A stretch of DNA of 64,000 nt from positions 48,147,131-48,211,130 of the forward strand of contig OX359247.1 of the NCBI GenBank assembly GCA_947179485.1, written 5' to 3'. Position numbers and translations under genes: made by a program. Positions 1 to 64,000 of this stretch are shown here, piece by piece. Position 1 is the stretch's first letter, and each line of letters opens with the position of its first letter. This stretch comes from Allacma fusca. Its lineage: Eukaryota; Arthropoda; Collembola; Symphypleona; Sminthuridae. The notes beneath the pieces are model-generated. The model was not told where the DNA came from. It saw only the letters and a program-made list of their open reading frames with translations, and ran no database searches.

Positions 1-3000
1 TTAATGGTTAACCTGGGTTCCAGCACATTAAAAAAATGCTTAACTCATGAGGTTTGTAGATGATGCAGGAAATTTACGACGCACTTATTTTAGAAGCACA
101 AAATACTATAGTTTGGGATGCGTACCAAAATCAGATAATTATTTCCAAATAGTCCTCGTACCTGGACTCTTTGTCAAAACGTTTTAAGGGGAAGTACTGT
201 GGGATCCCAGTTTTCTCTTAGCAAGTCTTAATAAATTCTACTTTCAGAAAGGAAAGCAAGGTCAAGAAGACAAAGAATTAAAGATCTGGGCGCTAAAATA
301 AAAGTTGCTCAAGAAACAACCCAAAATGCAAATTTAACTCTTCACAAGCACCAAATAGGATTTAAATTTGAATCTAGTTTTTAGGTATTTCTGGAAATTT
401 ACTAAAAATGAGGAGAGCTTGAGAGATATTTTATTTGAGTGACTAACTACGGATAAGTGAGAGATGAGACTGGAAACGTTTACAAGTCCCAGCTACAATG
501 TATCTTTGAAAGGTCTCCGCTATCACGACCACTGCTGGAGCATGAGCGTCTACTCCGGACACTAACCCTATTCTGTAGAATATTTTTGTCAGGCCACTCC
601 CTGACATAATATTGCCGGTTATTTTTATTGAAGAAAAATGCATAACGCTTTCATTTGTTGCATTGGCATAGGTTTAGGCGTCCACGGATTTTTAGCCCGT
701 GCTTGTATAGAAAGGATAATGTAAAAGGTTTGGAAATGCATTTTTTTCCCTAGCTATCATTGTGTGTAACTCTTTGATACAAGCACACGTCATGTGCCTT
801 GGATTATTCTACCACGAATCATAATGAGGAGCATCATAAAAAAGGGTTGCACCATCTCCCTTCCGTGTGTTACAATAAAAATCCCGGACCCAGAAAATCA
901 AGAAAAGGTTTTCATTCATTCAGAATGATGAATCAGTTGATATAAAAAAAATGGTCCCTGCACCTAGTTTTTTATTACATATGTATCTCCCTTGATCCAA
1001 TTCTCAACACCCTTTCACGAACCCATTCCCTCAGCCTTGGTGGCGTATGTATGTATGTGGAGGTATGGACAATGTTGATATCACATTTATCAAAGGAGGA
1101 CCCTTACTCAAGTGTAAACATCCATAGCCCGTTTACTCATGATGACTCTGACCATGTGTCCAACTACAGGGCAGCTGCTGCTGTTACATGACCAGGACAG
1201 GCTAAGTACAAGAATCGTGTCTATATTTATCCCTCGCGTGCCGCTTACGAGTCTATTTTAATTCAGTCAATGCCCTCAAGATTAAAAACTTTGTATGATC
1301 TACTCAATACGAAGTAATCTCACACTATTATTAAAATATGTCATAGAGTCTTCTCGTTTCCAGATATTAGGGCTCAATTATCCATAGTCAATTACAGTAA
1401 AATTATTTGCACGGTCATACATTCAGTTTCCATTCAGTTTTAGTAGAAATGCTCAGAACTCTCAAACGTTCATATGGCTAGAATGTACGAGAGGAATTAC
1501 AGTGGAAACAATTGAAAAGACCCGATATACACAGGTAGTTAGAAAACAATTCATAGTACTAAAGTCAAAGTAGATACAAGTATTTTGGTTTTAACAGGAT
1601 TCAAGTTTCTCAGAAAAAAATTTTGCATGTATTTTGTTTCCATTATAACAAAAATATAGTTCCATACATGTGTACCATTATGTAGTTTCGTTCGCAGAGT
1701 CTTACAGCAGTCCAAAGATTTTGTGACTTCAAAATTAAATGTACTGTTGGTAATACCCAAAGTGATTATAATTTCTTTCATATTTTCTTCAAAAAGTTCT
1801 TGAAGACAAGCTAAAACTATGTTTAGGCTCCTGTGCATTACTTTCTTAACTCGTTTTTCGCAAAAATTAAGATTTGTTTTGCTCGGCCTGAACAAAAAAC
1901 GAAATTAAAAACTTTTAAACTCTTAAAATTAAATATCTCCTCACTTATGCAAAGCCTCACAAGGAATTCCAGTTTTAGCACAAGAACTAAAATCCATGGC
2001 ACATTTAATACTAAATTGCAAGTTTGATTCCCCTGACTTTCTTACGCTTTGAGACCGCTTTTGTCTTTTTATTAGCCAAATGTAAATGCAGGTATTCAAA
2101 AATTAATTTTGCCAGAGTTTTGTAACAACCATGTGAACATTTTTTTTTAAAATTCTGCGCAAGTTTCAAAGAATCTCAATACCAAAACTATTTCTGGAAA
2201 AACGTAAAAATGTGGACAGGAGTAAACTGTAAATATTTCATTGCATGATCTGATCACTTGATTATGTTATTATTGTCATACTCAGACTACTCAAAATGTA
2301 ATTACTTGAAATGAAAACGGATTTAATTGCACACTCTGAAAGCACTGAATTTTATTAGAGCAATCACAAGTTTAGTTTCATAAACTACAATATTAAAATT
2401 AACATCCACTCACTTACCAAGTCATGTGCTCCTCAATATTATCCAGATATTGTGCAAAAACTTCAGAGACTATCAATGTGGCCAACATCCTCTAATAAAT
2501 TACTCACTGACGAGAAGTCAGTGGGAATCAAATGACATAACGTGTAACTTTCACTTTCACCTTTTGGCCAACTATTTTGCCAATTAGTTGCAACCACACT
2601 ATCCACGTCACACCACTGCACTGGTGAAATTGCTTTTAATATACCACTGATTCTGATTTTTACTAATCCACTGATAAATTTGTATATGTATATTCTAACA
2701 GATTCCTTCTCCAAAATTATTATTCGGAAAGGAAGCATCAGAAGCCAGAATTATTACAGAATGGAGGAAAAGCTTAAAGCCACTCTTGAAATTTACAAAC
2801 GTGTTTGCATCCGTGCATCTCGACTTTCACTGATTCGTTTTAGACACTCACTTCAGTTGTTTATTCCGACCGTTCTGAGGCGTAGCTGGGAAATGAAAGC
2901 ATGCGTACTATTTCCATGTTACCCTTTTATTCATACTCACGGAGATTTAGCTCACTTTCTCATTCGGTTTCACATCCACCAGCCCTGGTGTAAGTAACTA

Positions 3001-4859
3001 CAAGTTACACCTCCATAATAGTGCATAGGCTTTTGATTGTCTCTTTCCCCATTTTCTCCGTTTAAATTGAAAGGTCGTACCTTACTAATACCTAAAGCTA
3101 ATCAGTTTCAATTTGTATTCATTTGTGGTATTTATAATAATTTGTAACGGTAATGTTAAAATTACCACTGGTAATATTTTTATAATTTGTATCTAAAAGC
3201 AACTATACTGTTTCATCGGCGTTTACTTTTTCTAGAAGGAAGTTTTTACCATAGTTGTTGCATCAGCCTTTCAATTCGTCAAGGGCTTTTAATGTTATTC
3301 TTGAGGTAATTAAAACGTACACGAATTTTTACCCGTTAAGAGTTTTAGCACATGTCAAACATTTAACAAAAATCAGTAGTTTTGTGTGTTGCTGGTTGCA
3401 ACCGAAAAACTCTTTCACTACCACTCAGCATATTTGGAAAATAGAGGGTTTGGAAAATTTACGAAAATAATATCTAATTAACTCCACACTGTCTCCGAAG
3501 GTTATAAATTAAATATTAACTAAGTACTAGACAGAATAAATGCAAGACTTTTGGAAGTCATTAAAGTGTTGGCGTCTGATTCTGTATTCCAAGTCTCTAC
3601 CGAGTTCAAAATATTCCTCTTTATTACACTAAACACGACTACAACGTTCTAAACCTTAACCCCACCTAAAGGTTCTATTCTTAGACCGTATCTTTTCATA
3701 ATATTTTCCTCAAATATAGATAATTACTGTACTAAAATTGACTATGGAACATATGTGGATAACTTTGTCATGTTTCTGTATGACTCCTGAGTAACCCAAT
3801 TATTTAGTAATATGCAAATGTGGCTGGAAAACCCGTAAATTGACAACACAATTTGATTCCGGGTTAACAGGGTGGTTCGATCTCTGGGCATGACTTACAA
3901 TTAGTTTAGTCAATCCATAAGATTATATTCGCCAGATATTTGCATCAAAGTTGCGATTACGTCAGGAAAAGCATTCGGATATTTTAATTTCGAAAAGGAT
4001 ATTAAAATAACAGTTGCAATGTTTTTTGAAGTTGATAATGTAGAGATATTATCTGCGCTAATTGTAAAAAATCAGGTCATGTGGACGTCTGGCAAGGTTG
4101 CGGAACATGAGGTGTGTTAAGGATAAGTTCAAAAAATACTGGGAAAATTGAACAAATATATTTATTTCAGAGGAACTAACCTTTTTATCTTCAAATTTTA
4201 TTTAGTTAATGAAAAATTAGAATAAGCACTTTCAAGTAAAAATAAATCCCCATGATACTCAAAACATTTTTTTGACCTTCAACAAAAATAATTAATTAAT
4301 GAAATCCTTAAAAATGAAACAAATTTTATAAAGTCTAGAAATTCTTTAAAACATCTCAGCTAAGACTGAACTTACGAATTGTAAGCCCCTACGAGGCATG
4401 AAATGTAAGCTCAAATTGGCTGAACGAACCTTAAATATCAAACAGGTACTCACAAACAGGCAGTCCGTAATATCTCCGAAAAGTAAAACATTGCTGTAAC
4501 AGAACATAGGCTAAAAATATATACACCACTGTGATGACCCAAATTAATCCCTGCATGATCTTCATCTTTCTATCTTTAAGGGTTAGCTCCACTAGCCCTT
4601 AAATTAGTAAGGACAAAGTTTTACATTTTAATCCAATTTTTGGAAACCATTTAACCTTTAATCAAATAAACAGGTATTCCCCAAATTTTTCGATACCGTA
4701 TTTTGGGGGAAATGTTCTTGAAAATGTTTGCAATTCATCTCAACTCGTCATTGATTTTTATAGGCACCACGAGCACAATAGTAATCCTGAATACAGGACT
4801 AAATAAGAAAGGATTCGTTAAAAAAAATTAAAAATATGGATAAAACTTACAATTAGCTG
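1..4859. other. Gene-free AT-rich stretch
   Basis: I find no coding exon with homology, no splice-linked open frames and no clear repeat boundary here. The open frames present are short, of biased AT-driven composition and unsupported by splice sites. It is probably intergenic, or part of a long intron of a gene outside the window. Confidence 0.5.
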
Positions 4860-6150
4860 CTTGATGACTTGGAGTTGTACGATAGCTTCAAAGGGGTAGC
4901 TTACCCAGCCATTCCATTGCTTTCGTAGGGCCAACTAAACATTTCAAACGTAGCATACTGACACCCGTAGTCTTTAAGAAGAACCACAGACAGGTGTAAA
5001 TTGAATCCCCATGTTAATGTAAACTGAGACTACAAGGTTCAGGTTTATACGTTGAGACGACGCAAAAAGAGAAAGGGTACTTAATGTTTTGGGACACTTT
5101 CAAAGCGTCCATGCGTTGTACTCACACGTACCAAAAGCATGGAACCTCGATTTTTCCAGAGGGATTGACATATTTGTATATACAGTACACTCCTACCATT
5201 AGAGATTATTACCTAACAATTTATATTTTCATTTAGGATTAAAAAATATATGAACCGTATATTAAGTATTGATATTCATGTACATTATTATACATGTGTA
5301 ATATATTAATACATTTGATTAACTCGTGATAACCTGGACACATGCCAATTTTTGGTCAGACTCCGCAAATTTGAGTGAATAAACTAATGAATGGACATTT
5401 TCCCAGGAATGTCAACGTAACCTTCAAAGTACATGCCACGGGGGTTGCCATGTGTAACCCTACAGGATTTATGTCTTTTTTCTGACACTTACTTCAATTT
5501 ATGTGGGTGTGTGTAAAGTTAATTATTATATTTCCATTGAGGGATGGAGATCTGTTTAAGAGACTATCCCATCGTGGTCACAATAACCCATGGGGGAAAT
5601 TTGAATTGACGTTAAGGATGGGACTCTGATCTCAATCACATCTGGGAGGTTATATATGAAATATGTATTATTCAAGTAATTCTATCTTCTAAACTGTTAA
5701 CCTATTGTAAAAGACTTGCAAAAATAAAATATCAGCCTGAAACACCTCGTTTACTAGAAGGTTTCCTGTTTTCTGAAAAGGAAAAATTTAATAAAAACAA
5801 ATAAATCTTAGCTACTTCTGGTGCAACAGCTTCAGAGGTGTCCCGTTCCTGGCCATTCCATAACTTTGGTAGAGTAAACTAAAATTTTCGAAGGCAGCAC
5901 TGAACCAGGTAGTATTTAATAGGACCAATCAACAGGTACATACTGGTTCCACACGGAAACCTAAACTGAGACTTCCAATGGACAGGTTACCTTGAGAGAA
6001 AAAAGTGAAAGGGTGCCTAACGTTTTGGGACACTTTGGAAGCGTCCATGTGCCGTACACTGTCTGTACTCACGCATGACAACATCAACCTTCACGTAGTA
6101 CCCTTTAGTTTTCCACACGCAGCAAGGATTGACATATTTATTCTGATTCC
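4860..6150. repeat. Diverged direct duplication (two copies about 0.95 kb apart)
   Basis: The block at about 4860-5160 recurs, strongly diverged, at about 5815-6090. The shared landmarks, in the same order, are a segment on 'agcttcaaaggggt / agcttcagaggtgt', then 'gccattccat', 'aaactgagact', and the well-preserved 'gttttgggacactttc / gttttgggacactttg' followed by 'aagcgtccatg'. The spacing of landmarks is kept. This looks like two old copies of one interspersed repeat rather than a gene. No terminal repeats or target duplications are visible. Confidence 0.55.
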
Positions 6151-6164
6151 CATGAAACATAATC

Positions 6165-7480
6165 CTTATTATGAGCGAAGCGATATAATGGAATGATCTC
6201 GGTCCTGACCTCGTGGACACAAGGGCTTCGACGCTATTCAACTTAGCTGAAAACCAATTTCAGCACCACAATGTCCTGACTGCGTAGATGTGCAAACCAC
6301 TTCAAATTTTCAAATTTTTGATTTTTTTTTTGAAATTTTGAAAAATTTCAAAATCCATATTTATGCTTCAAATTTGGTTTGCACATTCTCCTGACCTCGT
6401 GAATGATCAAACAACCACTTTGAATTTCCCAGTTTTCCAAAATTCCAAAAATTATGGGAAACTTCTCACCAAACGGAATCCTGGAGCGTTGTCGGTTTTG
6501 ACCTTGTGGACTTACAAAGGCTTCTATACCATTAAGCCTTGGTGAAAACAAATTTGGTCTACACAAACTCCTGACCATGTTGATATGCAAACAACTTCCA
6601 ATTTTCCAATTTTCGAAAAAATTTTGAAAAATTTTAAAATCGATATTTACGCTTCAAATTTTTGTTTACACGTTGCCCTGACCTCGTGAATGATCAAACA
6701 ACCACAGGGCGTCAAAAATAATCACGAATGTTGCAACTCCGTAGATGTAACTACTGTATATAAAATATACTGTAGCTACTAAAATCATTTCACATTTCAT
6801 TTTGTAACGAACCGTAATGTAACTGACAATTCTGGAACTGGAAATTGCTTTGCTAACCACAAGTCTTTCTCTTTTCAAAACTAAATACTCCGTGTACATA
6901 ATGCATCTGGGAAGGATACGTTTGAAACGAAATACACAGAAGTTTCATTTGATAGCTTTAAAAGCTTCTGGTGCAGACGGTTAAAATCCAGCATGCTCAT
7001 CATTGCTACCATGTGGGTATATTGCAATTGAGGGACACTAATTTCCTATTGGTTGGTGAAGTGTGCTTTTTGAGTTTCGTTGTGACGCATCACGTCTGAC
7101 CCCATTTCATCTTGTGATCTTATTCCAGGGTACTTTGTTCCTCCCCTCCCGCAATCACAGAGGAATATTTTATTGTACGATAGTTTCACTACTTTTATGA
7201 GCGAAGCGACATAATGGAATGATCTCGGATCGGACCTTGCGGACATGAGGGCTTCTATGCCATTCAACTTTTAGCTGGAAACCCAATTCAAGAGCACAAC
7301 CTCCTGACCATGTAGATGTGTAAATCACTTCAAATATTTTCATTTCTCGAAATTTGGAAAAACAATCATAAAATTTCAAAAGCGCTATTTACGCTTCAAA
7401 TTTGGTTTGCAAGTTTCCCTGACCTCATGAATGATTAAACAACCACACGCCTGCATCTTTCCCTTAACATGGAGTTGTGC
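6165..7480 (+). repeat. Two copies of a repeat beginning with 'atgagcgaagcga'
   Basis: Copies begin near 6171 and 7197 with 'atgagcgaagcga', followed by 'ataatggaatgatctcgg', then a ladder of phrases built on 'cctgacc(t)cgtg', 'tgcaaacaactt' and 'cttcaaatttggtttgca', spaced by roughly 130-150 bp. The first copy has three or four rungs and the second about two. The same GCGAAGCG word recurs at 7697-7709, 8243-8258 and 8341-8350, which links this family to the Helitron-like unit downstream. No coding capacity was seen. Confidence 0.6.
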
Positions 7481-7677
7481 AAACCAATTCGAATTTTCCA
7501 ATATTCAAAATGTCTAAATAAATAGAGATAATCATACAAACTGGGAATGCGTTTTAAACTTCACTTCAACATTTCAGCATGCGTGTATGCAAACCAGTTC
7601 TAATTTTTTAGTTTCTGAGAACTTCGGAATAGTTTCAGAAAGAAATTCGCTCATAAAGAAATCATCTGTGATCAGCA

Positions 7678-8385
7678 CTAGGTGCTAATTCACCAGGGCG
7701 CGAAGCGCCGGCGGAATATGGCAACAAGGGCTTTTAACAGTATGTAATGTGGCGTGTACAAGGAAACGTGTATTTAATTTCCCCCCGTACTGGTCACATT
7801 TATATGTACTGGGCAAAGATGTTAACTGAGGTAAAAGAAAAAAATGGTTTACATATGTGATTCCTTGTATGTAGTATTATATTCAGTACGCATATAGTAA
7901 ATTGTGCAAAACGTTTCATATTCGATTTTAAAACACCATGCACAAGTACTCCCGACCTCTACCGGTGGTTAGAACACACAATTCAATGTAACTAACAAAT
8001 TCTACAATAGATGGCACTCCCCAATGTGAACACATATGTATTACTATGAGTTTATACGTGACCTCATTTAATTTTCTGAGGTCGAACGAATGACACGATG
8101 TCCTTCAAAAACAATAGAGTTCTTCCTTTTTGCATGATCTGTCCCGGTAAAAACTTTGTAGTCTGTAGTAGCAATGGTTCTGCAGATATCGTGAGGACAA
8201 GACAGCCTCTACAGACAACCAGACCTTCGCAATAGGGACTCCCGCTTCGCTTCGCGCCTAAAAACAAATTACGCTACCACAACAAGCTGCGAAATGACGT
8301 AATTTACATTTATACTCATGTCAAACGCACAAGACGCCTATCGCTTCGCTCATTGAGCTTTAGGTCAACCGATTGCAATTTAGGA
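7678..8385 (-). mobile_element. Helitron-like non-autonomous element (putative)
   Basis: Read on the minus strand, a GC-rich hairpin (GGCGC-TTC-GCGCC, 7697-7709) is followed 15 nt later by CTAG and then a T. That is the 3' end expected of a Helitron (hairpin, then CTRR, insertion before T). On the same strand, about 0.7 kb upstream, an A-run is followed by TCCTAAATTGC at 8385, compatible with a 5' TC end inserted after A. Both ends carry GCGAAGCG words. Helitrons make no target duplication or inverted repeats, so the case rests on these end signatures only. No Rep/helicase coding is present. Confidence 0.35.
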
Positions 8386-8809
8386 TTTTTTTTTCTCTCT
8401 ACCACAATATCTCATTTTAAAAGTCTCATTTTTAAGTTTTTTAGAATTTGTGTCGTCAAGCTGAATTTCTCCAACCTTGCTCGCTATCAATAAGTTTATG
8501 AGTCATGCTCAGAGGTCTAAACTGAAGGACCACAAATGATCATCACACCATGTTCTGATAAAAAATTTATATTTGCATATTTTTAGATTTTCAAAAACTA
8601 TGATTTTACAAACAAAATATGTCTTTGCTCCACTTTCTTAACCTCTGTATGAAACATTTTCGGCTAAGGTATATTATTCTATACTTATTAATTAACAAGA
8701 GATATATTGTTCAAAAATTGCAAATTTTAAAAGCAAAATGATCTAGATGGCCTAGATACAATTTGTAATTTATAATAAACGCAATATAGGAATAAATTAT
8801 TTTTTGAAA
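8386..8809. other. Unannotated AT-rich spacer
   Basis: Nothing supportable is seen: no open frame, no repeat ends. Confidence 0.4.
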
Positions 8810-9660
8810 CTGCACTTCAGTTCCATTTGAGTTCAAACTTGAAGGTACACTCACGTTCAAACTGAACTTTCAAGTTATACTTCAGCTACACTTGAGTTCA
8901 AACTTAAATTCCAAGGCACACTGAAGGTCAAATCGGGATTTCTAGTTGGACAGAATAACACTCGAATACAAATTCGAATTTCAAGTTACCCTTTAGTTAA
9001 ACTTGAGTTCAAACACGAATTTCAAGCTGCACTTGAGTAACACTTGAGTCCAAACTCATAATTCATGTCCCACTTGAGTAACACTTGAGGTCAAACTCCG
9101 TTTCATGTCCCGTTAGAGTTTCAGGTTACACTCATATTCTAACTTCAGGCAGCAATTGAGTTCAAACTCGAAGTAAATGTCACACTTGAATTCAAGCTCG
9201 AGTTCCCAGTAACACGGAAGTTCGAATTCGAATTTCAAGTTGGACAGAGTTACACTCGAGTACTAATTCGAATTTCAAGTTGGACAGAGTTACACTCGAG
9301 TACTAATTCGAATTTCAAGTTACACTTGAGTTCAAACTTGAATTTCAAGTTACACTTGAGTTCAAACACGAATTTTGAGTTACACATACGTTCAAAGTCG
9401 AAATTCAAGTTACACCTTACTTTCATCTTAAACTAACTTGAATGTGATGTAACAATCGAGTGTAAACTCGAATTCTAAGTCAAATTTGAACTGGGCTTTC
9501 AAGCAGCACTTGAGCTACGTTTGAGTTTAAACTCAAACTTCAAATTGCACTCGACTTTCCGGCTATGCTGAAGTTCAAAATCAGTTTCATATTACGTCTT
9601 GAGAGTGAACTCAAATTACAATTTTGAACTGTACACTGTTAAATTTGCATTCGAGTTTTT
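8810..9660. repeat. Degenerate 30-40 bp minisatellite array
   Basis: About 850 bp are built from variants of one unit, 'gaatttcaagttacac' followed by 'ttgagttcaaact'. Around 9305-9420 the period is 30 bp. At about 9224-9305 a 40-bp version carrying 'ttggacagagttacactcgag' is repeated almost perfectly twice. Unit variants contain both TTCAAG/CTTGAA and GAGTTC/GAACTC words, so the array is also internally palindromic. No protein frame is kept across it. Confidence 0.8.
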
Positions 9661-10107
9661 AAATTACATTAATCACTCGTACGTGGATCATTTGGCTTTT
9701 AGAGAAAACTGTGTGTAGTTCGTTTTGTTTTTAAAATTTCACTCACTTACAATTAATTCATTTTGGCTTCAGTGATATTGCATTTAGATCATTCAATCGA
9801 AAATACCCCTAGAACATCTTGTCTCTTCACCGACAAAGTACAAGATTTTTTGGAGTGTGCTTTTATGCAGGAGTGCGCCCAGCTCTAACTTACTGTGACT
9901 CTGAGCGTACGGCTCGCCCATCTATGGAGTGGTGCATGATCTGAATTTTGCCTGTAGATAGGAGCGCGTAATACGAAATATTCTCCGGTTCATGTTGACT
10001 TAATATTCGGGAATTTTGGAGTTCGGGGGTTTTGGTTGGAAGGATTGACTTGTGTAGTGGATTGAACTTAAAATACTTAGCATTTATTAGAAAGTTTAAT
10101 TTTAATC

Positions 10108-11989
10108 ATGACATTTTACCACTTTGGGAACTGCATTGCTTTGGCATACCTTCCATATTACCTCACTTATAAATTATCAGGATTGTAAGTAACAAAAATA
10201 TTTTTTTTTAATTATCTGCTATATGTACAACAATTTCTGATTTCAATTTGATTGTGTTTTGATGAGAATGTTGAAATCATTACATTATCTTGTTTGACTT
10301 TCAGGGCAGATTATGGAGCATTTTGGAAATGTATTCAGTCGGGCTTCCTCTTTACGTTCACGCAGCTCATCAAAATGTTAATAATGGCAACATTTTTTCC
10401 TCTGCCCAGTGGTAGTCAAGAAGGGGTGTCTTTTCAGGAAATGAAGTCGACCTATGGTCATCATGAGGGAGGGCTTGCAACTCTGGTGTGTAACTATTGG
10501 CTATAACTAACAGCGTAACCTTTATAAGCAAAATGAAGCTGACAAGGTGGAATAGGAGCATGCAGTCAGTGTTCATACAGATTGCCTGAAGATAAATTTA
10601 ATTCCAGATTTTAAGACGAGGCTGGATTTCAAGATGAAAGAAAGTAAAAATATAAGAGATGGTGTCCCGAGGTCTCATATTTGATCGTTTGTTGCTATGT
10701 TTTTTGAGCTTACTAATTGAGTTTAACATCATATCCGAAAAATTGGTTCGGAGTAACAATTGGACACACGCTCGGATAAAAAGAAAGGACATCCAAAACT
10801 GAGATCTCTACTCGGTAGTGGGAGGGCTGGGTTTTCAATTTTGGGTGCTCTGTCATTCCTAAAATGGGTACCTCGTAGTAGTCAAGTGGTATTTATTTCA
10901 CACAATGCTAATTTTTGGCGATGAGCCTTTCATCGTTGTATTACAGTTTAGCTGCTTTTGTCTAAAGTGCTCGATAGAGCTGACTTATGTTTAGTTTGTT
11001 AGAAAAAAGCCTTTTCGTGCAAACAGAGTCATATTTAATCTTTTTAAAAACAATGTAAGTAAAACATTTCACTTATTTTTTTTAAATGACCTTGCCCTAT
11101 TTCTTTAGCGCTGTATTGAGTGCCACGGCTAGTGGGATAAATACAATTCGGAAAAAATTGGAGCAGACATTTCTAGAATACGGAGTGTATAGATATAAAA
11201 TACGAAAAATCAATGGTACATGCTCATATGTGTTTGGTTTCAAATGTGTAAAGATATTTCATGCAGTTAGGGAATGCGTTTAGAGGACTTTGTTAATTAA
11301 CTTTATTTATCTTTGTCGTACTGTCTAATTAATTTGTGTTTAAAATCACAAACAGCTCATTCACGCTGATTATTTTCTTTAGGAGTTCTTCAAGGCTTCT
11401 ATGGATCTCATAGACTTCATTGGTGTCTTTCTTACGTTGTCAAGAATTCCAGGGCGTGGTCACGCTAAAGTTCTTACAGCAGGAATTGGTTGGGCAACAG
11501 CGGAGTTGATTTTGACGAGACTTCTAAGTTTGTGGGTAGGAGCCAAGGGGATAGAGTTCAACTGGCGCTATATGCAAGAAAGTTTTGATGCCAACATCAG
11601 CTTGGTTAGTTCAAAATAAGTATATTTACGGGCGTTGTGTCACCTAGTAAAATCACCTAGGTGAAGAAGTAATTAATTGTGTGGAATGCTTTAAAGGAGG
11701 AAAAATAATTTGTTATAGTGATTGCTTGTTAATAATGAACAAATATCGTGTTTAGGTACATCATCTTACTGTGACGACCTTGATATGGGTGTGGACCAGG
11801 CATGACCTAAAGGCTTCTCTGTTACCACTTGTCTCCTTCATTCTTGTCTTTAGCGTCTACAAGGGGCTTTTCGTGGACTACACTGCAGCATTTTTCTTGA
11901 TGAATGCTTGGACGGCACTGTTATTCAAGGCTGTCTTAACTACCGTGTCAGGCGTGGTGACCATGCGACTATATTCAACTGTTGCATGA
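10108..11989 (+). CDS. TMEM147: Transmembrane protein 147 (TMEM147)
   Basis: There are four exons: 10108-10184, 10305-10425, 11383-11604 and 11756-11989. They total 654 nt and encode 217 aa, close to the family size (human 224). The protein opens [21 protein letters not shown], the hallmark N-terminus of TMEM147, and continues with the conserved [27 protein letters not shown] and WVGAKGIEF blocks. It is an all-helical ER membrane protein with about seven hydrophobic segments. In vertebrates it binds the translocon/NOMO-nicalin complex and affects multipass membrane-protein biogenesis. The exon 2 donor (GGG|GTGTCT) is weak. It was chosen because it keeps the frame into exon 3 (EFFKASMDL), at the cost of about six residues compared with other family members. 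The next best donor lies downstream at about 10486. AATAAA lies at 12130-12135. The gene stands alone between repeat-rich regions. Confidence 0.93.
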
Positions 11990-12129
11990 AATTTATAATC
12001 GTTAGTAGTCATTATTCTAAATATTCAAGAGTTAGTTAATTCGTTCCAAGTGTTTTCAACCTGTGATGAGACGAGTGTGGTTTGCCTGTCCGTTTCAGTT
12101 TTGCCTATTTCTTATTAATTTTCATTTTC

Positions 12130-12135
12130 AATAAA
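12130..12135 (+). terminator. Poly(A) signal of TMEM147
   Basis: AATAAA lies 140 nt after the TMEM147 stop codon, in AT-rich 3' flanking sequence. It is the nearest canonical signal downstream. Confidence 0.6.
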
Positions 12136-14084
12136 TTTTCCATCAATTTAGATGGAGTTATGAAATGTTCACCTTGAAATGAACTCTTTTGTTGATTCTT
12201 GATTCATTCTTGGCACAGCAACCTTTCCAGGGTCTGATATCTGATATTCTGCAACGTTAAAATGTTCTTTTATTGTTGATTTGTATTTAACTAATGGGCC
12301 TTCAGGATGATTACTTGCTTTTAATTTTAAAATAACAATCAATTCAACGCCTCTATTTCCCAAAAATGAGTTACTATGTCGGCGTCGGCATTACTGTATA
12401 ACTTACAAGTATTAATTGGAGGAATGAATGGAGTCACTTAACACTTAAGATCCAAAGTTCCATAGAGCTTGTACGAGTATAGTAATGAGGGCTGCAGTAG
12501 GAAAAAGTGCAATCCTTGCAGCCTGCCAACTTCAAATTAGTCAGCTCGTGGTATTCGGGAAACTGTGATCGGAAATTAAAGTTGTGCAAATTTTCATGAA
12601 AATTGTAAAAGAATATTGATAAAAAGTTAATTTGTTGTGCATATTTTGTTACGAAACATTGTAGCATAGAAATTAAGCATATTATACAACGTTTCAGCAC
12701 TAGCATATTTTGTACTAGTACATTTAGTACTCACAATCAGGGGCTCAACCAAAGATATTTTACCGGGGGGTACAAAATGGCCGTCTCACTTGCAGACTGA
12801 AGTAAAATATTTTATTGCATTATAGCAATATTTTGTTGCATGGTGTGAAAAAAATTAACCTAACAACAAAAGCAAGCTAAAAATAAAATTAGCGTTTGTA
12901 ATTCCTCACAAACAAAAAAGCAGTAATTATTATTGTTAAAAAAGGTCAGAAGCTTTTTTCAGGCCCACTTTGTCTAGTATTTTGGTCTAGCCAAATAACA
13001 TTTAGCAGTAGTTCCGCCTTATTTCAACCAATGTTGAAGTCAGCTAGTTTAGAATTCGCTTCAATGTCAATATAGAAAAACTGCGTACTGACCAGGTTTT
13101 TATAAATAAAAATAGAATTATTAATTACAGAGGGTAATACAAACGGAAGCGGATTTTTCAACACCTCTAATATGTATTTAAAATGTGACGCTAGGTTATG
13201 AAAAATATATATGAAATAAGATTGTTTCATTCCAACATTTTCTTACATTTGCGTTTGGCAACAATATGTTCGACTTGAGCGGATAAAAACCCATCTGAAC
13301 ACAGCAAACAGTCCATACAAATTCCCTACTTTGATTCACGTACTAGAAGCTTGATGCCGGATAAATTGGCCTAGGGAAATTATAATAGTTTTAAGCTTTA
13401 AATTACAATTTTCAACATTCAGGATTAAAATATTACACATAGAATCGGAAATACCATAATAATTTTAACAAAACAAATCACCGTTGTAACATTTTCAGAA
13501 GAGCAAAAATATTTTATACACAAAAAATTGATACTTATAATTGTAATCATACCGCGATTGCCTAATCACTTATTACTCAGGGAAGAGCTTATGCATTTTT
13601 GTCTCTTACCTTTTGATTATTGAAAAATCTCAAAGACATCGAATTATTTATTTTTTACGACTTAATTAGGGTTACTTGTAATCTAAGCTCTGTGTCCGCG
13701 AAGCTTTAGAAATTTTAAGTGTGCAGAGTTGAATTAACAATTTTGGATTATTCTGTTGGTTCTATCTATTCTGTAGGTTACTATGTGTGGAAAACAAATC
13801 ATGTAAATTCTAATTCAGTATTGCATGTAATGTATCATAGAATACAGATGTTCGTGTTATCTTTGATGTTTTTATCATTATAAATTTTGATTTACAGCTT
13901 AAATTATGATGGTAGTCGAACTTTTAAAATAATAAACTGAAATAAACTGATTTTTGTTCTACGATAGCACCTACCTGACAATTTTCATGTAGTATGGGAG
14001 TTAAATTTGTCATTTTAAATTTTTTTTCTGGGGCGGGGGGTCGAGGCTCGTACCCCTCTGGGGGCCAAGTAGAGATACGTAGTC
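12136..14084. other. Intergenic stretch without identifiable genes
   Basis: Short open frames here have no homology and no splice partners. Two G/C-homopolymer patches (about 12765-12775 and 14033-14065) stand out from the AT-rich background and may be remnants of an element's ends. The inverted match between them is too weak to call. Confidence 0.4.
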
Positions 14085-14453
14085 TAATGGTCGGAACGAT
14101 TCAATTCAATTCACAAGCTGAACTAAATTCAAACCAACGTTTTGATTCAGTTAAGTAAAAACCAATTCAATTCAGATCAGTTTATAATTTTGAATTGAAT
14201 TGAACTGAACTAAATCGAAAACCATGGGTTTCCCTAGACATTTAAATAATACGTTTTTCTAGAAACGACGAGTTTTTACAGATTGAACAACGGAAGGACG
14301 CCAAAGCGAAAAACTCGTTAGTTGAAGGGGAGTAAAGAAAAGAGTTTGTAAACGGTTGATTTTGAATTCAAATGTACTGGGCAGAGGGCAGATTGAATTG
14401 AACTGAACTGAGCCGAAAATTTTAAATTCAGAATTGAATTGGTCTAAGCACTA
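14085..14453. mobile_element. Old hAT-like MITE built of AATTC/GAACTGAA words
   Basis: The left end TAATGGTCGGAAC and the reverse complement of the right end, TAGTGCTTAGACC, align over 23 bp with 17 matches, and both run into ATTCAATTC. The interior of each end is a ladder of AATTCAATTC / GAATTGAATTGAACTGAACT words. The flanking octamers do not match, so the copy is old or its boundary has drifted. It resembles the element at 39589-40476, which shares the 'CGGAAC.(A)TTCA.TTC' end and has an intact target duplication. Confidence 0.55.
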
Positions 14454-14692
14454 CGGTGTGCTCCCCGTGGTTTTATCACTGTTTAGTAATTTACAGAAGT
14501 AGTAAATGTGCGAAACTGTATTTTTCGGTAGTTGCTAATTCACATCCCAGAAACCCATGCATCAATCAAGCATTCAACAACCCAACGTCCCACATCTTCA
14601 TTGTCAGAGGGAACTATGAGACGGCATTCCCTGCTGATGAATGCAAGTGAGCAAATACAATTCAGGAATGGCAGCCTAACGGGATATCTCGC

Positions 14693-15959
14693 TTAAACCT
14701 GGTAGAAAGACGGAAGGGGTGATAATAAACTAAGGAACGAGAGTTTCTATACTCCAGTTTTATTTTTTTTACTGGACGGGACAAATTTAAGATGAAAACG
14801 CCGGGTGGTCAGCATTAGGCAGTGAATTGACCAGTCATTGTGAATTGACAATTGACACTAAACGGACGGACGGGACGGGACAATTAAACCAAGCAGTAAG
14901 CTAATGCACGTGACAACCAGACCAAACTGGACACGGTCTCAGGGGTCACGGACAGTTTATCACAGAACGGGTCACCGACTCATGAGACATTTCCTCAGGG
15001 CGGGACTGGAGACAATAATTGCTTTTCAATAGCAGGGATAAAATCAGTCCCCGTTAGAAGCTCTACTCCCGTGAAAGAAATTAAACTACGACAATTACTT
15101 TCAATTATCATTGATATTGATTTCGGTGCCGAAACATTGAGGAATGTTTAGCTCAACTAGCTCGAATTCGTCGGAATGAGTACAAGGCAAACACTTGCAC
15201 TCGTGTTTTGATTTCATGCTGCTTGATGTAGCATTTGCACTCATGTTTTAGGATAGCACTCAAGCCTCGAGCATAAAAGAGTGAAAGTGTTGTACACATC
15301 TCTCATGTGCAACCAGTACTGCCGAAGAAATGTCAAGTTCTGTTTGTGAAAATTGGTCGTCGTTGTTTTGGTTTTTCAAAATATTGAGAAATTCGATTTA
15401 TTCCGTTTTGCTGGTGAGCCACCTGCTAGAGCATACCGTCTTCATGTCCCACAAATTATGACCTTATCCTGTCAGCATTCTCACTGGTTCTGCGTTTTAT
15501 CCGAGCTGATGTTTCGTTCTTTTTGAATTTTCCCTTTACTAGTTCCATGCGGTCAGAAATTGTCCTGTCCTTTGGTCTCTTAAGGTTGTGCCCCGTCCCT
15601 AGGAAATTATACTTGTGACCCCAAAGCCGGTGACACATTGCATAAAAAAATGTCTCCTCTGAAACGATGTCCAGTTAGTCTGGCTGTCAAGTTTGTCAGT
15701 CTAGTGTTTGGTCTCATTGTCCCGTTTCACAGGCAATCACGTTTATTAGTTTAGTAGTTACTTGGTTTCATTGTCCAGTCCGGCTCTTTATTTCGAATCA
15801 CCTCACAATTACGTGTGCATGTCAGTGATTGACCCGTACGCTAGTTCATTACCTCATGCAGTCAATCCGACATTTCCATCAAAAATTTGTCCCGTCCAGT
15901 AAAAACTTATCCCGTCACTTAGTTTAGTATCAACCCTTTTGTCTTTCTACCAGGCTTAA
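14693..15959. mobile_element. TTAA-flanked inverted-repeat element (piggyBac-type insertion)
   Basis: TTAA at 14693-14696 and 15956-15959 flanks inverted ends: ACCTGGTAGAAAGACGG on the left, and on the right, in reverse complement, GCCTGGTAGAAAGACAA. The inverted similarity continues inward for more than 100 bp with gaps (GATA.TAAACTAAG, then TTTTTACTGGACGGGACAAATTT). The ends are rich in CGGGACGGGACA words. A TTAA target duplication is the signature of piggyBac-type integration. No transposase frame was found, so this would be a non-autonomous copy of about 1.26 kb. The terminal sequence itself is not one I recognise. Confidence 0.65.
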
Positions 15960-16084
15960 TGGAGAAACCACGTTTATCCCTCAAATCCCGCCTTGTATTC
16001 GCTCACCCTTGAATCCCGCCATCTACCAGCAAGGAGTCACGTTTCCAGTTTCTATATTAAATATTGATATTTTTATGGGAAGAA

Positions 16085-16888
16085 GGACACCGCACAATCT
16101 TTACGAGAAAATGCCCTCTGTTCGATTTCAACGAAAAAATTACTGCAGGGTGCGCCTTGATGCGTAGATCATTTTTGATAATTGGCCCGAAAAAATCTGA
16201 CGACGGGATTCGGAGATATCCCGGGTCAAAGTTAGCAAAAAATGAGGGGGGGGGGCTCATGGGGTACCAAAAAATTCAAACAGTGAAAATTAGCAATATA
16301 ACTTTAAAAATGGCAAGAATAAAAATTAAATAACGTGCAAAAAAAATTTCAGCGAGATATGACCTCAAAAATCCAAGATACTGACCTCAAGAGGTCAAAG
16401 AGCGTCGATACCTGTTTCATAATCTAAACGGTGACAAAACTGGCCCAGATTGAAATTAGGGCTTTAATTAGACACATATTAAGCGTGTGCCGAGTTTGGT
16501 TACAGTTTGCGACACGATGACCCAGCTGTGACCCCCGAGGTCAATATCTTACCCATACCGGATTTGGTACCTAAACATCATTCGAATTGCCCGCAAATAG
16601 GCTAGAACGTTTGATGTAAGCCCAGATGGAACCAAACTTGACAGGCGACTCATCTGGGCTTACACCAAAAGTTCTAGCCTATTTGCGGGCAATTCGAATG
16701 ATTTTTGGGTACCAAATCCGGTATGAGTATAATATTGAGATTGGAGGTCACAGCTAGGTCATCGTGACATAAACTGGAACCAAACTTGACAGGCAACTCA
16801 TAACTACGCATCATAGGCGCACCCTGCAGTAATTTTTTCGTTGAAATCGAACAGCGGGCATTTTCTCGTAAGGATTGTGCGGTGTCCT
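16085..16888. mobile_element. Foldback element with nested long inverted repeats
   Basis: The outer arms match for about 100 bp. The left arm at 16085-16185 starts GGACACCGCACAATC and includes 'attactgcagggtgcgcct'. The same sequence occurs inverted at about 16805-16888. A second, inner inverted pair (about 16512-16630 and 16645-16775) contains 'ccggatttggtacc', 'cattcgaattgcccgcaa' and 'ggctagaac', separated by a short loop. 'ggaaccaaacttgacagg' occurs twice in direct orientation. The whole unit can fold into one long hairpin. No clear target duplication and no coding capacity were seen. Long terminal repeats suggest a Mutator-like or Foldback-type element, but the superfamily is not determined. 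Confidence 0.7.
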
Positions 16889-17280
16889 TTCAATGTTAAG
16901 ATTCATGTTTGTGCATAACCTGAGTAACAAGTACCCAACTTCTTGTTATTTCCCCCTAAATATTTATTTTTGAATAAAGAATATATAAAAAAAAAGTTTT
17001 GTTAATACTTTCCCATGTTGAGGAACGTGTACGATTGGTTGTAATGTATGAACTTCCCCCCCCCCCCAAAATCATTGTAAAATGAAAAAACAAGCTGTAG
17101 CGATAGAATTTTCCTTTCGAATTAAAGATATTTGACCTAGGACCCCCCGAAAAAAAATTATGTATTCAAACGATGTCTACTGAAAACAAATAAGGGTGAA
17201 AAAATCCAATTTTGATAAAATATAAGTTTTTCAAGGTTCTGGATAGAGAACGAAATGTTAAGCTAAGTATGTTATGTGCT
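16889..17280. other. AT-rich spacer with homopolymer runs
   Basis: Contains an A-run (about 16986), a C-run (about 17058-17067) and a short poly-C/poly-A patch near 17150. There is no coding evidence. Confidence 0.4.
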
Positions 17281-17322
17281 TTTTGTAGCTAGACCCTAAG
17301 AGTGGCAGCTCCAAGAAAACCA

Positions 17323-20300
17323 ATGGAGACTGTAAAGAGGTACACAATAATTATCTTTCATGCGTGACATTTGTGATCTTTCTTTCCTTTACAATCTATG
17401 CATAATTCAAAATCATTCGGTGCATACATCTCATAATTTCAACTATGCAAACACTTAAAAATTTAATTCATCTGGTGCAAATGAACTAACCATCACGTTT
17501 ATTCGGTGTATACACTTACAACCACCGATGTAAAATGCAGAACTAAATGAAACTTGGTGGAATTGTAGACACTACTTAATAGTGTTCATACAAACCACAA
17601 ACTTCATGCCATCTCCTCTTGGTTCCGGCAGTAGGACATCTGAAAGTTTTTTTTTTGAAAGTTTGACACTTTACTCACTTAAATTTTTGCTGTAAAATCC
17701 CATAAGAAAAATTAACTTTGGGTTTGTTTTTTTTCAAAGCGGACAGTGACGAAAGTCACTTTTTTAACAATATTTTCGTATAAGTACTTCAATGCAGAGC
17801 GATGTGAACAAAATTGTACACCAAATTTTTTTTTGTAAAAACGAGTTTGAAGGTCAAAAAACCGAAAAAACCCGAAAACTAAAGTAATTTTTTACACCCA
17901 TAATTTAATATTCAAAGACAAACTGCCTATCTTAAATTTTTTGTCGCAAAGGAAGGTCACCTCACGATTTTTTTCAGGATCAAGGCATTAATATTTCGGT
18001 TTTTTCAGAAAAATTACAATGTAAATTTGTTCACATTCAAGATTTTTTTTCACTGCGGGCCCACTCTAATGTGATCATTTTTAGAAGCTTAAACGACGAG
18101 ACTGCATTGGTACCACAATTTAAAATTTAAAAATGTGTCACATTAGAGTGGGCCCGTCTTCAAAATCGAGAAAAACCGAAACGGGTAATTCATATACATA
18201 TACACATAAGGGGCCATGCAAGTGTATTTATACGTACACACGCAGGATTGTCTTGTGGAGGTGAGAGGCGCGCTGTCGTGCAGCGTAACGAGTATGCAGC
18301 CCTTACATGTACACAAACAACCGCATGACGCAGCTCCGCGTTCGTTCTTCCGTCACACAAAATAGTCCCACTTATTTCTTGTAATATTTTTTATATGATT
18401 GGTCCTACACCAATCAAAATTGGTGTGAGGGTTGACCACGATATTTGAAATATATGTATGTACATTACATGTACTTTATATTAAAAAAATATTCAACCTT
18501 GCACTGTCCGCTTTGAAAAAAACAAACCCCTTTAGCAACTCGAGCAAAATCCAAACCAATGTTGAGACATATGTAGCACCATACATATATATGTGCAATC
18601 AGCAGCACGTGCTCTGGAGATGTAAAATCCCTGCAATAAGATCTCCCGTAAGAATCCTTAATCCCCGTAAGAAAGAAAAACGTCGTTTTTCAGTCCTGGA
18701 GTGATGAAGATTTTTAGGTCACCGGAGAACATTGAAGGTAGTAAAGGTGGATCATAATCGCTCGTGCTGCTTCTGATTGCACATATTTCACATATAGTTA
18801 ATTATGTATAGTGCTATGTCTTGACATTGGTTTGGATTTTGCTCGAGTTGCTCAAATTGATTTCTCTTGATTTAATTGATTGATTTAACTGCAAAAATTC
18901 AAGTCAGTAAGGATCTCCCTATCAAACTTTCAGATGTCCTACTGTCGGAACCAAGAGGAGATGGCATGAAGTTTGTGGTTTGTATGAACATTATTAGTAG
19001 TGTCTACAATTCCACCAAGTTTCATTTAGTTCTCATTTTACAACGGAAGACCTTTCTTGTTAGTGCACACGAACCGCTGTGTTTAACTTAAAATACGGAT
19101 TTACGTATATTGCCTAGCCAAACAAAAATTATGGCAGGTTTGAATTTACATAATGTCCGGTTTTCTTTAACCTTTAACTTGTCGCTCATAATGGTGAGCG
19201 AAGGTGTGGGTCTACCTTTTAATAATAAGTTTTAAAAAGTATCGTGTGGAAGATATTGTCTTCAGATGGTATATGTCTGTCACGGTAATATAGAGGTCAT
19301 ACTTTTAGCTGCCACAAATGTTGTCAAAGATCTCGTCTTCTAATGAATAATAAATTCTATAAATAATATAATTGACATGGTGATATGTAGATTAAGCATG
19401 TAGGCCTCATAAATATCGTCGAAGATCTCGTCTTCTTGATGGGATGTTTGACATGGTGATGTATAGATCATGAAATTAGATGGCACTAATATAGTCGAAG
19501 ATCTCGTCTTCTTGATGGGATGTTTGACAAGGTGATGTATACATCATGAAATTAGATGGCACTAATATGGTCGAAGATCTCGTCTTGTCATGGGATGTTT
19601 GACATGGTGATGTATAGATCATGAAATTAGATGGCACTAATATGGTCGAAGATCTCGTCTTGTCATGGGATGTTTGACATGGTGATGTATAGATCATGAA
19701 ATTAGATGGCACTAATATGGTCGAAGATCTCGTCTTGTGATGGGATGTTTGACATGGTGATGTATAGATCATGAAATTAGATGGCACTAATATGGTCGAA
19801 GATCTCGTCTTGTGATGGGATGTTTGACATGGTAATACGTAGAACATACTTTGAACTGCCACAGATGTCGGACAACTCGTCGTCAATTGGGGTGTTTGAC
19901 ATTGTCATATGTAAATCATAATTGTAGCACGCACAAATGTTAAGATCATGCTTGCGCATATTTCAGTTGGATGCGTATACATTTTCTGGTTTTAGGTTAA
20001 GTACCAATTTAGAACTTAAAGGAACAGTCATAATTTTGGAGTGTTCTACTGTCCAAGTGATGCAAACGAATGTAGTGTCTAGATATTCCAGCAGCGTTGA
20101 CGGAACAAAATTATGTACGTTCTTAAAAATTTCGTAGGCCATCTGGTTTTCGTTCACGGAAATTTGACGTTGGAAATTTCACAGGGAATGCATTCGACAA
20201 AGTTTCACATCATTTAACTTCACAAGGTTGATAAACACTTATTATGTTTTCTATTGCATTTCCGCTAGACTCGACAAAATTAAAGACCTATAGCAGCTTC

Positions 20301-23300
20301 AGGAAAATATGACGCTTCGAAAATGTAAAGAAAAACTTGGAATATTTGGAGTATTTCTACGCTTGGAAAGCTTACTCTTTCACTCCTGAAGAATCATGAA
20401 TTGCGTAGACCCCAATAAAGTGGCCTTTATATGTATATATCTGTGACCATTACATGCATGCAAAACAACACAGCTCTTGTCTGCATAACTGAATTGACAT
20501 TTTTGAGGCTTCGAAATGGCCAGGAAACTCACCAAAAACTAAATCCGCGTAAGCACTTTGCTCGATAGCAATGTCGAGGCTATTCATATTCCGAAAATTT
20601 ATAAGAGCAACGCCAGCACGAATGACTTACATAAAGCTTTCTATTGCATTTCCGCTAGACTCGACAAAATTAAAGACCTAGCAGCTTCAGGAAAATATGG
20701 CCGTTTGAAAATTTAAAGAAAAACATGGAATATTTGGAGTATTTCTACGCTTGGAAAGCTTACTCTTTCACTCCTGAAGAATAATGAATTGCGTAGACCC
20801 CAATAAAGTGGCATTTATATGTATAATAATACAACTCCTCTAAGTGCATATCATGAACCTTTTATGTATAGCATCAAACTCTGGCGTTCATATGTTACTG
20901 GCAATTATGTACTACGTGAAAACTTGAATGGGCTCAAACTAGGAATACAGAAATTTTCACAAACAGGAATATACATTCGATTTTTAACAAATTCGCTTGC
21001 ATATAAAGTTTAGATTCAACTGTTGCAGCACGCCAGGATTTATTACGTTTATGCTTTGTTTATCCTTTTCTTCCCGCCTAAATATTTTTGGTAGCCGTTT
21101 AAAATTGTTTGGCATGTTTTCTGCTTCTTTTATTTTTTAGATACACCCCCGATGCCTTCTGGTCCGAGGTGTTTGGCGTTAATGGTTCAAAATGTTGGAG
21201 TTGGGAAGATGTAGCCCTATCTGCTTTAGAATGTATTACTATTCCAAAGCTTTCAAAAGACGATCTTGGCAATCAAGTCTTCATGGACTTTGAAACAGTT
21301 AGATCAGTGGCCTTTGATAAGGTTCGAACAAAATTCTTTCAATATCCCGCCGTGTTGTTGGATTTGAAAACGTTTAATTTCGTGGCCTCTAAACACAATT
21401 TCGAGCTCAATTCAGTGTTCAAGGAAATGAGGGAATATAGATGGAAGGCATTCGATTTGCCCAAGGTTAAAAACGAGTCAGAGATGGCCATTTTCTTTGA
21501 TACTTCAGATTTACTCCTTTCTGCAGAGACTGATGGTAACGTCATGTTTTCGCCATGTTGATTTTATATTTGATGTGCATTATGTCGTAGTAGTTTCTAA
21601 TCCTGCTGTAAATTGTATTAGTCGACAAAATGAAACAAAAACAATGTAACGTACAGTACATTATTGATTTCACACATACACTAGCTGACACTAGTGTTGT
21701 ATTAATGTAAGTATTTCACAGGGACCAATAGGAGTACAACAACAGGTACCATTTGATGTTGTAGAGCTCAAGCTTTGCATACTCGCTTTGTAAATCAGTT
21801 ACTACTGGTTATTTACATTTTTGTTTCAGTTTTTTCGATTGAAAAAGATATCAGCACACGAAAGGAATTAAAATTCCAAGCGGATGGAAAAACGATTGGA
21901 CATCTCGAAAATCTTATCGTGGGATGTGCAGGGGGTGTCATGAAGGCTGCTCCAGTTCATGAAATTTCTTATTCGCCGTTCCTGGATGCTTGCTATATTC
22001 CTGAGATTAACCCCCATTATCTGGATAACCCCATAAAGTGGTTATCCGGACAGGGTACAAACGGTGTGACATCACCTTGCCTTGTAACGCTTGGCGGGCA
22101 AATGTTCACACCTTTCTGCTACAATGAGCAGAGTAAGTTATCAAAAGAAAAAAGTACATACAATATACTGATTTAATTTTTTATGTTACTTTTAATTTTA
22201 TGTATCAGGACTTGGTGAGCTGGACATTGTCACCTACAACTGGAGGAATAGAAATCCCAACTGGATACAGAAAATTGTGGTTGTAGTGCCGCCAGCTGCA
22301 AAAGATCAGTTGTCGATGGATCTACTCCGACAGCGGATCTATCAGTTTGAGAAGCAACAGTTACGAGCTGTTCGTGACAAAGATTGTCCATATTATCTGG
22401 AAACTCATCGATATTTTTTCACTCTGAAGACGTTATTCCAATTGAAAATTGGATTTTTTATTGCTCCGATGAATATTGGCGATGCTATCATCATTCAGCC
22501 GGGATGTGCGAGATTCACATTCTCTTGCACGGTCAACCAAAGTATTGGAACTTGCTACTATTCCAAGGTAAACTGTATGTTATCAAACTAGAATATAAAA
22601 TGCTGTTTATTACAAAATATTAAATATGTGATTGTTTTTTCTTTTAGAGTTACGACACAATCCTAACTCAATTAGAGGACTGTAATCAAATGGGGAGATT
22701 GTGTAATTCGTTGCACGGTAATATAATCCGTTACAACGTCTTCGAATTCACCCTGGCAATAACCCGTCGTTCTAAACATGATAAATTGGATCAATATCAA
22801 TCGCCTGGAACTAAAAGTGTATCGGAGTCAGAAAGCGTAGCACCATCCGAGCAGGCTTCTGATATTGAAGATGATCCCGGTACAGCAACAAATGAGACAT
22901 CAGTTACGTGTTCGGATGAGGGTTCGATTGTAGTCAATCTGGAAGATGGTCAATCTTCCTATCATAACGTAGTGCCAATTGAGGAAGACTTGGAAGAAGA
23001 TTTGACGCAAGAGCCCATATTTGAGGGATCAGCCACATCAATAGTATCCTCGAAAAAATCGACTTTGGAGATTACCGAAACACGTTACAGTGATGGAACT
23101 CAGGTGGTTACAAAACGTTCTGAAGAAGAGAATCTAATTTTTGGAGCAAACGTTCAAGCAGAACAAGTGCCCGTGAAGAAGAGACGGAAGAAGGCCAAAA
23201 CCAACAAGTTAAAATCCAAGATGCAAAAAACCAAAGAGAAGAAGAACAGGAAGAAAAAGAAGATGGAGCAATCCCTAGCTCTCGCAATCCAGTCTTCAGA

Positions 23301-23722
23301 CCAGGTAGCTTCAGCAAGAAGCCTGCCGACTTATACCTCAAACTGGAGTCCGTGGTCAACTCTCGAAACAACCTTGGATTTTTCAAATATAAATCCATTT
23401 GATACGACATATTGCAACCCAGTAAATATTTATGATTTGTATATAATAAATAAGTATATTTTTAAACCATTGATGCCAACAATATTTCGTTGACTAAAAA
23501 TTTAATATTGTACTACGTTTTTAGCATCGGCCGTTGTTTCAAGTCCCATACCGTTATCCCACTCCACAAGAGCCCTGGATAACACCGAGAATGATCACTC
23601 AGAGAGGATTCAGATATCCCATACAGCAAAGTTTTAGGCAGACGGGAAATCCATTTTTGTCTGCTGGATACGGTGTAAATTATGGTGCAGCTTCTCAGCG
23701 TATGTTTGGGCCATATCCATAA
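17323..23722 (+). CDS. Unrecognised multi-exon protein with Cys-rich N-terminal half and Lys-rich tail
   Basis: I do not recognise this protein. Exons 21141-21535, 21722-21745 (24-nt microexon), 21830-22132, 22209-22567, 22648-23421 and 23525-23722 have canonical GT-AG borders and phases that interlock. The first visible exon lacks an ATG and needs a donor in phase 2. The best candidate start is ATG at 17323 in a strong context (ACCAATGG), exon 17323-17339, giving METVKR before YTPDAFWSEVFG; that exon is inference. Total 690 codons, 689 aa. Residues up to about 415 look folded, with many Cys, Trp and aromatic residues (for example NGSKCWSWEDV, GCARFTFSCTV). About 417-520 is Ser/Asp/Glu-rich and low complexity. 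About 541-575 is a long Lys/Arg tract (KKRRKKAKTNKLK) resembling a nuclear localisation signal. The last 66 residues are Pro/Tyr/Gln/Gly-rich. No signal peptide is seen with this start. A poly(A)-like ATTAAA follows at about 23773. It could be a lineage-restricted protein. Confidence 0.6.
17530..19042. mobile_element. 1.5-kb foldback element with nested inverted repeats
   Basis: Outer arms of about 120 bp (17530-17650 and 18925-19042) are inverted copies sharing 'aactaaatgaaacttggtgg', 'caaaccacaaacttcatgcc' and 'ccatctcctcttggttcc'. Inside are further inverted pairs: 'caaagcggacagtg' near 17736 with 'cactgtccgctttg' near 18501; 'gggcccactctaatgtga' near 18057 with its complement near 18139; and 'cgagcaaaatccaaacc' near 18541 with its complement near 18831. 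No target duplication is evident. It has no conserved open frame. If the upstream exon at 17323 is real, the element sits in the first intron of the unrecognised gene. Confidence 0.7.
19320..19890. repeat. 75-bp minisatellite (about six good units)
   Basis: Units start 'tcgaagatctcgtctt' at 19419, 19495, 19571, 19646, 19721 and 19796, with periods of 77, 76, 75, 75 and 75 bp. A degenerate unit lies to the left (about 19325) and a decaying one to the right (about 19860). Each unit includes 'gggatgtttgacatggtgat' and 'aaattagatggcactaatat'. Because 75 is divisible by three, the minus strand keeps an open frame of 136 codons with a 25-residue period. There is no other sign that it is translated. 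Confidence 0.9.
20246..20830 (+). repeat. Direct duplication of about 190 bp, offset 390 bp
   Basis: The segment at 20246-20440 recurs at 20636-20830 with few changes ('ctattgcatttccgctagac' at 20251 and 20641, ending with 'cccaataaagtgg'). Both copies contain an AATAAA. The intervening 195 bp is unrelated to them. It could be a tandem duplication with one unit cut short, or a pair of very short terminal repeats. No primer-binding site or coding region lies between them. Confidence 0.8.
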
Positions 23723-24251
23723 TGTTCATCTTTCAGTTATTTTTAATGAATATTTGTTATGCTTTTGTAAAATTAAAGTTTACAAACTAGAGTAATTTCT
23801 GTAAAGTGAAAGGAGACAAAGAAAATCATTCAAAAATGTCCGTATGCTTTGGATTTCATTACTGAACTGCCATAAACCAGAATGTTGATTACCTACCTCT
23901 ATTCTTGATTGACGACTTCTTTTTCTCATTTCACTTTACAGTAGTTGGTGTGATTAACATGTTTTTTAAAAACAGATATCAAGTAAGAAAAAGAAGGACA
24001 AATGTTTTAGCTTATATTTGTTTTTTTTAAGACATTCTTTTTAATAATTACTGAAAATGAAATCATATTCCACAGCTATTAGAATCTTAAACACGATCCA
24101 TCATAATCATTTTTTGCAACTGAAACAAACTTTTTTACTCCAATTTATACAGCTAACTTACATTATTTCCAAGTTCATGTTATAAATGATAAATTACACA
24201 ATGTACAAAATACCGAATGTTCTCAATTACAAGAACAGATTTGCTTAGATT
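23723..24251. other. 3' flank and spacer after the unrecognised gene
   Basis: Contains the probable poly(A) region (ATTAAA near 23773) and AT-rich sequence. No other feature was seen. Confidence 0.4.
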
Positions 24252-24581
24252 TTGTATAATACGATTGTTTTGGCTTTCGTGTTCATAGGTTACAAACTAA
24301 TTATTACCATACTAGCAAATCAGACAAAGGAGACCACAATCAAGAAAAACGGAGTGGTTGTTTTCGCTTTCGTTTCAATCAATGGATTACTTCAAACAAG
24401 GGTGCAGATTAACTATACCTCTATTCTTGAAAATATGAACTTCATTGTCTCATTTGATTCTATTTCAAGTATTAGTAAGAATGGGAAAATATGTATTGAT
24501 TTATTTCAAGTGAACAACAACAGTATTTCCATACATGTACTTAATATCATTGACAAGAATCTCAAATATGTTCAACAATAA
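24252..24581 (+). CDS. Possible small secreted or membrane protein (109 codons)
   Basis: This is an uninterrupted open frame of 109 codons starting with a real ATG. Residues 1-22 are hydrophobic (IVLAFVFIGYKLIITILA) and could be a signal peptide. Three or four N-glycosylation sequons follow (NQT, NYT, NNS). The stop codon merges with AATAAAATAAAG, a strong poly(A) signal. Against it: the region is very AT-rich, which favours hydrophobic chance frames; there is no recognisable family; and a splice acceptor-like 'tgttcatag' lies inside the frame at about 24289, so the true gene, if any, may have other exons. Confidence 0.3.
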   Translation: MYNTIVLAFVFIGYKLIITILANQTKETTIKKNGVVVFAFVSINGLLQTRVQINYTSILENMNFIVSFDSISSISKNGKICIDLFQVNNNSISIHVLNIIDKNLKYVQQ

Positions 24582-24589
24582 AATAAAGT

Positions 24590-26147
24590 ATATTTAAGAA
24601 CTGCAATGGATTTCATAAAATACGAAGTTTCACGACCGTCTGGAAATTAGATCATACTATTTTACCGTATACTGATGCTATCAACGATAATGCATGTTAG
24701 TAGCCAGTCCCTTAGTCTGTTAGTTAGTGTCATTAATGCTGCAATCAATGTTAATTCCACACTAATAATAAGCTGGTAAATTATATTCTCACAGTGCCCC
24801 AGTCAAACCGCTGACAACATCAAGCCAAATGACATAGTAAGCAAAACGTTAAAAGTTCTAGATTTGTAGACTACCTTATGGAGAATATGGAGCAGAGTGT
24901 ATGCACTTGTTTGGCTCTTCATATCATCAGTGAAGAGGCAAAATGGTCCAGGTGCATTTTCAATTATAAGCAAAATTGTCTACAAGAATTTTCGCCTAAA
25001 AGCAAAATGAACTTCGTGCAAGTCACCCTGAAAGCAAAATGGTTTACATTCAGCTTTCACTAAAAGCAAAATTAACCACATAAGATGTAAAACGTAAGAT
25101 GGACTTATACCGTTTTGTTTTTATTTGAAAATAGCATGTAGACCGTTTTGCTTTTAATTATTCTTGCAAGCATCTCACTTTACCTTTAGTGAGATTGCAT
25201 ATCGATCCTTTTACCTCTTCACCGTCCTTATGCAGTAGTTGTAATCTTTGGCAAAGGCGTATTGAAAAACAGAGATTTATACAAGATATTTATAAAAAAT
25301 CCCCACAAAAATGGGTGCATGGAACCTTGGATTGATTCAACTAATCTTAGGAAATAGATTATGAGTTCGTGCACTTCTTTTTTGACCTAATTCCTTATTT
25401 TTATTGGACATCAGATCATGTACAGTATTAACAACGCAAGATTGTCAAATCTAACTTTCTTGCTTCTTAAGCCAATTATTATTGTTCTTATTTCACGCGA
25501 AAAATTCACGTAGCTTACGCAATTTGATCATGTTTCTGGGGAGTGGCAATTAAATACGGAGACTTAGGGTTGGAATATCACAAAATTAATAGAATGGAAA
25601 TCAATGGAAAGACGTCAAGCGATATGGTCTAGTGTACGCTGAAGTTACCCTTTGAGAGATTCAAAAGGAAAGAATGAGATCTTGCCAGAAGAATCGGGAT
25701 GGAAGCAGCATGTTTAGACAAATTGAGAGTGTAAAAAACCTTAACTGATGTTTTGTCTGCGTAAGCTTTTGAGCGAGGGCAGAGATGAATTTCGGTAGTG
25801 AGGGTAGGAGCAAAGAAAAAACGGGAGTTCTCAGGTTTCCAAGCCGTCACAAGTAATTTAAATTGTGAACGTGCATAAGTCCTCGTAGGTTATTTATGCG
25901 TGTGACATTACACACGAGAGCCAAAATACCAAGCGACCAAGCTGAGTCATGCATTTCCAACAACTTTGTGGCAAATACGAGTGATTACATTTGGATATTA
26001 GTCTACATACAAATACTTTTATTGAAGAGTACAATTCAAATTATTGGGCCAAGCTCTTGTCAACGCTAAATATAAAAATAAAACGATTTCGCAGATAAAT
26101 TTCTCTCTCCCCACTCATCTTTAATTCTCTCGTCCGTATGCAAACTG
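24590..26147. other. Gene-poor spacer with an AAAGCAAAA inverted-repeat patch
   Basis: Around 24932-25230, 'gtgaagaggcaaaatgg' on the left faces 'ccttttacctcttcacc' on the right. Between them AAAGCAAAATG words recur about five times, then their complement TTTTGCTTTT twice. This looks like a short inverted-repeat element of about 300 bp. I could not find a matching target duplication. The rest of the stretch shows nothing supportable. Confidence 0.45.
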
Positions 26148-26408
26148 ATGATTTTTTTCTTACATTTCCCTTTTTTCATCCTTCGTTCACTGCAATTCTC
26201 ATTTCCTGAGGTCCTGCACTGCACAAAGATTAGTTGGGGCAATAGGGCCTGTCTTTTAGTTCTTATCTCAGTCTCAGCGTTGACAGTCCGTTGGATCTTG
26301 GGAGGGAAGATTTTTCCTGTCTATGTGGGTCAACAGTGTCAAGTTTGGCAGATAATTTTTTTTTTGAGTGCATTTATTTCAATTGGAATTTCAGAATCAA
26401 GGGAGAAA

Positions 26409-28677
<2,269 letters not shown>

Positions 28678-29517
28678 GAAAATAATTTTATACGGGCATA
28701 TCCTACAAGTAGAAAAGATGTTACACCTATTTTGTACTGGACAATATCAGCTTATAATACTGAATAGATAAATAATCATATGTATTTTCCGTTAAAGAAA
28801 TTAGCAAATTTTTGAAAATCCAACATTACAATTTATAGAGCTTTTTTAAAAGTATAGTATTTTTAAAATCATATTTGACAAATAGATAATGCTTAACATT
28901 TGTATAACATTTAACAGTATTGCTATAATAGATACAAGTCCAGTCATGTCACAGCTATAATTTATTTTCTACGAAACTTGGCATTATCAGGATTTTGGGC
29001 TTCGATTAAAAAACTGTTTTGCAGAAACTTGTAGTTTCGGAGCTTTGCCTAGTATAAGGTGACCTATGTAAAGTATTGCCTTGCTCATTGTCAGAAGTGC
29101 ACATCATGGTAACAATAAATATATTAAAATTATCATTTTGCCATATTTTAACCTAACCTAATTAAGATAGATGGTGTACTTTTTTATGCAAGACGCAAGT
29201 GCCCGTGAAATACGATGTTACAATAAATAAGAGACCTTTCACCTAGTCATAGCTCCAAAATAATAATTTTTGTAGCAAAATTCTTTCAGTTTTACAATCT
29301 AGGTGCCGAATTTATCTTGCACACGAATTACAATAAAAACAAAGCGTAACTATAGTGTAAACTAGAATTATGTATGTACATCCTATATCGGATTTACTAT
29401 TATTTCATAAAAAATAAAACAGATATGCTTACGAAATTTTATTGAATGATTCGCCGGAATCATAATCTGATGGCAAAGAATTTTGATACTATATTCGGTT
29501 CCAATAAACAAAACATT
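28678..29517. other. Convergent 3' flanks of LOXL and SLC35G-like genes
   Basis: AATAAA at 29114-29119 (+) is a candidate signal for the lysyl oxidase gene. No gene lies between the two converging transcripts. Confidence 0.45.
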
Positions 29518-29523
29518 TTTATT
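29518..29523 (-). terminator. Poly(A) signal of the SLC35G-like gene
   Basis: AATAAA on the minus strand about 135 nt beyond the stop codon. A second AATAAA (minus, 29438-29443) is an alternative. Confidence 0.5.
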
Positions 29524-29658
29524 AATAAACGAAAATGTCAATAAAAACACATACAGGGAATTAAATACATTTTTACTTATTTTTACACATGATACATATC
29601 TCATACGGTACTAAAAAGTACGCAACAATCATTCATTTTCACTCTGGTATGTAATTAA

Positions 29659-31443
29659 TCATTTCAAAAGAAAGCTGTAGAATTTTCGGTTGCTGTCATT
29701 TTCAGGCAAGGTTGAAACCCATTTTCGCAAGGTTGTAATAATAACCGCCACAATGATGATTATGGCTCCAATAATACTACACAATAAGGTAAAACACTTA
29801 CAAACACTTTGTATTGATGCTTTAAGTAAAATGTTATGCGATGTCTGCAAGCAAAAATTTAATAGCCTGTCAGAATTAAACTTGAAAGCAAAAATAGAAA
29901 ACTTACCTGTAAACATCTGGGATAATCTCAAGGAACAGGTACTGCCAAATGAATGCAAAAACAACGCTACTAGTTTTTACCAAGGACACTGGTCCCGCTT
30001 GCTCATACTTGAGTGCGACTATTGTAGAAGTTTGCGTTACGAAAACGAAACTTGAGGAAAGAAAGAAAAAGAAATTCAGTTAAATGGTAATGGTAAAACG
30101 CTACTGTTTTAAGGCTTTCTCATTTGATAAATTGTGTACTCATAAAATCACTTACATGGCTAATAAAATAGCAATGAGCAGATGAGCTTCATTTTTAGGC
30201 AGCTGAAATGTTTTCAAAGCGAGGGAAGCTGACAAACTAACGACGATCGAAAATAAGCCAAAGGTAAAAGCAGTGATAGTGAAGTGAAGATGTTTCAATT
30301 TTCTTGTAAAAATAATTGAGATAACTGACATTCCTGTGCTAGCAAGAGCCAGAGCACATCCTATCTAGAAAAACGTACAATTATCTAATAATTACTTGTA
30401 TACCAAATTTAGATTACATTATATTAATATTAAAAATTATTCTATATGGATTACCAAGAGATCTGTCTCAAAACTTTCCTGGCCTGTTAACATGGGAGGC
30501 TTGGCGACAATGCACATTCCTATTTAAAAAATTGGAGCGCACATGAAAAATGTAGAAAATATTTTATTGATTTTTAGTTTTGTTGTTTAAAAAATTTAGG
30601 GTACCAATGATAGTTAGGAAGCAGTTCACAACTGGTATAAGTCCACATTTTTCTCCGAGTAAGAAATAAGCTACTATCGATACAAACACGGGTTGACTGG
30701 ATCCAATTACCTATTCAATTACAGAATCTTGTAAAATTCGTAGCCTATTGGGCTTCTAAAATTTCATAAATATCATTTCGAGGGAGGGTACAAAGTCTTG
30801 CCATTTGATCCGCCAGAGATATGTACTGCAATGAGTAAAACTGGATAATGAGAGAGCTCAAAGCTGCAGTGGATCTTAACTGAAAAAGAAAATCAAAATA
30901 TAATTATTAAATCTGAAGACATAATGTTCAAAGTTTGTGTAATTTAAAATTCATTACCAATAGAAATAAGATATTTTTGCGATTGTCCTCTTGACAAGGC
31001 GGATAAATTGTATCAAATACAGGTTGCTTGTGTAAATAGCGACTACATAACATCATCGGGATCGCTGGAAGTACTAGTCCTTGAAATCTCCATACACTTT
31101 TGGTAAAAGGGTCATACTCTTTCAAATATTTTATGATTAGTGATGATGCAGAGAATCCCATACATGACAATAGTGCCAAAGCTATCCCAGTGAAACGATG
31201 ACGCTTTGAACTGGATTTTTCCTTCGTTTCGATAATAATGTTTTCACTGTTTAATGATTTTTTATTAGTTTTTTTGTATGTATTTATTTCCTGCTGAATG
31301 ACAATTTTGGGTAACTCATGAGTCAATGACCAATTAATTTCCGTAGTATTACTGTCGTCCCTATGTATCTGAGTATGATCAAGTTTGGAGTTCGCTACCA
31401 GAAAAGGATCCCCCTCAGTTTGATTGTATTGAGAAGAGCTCAT
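29659..31443 (-). CDS. Solute carrier family 35 member G-like transporter (EamA/DMT fold)
   Basis: There are seven exons in transcript order: 31443-30958, 30879-30802, 30710-30605, 30519-30455, 30364-30156, 30050-29907 and 29776-29659. They total 1206 nt and encode 401 aa (human SLC35G1 365). About 75 polar cytosolic residues precede two EamA repeats of about ten transmembrane helices. The first starts GIALALLSCMGFSASSLII and the family block SLADQM-VIGSSQPVFVSI follows. The second contains IGCALALASTGMSV and AGPVSLVKTSSVVFAFIWQ, a strongly conserved SLC35G motif, then EIIPDVYR-SIIGAIIIIVAV. Family members are drug/metabolite-fold membrane proteins. SLC35G1 has been linked to ER calcium homeostasis, and substrates are largely unknown. 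Intron 2 uses a GC donor (ATG|GCAAGA, 30801-30711); the alternative is a frame break. The gene lies tail-to-tail with the lysyl oxidase and about 0.6 kb downstream of SorLA on the same strand. Confidence 0.92.
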
Positions 31444-32070
31444 TTTGGAGATTTTAATTTTTTGTATGTAAAAACTTGAATAAAGTCTAAACTCGGGGTT
31501 TAAAAAATATCACAGAGTTAATCCTTTGGTGCTCAATAGCATGTTACTACTATTTATTTGACAAAGGCCAGATGTAATGAGCAGTTAAGAGGAAACTACA
31601 ATGTTTCTAGTTCATGATTAATTACGCTGACATATAAAATTTTGTTATCTCCATTAGGAGGATAAGAATGAGGAAGATTTGCAATTTAAATCGCCTGGTA
31701 CTGAACTAAATTGTTTTGAAGAGTATGTGTGCTAGGGCACGTTGACAAGCAATAAGCACGTGTATATTCATAGTTTTGTGCTGGTATTAAATACTCGTTC
31801 TTGACCCTGGTGTCAGTCATGATAAAAGTATTAAAAATTTAGAATAACATGATAAAATATATTGTGTCAAGGGAGATAATTTTATTATTACTACACTGAT
31901 TATAGGCAGATTAGGCTACGAAGTAGTAACAGGAATACTGTATACTCTTGTATATTGGAACTAATTAGGTAATTGCTACGGGAGATCTTATAGGAAGATA
32001 ATCCAATGCATGGAACGTGCTAAGCCGTAAAAATGGGTTTTTGAAATAATTATTTTAATAATTTTTTCAA
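31444..32070. other. Spacer between SLC35G-like 5' end and SorLA 3' end
   Basis: No coding exon is seen on either strand. In particular no FN3-type or transmembrane segment that could continue SorLA was found here. It is likely the promoter and 5'UTR region of the SLC35G-like gene. Confidence 0.45.
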
Positions 32071-32076
32071 TTTATT
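32071..32076 (-). terminator. Poly(A) signal of the short SorLA transcript
   Basis: AATAAA on the minus strand about 180 nt after the stop codon at 32255. It supports a genuine 3' end directly after the LDL-A cluster. Confidence 0.55.
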
Positions 32077-32254
32077 CCCCATTTGCTTTGGAGAGCCTAT
32101 ATACATCTACGCAATTTGCAGAACTTTATATGTGACAAAGGAAAACGGAAACTTTTTGCAAATAAATGGCTGGAAATATCATTGAAAGCTTGCTCATGTA
32201 TGGCTACCTTGAACTGATAATGAATTTCATATTTTATGAATTTTTAGACAGGCT

Positions 32255-35200
32255 TTAACCCAAAACTTTAGCCTCAGATCCATGAAAGAATCCGAATAAG
32301 ATTTGGCGAGTCCGTACTTCTTCTACCACGGTAAATGGAATTACAGTAGTAGGGGGGAGAGTTACAGGAGCAAAGCAATTGCGTTCATCCTCACCTTTCA
32401 TACAATCAGTGTCACCTAGTCGTTAAAAATCATTTTAATTATTTTTGAAACCATAGTCTTCCAACTTCTGAACCTTTCCGTGATTAACTTACCATCACAA
32501 TGCCAACTTTCCAGTATACATTGATGACTCTCCTCGCAATGAAATCTGTAATCTGGGCAAGTAAAAACCGAGCAATTCTTCTCATCTGAACCATCTCCAC
32601 AATCATTGTCACCATCACACCTTGAAACGTGTTTCGAATTAAAAATAATTTCGAAATTAAAACTGAAACCATTGAAAAAATATTATTTAGAACTGTTTTA
32701 CCTCCACTGGTCGGAGATACAGCGTTTTGACGACCTGCATCTAAATTTATTCAAAGCACAAGAACCAGACGGAGTAGTTGTGCAATTGAGTTCATCCGAA
32801 TTATCCCTGCAATCATTGTCTCCTGTTCATAGTAAATGCAATTCAGTAAGTTGAAGACTTTCATTATTTGTTAATAAAATGCAAAATAAAATTTTACCGT
32901 CACATTTCCATCGGCTAGGTATACATCTGTTGTTTGCACAATGAAAATGTGTGGCATTATGACAAACAGGATAAAGATCAGTGCAATTGTGTTCATCTGA
33001 ACCATCTGCACAGTCGTTGTCATAATCGCACCGCCAGGCGTCTGAAATGCATTTGCGATCAGAAAGACACTGAAACTGCGCTGGGTTGCATCTGTTATCT
33101 GGGTCACATGTGGTTCCGTCTTCATCCGAATTGTCTCCACAATCGTCGTCACCTTGATCCGCAGAGTAAACGTTGAATTTCGTGTTCCAACAGTACAATG
33201 CTTGCAAAAATAATCTCGAAATAACTTACCATCACATTTCCAGTGAATTGGAATACAGAATGAATTCTTGCAGGTAAATATTGGATTTCCGTTACAATTG
33301 TTACTGCTACATCGACCATTCAGGTCCGTCGGTTTTCCATCAGGACATATGCAATTCCCATCTGATTTTATCAGACCATCCGGACACTCGCAGGTGAAAT
33401 TTTGTCCACCCGGAAAGCTAAAACATAAATGCGAGCAAGAATGATTTGTACAAGCGTTTGTACCAACTTGTCTCCCAGGACCATATATCTTTAGATCCAC
33501 TAATTGGGGGTGATTAGCAATCACCAAAAAAGTTCCCTTCCCTGGGTCATCGGTATCTTTTCTTGTGCCAAATATTGAACGTGTGTTCCAATCATTCCAG
33601 TAGATCGTATCTTTATATACCGACACAGCAAATGGATGTCGTATACGATAATCTTGTTTCAGGAAAATTTTCAGATTTTGGCCATCAAAGTCTACAAGTG
33701 CCAAGTGATCTAAGTATCCATCTACCCAATAAAGATTGTTTTTCTCGTAATCGATGGCAATTCCATTGGGCCATTTTAGTATAATCTCTTGGCCAGTTCC
33801 TGTAGGGTTTTCAACAATACGTTTAACATTTGAGCCATCCAACCATGAACGACCAATACAAGGATTATTGCTCGACCAGTCCGTCCAAAACAAGTATCCC
33901 TTTTCTGGATGTACTGCAATTCCTCGAGGGTTGTCCAGGTGAGTTTTATCCAAAACAATCTTCCGCCTTCCTCCAATATTTTTCACATCTGTACTAATTA
34001 CTTCAATTCTACCATTGAGTGCATTACAGTAGTACAAATGTTTCGCAATCCAGTCTAAAGCTAGTCCTTCCACTGATTTCAAATCAGTCGATACCAAAAT
34101 TTCTGGCTCGCTGTTACCATCAAGTTTCAATCGCATGACATTATCTCGATTCACATCCGCCCAATAAATGTACCCAGAATTCATATCGTAATCCACAGAT
34201 GTGACTTCTCGAACATTAAGTAGCGGGAGAACTTCAGTTCTATTAAAATCATTTAAATCGATACGGAGAACCGAATCTCGCTTAGCTACCAACATGAATT
34301 CGGTTTCATTGGACAATGCACACGATTTAGTTTCTGGCAAAAATCTAGACACATCCCCACCTTCACACTCATCACCAGGTATTTTGCGGTAGCCTTTGGT
34401 TATATTATAATACAGGTCACCGGGTTTGCACCATTCTGGTTTCACACCAGGGCTTAAATAGGAAAAATCCTTCAAGCACACCTGACCGTTCAGTTCATCT
34501 TCCACATATCCAAAGTCGCTACAAATGAAAAATATTAAATTGATAGAGCGACTCAAGGGTTAGATGAAGTAAATAAATGGGGTGTTATCCCAATGAACAT
34601 ACCATTCGAAGTTCACCCTGTCACAAAGGCATTTAGTAGTATTTACTAGACGCTCGTAGGATCTGCCGTTGTAACAACGATGAGAAGGAATTCGACGTTC
34701 GTAGTGATCCTTTTTGCCGAGCAAGCAGTCACGACCAGGTTTGCTGTCCCAGGGTGACCACAATTTGTAATCATTTTGATCGCATTTCCTGCCACCTACA
34801 ATTATTTCAGGATCACTTCATTTTTACTTGCAAGCGATTACTGGGACTTTTGCAATGACAAGAAAGGACATCAAACAAAAAATCTTGTCATACTACAACA
34901 GCTAACTGCAGTAAGGCTGGTTTTACTATAGCTATAGCTAGGCTTTTCTATGCACATTCATGACACTTGGTATCACTGATTACATCCATCCATATAAAGT
35001 ACGCCGAATCAGCTTTTAAACCCATCAGAAGAATTACTTATAAATTCTACATCCCTATACAGACAGACATGTAATTGTAAAATTTATGTTTAAGGTTTTA
35101 TTCATACCAAAAGCGTTGAAAAGATCCACTTTAATTAGTATCCAAGAATGACCTGTCTTTCCATCTTGGGTTTTGGGAATAGAACCAAAAACAAAAAATA

Positions 35201-38062
35201 CAGTAGTATTTTCCCCTGACTCCGTCATCAATCCTAACACGCGAACCTTTTCGTTAAAAAACTTGTATTTATTCCACGTGTCGCCCTCATTTATGGAATA
35301 CAAAAGTGAGTCCGTGGCATCTCCAAACTTATAGAACTTAACTGCAACTATCAAACCACCGTGATCCCCAAATCCGAACAAGTAGTTCCCTTGAAGGAGC
35401 TTTGGAAACAAAATTACATAAAATGGTAGGATCTCAATACATGAGTAGAATAAAACAATTTGGTCTAATTAATTAGCAAGTCTGCGTACATGTTTCCACG
35501 TTACAGCTCCGTCAGTTGACATGAATACACCTTGATGACCCTGAAGAGAATTATTCACGGTTCCTGTGGCCATAATGATTCCAACAGCAGATTTTCTTGA
35601 GAGTACAGGAACCGCTCCAGTGAAAGGAAATATTTCACTTAATCTTTGGTTAATTTGAAGTGAGCAGTTATCACTATTATTGATTCTCGGTACCTACGAT
35701 TAATTTATGGATTATTGGATGCGAAAGCTAGTTTGAATAAGCGTTATCATTATGGTGATAAATCTAACCAATTGACAATACAACGGTTGTCCATCATCAT
35801 CAAATTCCGGTGGTTTCAGTACTTGCCATTCCCCGCCATTATCAAAAGTAACTTTGGAAATTATTTCATTCAATTTTATCATGTTATTTGTACTTTCACT
35901 AGGGTTCTTTAAAACGTTAGCGATGTAGACTCCCCTCAAACCATCCACGCGATGCAGTTCAACAAAGGAATTATCAGTGACATTACTAGAAATGTACAAA
36001 AACATAATGGGTGTAATTTAATTAAGAGCTTAATACGATTATTAACTGCAATAAAATAGTTTAAGATTAAGTAGTAAATGAACCGAATGACGTACTTAAT
36101 CCATGAATCAGACCATGTCATATTTGGTTTGAAGAAAACAATTCCCCTGAGAGATAAGGAAAAACGAAGATTTTCCATGGTCATTGGTGACGGGCTTCTG
36201 CTTCCGACATATAAGTCGGAAATACTGTTTTCGTGAGTCACGCAGACAAACATCTACATGAAAAATAAGTATTTAACTCAAATAAACATGATATTATTTA
36301 ATTTCGTCGTTTATGTGAATAATTAATGGATTATTACTCGGCCATCAAAAACGTCAGCAATATGGTAATTCTTTATTCGTTTATGTGTGGGGAATAAGGC
36401 TTGTAGAAACGGGCCGCGCTTATAAGAAATCCAAAGCTCAAGTGTGTCCTATAACATAGCAGGGCCATTAACAAACTCGTCAAAAAAACTGAGCGAATAT
36501 GACTTTCATAATTTTGAAACGAAATAACTCTGAACTTACATTCACTCCCTTTTTAGTAGCAAACATGTACTCATCTTTAATTTCAAACTCCTCTACTTCA
36601 GTAAATTTTACTTCCACATCTCCGTGTTCGACGAATGATGATATCGAAGTTAGGACAGCTGATTTTTCGCCAGGCTCTTCTCTATGAATATACAGTTTTG
36701 CGGGATGTGAAGATTCATCCCAAGAAACAGACTTGACAAAATCTTGCGCCATCATCCAAGATGCCCCAAAATCCTTCGAGATCCACATCTACACCGAAAA
36801 CAGGCATAGTTATAAATTACACACTATAGTAGGTAACAGGTACATGACCCAAGTACTATTCCACATCAGAATCTCAGTTGTAACTCATCTACCATGTCGA
36901 TTATTTCCGCCTACAAACTTACATGCTTCTCTGCGGTATTTTTTTCACACGCAAAAATGGTTTCCTCCTCATATGGATCAAATAGAATCTCATCTGGAAC
37001 AAACGAGACATTAGTTCTTCTGAATTTAGTTCCATAATCATCAGTTGTAAAGATGAGATGATTTGTCACATCAGTAAAAATAAACTGTCAAAGAAATTCA
37101 TGAATATTAAGTTATTACAAAGACCAAACTGATCCAAAAGGACATAAACCAGTACATCTATTCTGAATAGGAAAGACTTTTTTGTACCTTCCCGTTATTA
37201 GTTGGATGGTTGAAGAATTTGTCGAGTACAGGTGTTACCCCATCAGGCATATCCTTACTCAAAAGAGGTGCAGCATTATCAAATGTGCCTCCATAATTTC
37301 TAGAAATGTGGAGTGTGGATACTGAATTTGCATTCACATCTTTTCCAAGACAAATTATCACATCTTTGCCAGCCCAGTAGACTATCAGGGCATTATGCGA
37401 TTCTTTGATCAAAGTCTAAAAAGAAAGAATCGTCAGAAATTTTCCATTCATGAGTCTTATTATTGCTTATTTGAGATATTATTTATCCATAATCTATCAT
37501 CTCCGAACATTGAAAAATGTTGTACATATACGTATATGTAAGCACAAATTGCATGTCTACTTAAACTCTCAATATCAATTTCAGACGCTCAAATAATTAC
37601 GATCAGTATTAAAAAAATTATCGCAACGTATGACGATCGTCGATAAAAAATTACTGCAGTGCAGAAAAAATCTTCAAGCGTCAGAGGCTATACATAACAC
37701 TCGGCTAGACAGAACTAGACTGGTCAAATAGACTAATAACACTGACATTAAATTGTAATAATTACAAAATCCATTAAAAAAACCGTATTTTACCATCAAA
37801 TTACGCTTACCACATGAGTTGTAATATTAGGATGAGATGCTTCTGTGTGAACATCTCGTTTCCTCCTGTCATTGTCCACTGGAGTCTCTACAAATTCTTG
37901 TTCATTGGAATTATAATACACCTGTTGACGTGTATTTCTCCCAGAATTCGATACAGGCTGAAATGATAGCCCCGACAATTGATTGCTATACGAAACACAA
38001 ACGGCGAGCAACAGCAAGATCACTGCTCCAGGAGATCTCTGTAACCTCGAAGATGACAACAT
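32255..38062 (-). CDS. SORL1: SorLA-like sorting receptor (VPS10 + YWTD propeller + LDL-A), short form
   Basis: There are fifteen exons in transcript order: 38062-37811, 37415-37188, 37084-36923, 36788-36540, 36448-36338, 36253-36096, 35985-35769, 35693-35490, 35399-35108, 34795-34603, 34518-33230, 33152-32898, 32822-32702, 32620-32493 and 32415-32255. They total 4020 nt and encode 1339 aa, with all phases consistent. A signal peptide (about residues 12-25) and a propeptide end in the furin site RRKR (66-69). The VPS10 propeller follows ([33 protein letters not shown]-like [11 protein letters not shown]), then the 10CC region ([18 protein letters not shown]), a YWTD propeller ([34 protein letters not shown]), an EGF module and five LDL-A repeats (the last ends DERNC). 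SorLA normally continues with more LDL-A, six FN3, a membrane helix and a tail that binds retromer/GGA adaptors; human SORL1 has 2214 aa. Here 36 Thr/Pro/Val-rich residues and a stop follow, so the product looks soluble. GTAACT at the CCT of the last LDL-A could be an unused donor. Confidence 0.9.
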
Positions 38063-38647
38063 TCTCGTCCCACAAACTTTTTTAAAATGCCAACTGAAAT
38101 AAAAAGAAAAACTTCAACTCCAAGCTACCAAACATATATGTATGTACATCCAATTAGGATACTCAGCACTGGGCGTTAATTCTGTTGACAAACAATCCTA
38201 ATGATAAAAGCATACTCCCTAGAATGAAATGGCAAGCTTATACATTATAATAATTCAAATATTTGTGAATGAGAATCTGACAGTCAAACTCAGTGCTATC
38301 TGTCAAACTGATACCTAATAAAATTCCTAGAAGTAGTGACTTCATTCAGAGGTCATTATTTCTTTAAGCCATTATATTTTCAGAAATCTTAGTTCCCATT
38401 GCCCACAAGCTAGAAGTTTATTTTAATTTTAAAAAATTAGAAGAAGTGTCTCGCGAAATAAAACGGTTGTTTTTTGGAGGATTCGGTTAGTCAATATCTT
38501 TCTTACATTTCCTTATTTACAAAAAAAGGATTAACACATAAAAGGGAGGGAGTGGAACATTCTCGAATAATTACATTAAAAAATAACATTGATCTTATAA
38601 AGAGTCAAATGGATCATGTACCGCTGTGTTGATAACCTGAAACCCTT
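38063..38647. promoter_or_regulatory. Upstream region of SorLA
   Basis: The 5' flank of the SorLA start codon. A 3' splice site-like sequence is not obvious directly upstream. No motif can be assigned. Confidence 0.3.
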
Positions 38648-39037
38648 TAGGGAGCATACACAAATTACGTCACCCAAAAAGGTCGATTTTTCAGACCCTC
38701 TCACCCCATCATCACCATTTGTCATTTATTACTGAATCCACCAACCCTGTGCACAGATGATGTCACTACGTAGACAAACTTGCTGTCGCTCCAAAATCAA
38801 AATTGCAATGGAAACGTTTGGATTTGCGCGCGCTTTGAATTCAAGAATGAATTTATCCTTTCATGTTCGCGTCATCGTAATACAAGCAAAAAATGTAAAA
38901 AACGTTCAAAAACGGCGGAAAATTTTGGTGGCGTCATCTTTGCAGATGTGAACCCCACTACTATGTCATCAATGATCACCAATTACTGCAACTACCTACC
39001 CACCCTGTGGGTGACGTAATTTGTGTACGCTCCCTTA
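38648..39037. mobile_element. 390-bp MITE with 'ggagc.tacacaaattacgtcaccc' ends
   Basis: The left end (38648-38676) and the inverted right end (39009-39037) share GGGAGC(A/G)TACACAAATTACG followed by TCACCC. The interior is unrelated between arms. The flanks read CTT|TAGGGAG on the left and CTCCCTTA|CAT on the right, so a TA or TTA target is possible, but no longer duplication is visible. 'Acaaattacgtcac' ends are widespread in arthropod DNA-transposon MITEs; I do not assign a superfamily. It lies about 0.6 kb upstream of the SorLA start. Confidence 0.75.
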
Positions 39038-39580
39038 CATAATCTCAGGAGCCGATAAGGCTAAAAAAGGTAAAGAAAAACTTCGGGCAACAAGATATAG
39101 TGTCAATACTCCCTTGCGACCTTTTGGGATGTCGCACACCTCGAATGAACCCAAACTAGATATGCATTCATGCACCTGATGGTAAACTTTAGATATAATA
39201 ATCACTCTAATGAAAAACAATTTGGAAATCATTAAAAAATATATGCTTCCAATATGACACGAAGTGTAACAACCTCTTAAGTTGCAGGTTTCAACCCAAA
39301 ATATAAACATAAAATTCTATTAGTATAAGGACACCATGTAAGAGAGTTTTTCTACATGGGCAAGGATATTTTTAAGAATTTTTCTGCGCACAAAGTAATG
39401 ATTATAATTTTGCAATAGATATTCGAATGCTACTATTCAAGATTATGAAGTAATTGTTAATTTAAAATTTTGCTCCCTCATCAAAATTCAGAATTTCTTA
39501 TGGGAAATAACATTCAAAACTTGAGTCCAGACGCATGTCCCCTGTGGAATTTTTTCGACTTAAAACATTATGCGGGCACT

Positions 39581-40484
39581 ATCACAGCTAGTACTCGGAA
39601 CAGTTCAGTTCGATTCAAAATTTGCAGTTCAGTTCAGTTTGAGCAGTGAACTGAAACGAAAATTCGGTTTCGGTTCAGTTCAAGCAAAAACAGTTCAGTT
39701 CAGTTCAGTTTTACCCGATGAACTGAACTGAATCGGTGAATCAAACAATTCAGTCGCAGTGTTTGGTAAACAATAATAATTGCGGATGTACACACGTAGA
39801 GCTCCGAATTTAGTCATCCGAGTCAATCCCCGAAAAAACTGATTTCTTTTTGCTCTTAACGTGTTCCTAATCGCATTAGCCATAGCAATCAGTGCACTCG
39901 ATAATGTACAAATGATATGTTCTCGATGATGGTAATGTACTCTGGATTGGCCCTGTTTCAGAATCAACGTTTAGTAATCCACTGCTTCTTTTAGCATTAC
40001 AGATTTGGGCGAATTCAGTATCTGTGTTTTCCTTAGGATTCGTATAAATTTTAATTTTTAATTCCGTAATCACACCAGAATTTTAAGTATAGTTGTTGAA
40101 GTTTTAATGAAAATAGTGCGAAACGCAACTTCTTTAGCCACATGCTTGGTCCGGCAACAGCAATGTCCCATAGAATTATTAAACGATTTTTTAAAAATAA
40201 TAAAGTAATAAATAAACTTCATTATTTATTAAATAACTATACATGGGAATGGCATATAAGAATGTAAGTTGGTGGCGACATTTCCAGCAAGGAGCCCGTT
40301 TGCAAACCGTTTGAACTGCAGTTTGCATTATATGGTTCAGTTCGATTCAAATACTGAATCGAACTGTTCAGTTCAGTTCAACTACTGAACTGAACTCTAT
40401 TTATAGTGAATCAAACTGAACTGAACTGAACCGAATCGGAATTTTTTGGTTTTGAACTGAACTGGTCCGAGTACTAATCACAGC
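39581..40484. mobile_element. hAT-type MITE 'B', CAGTTC-rich, perfect 8-bp target duplication
   Basis: ATCACAGC at 39581-39588 and 40477-40484 is a perfect 8-bp direct repeat. The element (39589-40476, 888 bp) starts TAGTACTCGGAACAGTTCAG. The reverse complement of its right end reads TAGTACTCGGACCAGTTCAG. TAG-starting inverted repeats with 8-bp duplications are diagnostic of hAT transposons. About 130 bp inside each end consists of CAGTT/GAACT words in both orientations, so each end can fold on itself. No transposase frame remains. Confidence 0.88.
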
Positions 40485-41000
40485 TCTAGCCAGAAAGACT
40501 CAGCAACTTCTGTGTTACTGAAGTCATATACGTCCACGTATATCTATGTACATGGGTACTAACTACGGTTTATGTTGATTGAAAATGCCTCAAGTTTTTA
40601 CCCACCCAGATAAAAATGTCCGCCCATATGACCAATTTTCGGGCACATGGGCAGCCGCCTTTGAAAAATGCCCTAGTTTTTAACATTTTGGGTACTAAAC
40701 AAATGCAAGGCACTTTTGACTTTTTTCCTATAAGATATTAACAGCCATCCCTAACTGCAATCTAAGCACTAAATACAAAACGCAGTCTACAAAACGAATT
40801 TCAAAAATTTTTTGAGTCGCTTTAAGATGTTTGAAACGTGATAGTCCAGTTTAGTTTTTAGATTTTCGGTACTGAATCATTATAGTCTCGAAACTTCAGT
40901 TAACATTGGTGAAATATTTAATTTTATTCTGTTCGTCGTATTCTTTTGATAGTTTGTTCTGAAAAAATATTTACGGATTCGAAGGGTTCTTTTTTTACAC

Positions 41001-41578
41001 TTCGAGGCAGAGATGTTCAAATGATTTTCCCTTCCTTCAATCCTTCGAACGCAAAAAAATAGATTCATTTCCTTCCTTCAGACCTCTTCAGATTGAAGGC
41101 TAGAAAATAAAATTCCTTCCTTCACCCTTCCTTCGAAGTTGTTTTGTTGAGATCCTTCCTTAAGCCTTCAGTAATAATCAATATTTTTCCCTCACCAAAT
41201 TCCGTCTTCCGTTATATTTTATTGTCATATATGAGACAACAAAGTCAAGATACAAAAAATTACAGTAACCGCCAGAAACCGTCTTTCCATCGTATTATAT
41301 GTATCGTGGTACGTTACATGTGAATGAAAGCGCGTATTGATAGCACTAAAGTTAGTTGTCATGAAAGGTACATTCGGCGCAAATGGTGATTGGGAAGCAC
41401 CCTTCCGTCAACTTCAATTTTTTCATCAATGCGCTGAAGCCTTACTTGTTCCTTCGTAATTTTTTTCACCCTTCCTTCCCTTCCCTTCCCTTCATTTCTT
41501 TCGAAACAAGCGCATCCTTCCCTGAAGGAAGCCTTCTTTAAAGGGTACCCATCGACGGGTGAACATCTCTGTTCGAGG
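41001..41578. mobile_element. hAT-type MITE 'D', CCTTC-rich
   Basis: CAGAGATGTTCA at 41008 and its inverted copy ending at 41571 bound a 564-bp element. The flanking direct repeat is TTCGAGG (41001-41007 and 41572-41578). The base following the right copy is T, so an original TTCGAGGT octamer with one base lost on the left is likely. CAGNG termini and an 8-bp duplication fit hAT. Both ends are packed with CCTTC/CCTTCCTTC words, mostly in the same orientation on both sides. Confidence 0.75.
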
Positions 41579-42387
41579 TATACTTCCGACATTTGATATA
41601 AATAATCAATATTGATACATACCCACGGATAAAACAAGAAAATTCCATAATATTTCTGTACTTTTACAATTAAACCTTGCAATGCTTAATTACTAGCTCG
41701 TATGATTCGGTTACTGTGTAATACGTTATCTTTATATAGAGTTACTTTGTATACTATACAGATAAACTACTGGACATTATTCCCAGACCCCAGACAAATT
41801 GCATCGTATGAAAATCCTTTGACGTTTAATCGTGACTGTCGTAATTAGTTGTATCACACTGTTCTTTTAACCTTGTTACAACTAAACGCAGGCAGAATTC
41901 CTAATCAAGTATTTTTATTGCCCGAATGTGTCCAAAACGTCGAAATTGCCTTTAACACGAAAAAAACCTTGACCAAAATGCCTTGGCACAAACTATATCA
42001 GGGCGTTTTGAGAAGGCCTTTTCAAATCGTCATACCTATGCTCGCTATTAGTAACTGAGTAAAGTTTTAGAAACATCTTTGGGACTCCTTGTGAGAGTTA
42101 AACAAGATTTCCCTAAACATTTTGCTGACTAATTCAAAGAAATTTTGCTGACAGCGAGAAGGAAAAATTGGCACGTACATACTTGCTAATTACAAGGATA
42201 CAGTAATAAGGGAATAATTATTAAATTATTCAATCAAGATGAGAAGCTCTTTTTGGTCCGAGATTTCACGTTTATGAGTTTATTTGTTTTAGTTTTGTTT
42301 AAATAATTTGTTCGTACCAATGAACAAACATGAGGACTAGTTTGCATCATCAGCATCCACCAAGAGAAAGCAAATATAGAGTTAGCA

Positions 42388-43580
42388 CTTATTAGTAGGC
42401 TTGGGATTTTGCGAAAAATGCGAAATTCTAAAAACGATTAGTTACGGTACTCCCATGGGGGAGAAACGTAACCCCAGATGTCAGTAGAATCCAAAAATGA
42501 AAAAATAAATTGCGAAATTTGCGAAAAATGCAAAATTTGCGAAATGGGAAGGTTAAGTGCGAAATATTAAATCGCATTACAAAATCCTGAATCTTGTAAA
42601 ATATTTTACATAGAGCAGTAATATTTTGAAATTTTTATAATTAAATTCGGAGGTATGTCTATTCAACGAACAACTGACACTCATGATGTCGAAACGTGCC
42701 CCGTCCTTTCGAGTTTGCATTACTTCACATACTTAAATCCTATGATTTATCGCATTGCTTTTACTCAATAATTTTCGTGGAGCCAAATTGTAATGCAACT
42801 TTAATACTTTAAATAACGTTTCAAATTTAAGTATGAAATTCTGCCAGCTTGCAGTAAATAGTTGAACAATAAAAGTAATTAAGAGAAATGAAAATACAAA
42901 CAGATTAAAAAATACAATTTCACAGCTTTAAAAAGTTTGCAGCAGTTTCCGGAAAGTGGACTGATAAATTGTCGCTTTATCTCAATAAAAAACACCCAAC
43001 AAATAAACTCTGGGAAGACGCTCAAATTCTGGATTCTTGGGGCATTTAATTGTCGCTTTCAAAAGTTTTGATCAGGCCAATTCCATTAGAAGATTTGGTT
43101 CAATACCGTACACTGAGTAAAATGGAGAATTTTAGTCGGCGGAAATAGACGTTATGGAATTTTGTCTGAATTTTTCTCGAGACGGAGTTGGTACTAAAAG
43201 TAATTTCCGTACCCAGTAGTAGCGCTCCATTTGAGACAAGCTTTTCTTATTTAAAAAATCTTCTTGCTCCCCAGCGCATAAAACTTACCTAAGAAAATGT
43301 TGACTTTCATATGCGAGTGGTAATTCACGATTCAACAGTTCACCCAGACAATTCGGATGACAACAATGATTGAGTAATTACTACAATTGCAGCGATTCGG
43401 TGTAACGGAATTTTCTATAATATTTAAGGTACTTCTTTTAGACTGCCATTCAATAAAAACTAAAAGCTGCGAAAATTGCGAAATGATCTGCAAATTTTTG
43501 CAAAATTTGCGAAAAATAAATTTTAATTTGCGAAATTTTAACGCAAAATTTAGCGAAATATTCCCAAGCCTACTTATTAG
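42388..43580. mobile_element. hAT element 'E' with transposase relic, perfect 8-bp target duplication
   Basis: CTTATTAG at 42388-42395 and 43573-43580 is a perfect 8-bp direct repeat around a 1177-bp element whose ends are TAGGCTTGGGA and its inverted copy TCCCAAGCCTA. Both subterminal regions are ladders of GCGAAAATTTGCGAAA-like words. The interior retains a decayed reading frame with a hAT dimerisation motif (see the pseudogene entry), so this copy derives from a coding element by internal loss rather than being a pure MITE. Confidence 0.9.
42938..43291 (+). pseudogene. Decayed hAT transposase fragment
   Basis: At 43202-43291 one frame reads VISVPSSSAPFETSFSYL followed by KNLLAPQRIKLT and a stop. 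This matches the C-terminal hAT dimerisation domain, whose core is a (V/I)P.SSAP.ER.FS pattern followed by a conserved (N/R).L.P/S.R...L run. Upstream, stretches such as FAAVSGKWTDKLSLYL lie in nearby frames but are broken by stop codons and frame changes. The usual Glu-Arg pair after SSAP is Glu-Thr here. Only the last part of the gene is present and it cannot encode an active enzyme. Confidence 0.75.
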
Positions 43581-43798
43581 TCACGAAAACGTTGCTGCAT
43601 AATTCGAATGTGTAATTTAAAGCAGAACTTCGACAAATCAGAATTATGACATACTGAAAAAGATACATTTATTTGCAGTAAACATTTTGAGTTTATCTCT
43701 TCCTCAGTAAAATGATAAAGATGTTCTGATATTAAACATTGTTGAATCCTTTGTTTGGGTACGGTTATGTTATGTTCTCACTTGATGCATTAAAGGTG

Positions 43799-44645
43799 TC
43801 CACCTATCCTACGTGTAGGCGTATTTGTAGGGTGCAAGAAATTTTTTGAAGAGGTTTGTAGGCAAAATAGGGTGCAGGAATATACGCTAATACCTAGCCT
43901 ACAAACAAATTAGGCTTTGCCATTGTAGAACTATAGGAATATACATATACATATATAGGTTACTGAAGCTAGCCATGTTCATTTATTGGCATTTAGGACT
44001 GGTAAAATTAAAGAACAACTTTCCAAACTGCATGTGTTAAGGCGCACATCAGGTGTGACAAGTTCATACGGTTTAGCATTGATATGCGCTGGAAACCTCA
44101 TCATTTTGAGTTCTAAATATTTGCTAAAGTGGAAACTCAACCAGTTGAGTGGATATTCGAGTTTAATTTCAAATTTAAAAAGGGATTTACTATGAGATAA
44201 TGTTGTCAACCAATTAATGCATTCATAACTTGCCTTATTTCGCTGATTATGGTAAACTTTTCGTATAATATTTAGTTTGTAAATTCGTAAGTGCTACAAG
44301 CCTTTTAACCAACATTGTAAAACTTGGGCACAGTTTCCGGCGCAAACCAAGGTGAGAACGGCAAACTGTTCTGCTCTTAGGGTCTTTGGTCAAGGTAACT
44401 AAACTCAAACTACAGTTCATTCCGATCCCATACACCGGAAACTTGAGGCAGGGTTTCTAATTATTGGAGAACCAAAGAATGCGTTTTTTTATTAAGTAGC
44501 CTGTGGATGTAGAAAAGTAGAAAGAAAAGTATGAGGAATGTAAAAAGGGTGTAGAATAAATTGAGCTATTTCGCCAAAAATCGTAGGCTTATAACTTGCA
44601 CATAGGCTCTCCTTAAAGGAAGGATGTAGGGTAGGCTGATCACTT
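43799..44645. mobile_element. Possible TGTAGG-rich inverted-repeat element
   Basis: The left end 'ggtgtccacctatcctacgtg' resembles the reverse complement of the right end, 'agtgatcagcctaccctac', over about 22 bp with one gap. The interior ends repeat TGTAGG / CCTACA and 'gggtgca' words. No convincing target duplication was found, so the boundaries are approximate. The design recalls the neighbouring hAT-type elements. Confidence 0.4.
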
Positions 44646-46576
44646 CGGTCATTAGAAAGCAGGTACATTTACAGACTCGGTCCAAATTGTGGAAGGATTT
44701 GGGCTATAGACTGAGTCCTTTGGGCACCTTTGTGATGCAAGCTTTTGTCCAGTAGCCAACACATCTGGTACTGTGTACACTGCTAATTGTAAGTCTAACA
44801 AGATTGAAGTGTTGAGTGTTGGCAGATGTTTATATTGCATATTTAACATCCCAGTCACACATTTTATGGTATATATATTTTGCATGCAGATTCTTACATA
44901 TAACGTGCAGTTTTGACCGCCCCAAGTCCTGTATACTATTAACGTAAAAATCGTTACAGCGCGTAAAAAATTGCCGTCCCCTGAGCATACATACGTTATG
45001 TTAGGGTTTGACTGTATTAGTAAGGTCACAGCTTGTAGGATTCTTCTACAAGCTGTGGTTTCGTGTCAGTCACCATTAGTTCAAACCTGTTGGTCATAAA
45101 TGTCAGTCTGTTTTTTCTAAAACGGCAACATATTGTTCAATAAATTGAGAATTCATTTGCTCAGAAATTGTGAAAAAGGGATAGCATCTAATGTAGAATT
45201 TGGACGAAAGGAATTATATGATAAATAAGAATGGGAATCTGTTGGCTTTGTATAAACGGTTGTTTCAACTGTATAAGCTAAAGGATTAGGTAATGTTAAA
45301 ACAACAAGAATTATTATGATTTAATGGTTGGGTGTATTATAGTAAATGATTTAATAAATGAATGTAATCTTGTAAACACGAGAATAACTTTCGCAAATCA
45401 TTAATTTGTCTTACGTCCAAATCACGGCTAGAACTAAAGAATGATTTGTTGAATTTTGCTTCAAGTTAAGTCATAAAAAGCCATGCGACTACATCTTAGT
45501 CCCCATTGGAAACTGGAACTTCTTCCACCTGTTACCTAAGTATGAGCTGAATTCAAGGTCGGCTTACTATACATTTTGTTAAAAATCAGATTATATAGTT
45601 TGAATAGTCGAGTTCTGAATAGTTGTGTAGGGTTTGGGTAATAAGTGTTGTTGCGTGGACTGTTGATAAACCAACGCAGATATCTGGCCCGGCAGTAGGG
45701 ACAACGTACTTCTTATCATTTCACGGGTAACGTGAGTTTAGTAATCAATACACCGAGAGCCCATGACGACTCCAATACATTCAAAGTATCAATGTAAACT
45801 GTCTACAATAATGATTATATACTCAGTCAGTTTCAATACAATCAATGTTAAATAATGGTGTCAAAAGAATTAAACATCTGATTCTGAATAAAAGAGCATA
45901 ATGCCAGCATTAGAAGTAGGGCTGGTGAAAGCGATGTTGCGAACGAAACAAACCCTGAATACGACAAGGTAAATAAGCTTAGCATTGTCCATACCATTAA
46001 CACATTACAAGACTCTGTCGAGGGAAGACTGACAAGTACACTAATGGTTGCATAAATGCTATTGCTGTTGAACCGTTTTGTCGAACAGCGTATAGGTATT
46101 TGTCCTACACCCAGACATCACAAAGTTACTCCACGGATTGATCACAAAAATGCTTAAGAGAATTTCAAAAGATGGAGCGATGGAAATAGTACTTGTTTTT
46201 CGAATGACTTGTGTAGTTGCAAGTCATAACTCGAATCAGACTCAATCTCAGGCCCAAAGTGGAAATAAATACTATAAATCTACAATAAAATATTCATCCC
46301 ACGAAGGCAAGTCCACGTGTGAGCAAAGCACCCAAGTCACTAAGTCAGGGAATACATAACTCTTGAAAAGTGTACGCTCCTACAGAATCTTCTTCTAGAT
46401 CTATGCAACGACGACGATTCTTTCCTACACTCTACTTCTGTAGGGGTTCCAGACTTCTGCCATCATCAAGCACCCCAAAACCTGACATCCAACACTCGTA
46501 CATTAATTGTCCATAGTCTGATCGCGAATTAAGAGTAGAAACACAATTACAAACATTGATTTCAATAGAAATGAAA
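44646..46576. other. Spacer upstream of RPS23 3' end
   Basis: Contains a perfect 12-bp-stem hairpin at 45027-45057 and otherwise AT-rich sequence with short, unsupported open frames. Confidence 0.4.
45027..45057. repeat. Perfect 12-bp inverted repeat (hairpin)
   Basis: CACAGCTTGTAG and CTACAAGCTGTG are separated by 7 nt (GATTCTT). It is too short for a typical microRNA precursor and not next to a recognised gene end. It may be the terminus of a decayed element. Confidence 0.6.
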
Positions 46577-46582
46577 TTTATT
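46577..46582 (-). terminator. Poly(A) signal of RPS23
   Basis: AATAAA on the minus strand starting about 20 nt after the RPS23 stop codon, giving the very short 3'UTR usual for ribosomal protein mRNAs. Confidence 0.75.
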
Positions 46583-46602
46583 CATTGTTAAGAGATAACA
46601 AT

Positions 46603-47581
<979 letters not shown>

Positions 47582-47595
47582 TTCGGCTTTTAAAT

Positions 47596-48416
47596 CTGTT
47601 AAAAAATTCCAAAATTAATCTTCAAAAAGTGTACAATTGCACCCAGGATATTTCCCAATCAATATACTCACAATATAATTAAAAATTTGATTAAATCTCA
47701 CATTAATTTCAACTTCTATACCGACAAGGTATTTACACCGACTGGCAGACTTCCACTGGTCTAAAAGTAATGGCTGAATGTACGGAAGATTTGAGAGTAC
47801 GGTGCATGAGGGCTGAGGAACTGTCTGCTTTCAGCAGCATGGGTGCAGCAGCACTGTAGCCTCCAGATAGTGTATGTGTTGAGTGCCGGAATTTGTTTAC
47901 CACGTGCTCGTTAGGGAGCAGGAGAGTTGCTTTAGTCAATGTTGTGCCTGGGAATGGAAAGCATCGTCAACAACTTGACAATTCCAGACGTGGGAAGATT
48001 CAAAACAGTTTGTATTTAGGCTTCGCCGTGCATACATTTATTAGTTTAAAATACTAAATTATACTGTATATCCATGGATTTGCGTCTATATTTACATAAG
48101 TAAATAGTTGTTTTAATAGTTAATCGACGACGGCCAAAAATACCACAACAACAAGAAAAGAAGCAATTAAATTAAAGAGCGGCCTTTTTAGCGTTCGCTC
48201 GAAGTTTTCAGAGTTGGACTGTTGGACGGGACACGGTTGATCGTTGCTCCTGGGACAACATTTAAGTAATATTAAAAATTGGAGGACAAGAACTTGTCCA
48301 TGTGAATATTTTACAGTGACTAGAATCGATAAATATTAAGGTTATCATAAATAAACCCATCGGTGTTCAAGTGTGCTTAATTGGGAATTTTGAGTGGAGT
48401 AATAACTGACTTGGAA
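47596..48416. promoter_or_regulatory. Divergent promoter region of RPS23 (-) and DPY30 (+)
   Basis: The two start codons face away from each other across about 830 bp that contain no other gene. The region includes a more GC-rich segment (about 47745-47950) with CACGTG at 47900-47905. A pyrimidine tract on the minus strand near 47954 (CTTTCC) could be a TOP-type start for RPS23. Strand composition flips across this region (see findings). Exact start sites cannot be set from sequence. Confidence 0.5.
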
Positions 48417-50694
48417 ATGACTGACAAAGGTAATTTGTGGTGATTGGTGAGGGTATTTGTTTATTGGTTGCGTGGAGATTCTTTATGGGGAAATAATTTA
48501 TTGTTTACAGTTAATTATTATTTTGTACACAGTGGAACCTGGTCCAAACCCTTTGGGAGAGAACGACAAGTCGAAACCTAACTGGGATAGTTCTATGAAA
48601 TCCGGTGCGGAGCCAATGGAAGTCCCTGTGAAAGAGAATATAGATCCGACAGAATTCCCTGGAGAAGAAGGTCCATCACAAGGGGCTGGCGATGGGAAAG
48701 TAAAAGCTGGAGGGAACGTGGCGGAGGGAATGGGAACATCATTATCGTGTCAAGTACAGGTGTGTAAAGGGTGACTGGGCTTTTGATTGTGGAATTTGAC
48801 CACTGGGGATTTGATTATTATGAAAGGTACCGGTAGTTGATGGTGAACTTGCGGGTGGTTAAGTTGTTTGTAACTTTAGGTTAGAAGGTAGTGGGGTAGA
48901 AGGTAGGGAAAGTTATTTTAAGTTCTGTTGGGACATTTTTATGATCAGTTCGAGCTTTTGAACATGTCAGGTGACATTTAGTTTTATGCGGATGTGTGTA
49001 TCCTTGGGGTTATATTTGTTGGAAAGACTAACTGATAGAAGTATCTTTGTTGTCACATTTGATTGTTTAGCGAGGGTGTGACATTGTATTCACCCGGGAC
49101 TTGGAACTTTATCTATTAATTACTCTTGGGGATCGGGGTAGTTAAATGAGCAAAGTATTTTATCTTATCATTTGCTTGGGATTTAGTCTGACTATATAGA
49201 ATATTCTGCTGGAGTTTCCGAAGGTTCTCCTAATAAACATTAAATGCTTGCAAATAGAGCTTCCAATGTGTTCAACATTTTTGTTCCGTACGAAATTCCG
49301 TTCCGTTTCGAAACCTACAAATAATATTGTTCCCGGTTCCGTTCCGGCTGTCGGGACATCGGAACATTTGAACTGACACCGTTCGGAACAAAGGAGTAAA
49401 GTATTATTTCCGTTACAGGTTGTGTTCCGTTCCGTATTATGCTAGTTTTTCCGTTCCGAACCCGTTCCGTTCCGAAATATCCCGGAATTTTTCACAACAT
49501 ATACATAAAACGCGTGTACAAATTACTGAAAACTTAATATACATGATATACTTTTAATAGATTGGATGCTAGGGAATGCTATTATTTAATTATATAAAAT
49601 AATATTTAATAATAATTAGGCCACATAAAAAGAACTACTGTGCAGTATTATAAAATTATTATTAATTATTTTTTAGCAATAAATATTTGTAGCGTGTGGA
49701 CTTCAATGGCCTAACAGTGTTAATTTCCTGCAAGCTTGCTTCATTGCTGCTAATAATTTCGATTTCAGAATTTTCATTTCAAGAAAAATCGCCCATGCCC
49801 ATGTTTATTAAACAAAATTAGTTATTCTGTTGATTTTCATGGAAAACGATACTCGCATTACATATAAGCATTTGCGTAAATTAAATCTAACTGTGTTCAT
49901 CCAATTTCGTTATTTTGGCAAAAAACTGCTTACAAGCCAGAGCGATAAGAAATGTGTTTCCATTCTAGTTGAACGATGGCGCGACACTTCAGAAATTGTA
50001 CCGGGATCGGTTCGGAACGGAACAGAACAATTCCGCTTTCCGGTGAAATAAATTATATGGGACATTTTTCGTACCGATGCTCTGAACCGTCCCGGTCCCG
50101 ATATTATCGGTACAAGTGCTCATGTTCCGGTTTTGTCCCGATTCAATGACGGAATCAAAAAGAATGTTCCGAAATTGTTCCGTTCCGTTTCCGAACACGG
50201 AACTTCGGGATTTCGGAAACCCGAAGGAAGCTCTACTTGCAAAACATCGTGAATCGTGACATTTGTGGTTCTTGTGTAGGATATGTGTAGGATAAACCTT
50301 CCCTTCGTAAAATACTTTTTGAGTTGTATTATTGCTGGTATTATTAGGAACGGCTCAAAAGAAATGGTTTATTGTTGACTTTTGGAATCTCTTATGCTTA
50401 AAACACAATGTGAACAGTGTGGTTAATAAGTAGTAATAATAAGTAACACTAAATTGATAATTATGAACATTTTTTATTTTGTTCTAGAAAATCGTGGCCA
50501 AGGAGTTGGACCCACCGACTACAAAAAAGGCTCGAGTTGATTTACAAAGCATGCCAACTCGCCAGTATTTGGACCAGACGGTTGTTCCTATTCTTCTTCA
50601 GGGTTTGGCTGCAGTAAGCAAAGAAAGACCTCCGGAACCTATTGAATATCTTGCGGCCTTCCTTCTGAAGAATAAAAACAAGTTTGATGTTTAG
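48417..50694 (+). CDS. DPY30: DPY30 homologue, subunit of SET1/MLL (COMPASS) methyltransferase complexes
   Basis: Three exons, 48417-48429, 48533-48759 and 50488-50694, give 447 nt and 148 aa. The C-terminal 50 residues carry the Dpy-30 motif: [20 protein letters not shown], then [20 protein letters not shown] and LLKNKNKF. This forms the helical dimerisation/docking domain that binds the ASH2L tail in H3K4 methyltransferase complexes. Residues 5-95 are a Pro/Gly/Glu-rich, probably disordered extension, longer than in human DPY30 (99 aa total). The start ATG directly precedes intron 1 (MTDK|VEPG). Intron 2 (1728 bp) contains a complete hAT-type element. AATAAA is at 51046-51051. Confidence 0.94.
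49247..50243. mobile_element. hAT-type MITE 'A' in DPY30 intron 2, perfect 8-bp target duplication
   Basis: CTTGCAAA at 49247-49254 and 50236-50243 is a perfect 8-bp direct repeat. The 981-bp element (49255-50235) starts TAGAGCTTCC and ends with its exact inverse GGAAGCTCTA. Both ends contain many GTTCCG / CGGAAC words, several as GTTCCGTTCCG. There is no transposase frame. It is on neither splice site, so the host intron should still be removed normally. Confidence 0.9.
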
Positions 50695-51638
50695 TTCATA
50701 ATTTATTGTGTGACAGCATTGATAGAAACAATGAGTTTCCAAAAAGAAACTATAGATCCTATCCTGAACTAAATGACGGTGTGTGAGTATCATGTATTTT
50801 TTAGTTTTCTACTGTCTTTTGTTGTCTCATGTAAGTATTACTATGCTCCTTATCCATCTGTATATGTACAAGAAAAATCTGATTCAACATGTTGATTCTG
50901 GTTGGCAATCACAACCACCTGGGAGTTGTTTTTTTATTCAGAGGTAAGCCAAAATCAAATTCGAAGTGAAAACTCTGGGAATAGCTTTTTATAACCTTAA
51001 GTAAAATATTTAATTTTTATGACTTAATGCAATGAAGCCGAAGAAAATAAATTAAAATTGAAGAATCGAAAATATTATTAATTAACATTCAGGGAAAACA
51101 AATATGATGAGAATGTGCATTTGTGGGAGACATCAAAATTATGTTATTAGTGTGATGGTCATCAAGTGGAACCTGTAATAAGAAAATAGCATAAATTGCG
51201 GCAGACCAAACCGCTCATTGTATTATTTAATAGCTCGTATAATCGACTGAAACGAACACATATATTTCTGAAAAAGTAACGAAATGTCAGCAGTAAAATA
51301 TACGTTTGGACGAGCAAATGAGCAGATACCTGTAGATGCTTCATGTATCAGAGAATCATGCATTATGGAATTACATAAGCTTGAAAATTAGTTGAGTTTC
51401 TTGTACAAATAAATTATTATTATTTGTCTCTAAATTTAAATCGTACATGCATTCACCACTGTTAGCAGGATTCTATCGTCGAGTAAATACAAAGGCTCTT
51501 AATGAAATAGTATCGAATTACAACTTGAGCTCTAAACAATAAGTACATACTCAAAATGGTAGGCATATGTATGTCTGTGGAAGTTATTTGATTAATTCTC
51601 GAATGCAGGTCTAGCTTTTTTGTCCCAATGGTTGTAAA
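50695..51638. other. 3' flank of DPY30 and spacer
   Basis: AATAAA at 51046-51051 is the likely DPY30 poly(A) signal. Nothing else is supported. Confidence 0.4.
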
Positions 51639-51857
51639 CTAAAACCTTGGCATCGTGTTCATCATGATTGCACAATCCTTTGTTGTTAGTGATACCATTT
51701 CAAATGTAACATAATCAGGAGAGAACTTTTTATTTCCGTAGGCACAAGAATTGTTTCTAAATAATTTGATACTCGTGTCTCCAACATCCTCACGTCTTAT
51801 CCACATACTCTTGTTAGGAAGAATACACACGCTAGCAGACGCTTGATTTGTATCCAA
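51639..51857 (-). CDS. Possible terminal exon of an unknown protein
   Basis: The minus-strand frame ends at a stop at 51639 and reads, after a potential splice acceptor ('tctgctag', about 51840), VCILPNKSMWIRREDVGDT and onward to TTKDCAIMMNTMPRF. Amino-acid composition (balanced charges, three Cys, little AT-driven Lys/Asn/Ile excess) looks more protein-like than other frames in this region. No upstream exon, family or poly(A) signal could be attached, so it may still be chance. Confidence 0.25.
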   Translation of the reverse strand: MDTNQASASVCILPNKSMWIRREDVGDTSIKLFRNNSCAYGNKKFSPDYVTFEMVSLTTKDCAIMMNTMPRF

Positions 51858-52659
51858 TCAATGTAGTATACTAACGAGACCTTTAGTTAATTCAACAAGA
51901 TTAAATTCCTACTTCTGTAGATACTGGAAAGCATAGTAATTCTGATAGACTTTCACGTTCAAGGCCAAGCTATGTATGTATGTACGTATCAACTGTTATA
52001 ATTATCTAAATTGTGAATGTGTGAAGCTTGTGTTGAGCTCGTACAACACACTCACACAGAGAAATGATGGTACGGGGGGAATAATTTGAAGAATAATTGT
52101 ACAAGTTTGTAGAAAGTATTTTGGTGCACATATAGGTATACATATGTAGGTTATAAGCGACTTGCAATTAGTGGAGAAACAAGACTACCCTTTTGAGTCA
52201 TAATTTTTGAAATATGACCGAAAAACCCATCAGACGTTTGGCAGATACTGTGGTTGATTCAACAAACATTTAGATTGATCTTTAGAAGTGAATGCAATAA
52301 AAGAATAAGGCGTTTATAATTTATGGTTCTATAAGTTTACGATGTACCTTAATACATATAATATTGTAACTGCAGTTTATCTTCACCCGATAGCGTTTGT
52401 TTGTACACCTACATACATATATTGATTCGGGGTATGTTTTCTGTGCAGGGTGTTTCGTATCCTAAGTTTCCCTCTGTATCCTACATAAGGGACAATGAAG
52501 CAAAATATGTGATTGCTCCGTGTTCAAGCAAAATATGCGATTGCTCCATGTTCAAGCAAATTCTTGTCCAGATTTTTTAAACTTGTTTCAATAACCTAGA
52601 ACAAGAATAACTACGGACACAATCGTCAAAAAATCTTTGCTTCGCAAATTTATGGCACC

Positions 52660-53030
52660 TCTAACAAATTCCGTAAAAACCGTTTCAGAGTTACTCGGGT
52701 AACTCGGAAACATTTTGACCGGTTGAGTTAATCTTGTAAACCATCTAGGCTTCATGCATGGAGACTAAGAATACCAAGTTTGAACAAAATCGTATAACGG
52801 GTTACTCAGTTGTCAAAAATACCCGGCAACTCCGAAAAGATTTAACCGACTGAGTTAATCTACGAACTTATCCAAGCTTTACGCCTGGAGACCATATGTG
52901 CCAAGTTTCAACAAAATCTAATAACGGGTTGTTGAGTTATAATGTAGCTACCCCTAAAAGCCCGAGTAACTCTGAAATGGTTTGTCCGATTGAACAAATA
53001 CATATGTGTGTAAAGTTTGATTGTCATCGG
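52660..53030 (+). repeat. Three diverged tandem units of about 130 bp
   Basis: Each unit has the order 'agtaactc.gaaa', 'ttgaccg.(c)tgagttaatct', 'ttta(c)gc.tggagac', 'ccaagttt.aacaaaatc' and 'ataacgggtt.(c)tgagtt'. Units start near 52690, 52815 and 52960; the third is partial. They are followed by 'gaacaaatacatatgtgtgtaaag' and 'gacgatcatacaaggg'. This may be the tail of an old transposable element. No coding frame was seen. Confidence 0.6.
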
Positions 53031-56000
53031 TTCGGTAGTTTCTGATTAATCGTACGCATGTGACGATCATACAAGGGAGCTGCACTGCCCTATAACCGTG
53101 GAGTAAAGTCGGCATTTTTTGATAATTCCATCCCCCAAACGCTCGTTTGTGAGAATTTTTGGGGGGGGGGATTTCGGGAGCTATCCAACAGGTCGTTGAA
53201 GATGAACAGAGAGCAAGGTTGGGGACATCATTTTCAGGAACAATCACGTGGAAAGAAAAGTTTCTTACCTTGCCATTTTTTCATGGACAGCCATTCGTTT
53301 AGGAAAATATTTCAAAACGCTGTGTTTGTAGTAAATTTAATGGAGACTTCTTAACTCCTCCTAAACTAAACAAAAAAAGCCTTGCCCTATTTAGAATCTG
53401 GAAATTTCGCAAATCTAATTCCAATATTCCGTATATTTCGGGTGAATAAACCACCGACATTATATAACAGAAAAATAATAATTCGTAGCTTTAACCCTCC
53501 ATGGTTGTTTTCGACCTGTGTAATGTACATATGATGGTTCGAAAGTTAACGTGCATGAAACCAAAAGTTTTAAAACGCTATTCCCCCTACAATATTTTCT
53601 GTGCACTAGTATTCAAAAAACGGATAGCACATTCCGAAATTTATTTACAACTAGCTCTTCTGCCAATAATTCACAGTTGTGGAGTTTTTAGCAGGTGTTC
53701 TACTCATGAGAATTTCCTACTATATCAATTCAAGAACCAATTTAGTAAGCAATACATGCCTAAATTGAAACATTCGATTATGTAACGCTAGAAAGTAGCA
53801 CGTTTAGTTTTAACTTTCTCACTGGCAAGAGGTGAAAATTAGGAATCTAATACTTCAGATATGTAATTAAGTAAACTTTCTTTAAAAAAATCCCAAAAGA
53901 AATTACTTCTAGTTTTAATTTGAAACTAAACTAAATTCTGGAGGTATGTACATACATGTAATTACATATTTGTCCAAATCCTCAGTAGCCACTTTTCATG
54001 AGAATGAACTACACAAATGCATCTTTCTGGTGTTTCAAACATTCAAGTCAAGTTTCTAAACATATTTTTGACAGTATTTGCCATGTCCAGTTCTTTTCAC
54101 TCAAAAACCTCCTCTTCCATTACGTCTTTCTAAAAGATATAGCTGGTACACTTGTGCAAACTGGAGATCTGCATATGCGTTAATTATAATTTTGTATTTC
54201 AATAAGATAAAAGGATTCCACACATGGTAACAAATGCTGCATTGCTATTTAATCTCTGGAATGTAGGCACAGTGCGTGCACACTAGTAGCCCCACAGGAG
54301 ATACAATTCCCTACACGTTTTTTCCATACACAGCCAGCTTTACTGTAAGATGCTGATGCTGAAATTTCTAATGTAAAAATGCGAATGTTTGTAATTTATT
54401 GAACCGGAGATAGTAATGTATTTCACAATTTCGTAGTTATAGGAATTTACGAAGGCTGACAGCATGGTTTTGAGCAAACGGGGAAATATATGTTGCACCG
54501 TACCAGCTTGGGTTACCATTTAGAAAATCATCTAGTAACGGTAGAGGCTAAAATAAGTCAACATCTGTGGCTTGTTGAATATGTATTAAGCTGAGAATGA
54601 ATGATGGTAAACAAGAGGAAACCAGAGACGGGATGGAACAGAGCATCAGCATTGGACTCCAACAGAACTACCACGTACATACGTGCAGATGTAGATACAT
54701 TTATGCATATGTTGAGATGCCATGCATGTCAAGCGAGGGTTGACAACAACAGGAAGACAGGCACTATGAAACAGCTGAACCAAACAGAGAAAATAATCAA
54801 GTGTGAGGAATGATGAGCATAAGTAAATAGGAATCCCACATGAGATTTCCGTTACAGGTTACACAAGAGGCTTTATCTTAAGTTTTGATGTTTGCTTTCA
54901 TTGAGGATTTATCTGGTGAAGAAGCAGGAATGGATAGAGTATACAGAGGAACGGGAAGGGAGAAAGAGGAGGAAAAGTTGTTTGGGATAACAATTATTCG
55001 ATTTTCCTCAAGTGGTTCTTGTTGCATCACACATTCAAGAGGGAGGCAATGAGACTTGCAACTGGCATCCCCTTCCAAACAGAAGTCTATAGCTTTCGTT
55101 CAGTATGTGTAGAATTGGCTGAAATCTTTCCTCCTCTCTATCTCAAATAAGAAAGTGACTTACAAAATGTTAATGGATTTTTGAACTCTCAAAATCTGAG
55201 AATTTTTACCCCCAAATCCAAGCATTGCTTTCCGTGCATTCACACCGAATCAGCAGCCGTAATTTTTGATTTAGCCCAATGGATTTAGTAAACTTTTCGC
55301 TGTAAAATTTACCACTCTTTTAGATTTAAAAAAACCTTAGCCAGAATTTACAATTAAAAAATGGCAGCATCAGAACTGCCTTCATTTTTTGCATCTTTCT
55401 TACATTATCTCTCCTGATGTGGAATTTTTTCAAAGACTGTATTTTAAAAGTAATTGAAATTTTCTCCAAATTAGGGTGACAAAATATGGTTTGGAAACAA
55501 GATTTAGATTTTCTTTTAGATTATTATAAAATTATTTGAAAATCCTGAAATATCACATTTTTGACCACTGTGACAGCAAATGTTAATCTGGGTAAGGAAA
55601 ACTGGAAGAAATTTGCTGCAAGCGGGGAAAATTGAAAGTATTATTAGTCATGCCCTTATAGTATGGGTTAAAAGGGGGCAAAGGTTATAGCCAACCCTGG
55701 GCATTAAAAACCCAATAAAACCTATGTATCTGCATCTTCAGATACATATATATTTAAGTATCTCTATAACAGTGTGGATTCTTGTTATTCTATTTGCTTC
55801 TGGTCAATTGACGGGAGAGTGAATCTCCGGAGGCGTACCTACATATAGATAGATTCCATACAGATGTCAAAATTGTCCAATGCGTGAGACAGTATTACAA
55901 TTGACGGTATTTTGACTCAAGTTTCTGCAGAGCTTTGACTGCCACTGGACAAACTACTCCACTAATTGCAATCGCATGTACTCCAAAAACGTTGCTAAAA

Positions 56001-59000
56001 TCAAGGTCTGAAGTGAACAAGAGCTACTGCTCGTTTTGTACTACTCTATAGTGTCTGGAAATTTAACGCACACATCGTTTTATCTCTGGAGTCTGGACAG
56101 GAGTACTTATATGATTTTACTACCGTCTGTATCTTCTTGTCCTCGGAAGCTCCAACATCTCATTCTACTCCTGTCATGAACAGTACTCAACCTCTTTCAA
56201 TTCTTATTTACAATATTAAGAGTGTCTTCAGTATAATGCGAACCAATAGTAGTACAGCTGGAACTTCCAAAGATTACACTTTTATATAACATATGGTTAA
56301 GTTCTCTATCAATTGAAACATTAGCTATTGTATCTATGTGCTGAGCATTAAATTTTCTCCCACTGGTAAATTTCTCCTGGCGCTTGTCACCTTCCGGCAC
56401 TTGAAAATTCATATCGGTTTGAATAATTATTCACTCCATAATTTCATTTCCATAAACTCACGGATAATAAATAACTTCCTTACGTGAATTAAAATTAATT
56501 TTTCTCAACTATTTTGTATGATGAAATGTTGAATGAGTACTGATGATGACCTCATGTGCAATTTTCGGTTTTATTACCTACGATCAAATATTAAAATTTA
56601 TTCAATCTAAAAACTACTGGAGTTCTGTGTACAAATTTCTTCACTCATCAACTTTGAATGAATTGTGAAAAGCGTATGTCATTGTAACGTGTCAATTTGG
56701 GGGACTTTGACATGAATGTGAATGAACCAATGTGCCGTGCTAATTATGCACGTAGATTACAATTAAAAGAGAACTACGAGAGGGAATCCGGAGGTGAACT
56801 AATAAAGTCTGTAAAAGGAGTGTACTGATATAATTATGATTATGATAGTTTATTGGTAGTACAAGTAATTACTGATAGTTGTTCACAGGAGCACTGTAAT
56901 ATGCGACACTGATTACCAGTCAGGTGCACAACATGCGCTTATATAAAGATACCTAAGCAATTACATAACAAAGCATAAGAGTCGAGAGAGTAACTTACGG
57001 AAAGTGAGAGTAATTCTACTTTCTTTGACATAACATAGATAGGTACACATACAATGCTTAACCTATCGCTTTCACCATTTTTTGCTGAATGCACATTTTT
57101 TTCAATTAAAAAACAAAATCGTGGTAATACATAATAGCACATAATAGGACATAATAGCACGCACATATTTGCATGTGTGCATACATCAGACCACTTACTT
57201 ACTCACAAGAGGTGAAATTACTGTTGAGTGAAGTTTGAAATTTAATCTGATCAGATACACACATATAAGGGCCTCCAAAAGTGTAGTGTTTTTGTTAGTG
57301 TATTAACCATAAGAAAAAAATTCCTTCGATTTATTTCTCCAAACATATTTTTCTACCTATAACTTCCCTCCGGAAATTGGAAGCTAATTTTTTATTTTGT
57401 TCCTCGAAAGAAATTCTAAAATTCTAATGTATCTGTAAATTACATATTTTCCGTGGAATATTAAGCTGCATCTTGAATCCTTATGAGACCTTATGTGCAG
57501 TTACTTGTACAATTTCAATCCAGAGAATTCCTAGAAAATATTTAATATTTTGCATCCTCCAAAAATTCCATCCATAGCTTTTGCTTTGGTTTCGCAGAAA
57601 ACCGTCACAAAAAACATTTTAAACAAAGACTCAGTAACTTCACACATGTATCAGTATTTAGGCATGAGTACCTAAGGTAGGAAATATAACGAAAAATTCC
57701 TCCGTTCTCTTTAATGTTATAAATTAAAGAATATTACGAAATTTGTAACATTTTAGATCATATTCCAACTAAAAGGATTTTAATCAAGTAAATAATCCGG
57801 AGTATTCGAGATAAACACTTATATCGAGTGTTTATTGCCAAATAGTAAAAAAAAAACCTGTGAAACACATTACCCCAGGCTAAGGTATGAAACGACATCA
57901 TTTACCGTTCGATGAGCACACCTGTTCTAGATCCTGGTTAAGAAGACCGAGAAAAACTGACAAACCTGAAGAAAAGAGAATAGAAGCATGACAAGCTCGA
58001 GCTAATTGTAAGTTTGTTTACAGAGGCGTGTAATTTTGTCTTAATAAGATATGAACTAGGATAAATCCAATCCTTCGAAGAAACCGTCATCCATCTGAAA
58101 AATTCTCGAAGAATAATATTCTCCGAGCATTATTTTCACTTGTTTTCAAGACGAACAGGAAATTGCAAATTGTACATGAAATAAGACTACATGATGTGCA
58201 CGAGTGCGTGGGTATCTATTTCTAAAAACTCCTTTCAAATATTTCAATTAAGTAAAAAAACTGAACATGTGTGTGCTCAAATTTCCTTTGCTCAGTTAAA
58301 TTCGGAAATGAGATGATTACCAAACGAAAGAAAGATCCAGAAAAATGATTGGGGGAAAGTTCTGATTGGTGAAGAGATGATGATGAACATAGGTCTGTGT
58401 TCTTTTTTTCATTTCCTGTCTTCCTCACGATTATTTACGATACGCTTAAGTGGATTCAGATTTTTATCCTCCTATAGTTTCTTGCATTAACCCTATCTGA
58501 TAGTTCTCACGGTGCAGGTCCACAGTCCACACCACCATCCGTTTTTATCATTGGGTATATGTATATTGCATCATTGCATGACCCAAAAATAGATATATAC
58601 ATAAGTGTCAATATGGCAATTAGAAGTGACAAGTAACTTTTACAAAGGAAACTGCACTCAACAAAATGAAACACTTGTTTCACATGTTCATTACATTTTA
58701 TGTGACAGTGGAAGTTTTTCTGGACACTTCTCAGCAAAAACTCAGTTTAGTTTTGCTAACGTTCTAAGACAGAATATTATTTTTATGACGAACACTCTCA
58801 CCTATGCATGTAATAATGCCAAATTGATTAAATCATAATAAATTAATATTACACTTGATCTCCAACTCACTAGAAAATAATTTCACTTACAATCAGATAC
58901 AATAATTTGTGATTGTTTCTCAAAGCACTGCTTATAACTGTATTTACTTTTGGACTTCACCTACATTTAATTGCTTGCCCTGTTCCTTATTAGCCCTTTA

Positions 59001-62000
59001 ATTTATCCAGGATAGGAAATTGTTCCTTTTGAATCCAGGATAGTGCCTTGAGTTTTTCCAGACTAGCTAATTATTTTTCGAATGATTTTGTCATCCAACC
59101 GCGTATTCCTTCTGGATTTTAACATTGGCAGTACGGAATCAATTATCTAAATGTAAAATGTCTAAAGAATGAAGTAGTCACTCACATTTTGTACAGATCC
59201 AGAGTCTAATACGTATGTACTTACTTAAGTTAATTCCTTCCCACTCAGCCTCTCAATCCAAAGCTCACTTGATAATTGTATGTATATATTTAAGTATTAA
59301 TGATACATCATGCCTTTCAATTCACTTCAGAAATTACACCGGTTTGGTGGTACAGTTATCTAATTCTTTAATTAGATACTTTAATTTCCTTCCTGTGAAA
59401 TACGATCGGGGCCTTTGGCAGTGTAACAATTAGTCGAGATATGTAGGACCCTGCAGGCTTTCCCAGTGTACATAATACATTTAAAGCTTAAGGGGAAATT
59501 ATTAAATGTCACTACATCTACGATGCATAAATGTAGTACACTATTTTATGTTTCTATCTGGATAGTGCATGTAGCAATACATGCATTTGTTATTTCTACA
59601 TATGAGCTCATATCTATTTACTCGTTGCTCCCAGATTTTGTCTCGCCTTTGTCAGAGGGAAGTATGGGGCCTTGTATGAAAAGAGTATGGGATGTTCGTG
59701 AGGGCAGTTGTGGATAAAGCATAGGGTCTATAATGTCATCAGATGTAGGAGAAAACTGTCTCTGTCACTTTAGTCCGTTCCTTTAGAAACTCTGCTCCTT
59801 CTGAGAATGGCAGTTAATTCAATATCGTTTTAATCCGATTAGAGCTATTTAGATTTAAAGTTTGCTTCTAACTCTGTGTCCCCTTCTCTTTGTATGACTC
59901 CAGCATTCACTAGGTATAATCTTGTAGGTGAGGTATCTGTCTGGATCCATTATTCAAGGGAACAGTTTATAGGCAAATTCTAAACTCAGAATGGCTCCCA
60001 AATAATAGGTACTCTACAAAGAAAGGAGAATTCGCAAATATATATTTTCTATATGCTTGTCTCTATTTAACTAAGTATAAGATAGCTCATCCATTTCCAT
60101 TACAATGTTTTCCTACCTACACATTTCAACGAAAATACCTTCAAATACTACGGATTTCCCTTTGAGAATAACACAACTCCAACTACTCCACCTCTGGTAT
60201 AGTACATAGGACTCATGAAAGCACAAAAGTATCCTTTTGGTGGTTTTTGAATTATTTTCACGACTCCAGCTGTCATTTTCCTATACACTCGGATGGAATG
60301 GGAGCTATGCAATTAGGATGTTAAAGAACGTTCAGGATACCCGAGGGAAGGAAGATTAGTATTCTCTGTACGGGAGATAGACCGACGGGGAAATCCAGTC
60401 CTTGTCTATTTTAATTCATGTACAAAACCGCAGGCCTAATTGCACAACTAATGCCGATTCATACTATGGATTGAGTAATAATGGTAACAATTATTAAAAT
60501 ATACACATGTGTACATACTGTCTATGCAACAATTCGCATTATTGAGAAAGTATCGCTTTGGGTTATATTTAAATTGAATCAGACAAGGCTAGGGCTTGTA
60601 CAGTAGTACATTTTGCTACCATTCCCTCATCCCTACTCTCAATGGATACTCCCCCCTTTATTAACCTTGACGAAGGAAATCTGGTTGTTTATATTAATTA
60701 CTTGAAAGCTGAATTTCTTCATTCATGTAATTTTAGTCTAAAAATGCTCCAGGAAGTACATCGAGGAAGATTTCATCCGCATTAAACAACTACCTTATAA
60801 TAATTAATGCAAGGCTTGCTCGAACCAACCGTGTCTCACAATCAGTACCCATTAGTATTCTATTATCTTTATTTTGTAGCATACAATTTTGTAGGGTTTG
60901 TAGTCATGCAACATGTAGAAATTAAAATTTGCTCGGATAATTCAGGGATTCTATCGTTGTTGTAATCCCTGTGATCGTAGAACTTTCTCCATTAATTCCT
61001 TGGGCATAGAAATCCTCGCGGGTCGACAGGTATTGTTTTATATATTTAATTATAATAATAAAAAACTCGTATAAAATAATGATTCCCCAATTCCTCAAAG
61101 AATTATTATTGCATTCAAAATAAATAGATACTAGTTGTACACATTTTAATTTAATACCTGAGAAATGAGAGTCACTTGAATAAACTGCTCATAACTGGAA
61201 TCAAATGTTTCTTACCTCGGTCCTTAAATGAGTAGCTTTTTTATTATTAAATTTAATTATTTTACAGGAGTAGATGGATGGAATTAGATTCTGTATGTTT
61301 GAGTGATTGAAATAAATGCGTAAGGATTTTCCTGAGGTAATTACCTTTTGTTTACCTCTTGTTGACAGTCTCCAGGAATCTTTTTGTGCATTCACAAGTT
61401 TAGAAGACTTACAAATACAGACATTTGCGGGAGTTGTGGGTGAAAGTTGTGACTCCTCTCCAGTCCCTACAAACTCTTAAGGCAAGAAAACTTTACTATT
61501 ACGGCTAGAGATAGTACATTTCTTTCATAGTTTTCAAGTTAAATTCTCGTCTTGTAAACTATGCTGAAAATTTTTGAGAGCAAGTATTTGAATGGGAAAA
61601 ACTTTGGTCAAGAACTTTCGTCTGAAGTTATAGCGCACTACCATTTGTGTCCAACATCCCAGTGAATGAAATTGTCAGTGCCGCTGTATAAGGACAAAAG
61701 ATTTGTCTACGATAACAACATAATATACTATGACCGACGGAAATAAGATTAAGATTTATTAGGTACTAGCCCTTGGAAAATAGTAGTGACACCCTGCGTT
61801 ATAAAGTTATGGAATGTCCCTGTATTGTGGGTATACGGACGATGTGCTACTAGGCAGCTTAAATTCTAAGCTGGAAATTTCCCATCAGATTTGGTTAGGA
61901 GAAATATTCCTTCTAGCGACACTTTGTAGTCGCTAAAAGTCGCAAAAATGTAATTAAGTGGAGTTCCGTTTGAGTCTAATGAAGAAACAGTGCGGACCTA

Positions 62001-62652
62001 TTACTCATCCGGTTTACAAATGCAAACTCTTCTAAATGCTCCCAGAATCTTTCCCTACATAAATCTCACATGTGGATATTTTTATTCAGGCAGAAAATTA
62101 AGAGTGAGTCAATTGACTTTGATTGTTCCGTTTTTTGCACTTCAGCCCACGCATTCATTTGCTTAATGCATTGGGAAAGGTGGGAGAGGGCTTGAGGGAA
62201 GTGCGGGGGTATTACAAGATTTGAAGTAGTTTATTTTATCTCTTCATTGACGATGAAACCCCGTGATTCATGTAGATTTCAGGAGATGAGGGAAGGAAAA
62301 CAAGCAATTTATCTCCCTGTCAAGCATCAACAAATACAAAAACTCCTGTAAGCCGGTATTGTCATGAATAGAGTTATGTATTTATTAAAAACAGGAATAA
62401 AAGTTCTGACTGAACTGGAATCAATGATTTGCCCGCTTTATAAAGACACCGGCCCAACTTTGGGTGACAACCGAGCTTCAAATGTGGCCCATTTTCAAAG
62501 AAAAAAGTGCAACCTGGGAATTACCGTGTCAAGTTGTGCGAAAGAGTGTCCTCCTGTGAATTTTTTATGGTATTTGGTATGCTCCTGAGAAATATACAAA
62601 GCTGATTTATGGTTTCACCCTCCCCCCATATTCCCATTCAGCTACATTTGGA
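53031..62652. other. Long gene-free stretch
   Basis: About 9.6 kb of AT-rich sequence with only short open frames that lack homology, codon-like composition or splice partners. Minor items are a G-run at 53161-53170, small repeats of 'cataatagcacataatagg' near 57130-57165 and several 'tatgtatgta' runs. No tRNA or other structured RNA was recognised. Confidence 0.45.
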
Positions 62653-62653
62653 T

Positions 62654-62815
62654 TAGGGATGGACAAATGAAAGGCGTCTTCCTGAAACATTTCCATGAAG
62701 ATGAAGGTTCTTGCCAGTTTTCCTCCTAAAGTTCCTATTTCTTCCTGTCAAAAGTTCCTGGCAGAACCAGGAACCACTCACCTGAGAAGAAGTTGAGATC
62801 AAATAGCATCTCATT
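62654..62815 (+). mobile_element. Possible hAT 5' end fragment
   Basis: TAGGGATGGACAAATG at 62656 resembles common hAT termini and is followed by recurrent TTCCTG/CAGGAA words (TTCTTCCTG, GTTCCTGGCAGAACCAGGAAC). The other end (CCATCCCTA) is not found downstream in the window, so it would be a truncated copy. Confidence 0.3.
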
Positions 62816-64000
62816 CCAGATTTAACCTGTATCGTTTATGACTAATGTATTTTATACACAACATATATGATTTACACATATATTTATGATATTGTAACTT
62901 ATTATGAAAGAGCACATATTTAGACTTGATATTTGAGAATTGATAGATATGTGAGTGCCTCCTAACGCAACATGTTTTGCTGACTTGGCAATAAATTATT
63001 TTATTTCAAGCATGTATATCTATATGTATTACTCTTAATCAATCAGTCAATGCACGCACTTTTGTAACAGGGCCCATTTTTAGAATGTAGTTAATTCTCT
63101 CTGATATTTTATCAAATTAGAGTGAGTCGAGGATAAATTTTACAAAAATTAAATAATATTCACAAAATTGTACCTACAAGATTTTAAAACAGTTTGAGGG
63201 TGTAATTACCGCTTGTAACATTTTTAAAAGAGCAACTACGCTTATGTCATAATTATTTTGTCATGTGAATTTTTTCTACATTTTTTTTTTGCTTCACTAA
63301 AATTGAGCACGGATTCAATTCCAATAGTAAAAATGAAGCAATAAAAAGATTCTGTAAACAAATCCCAGTTCCAGGTAAAGCACTCAAAATCCTGATATTA
63401 ATGGAGAGCAATGCCAGGCACAAATAACATAAAAGACCAATGAAAATATTCCAATGCTCAAATCTCAGGATACCATATGTACAGTCTCAAATATCAAATA
63501 ACTAGACTAGAGTTACCAAACCTCCGCATAACATTCTAATTCAATTTTTTTAAATTACAGGGAATCTTTGGGAAGTCACAAGAAACTTTACTGTCTACTG
63601 TAAAGAAACTCTCCCTATAGTGATTACAGTAAGGTTAAATTTATATGAGTGGAACATGAAAAGAGATGAAAAATTAAGAGCGCATAGTCAATATCAAAAT
63701 GTCCAATGATGAATTTTCCCTGAAGCGAAAGCACAGACTATATATGTATGTAATTATGCATGTATTTATGCAACATAGTTTATATTACTGGTATCGTTAC
63801 CAAGCCAACGTCCAGTAGTTAAACCCTTCACATAATGATGAAATATAGTCGAATGGCTTCAACTATATACGTTACATTCCTGTCTGTCATTTACAATTCG
63901 GATAGCTTCACCTCAAAGCTGATGACTCCTGACATTCTATTTATTTTCCTGGGAAGTAGAAGGACCCGCGTGAAATTCCAAATACCCTAGATTTCCACTC
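62816..64000. other. AT-rich sequence to the window end
   Basis: No supportable feature was seen. Confidence 0.4.

Follow-up and report, generated by a model that had tools for sequence, protein, structure and literature searches.

The window, i.e., the whole 64,000-bp stretch of Allacma fusca DNA that was analysed, carries a set of hAT-type elements, mostly short internal-deletion derivatives (MITEs) of hAT transposons, in which each family is marked by its own short word reiterated at the ends. Comparison of their sequences suggests that these ladders are quite likely arrays of binding sites for the N-terminal BED finger of each family's own transposase. A previous sequence-only reading of this stretch had put forward expanded binding-site arrays, built on one architecture with one word per family; counts, shuffles and random pairs of segments bore out the reiteration of the words within the terminal ~200 bp, and arrays of putative binding sites are still the best reading of it. 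The features concerned are as follows:

39589..40476, unstranded: element B, a hAT MITE of 888 bp; terminal inverted repeat (TIR) TAGTACTCGG; ladder CAGTT/GTTCA; target-site duplication (TSD) ATCACAGC.
39589..39790, + strand: left ladder of B; the first GTTCA begins 15 bp from the tip.
40277..40476, - strand: right ladder of B; reading inward, the first GTTCA begins 15 bp from the tip.
41008..41571, unstranded: element D, a hAT MITE of 564 bp; TIR CAGAGATGTTC; ladder CCTTC/CTTCA; TSD TTCGAGG (7 bp).
42396..43572, unstranded: element E, an internally deleted hAT of 1177 bp; TIR TAGGCTTGGGA; ladder GCGAAA; TSD CTTATTAG.
43224..43370, + strand: remnant of the hAT C-terminal dimerisation coding region in E, recognised by eye against the reading frame of L076; in-frame stop at 43290.
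49255..50235, unstranded: element A, a hAT MITE of 981 bp; TIR TAGAGCTTCC; ladder GTTCCG/TTCCG; TSD CTTGCAAA.
14085..14453, unstranded: old copy, hAT-like; ends TAATGGTCGG..AGCACTA; ladder AATTC/ATTCA.

The assignment of B, D, E and A to hAT elements with TAG/CAG tips and 7-8 bp target duplications was confirmed by reading both features directly. The tips are TAGTACTCGG..CCGAGTACTA in B (flanked on both sides by ATCACAGC in the window), CAGAGATGTTC..GAACATCTCTG in D, TAGGCTTGGGA..TCCCAAGCCTA in E (duplication CTTATTAG) and TAGAGCTTCC..GGAAGCTCTA in A (duplication CTTGCAAA). The window copy of D has a 7-bp duplication, and the family generally has 8-bp ones. Short TIRs starting with YAG are found in all four elements, but T73 starts with CAT and L068 with TAA. 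At the ends of the old copy (14085..14453) there is no matching target duplication, and its tips are similar to those of family F (L022 864-1396), found outside the window; the claim that the termini are unrelated therefore fails for this copy. The 22-aa piece of the E remnant taken alone gave no Pfam match, and PF05699 matches fall inside four other E matches.

For the enrichment analysis, non-overlapping 5-mers were counted in the terminal 150+150 bp and in the interior, with end words picked after the sequences had been inspected. The old copy was counted with 130-bp ends and a left end at 14080 (the correct one is 14085), which was also used for it in the 6-mer, orientation, and spacing and set-back analyses. 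CAGTT occurred 23 times in the ends of B vs 3 times in 588 interior bp, GCGAA 10 times vs once (877 bp) in E, CTTCA 8 times vs twice (264 bp) in D, and TTCCG 15 times vs 12 (681 bp) in A, whose ladder extends further inward. The old copy, for which an AATTC word had been noticed, indeed carries an AATTC/ATTCA ladder, with ATTCA present 13 times in the ends vs 0 in 114 interior bp. All five exceeded 300 dinucleotide shuffles: B, E, A and the old copy reached the floor of p = 0.003, and D gave p = 0.013 with 5-mers and 0.003 with 6-mers. As a second control, 2000 pairs of 150+150 bp segments were drawn at random from the remaining window (99th percentile 5, maximum 10); the top 6-mer counts of B (14), D (6), E (10), A (9) and the old copy (8) were matched by 0, 18, 1, 1 and 2 of these pairs, respectively.

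All four families are multi-copy, and copies of one family share its array (B, D, E, and two copies in the case of A). Genome-wide matches to the ends numbered 194 for B, 172 for D, 116 for E and 775 for A, with 0 or 1 for the reversed pattern. Exact 8-bp duplications together with tips were found at 21/30 (B), 23/30 (D) and 4/5 (E) loci, and 8-bp duplications also at two A copies; since L049 and L050 have common flanks, not all these loci are separate insertions. The number of words per copy was 21-24 in B (mean 22.8, sd 0.7; 19 copies), 9-14 in E (mean 11.8, sd 1.7; 5 copies), and 20 and 21 in the two A copies. D is the weakest element by k-mers, yet across 20 copies its terminal 200+200 bp contain CCTTC 18-23 times (mean 21.0, sd 1.4). 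This near-constant word number shows that the ladders are not slippage arrays private to single copies, the outcome that had been named as one that would overturn the idea; private arrays are ruled out for B, D and E, and for the two A copies. A is a young family (40 scored matches including the window copy, 98-100% identity).

The arrays of B, D and E are shared with longer copies (2.7-4.2 kb) that have the same tips and ladders and hold hAT transposase domains. The long B copy (C5:45206102-45209129, 3028 bp) is flanked on both sides by CCCCTCAC, has a PF05699 match (L084) and, by eye, a BED finger interrupted by an intron; the long D copy (C8:55033231-55037436, 4206 bp) is flanked on both sides by CTTCCGCT, with one mismatch in one tip, and also matches PF05699 (L086). 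Two long E copies, L078 and L079, contain PF05699 places and end in exact tips, and their duplications show 1 and 2 mismatches; L076 of the same family combines PF05699 with the right tip. The words are again concentrated in the terminal 200+200 bp: 15 vs 7 in 2628 interior bp (B), 22 vs 7 in 3806 bp (D), and 11 vs 2 in 2293 bp and 10 vs 0 in 2596 bp (E). Internal deletion of such longer copies appears to have produced those in the window, as positions 1-649 and 653-888 of B and 1-241 and 247-564 of D match the two ends of the respective long copy, and positions 1-524 and 566-1177 of E those of L079. The proposed matching of each MITE family to an autonomous hAT with the same ends thus gave long relatives for B, D and E; for A such a partner was not seen among the matches listed (first 100 of 775 end matches), within which a few pairs of ends are wider than the unit, up to 7.1 kb (e.g., C1:23321188-23328322, end matches only).

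A Pfam BED domain was found in T73, which also has a GTTCA ladder, and in L070, while in the B partner and others BED was recognised by eye or regular expression only. D has a BED-like stretch with no Pfam match, and no BED finger was found for E. Convincing tips were not found for L066, L067, L072, L074 and L075; those of L073 were located in a longer stretch around it.

The same architecture recurs elsewhere in the genome. A scan for tips plus duplications alone gave 62 pairs in 362,069 bases and none in each of ten shuffled sets, and the DNA flanking B and D copies yielded nine further TIR groups (eight with one copy each, and group F with two), of which 8/9 have ladders (p = 0.005). Group N is close to L071. 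At L014 792-1103, tips and a duplication are present with no significant ladder. Within most elements the words point both ways and are separated by dissimilar spacers; they occur at both ends, and the first word begins 10-18 bp from the tip at 26/36 ends, about where the transposases of Hermes and Herves bind. These observations bear on the possibility that the ladders are functionless, microsatellite-like slippage expansions that arose in a founder copy and were spread passively with each family. Same-strand spacings have peaks of 5-6 and 12 bp and others close to 31, 36 and 41 bp, and tandem arrays were called in B (periods 5 and 31), D (period 5) and E (periods 9-18); local duplication therefore probably had a share in forming the arrays. 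As the whole explanation, however, slippage is unlikely in view of the two orientations, the unlike spacers, the set-back from the tip, the stable word number and the ladders in groups that were found by tips alone.

The L069 and L071 transposases share the word CGTTA, and those of L068 and L075 share ATCCG; the members of each pair are 51-58% identical and match in their BED helix halves. On the other hand, B and T73 have a common word, though in its hAT domain B is nearer to the transposases with ATCCG (45-52%) than it is to T73 (41%); the word is therefore not a plain reflection of how the transposases are related. L074, 57% identical to L070, has no TTGTTG ladder in the stretch examined, which lacks identified ends. 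A GTTC/GAAC core, seen by inspection in 8/19 elements compared, shows that the words are not all independent, and leaves some room for a common host factor (acting in chromatin, replication, methylation or silencing) as the ligand in place of the transposase; moreover, maize nuclear proteins that bind the subterminal regions of Ac are cited in PMC3260210. We consider such a factor quite improbable, as it would favour one common word, whereas the words differ between families within one genome, and related transposases share a word in two pairs.

Conservation of the words was assessed at two levels. Between window and long copies, word vs non-word divergence gave p = 0.0005-0.34 for B, 6.6e-5 to 0.18 for D and 0.027-0.24 for E, depending on masking, and purifying selection on the words is therefore not claimed. 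Between families, when words were masked before alignment, 25/103 lay at matching places (~6 expected; 12 comparisons), and identity at word positions exceeded the rest in only 2/12. Unmasked alignments gave higher word identity in most clearly alignable pairs, which was discounted because repeated words draw the aligner.

The sequence-only reading took such arrays to be undescribed, but subterminal repeats that serve as transposase binding sites, with motifs that vary from element to element, have already been published for the hAT superfamily. In maize Ac/Ds, the hexamer AAACGG is repeated in ~200-bp subterminal regions and bound cooperatively by the transposase (PMC3260210); its short (11-bp) TIR, repeated word and internal-deletion derivatives resemble those of the window elements, although there it is one family with another word, and here many families with differing words in one genome. 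At both ends of Herves of Anopheles gambiae the motif CGATTCAT recurs, built around a GATTC/ATTCA core; it occupies bp 15-22 of the R end and has a weaker variant, CGTTCAT (PMC3143072). The ATTCA/GTTCA words found in the old copy, B, F and T73 closely resemble it, but binding was shown for Herves and is predicted here. Hermes of the house fly has 17 and 14 BED sites AAG(T/C) in its two ends, the first pair in bp 11-27 of LE (PMC10368747), a register that resembles the set-back observed here, but the Hermes site is degenerate and 4 bp long, whereas the words here measure 5-6 bp and in part follow one another as direct tandem repeats. Six copies of AATTCA/TGAATT lie between the TIRs in Kat1 of Kluyveromyces lactis (PMC4763223); this hexamer is the top 6-mer of the old copy, an identity that may be due to chance, and Kat1 is a domesticated yeast enzyme for which the role of the repeat is its authors' suggestion. 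For four hAT-encoded CGG-binding proteins, of diverse specificities, motifs were measured and high-scoring matches lie in their own subterminal regions (PMC8097297), whereas we infer specificity from the words. The array principle is thus known and is seen here in a dense form; what is new is that many families have diversified in parallel within a single genome.

In the proposed mechanism, each family end has a tip of ~11-14 bp and, inward of it, an array of a 5-6 bp word that extends for about 200 bp; this word is the predicted binding site of the N-terminal BED zinc finger. Several fingers of an oligomeric transposase would dock on the array, join both ends and cut at the tips, and MITEs keeping the array would stay mobile. 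When the finger diverges, the array would be re-written, giving each family its own word. Looked for at 10-11 bp, helical phasing of words (10-10.5 bp) is absent, a point against this mechanism, and hence nothing in the data calls for a strict protein lattice; this would also suit ladders working through DNA shape (flexibility or hairpins), which is very unlikely given the widely varying base composition of the words (GGGAAC, AAATAC, ATAACG) and the recurrence of exact words above dinucleotide-shuffled controls.

More tentatively, a radiation of well over ten hAT families may have occurred in which BED specificity and word changed together like lock and key, a GTTC-like word being the ancestor in many of them, though this is somewhat doubtful. 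A BED recognition code could then be read from the genome by pairing each transposase with its own end word, and a change of word would insulate families against cross-mobilisation. To our knowledge, the DNA preference of the BED finger of hAT transposases has been measured in few cases. Should the binding hold, many BED-word pairs would be available for learning such a code, orphan MITEs could be matched to enzymes, and the avoidance of cross-movement between families could be studied; should it fail, the stretch would be an ordinary MITE set.

A ladder-like stretch at 8800-9650, where the tip scan found no element, was rejected as a degenerate 30-41 bp tandem array. Further long pairs of B ends, recognised by ends alone, lie at C1:53404206-53411668, C5:54002352-54006739, C8:40317240-40320219 and C8:14067860-14076963.

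Four hAT elements and one older copy within the window carry, near both of their ends, a family-specific word of 5-6 bp repeated in the form of a ladder:

39589-40476, element B, words CAGTT/GTTCA
41008-41571, element D, words CCTTC/CTTCA
42396-43572, element E, word GCGAAA
49255-50235, element A, words GTTCCG/TTCCG
14085-14453, older copy, words AATTC/ATTCA

For B, D, E, and A, the tips (ends of the terminal inverted repeats) and the target duplications were seen in the window by direct reading. The abundance of the words within 150 bp of each end was compared with dinucleotide shuffles and with 2000 pairs of 150-bp segments drawn at random from elsewhere in the window. B, E, A, and the older copy all reached the floor of the shuffle test, while the enrichment in D was weaker (shuffle p of 0.013 for 5-mers and 0.003 for 6-mers), its word count being reached by 18 of the 2000 random pairs. 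The sequence-only reading had proposed a single architecture of reiterated end words, filled by each family with its own word, and the tips, duplications, and terminal enrichment together establish this architecture as real. The elements are hAT MITEs, i.e., a known kind, which is here both dense and diverse.

The assembly (392,743,791 bases, 91 contigs), in which the window occupies C10:48147131-48211130, was then searched with each element, and the best 40 candidates per element were scored. Among these, the matches of B longer than 600 bp (584 first-look candidates) form two groups, of approximately 97-100% and 87-90% identity, those of D (601 candidates) show 89-92%, and those of E longer than 1100 bp (120 candidates) 84-92%, the latter two excluding the query itself. 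As all 40 scored matches of A (578 candidates) lie at 98-100%, this family spread recently. Exact end-pattern matches (forward + reverse) numbered 95 + 99 for B, 84 + 88 for D, 63 + 53 for E, and 388 + 387 for A, and the reversed-pattern control gave 0 or 1. Exact 8-bp target duplications were found at 21 of 30 loci for B, 23 of 30 for D, and four of five for E. In the copies passing the tip and length filter (19/30, 20/30, and 5/5, respectively), the terminal 200 + 200 bp contained 21-24 (B), 18-23 (D), and 9-14 (E) words per copy, with 0-1 in the interior; in two copies of A (that of the window and one in locus L006) there were 20 and 21 words, with six in each interior. Copies of B are clustered at C8:63324125-63372044, where two of them (L022 and L027) have adjoining elements of another group, F. 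Moreover, D-type ends at C8:8852980, 8892730, and 8932497 are spaced by about 39.76 kb, which suggests a tandem segmental repeat.

The search for autonomous partners of the MITE families yielded long relatives, with the same ends and PF05699, for B, D, and E; for A, none was identified among the 100 listed of its 775 end matches. The long relatives were located through end patterns near PF05699 places (860 first-look candidates in the genome, 150 scored). The long B copy (L084, C5:45206102-45209129, 3028 bp) has CCCCTCAC flanking each side; given its interrupted reading frames, no activity is claimed for this copy. The long D copy (L086, C8:55033231-55037436, 4206 bp) is flanked on each side by CTTCCGCT and has one mismatch in one tip. 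Two long E copies, L078 (2996 bp) and L079 (2693 bp), have both tips exact and PF05699 places within, their target duplications containing one and two mismatches, respectively. Two further E-family loci retain the right tip with a 264-aa frame bearing PF05699 (L076) and a single exact tip with a 197-aa frame (L077). PF05699 was confirmed by Pfam in L084, L086, and L076. According to blastn, D of the window is made up of two end segments of the long D copy, 241 bp from one side and 318 bp from the other, and B and E likewise match both ends of their long copies. Within L076, a hAT MITE is nested at 528-1464 (tip CAGAGCTATGCA, word AAATAC, duplication CCAAAATG/CCAAAGTG with one mismatch).

The generality of the ladders was tested at 10 transposase loci, of which five have recognizable tips. 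The duplications are exact in L068, L070, and L071 and contain one mismatch in L069; the tips of L073 emerged in a longer stretch of sequence. Ladders were detected at p 0.005 in L068 (CGGATA), L069 (AATAAC), and L071 (ATAACG). The k-mer test revealed no ladder in L070 (p 0.29-0.76); TTGTTG, which the k-mer filter leaves out, is restricted to the ends of this element. The L073 element, T73 (C10:33016543-33020994 with flanks), has the tip CATACTTGCAG in place of YAG, GTTCA ladders, and, in each of two copies, an exact 8-bp duplication (that of the second copy by eye). L067 and L075, in which no convincing tips were found, have ATCCG ladders. No convincing tips or ladder were found within the 4.4 kb examined around L066 1345-3042, a stop-to-stop frame of 566 aa with a hAT domain, which could be a domesticated transposase gene.

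Over the 362,069 bases of sequence analysed, a scan using only tips and exact 8-bp duplications yielded 62 pairs; the ten shuffled sets yielded none. Fifteen of the 17 tip-defined groups, which include several query families or their variants, had ladders at p <=0.01, the exceptions being L014 792-1103 and L070. The DNA adjoining copies of B and D, not picked for ladders, contained nine further groups (F, G, H, I, J, K, M, N, and L014), and ladders are present in eight of them; except for F, each is known from one copy, so that the ladder there is a single-copy and not a family-wide observation. These groups do not represent nine independent events, since most are single copies, F is similar to B, N is a short element related to L071, G (L012 1350-3049) encloses a B copy about 150 bp from its tip, and K (L038 784-2531) encloses a D copy. 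The ladder architecture is general in the sample seen.

The anatomy of 36 ends from 18 elements is descriptive, as the words were picked after the sequences had been seen and related families were included. Words cover 0.2-0.37 of the bases in bp 1-120 and <0.02 past bp 260, short elements contributing no bases past their middle, and they occur in both orientations in most elements. At 26 of the 36 ends the first word begins within bp 10-18, and at none before bp 10, which may be compared with the left-end BED sites of Hermes in bp 11-27 (PMC10368747) and the R-end motif of Herves at bp 15-22 (PMC3143072). Binding of repeated subterminal motifs by hAT transposases is described for Ac (PMC3260210), Herves (PMC3143072), and Hermes (PMC10368747), and is a published suggestion for Kat1 (PMC4763223); the Hermes paper also places sets of such repeats near the TIRs of most hAT transposons. 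Judging from sequence, transposase binding is the most likely function of the ladders. In open-licence literature, mostly on hAT subterminal repeats and seen as titles and abstract starts, we found no description of a single genome hosting many families that differ in their words, which is a weak negative.

Transposases with a common word form the pairs L069/L071 (51% identical) and L068/L075 (58% identical), and their BED helix halves, extracted with a regular expression, are alike within and unlike between the pairs. The hAT domain of B lies closer to those of the ATCCG transposases, yet the word of B is that of T73, which counts against a simple kinship rule. GTTC/GAAC was noticed by inspection in eight of 19 elements (the B, F, and T73 ladders counted via GTTCA), which we read as apparent drift from a common word.

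No claim of selection on the words is made. Word divergence was lower than elsewhere in 12 of 12 overlapping window-versus-long-copy tallies, but its significance varied with the copy defining the words (union masks: p 0.34, 0.18, 0.24, and 0.06), and in masked between-family alignments identity was higher at words in only two of 12.

Several other features of the window were noted:

8800-9650, degenerate tandem array, CTTGAGTTCAAACTCGAATTTC-rich, units of 30-41 bp
14070-14470, one of five identical copies (401 bp, 100%), the others at C10:47921092, C10:48071024, C11:9154, and C11:148181
19412-19833, 5.6 repeats of a 75-bp unit, 97%
43800-44640, possible additional element with GTAGG/CCTAC words on both sides (by eye)
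46600-47585, minus strand, split gene, exon 1 of which resembles, by eye, what we presume to be ribosomal protein S23

Three of the five 401-bp copies lie on C10 within about 240 kb, and their identity probably reflects a recent segmental duplication around the window.
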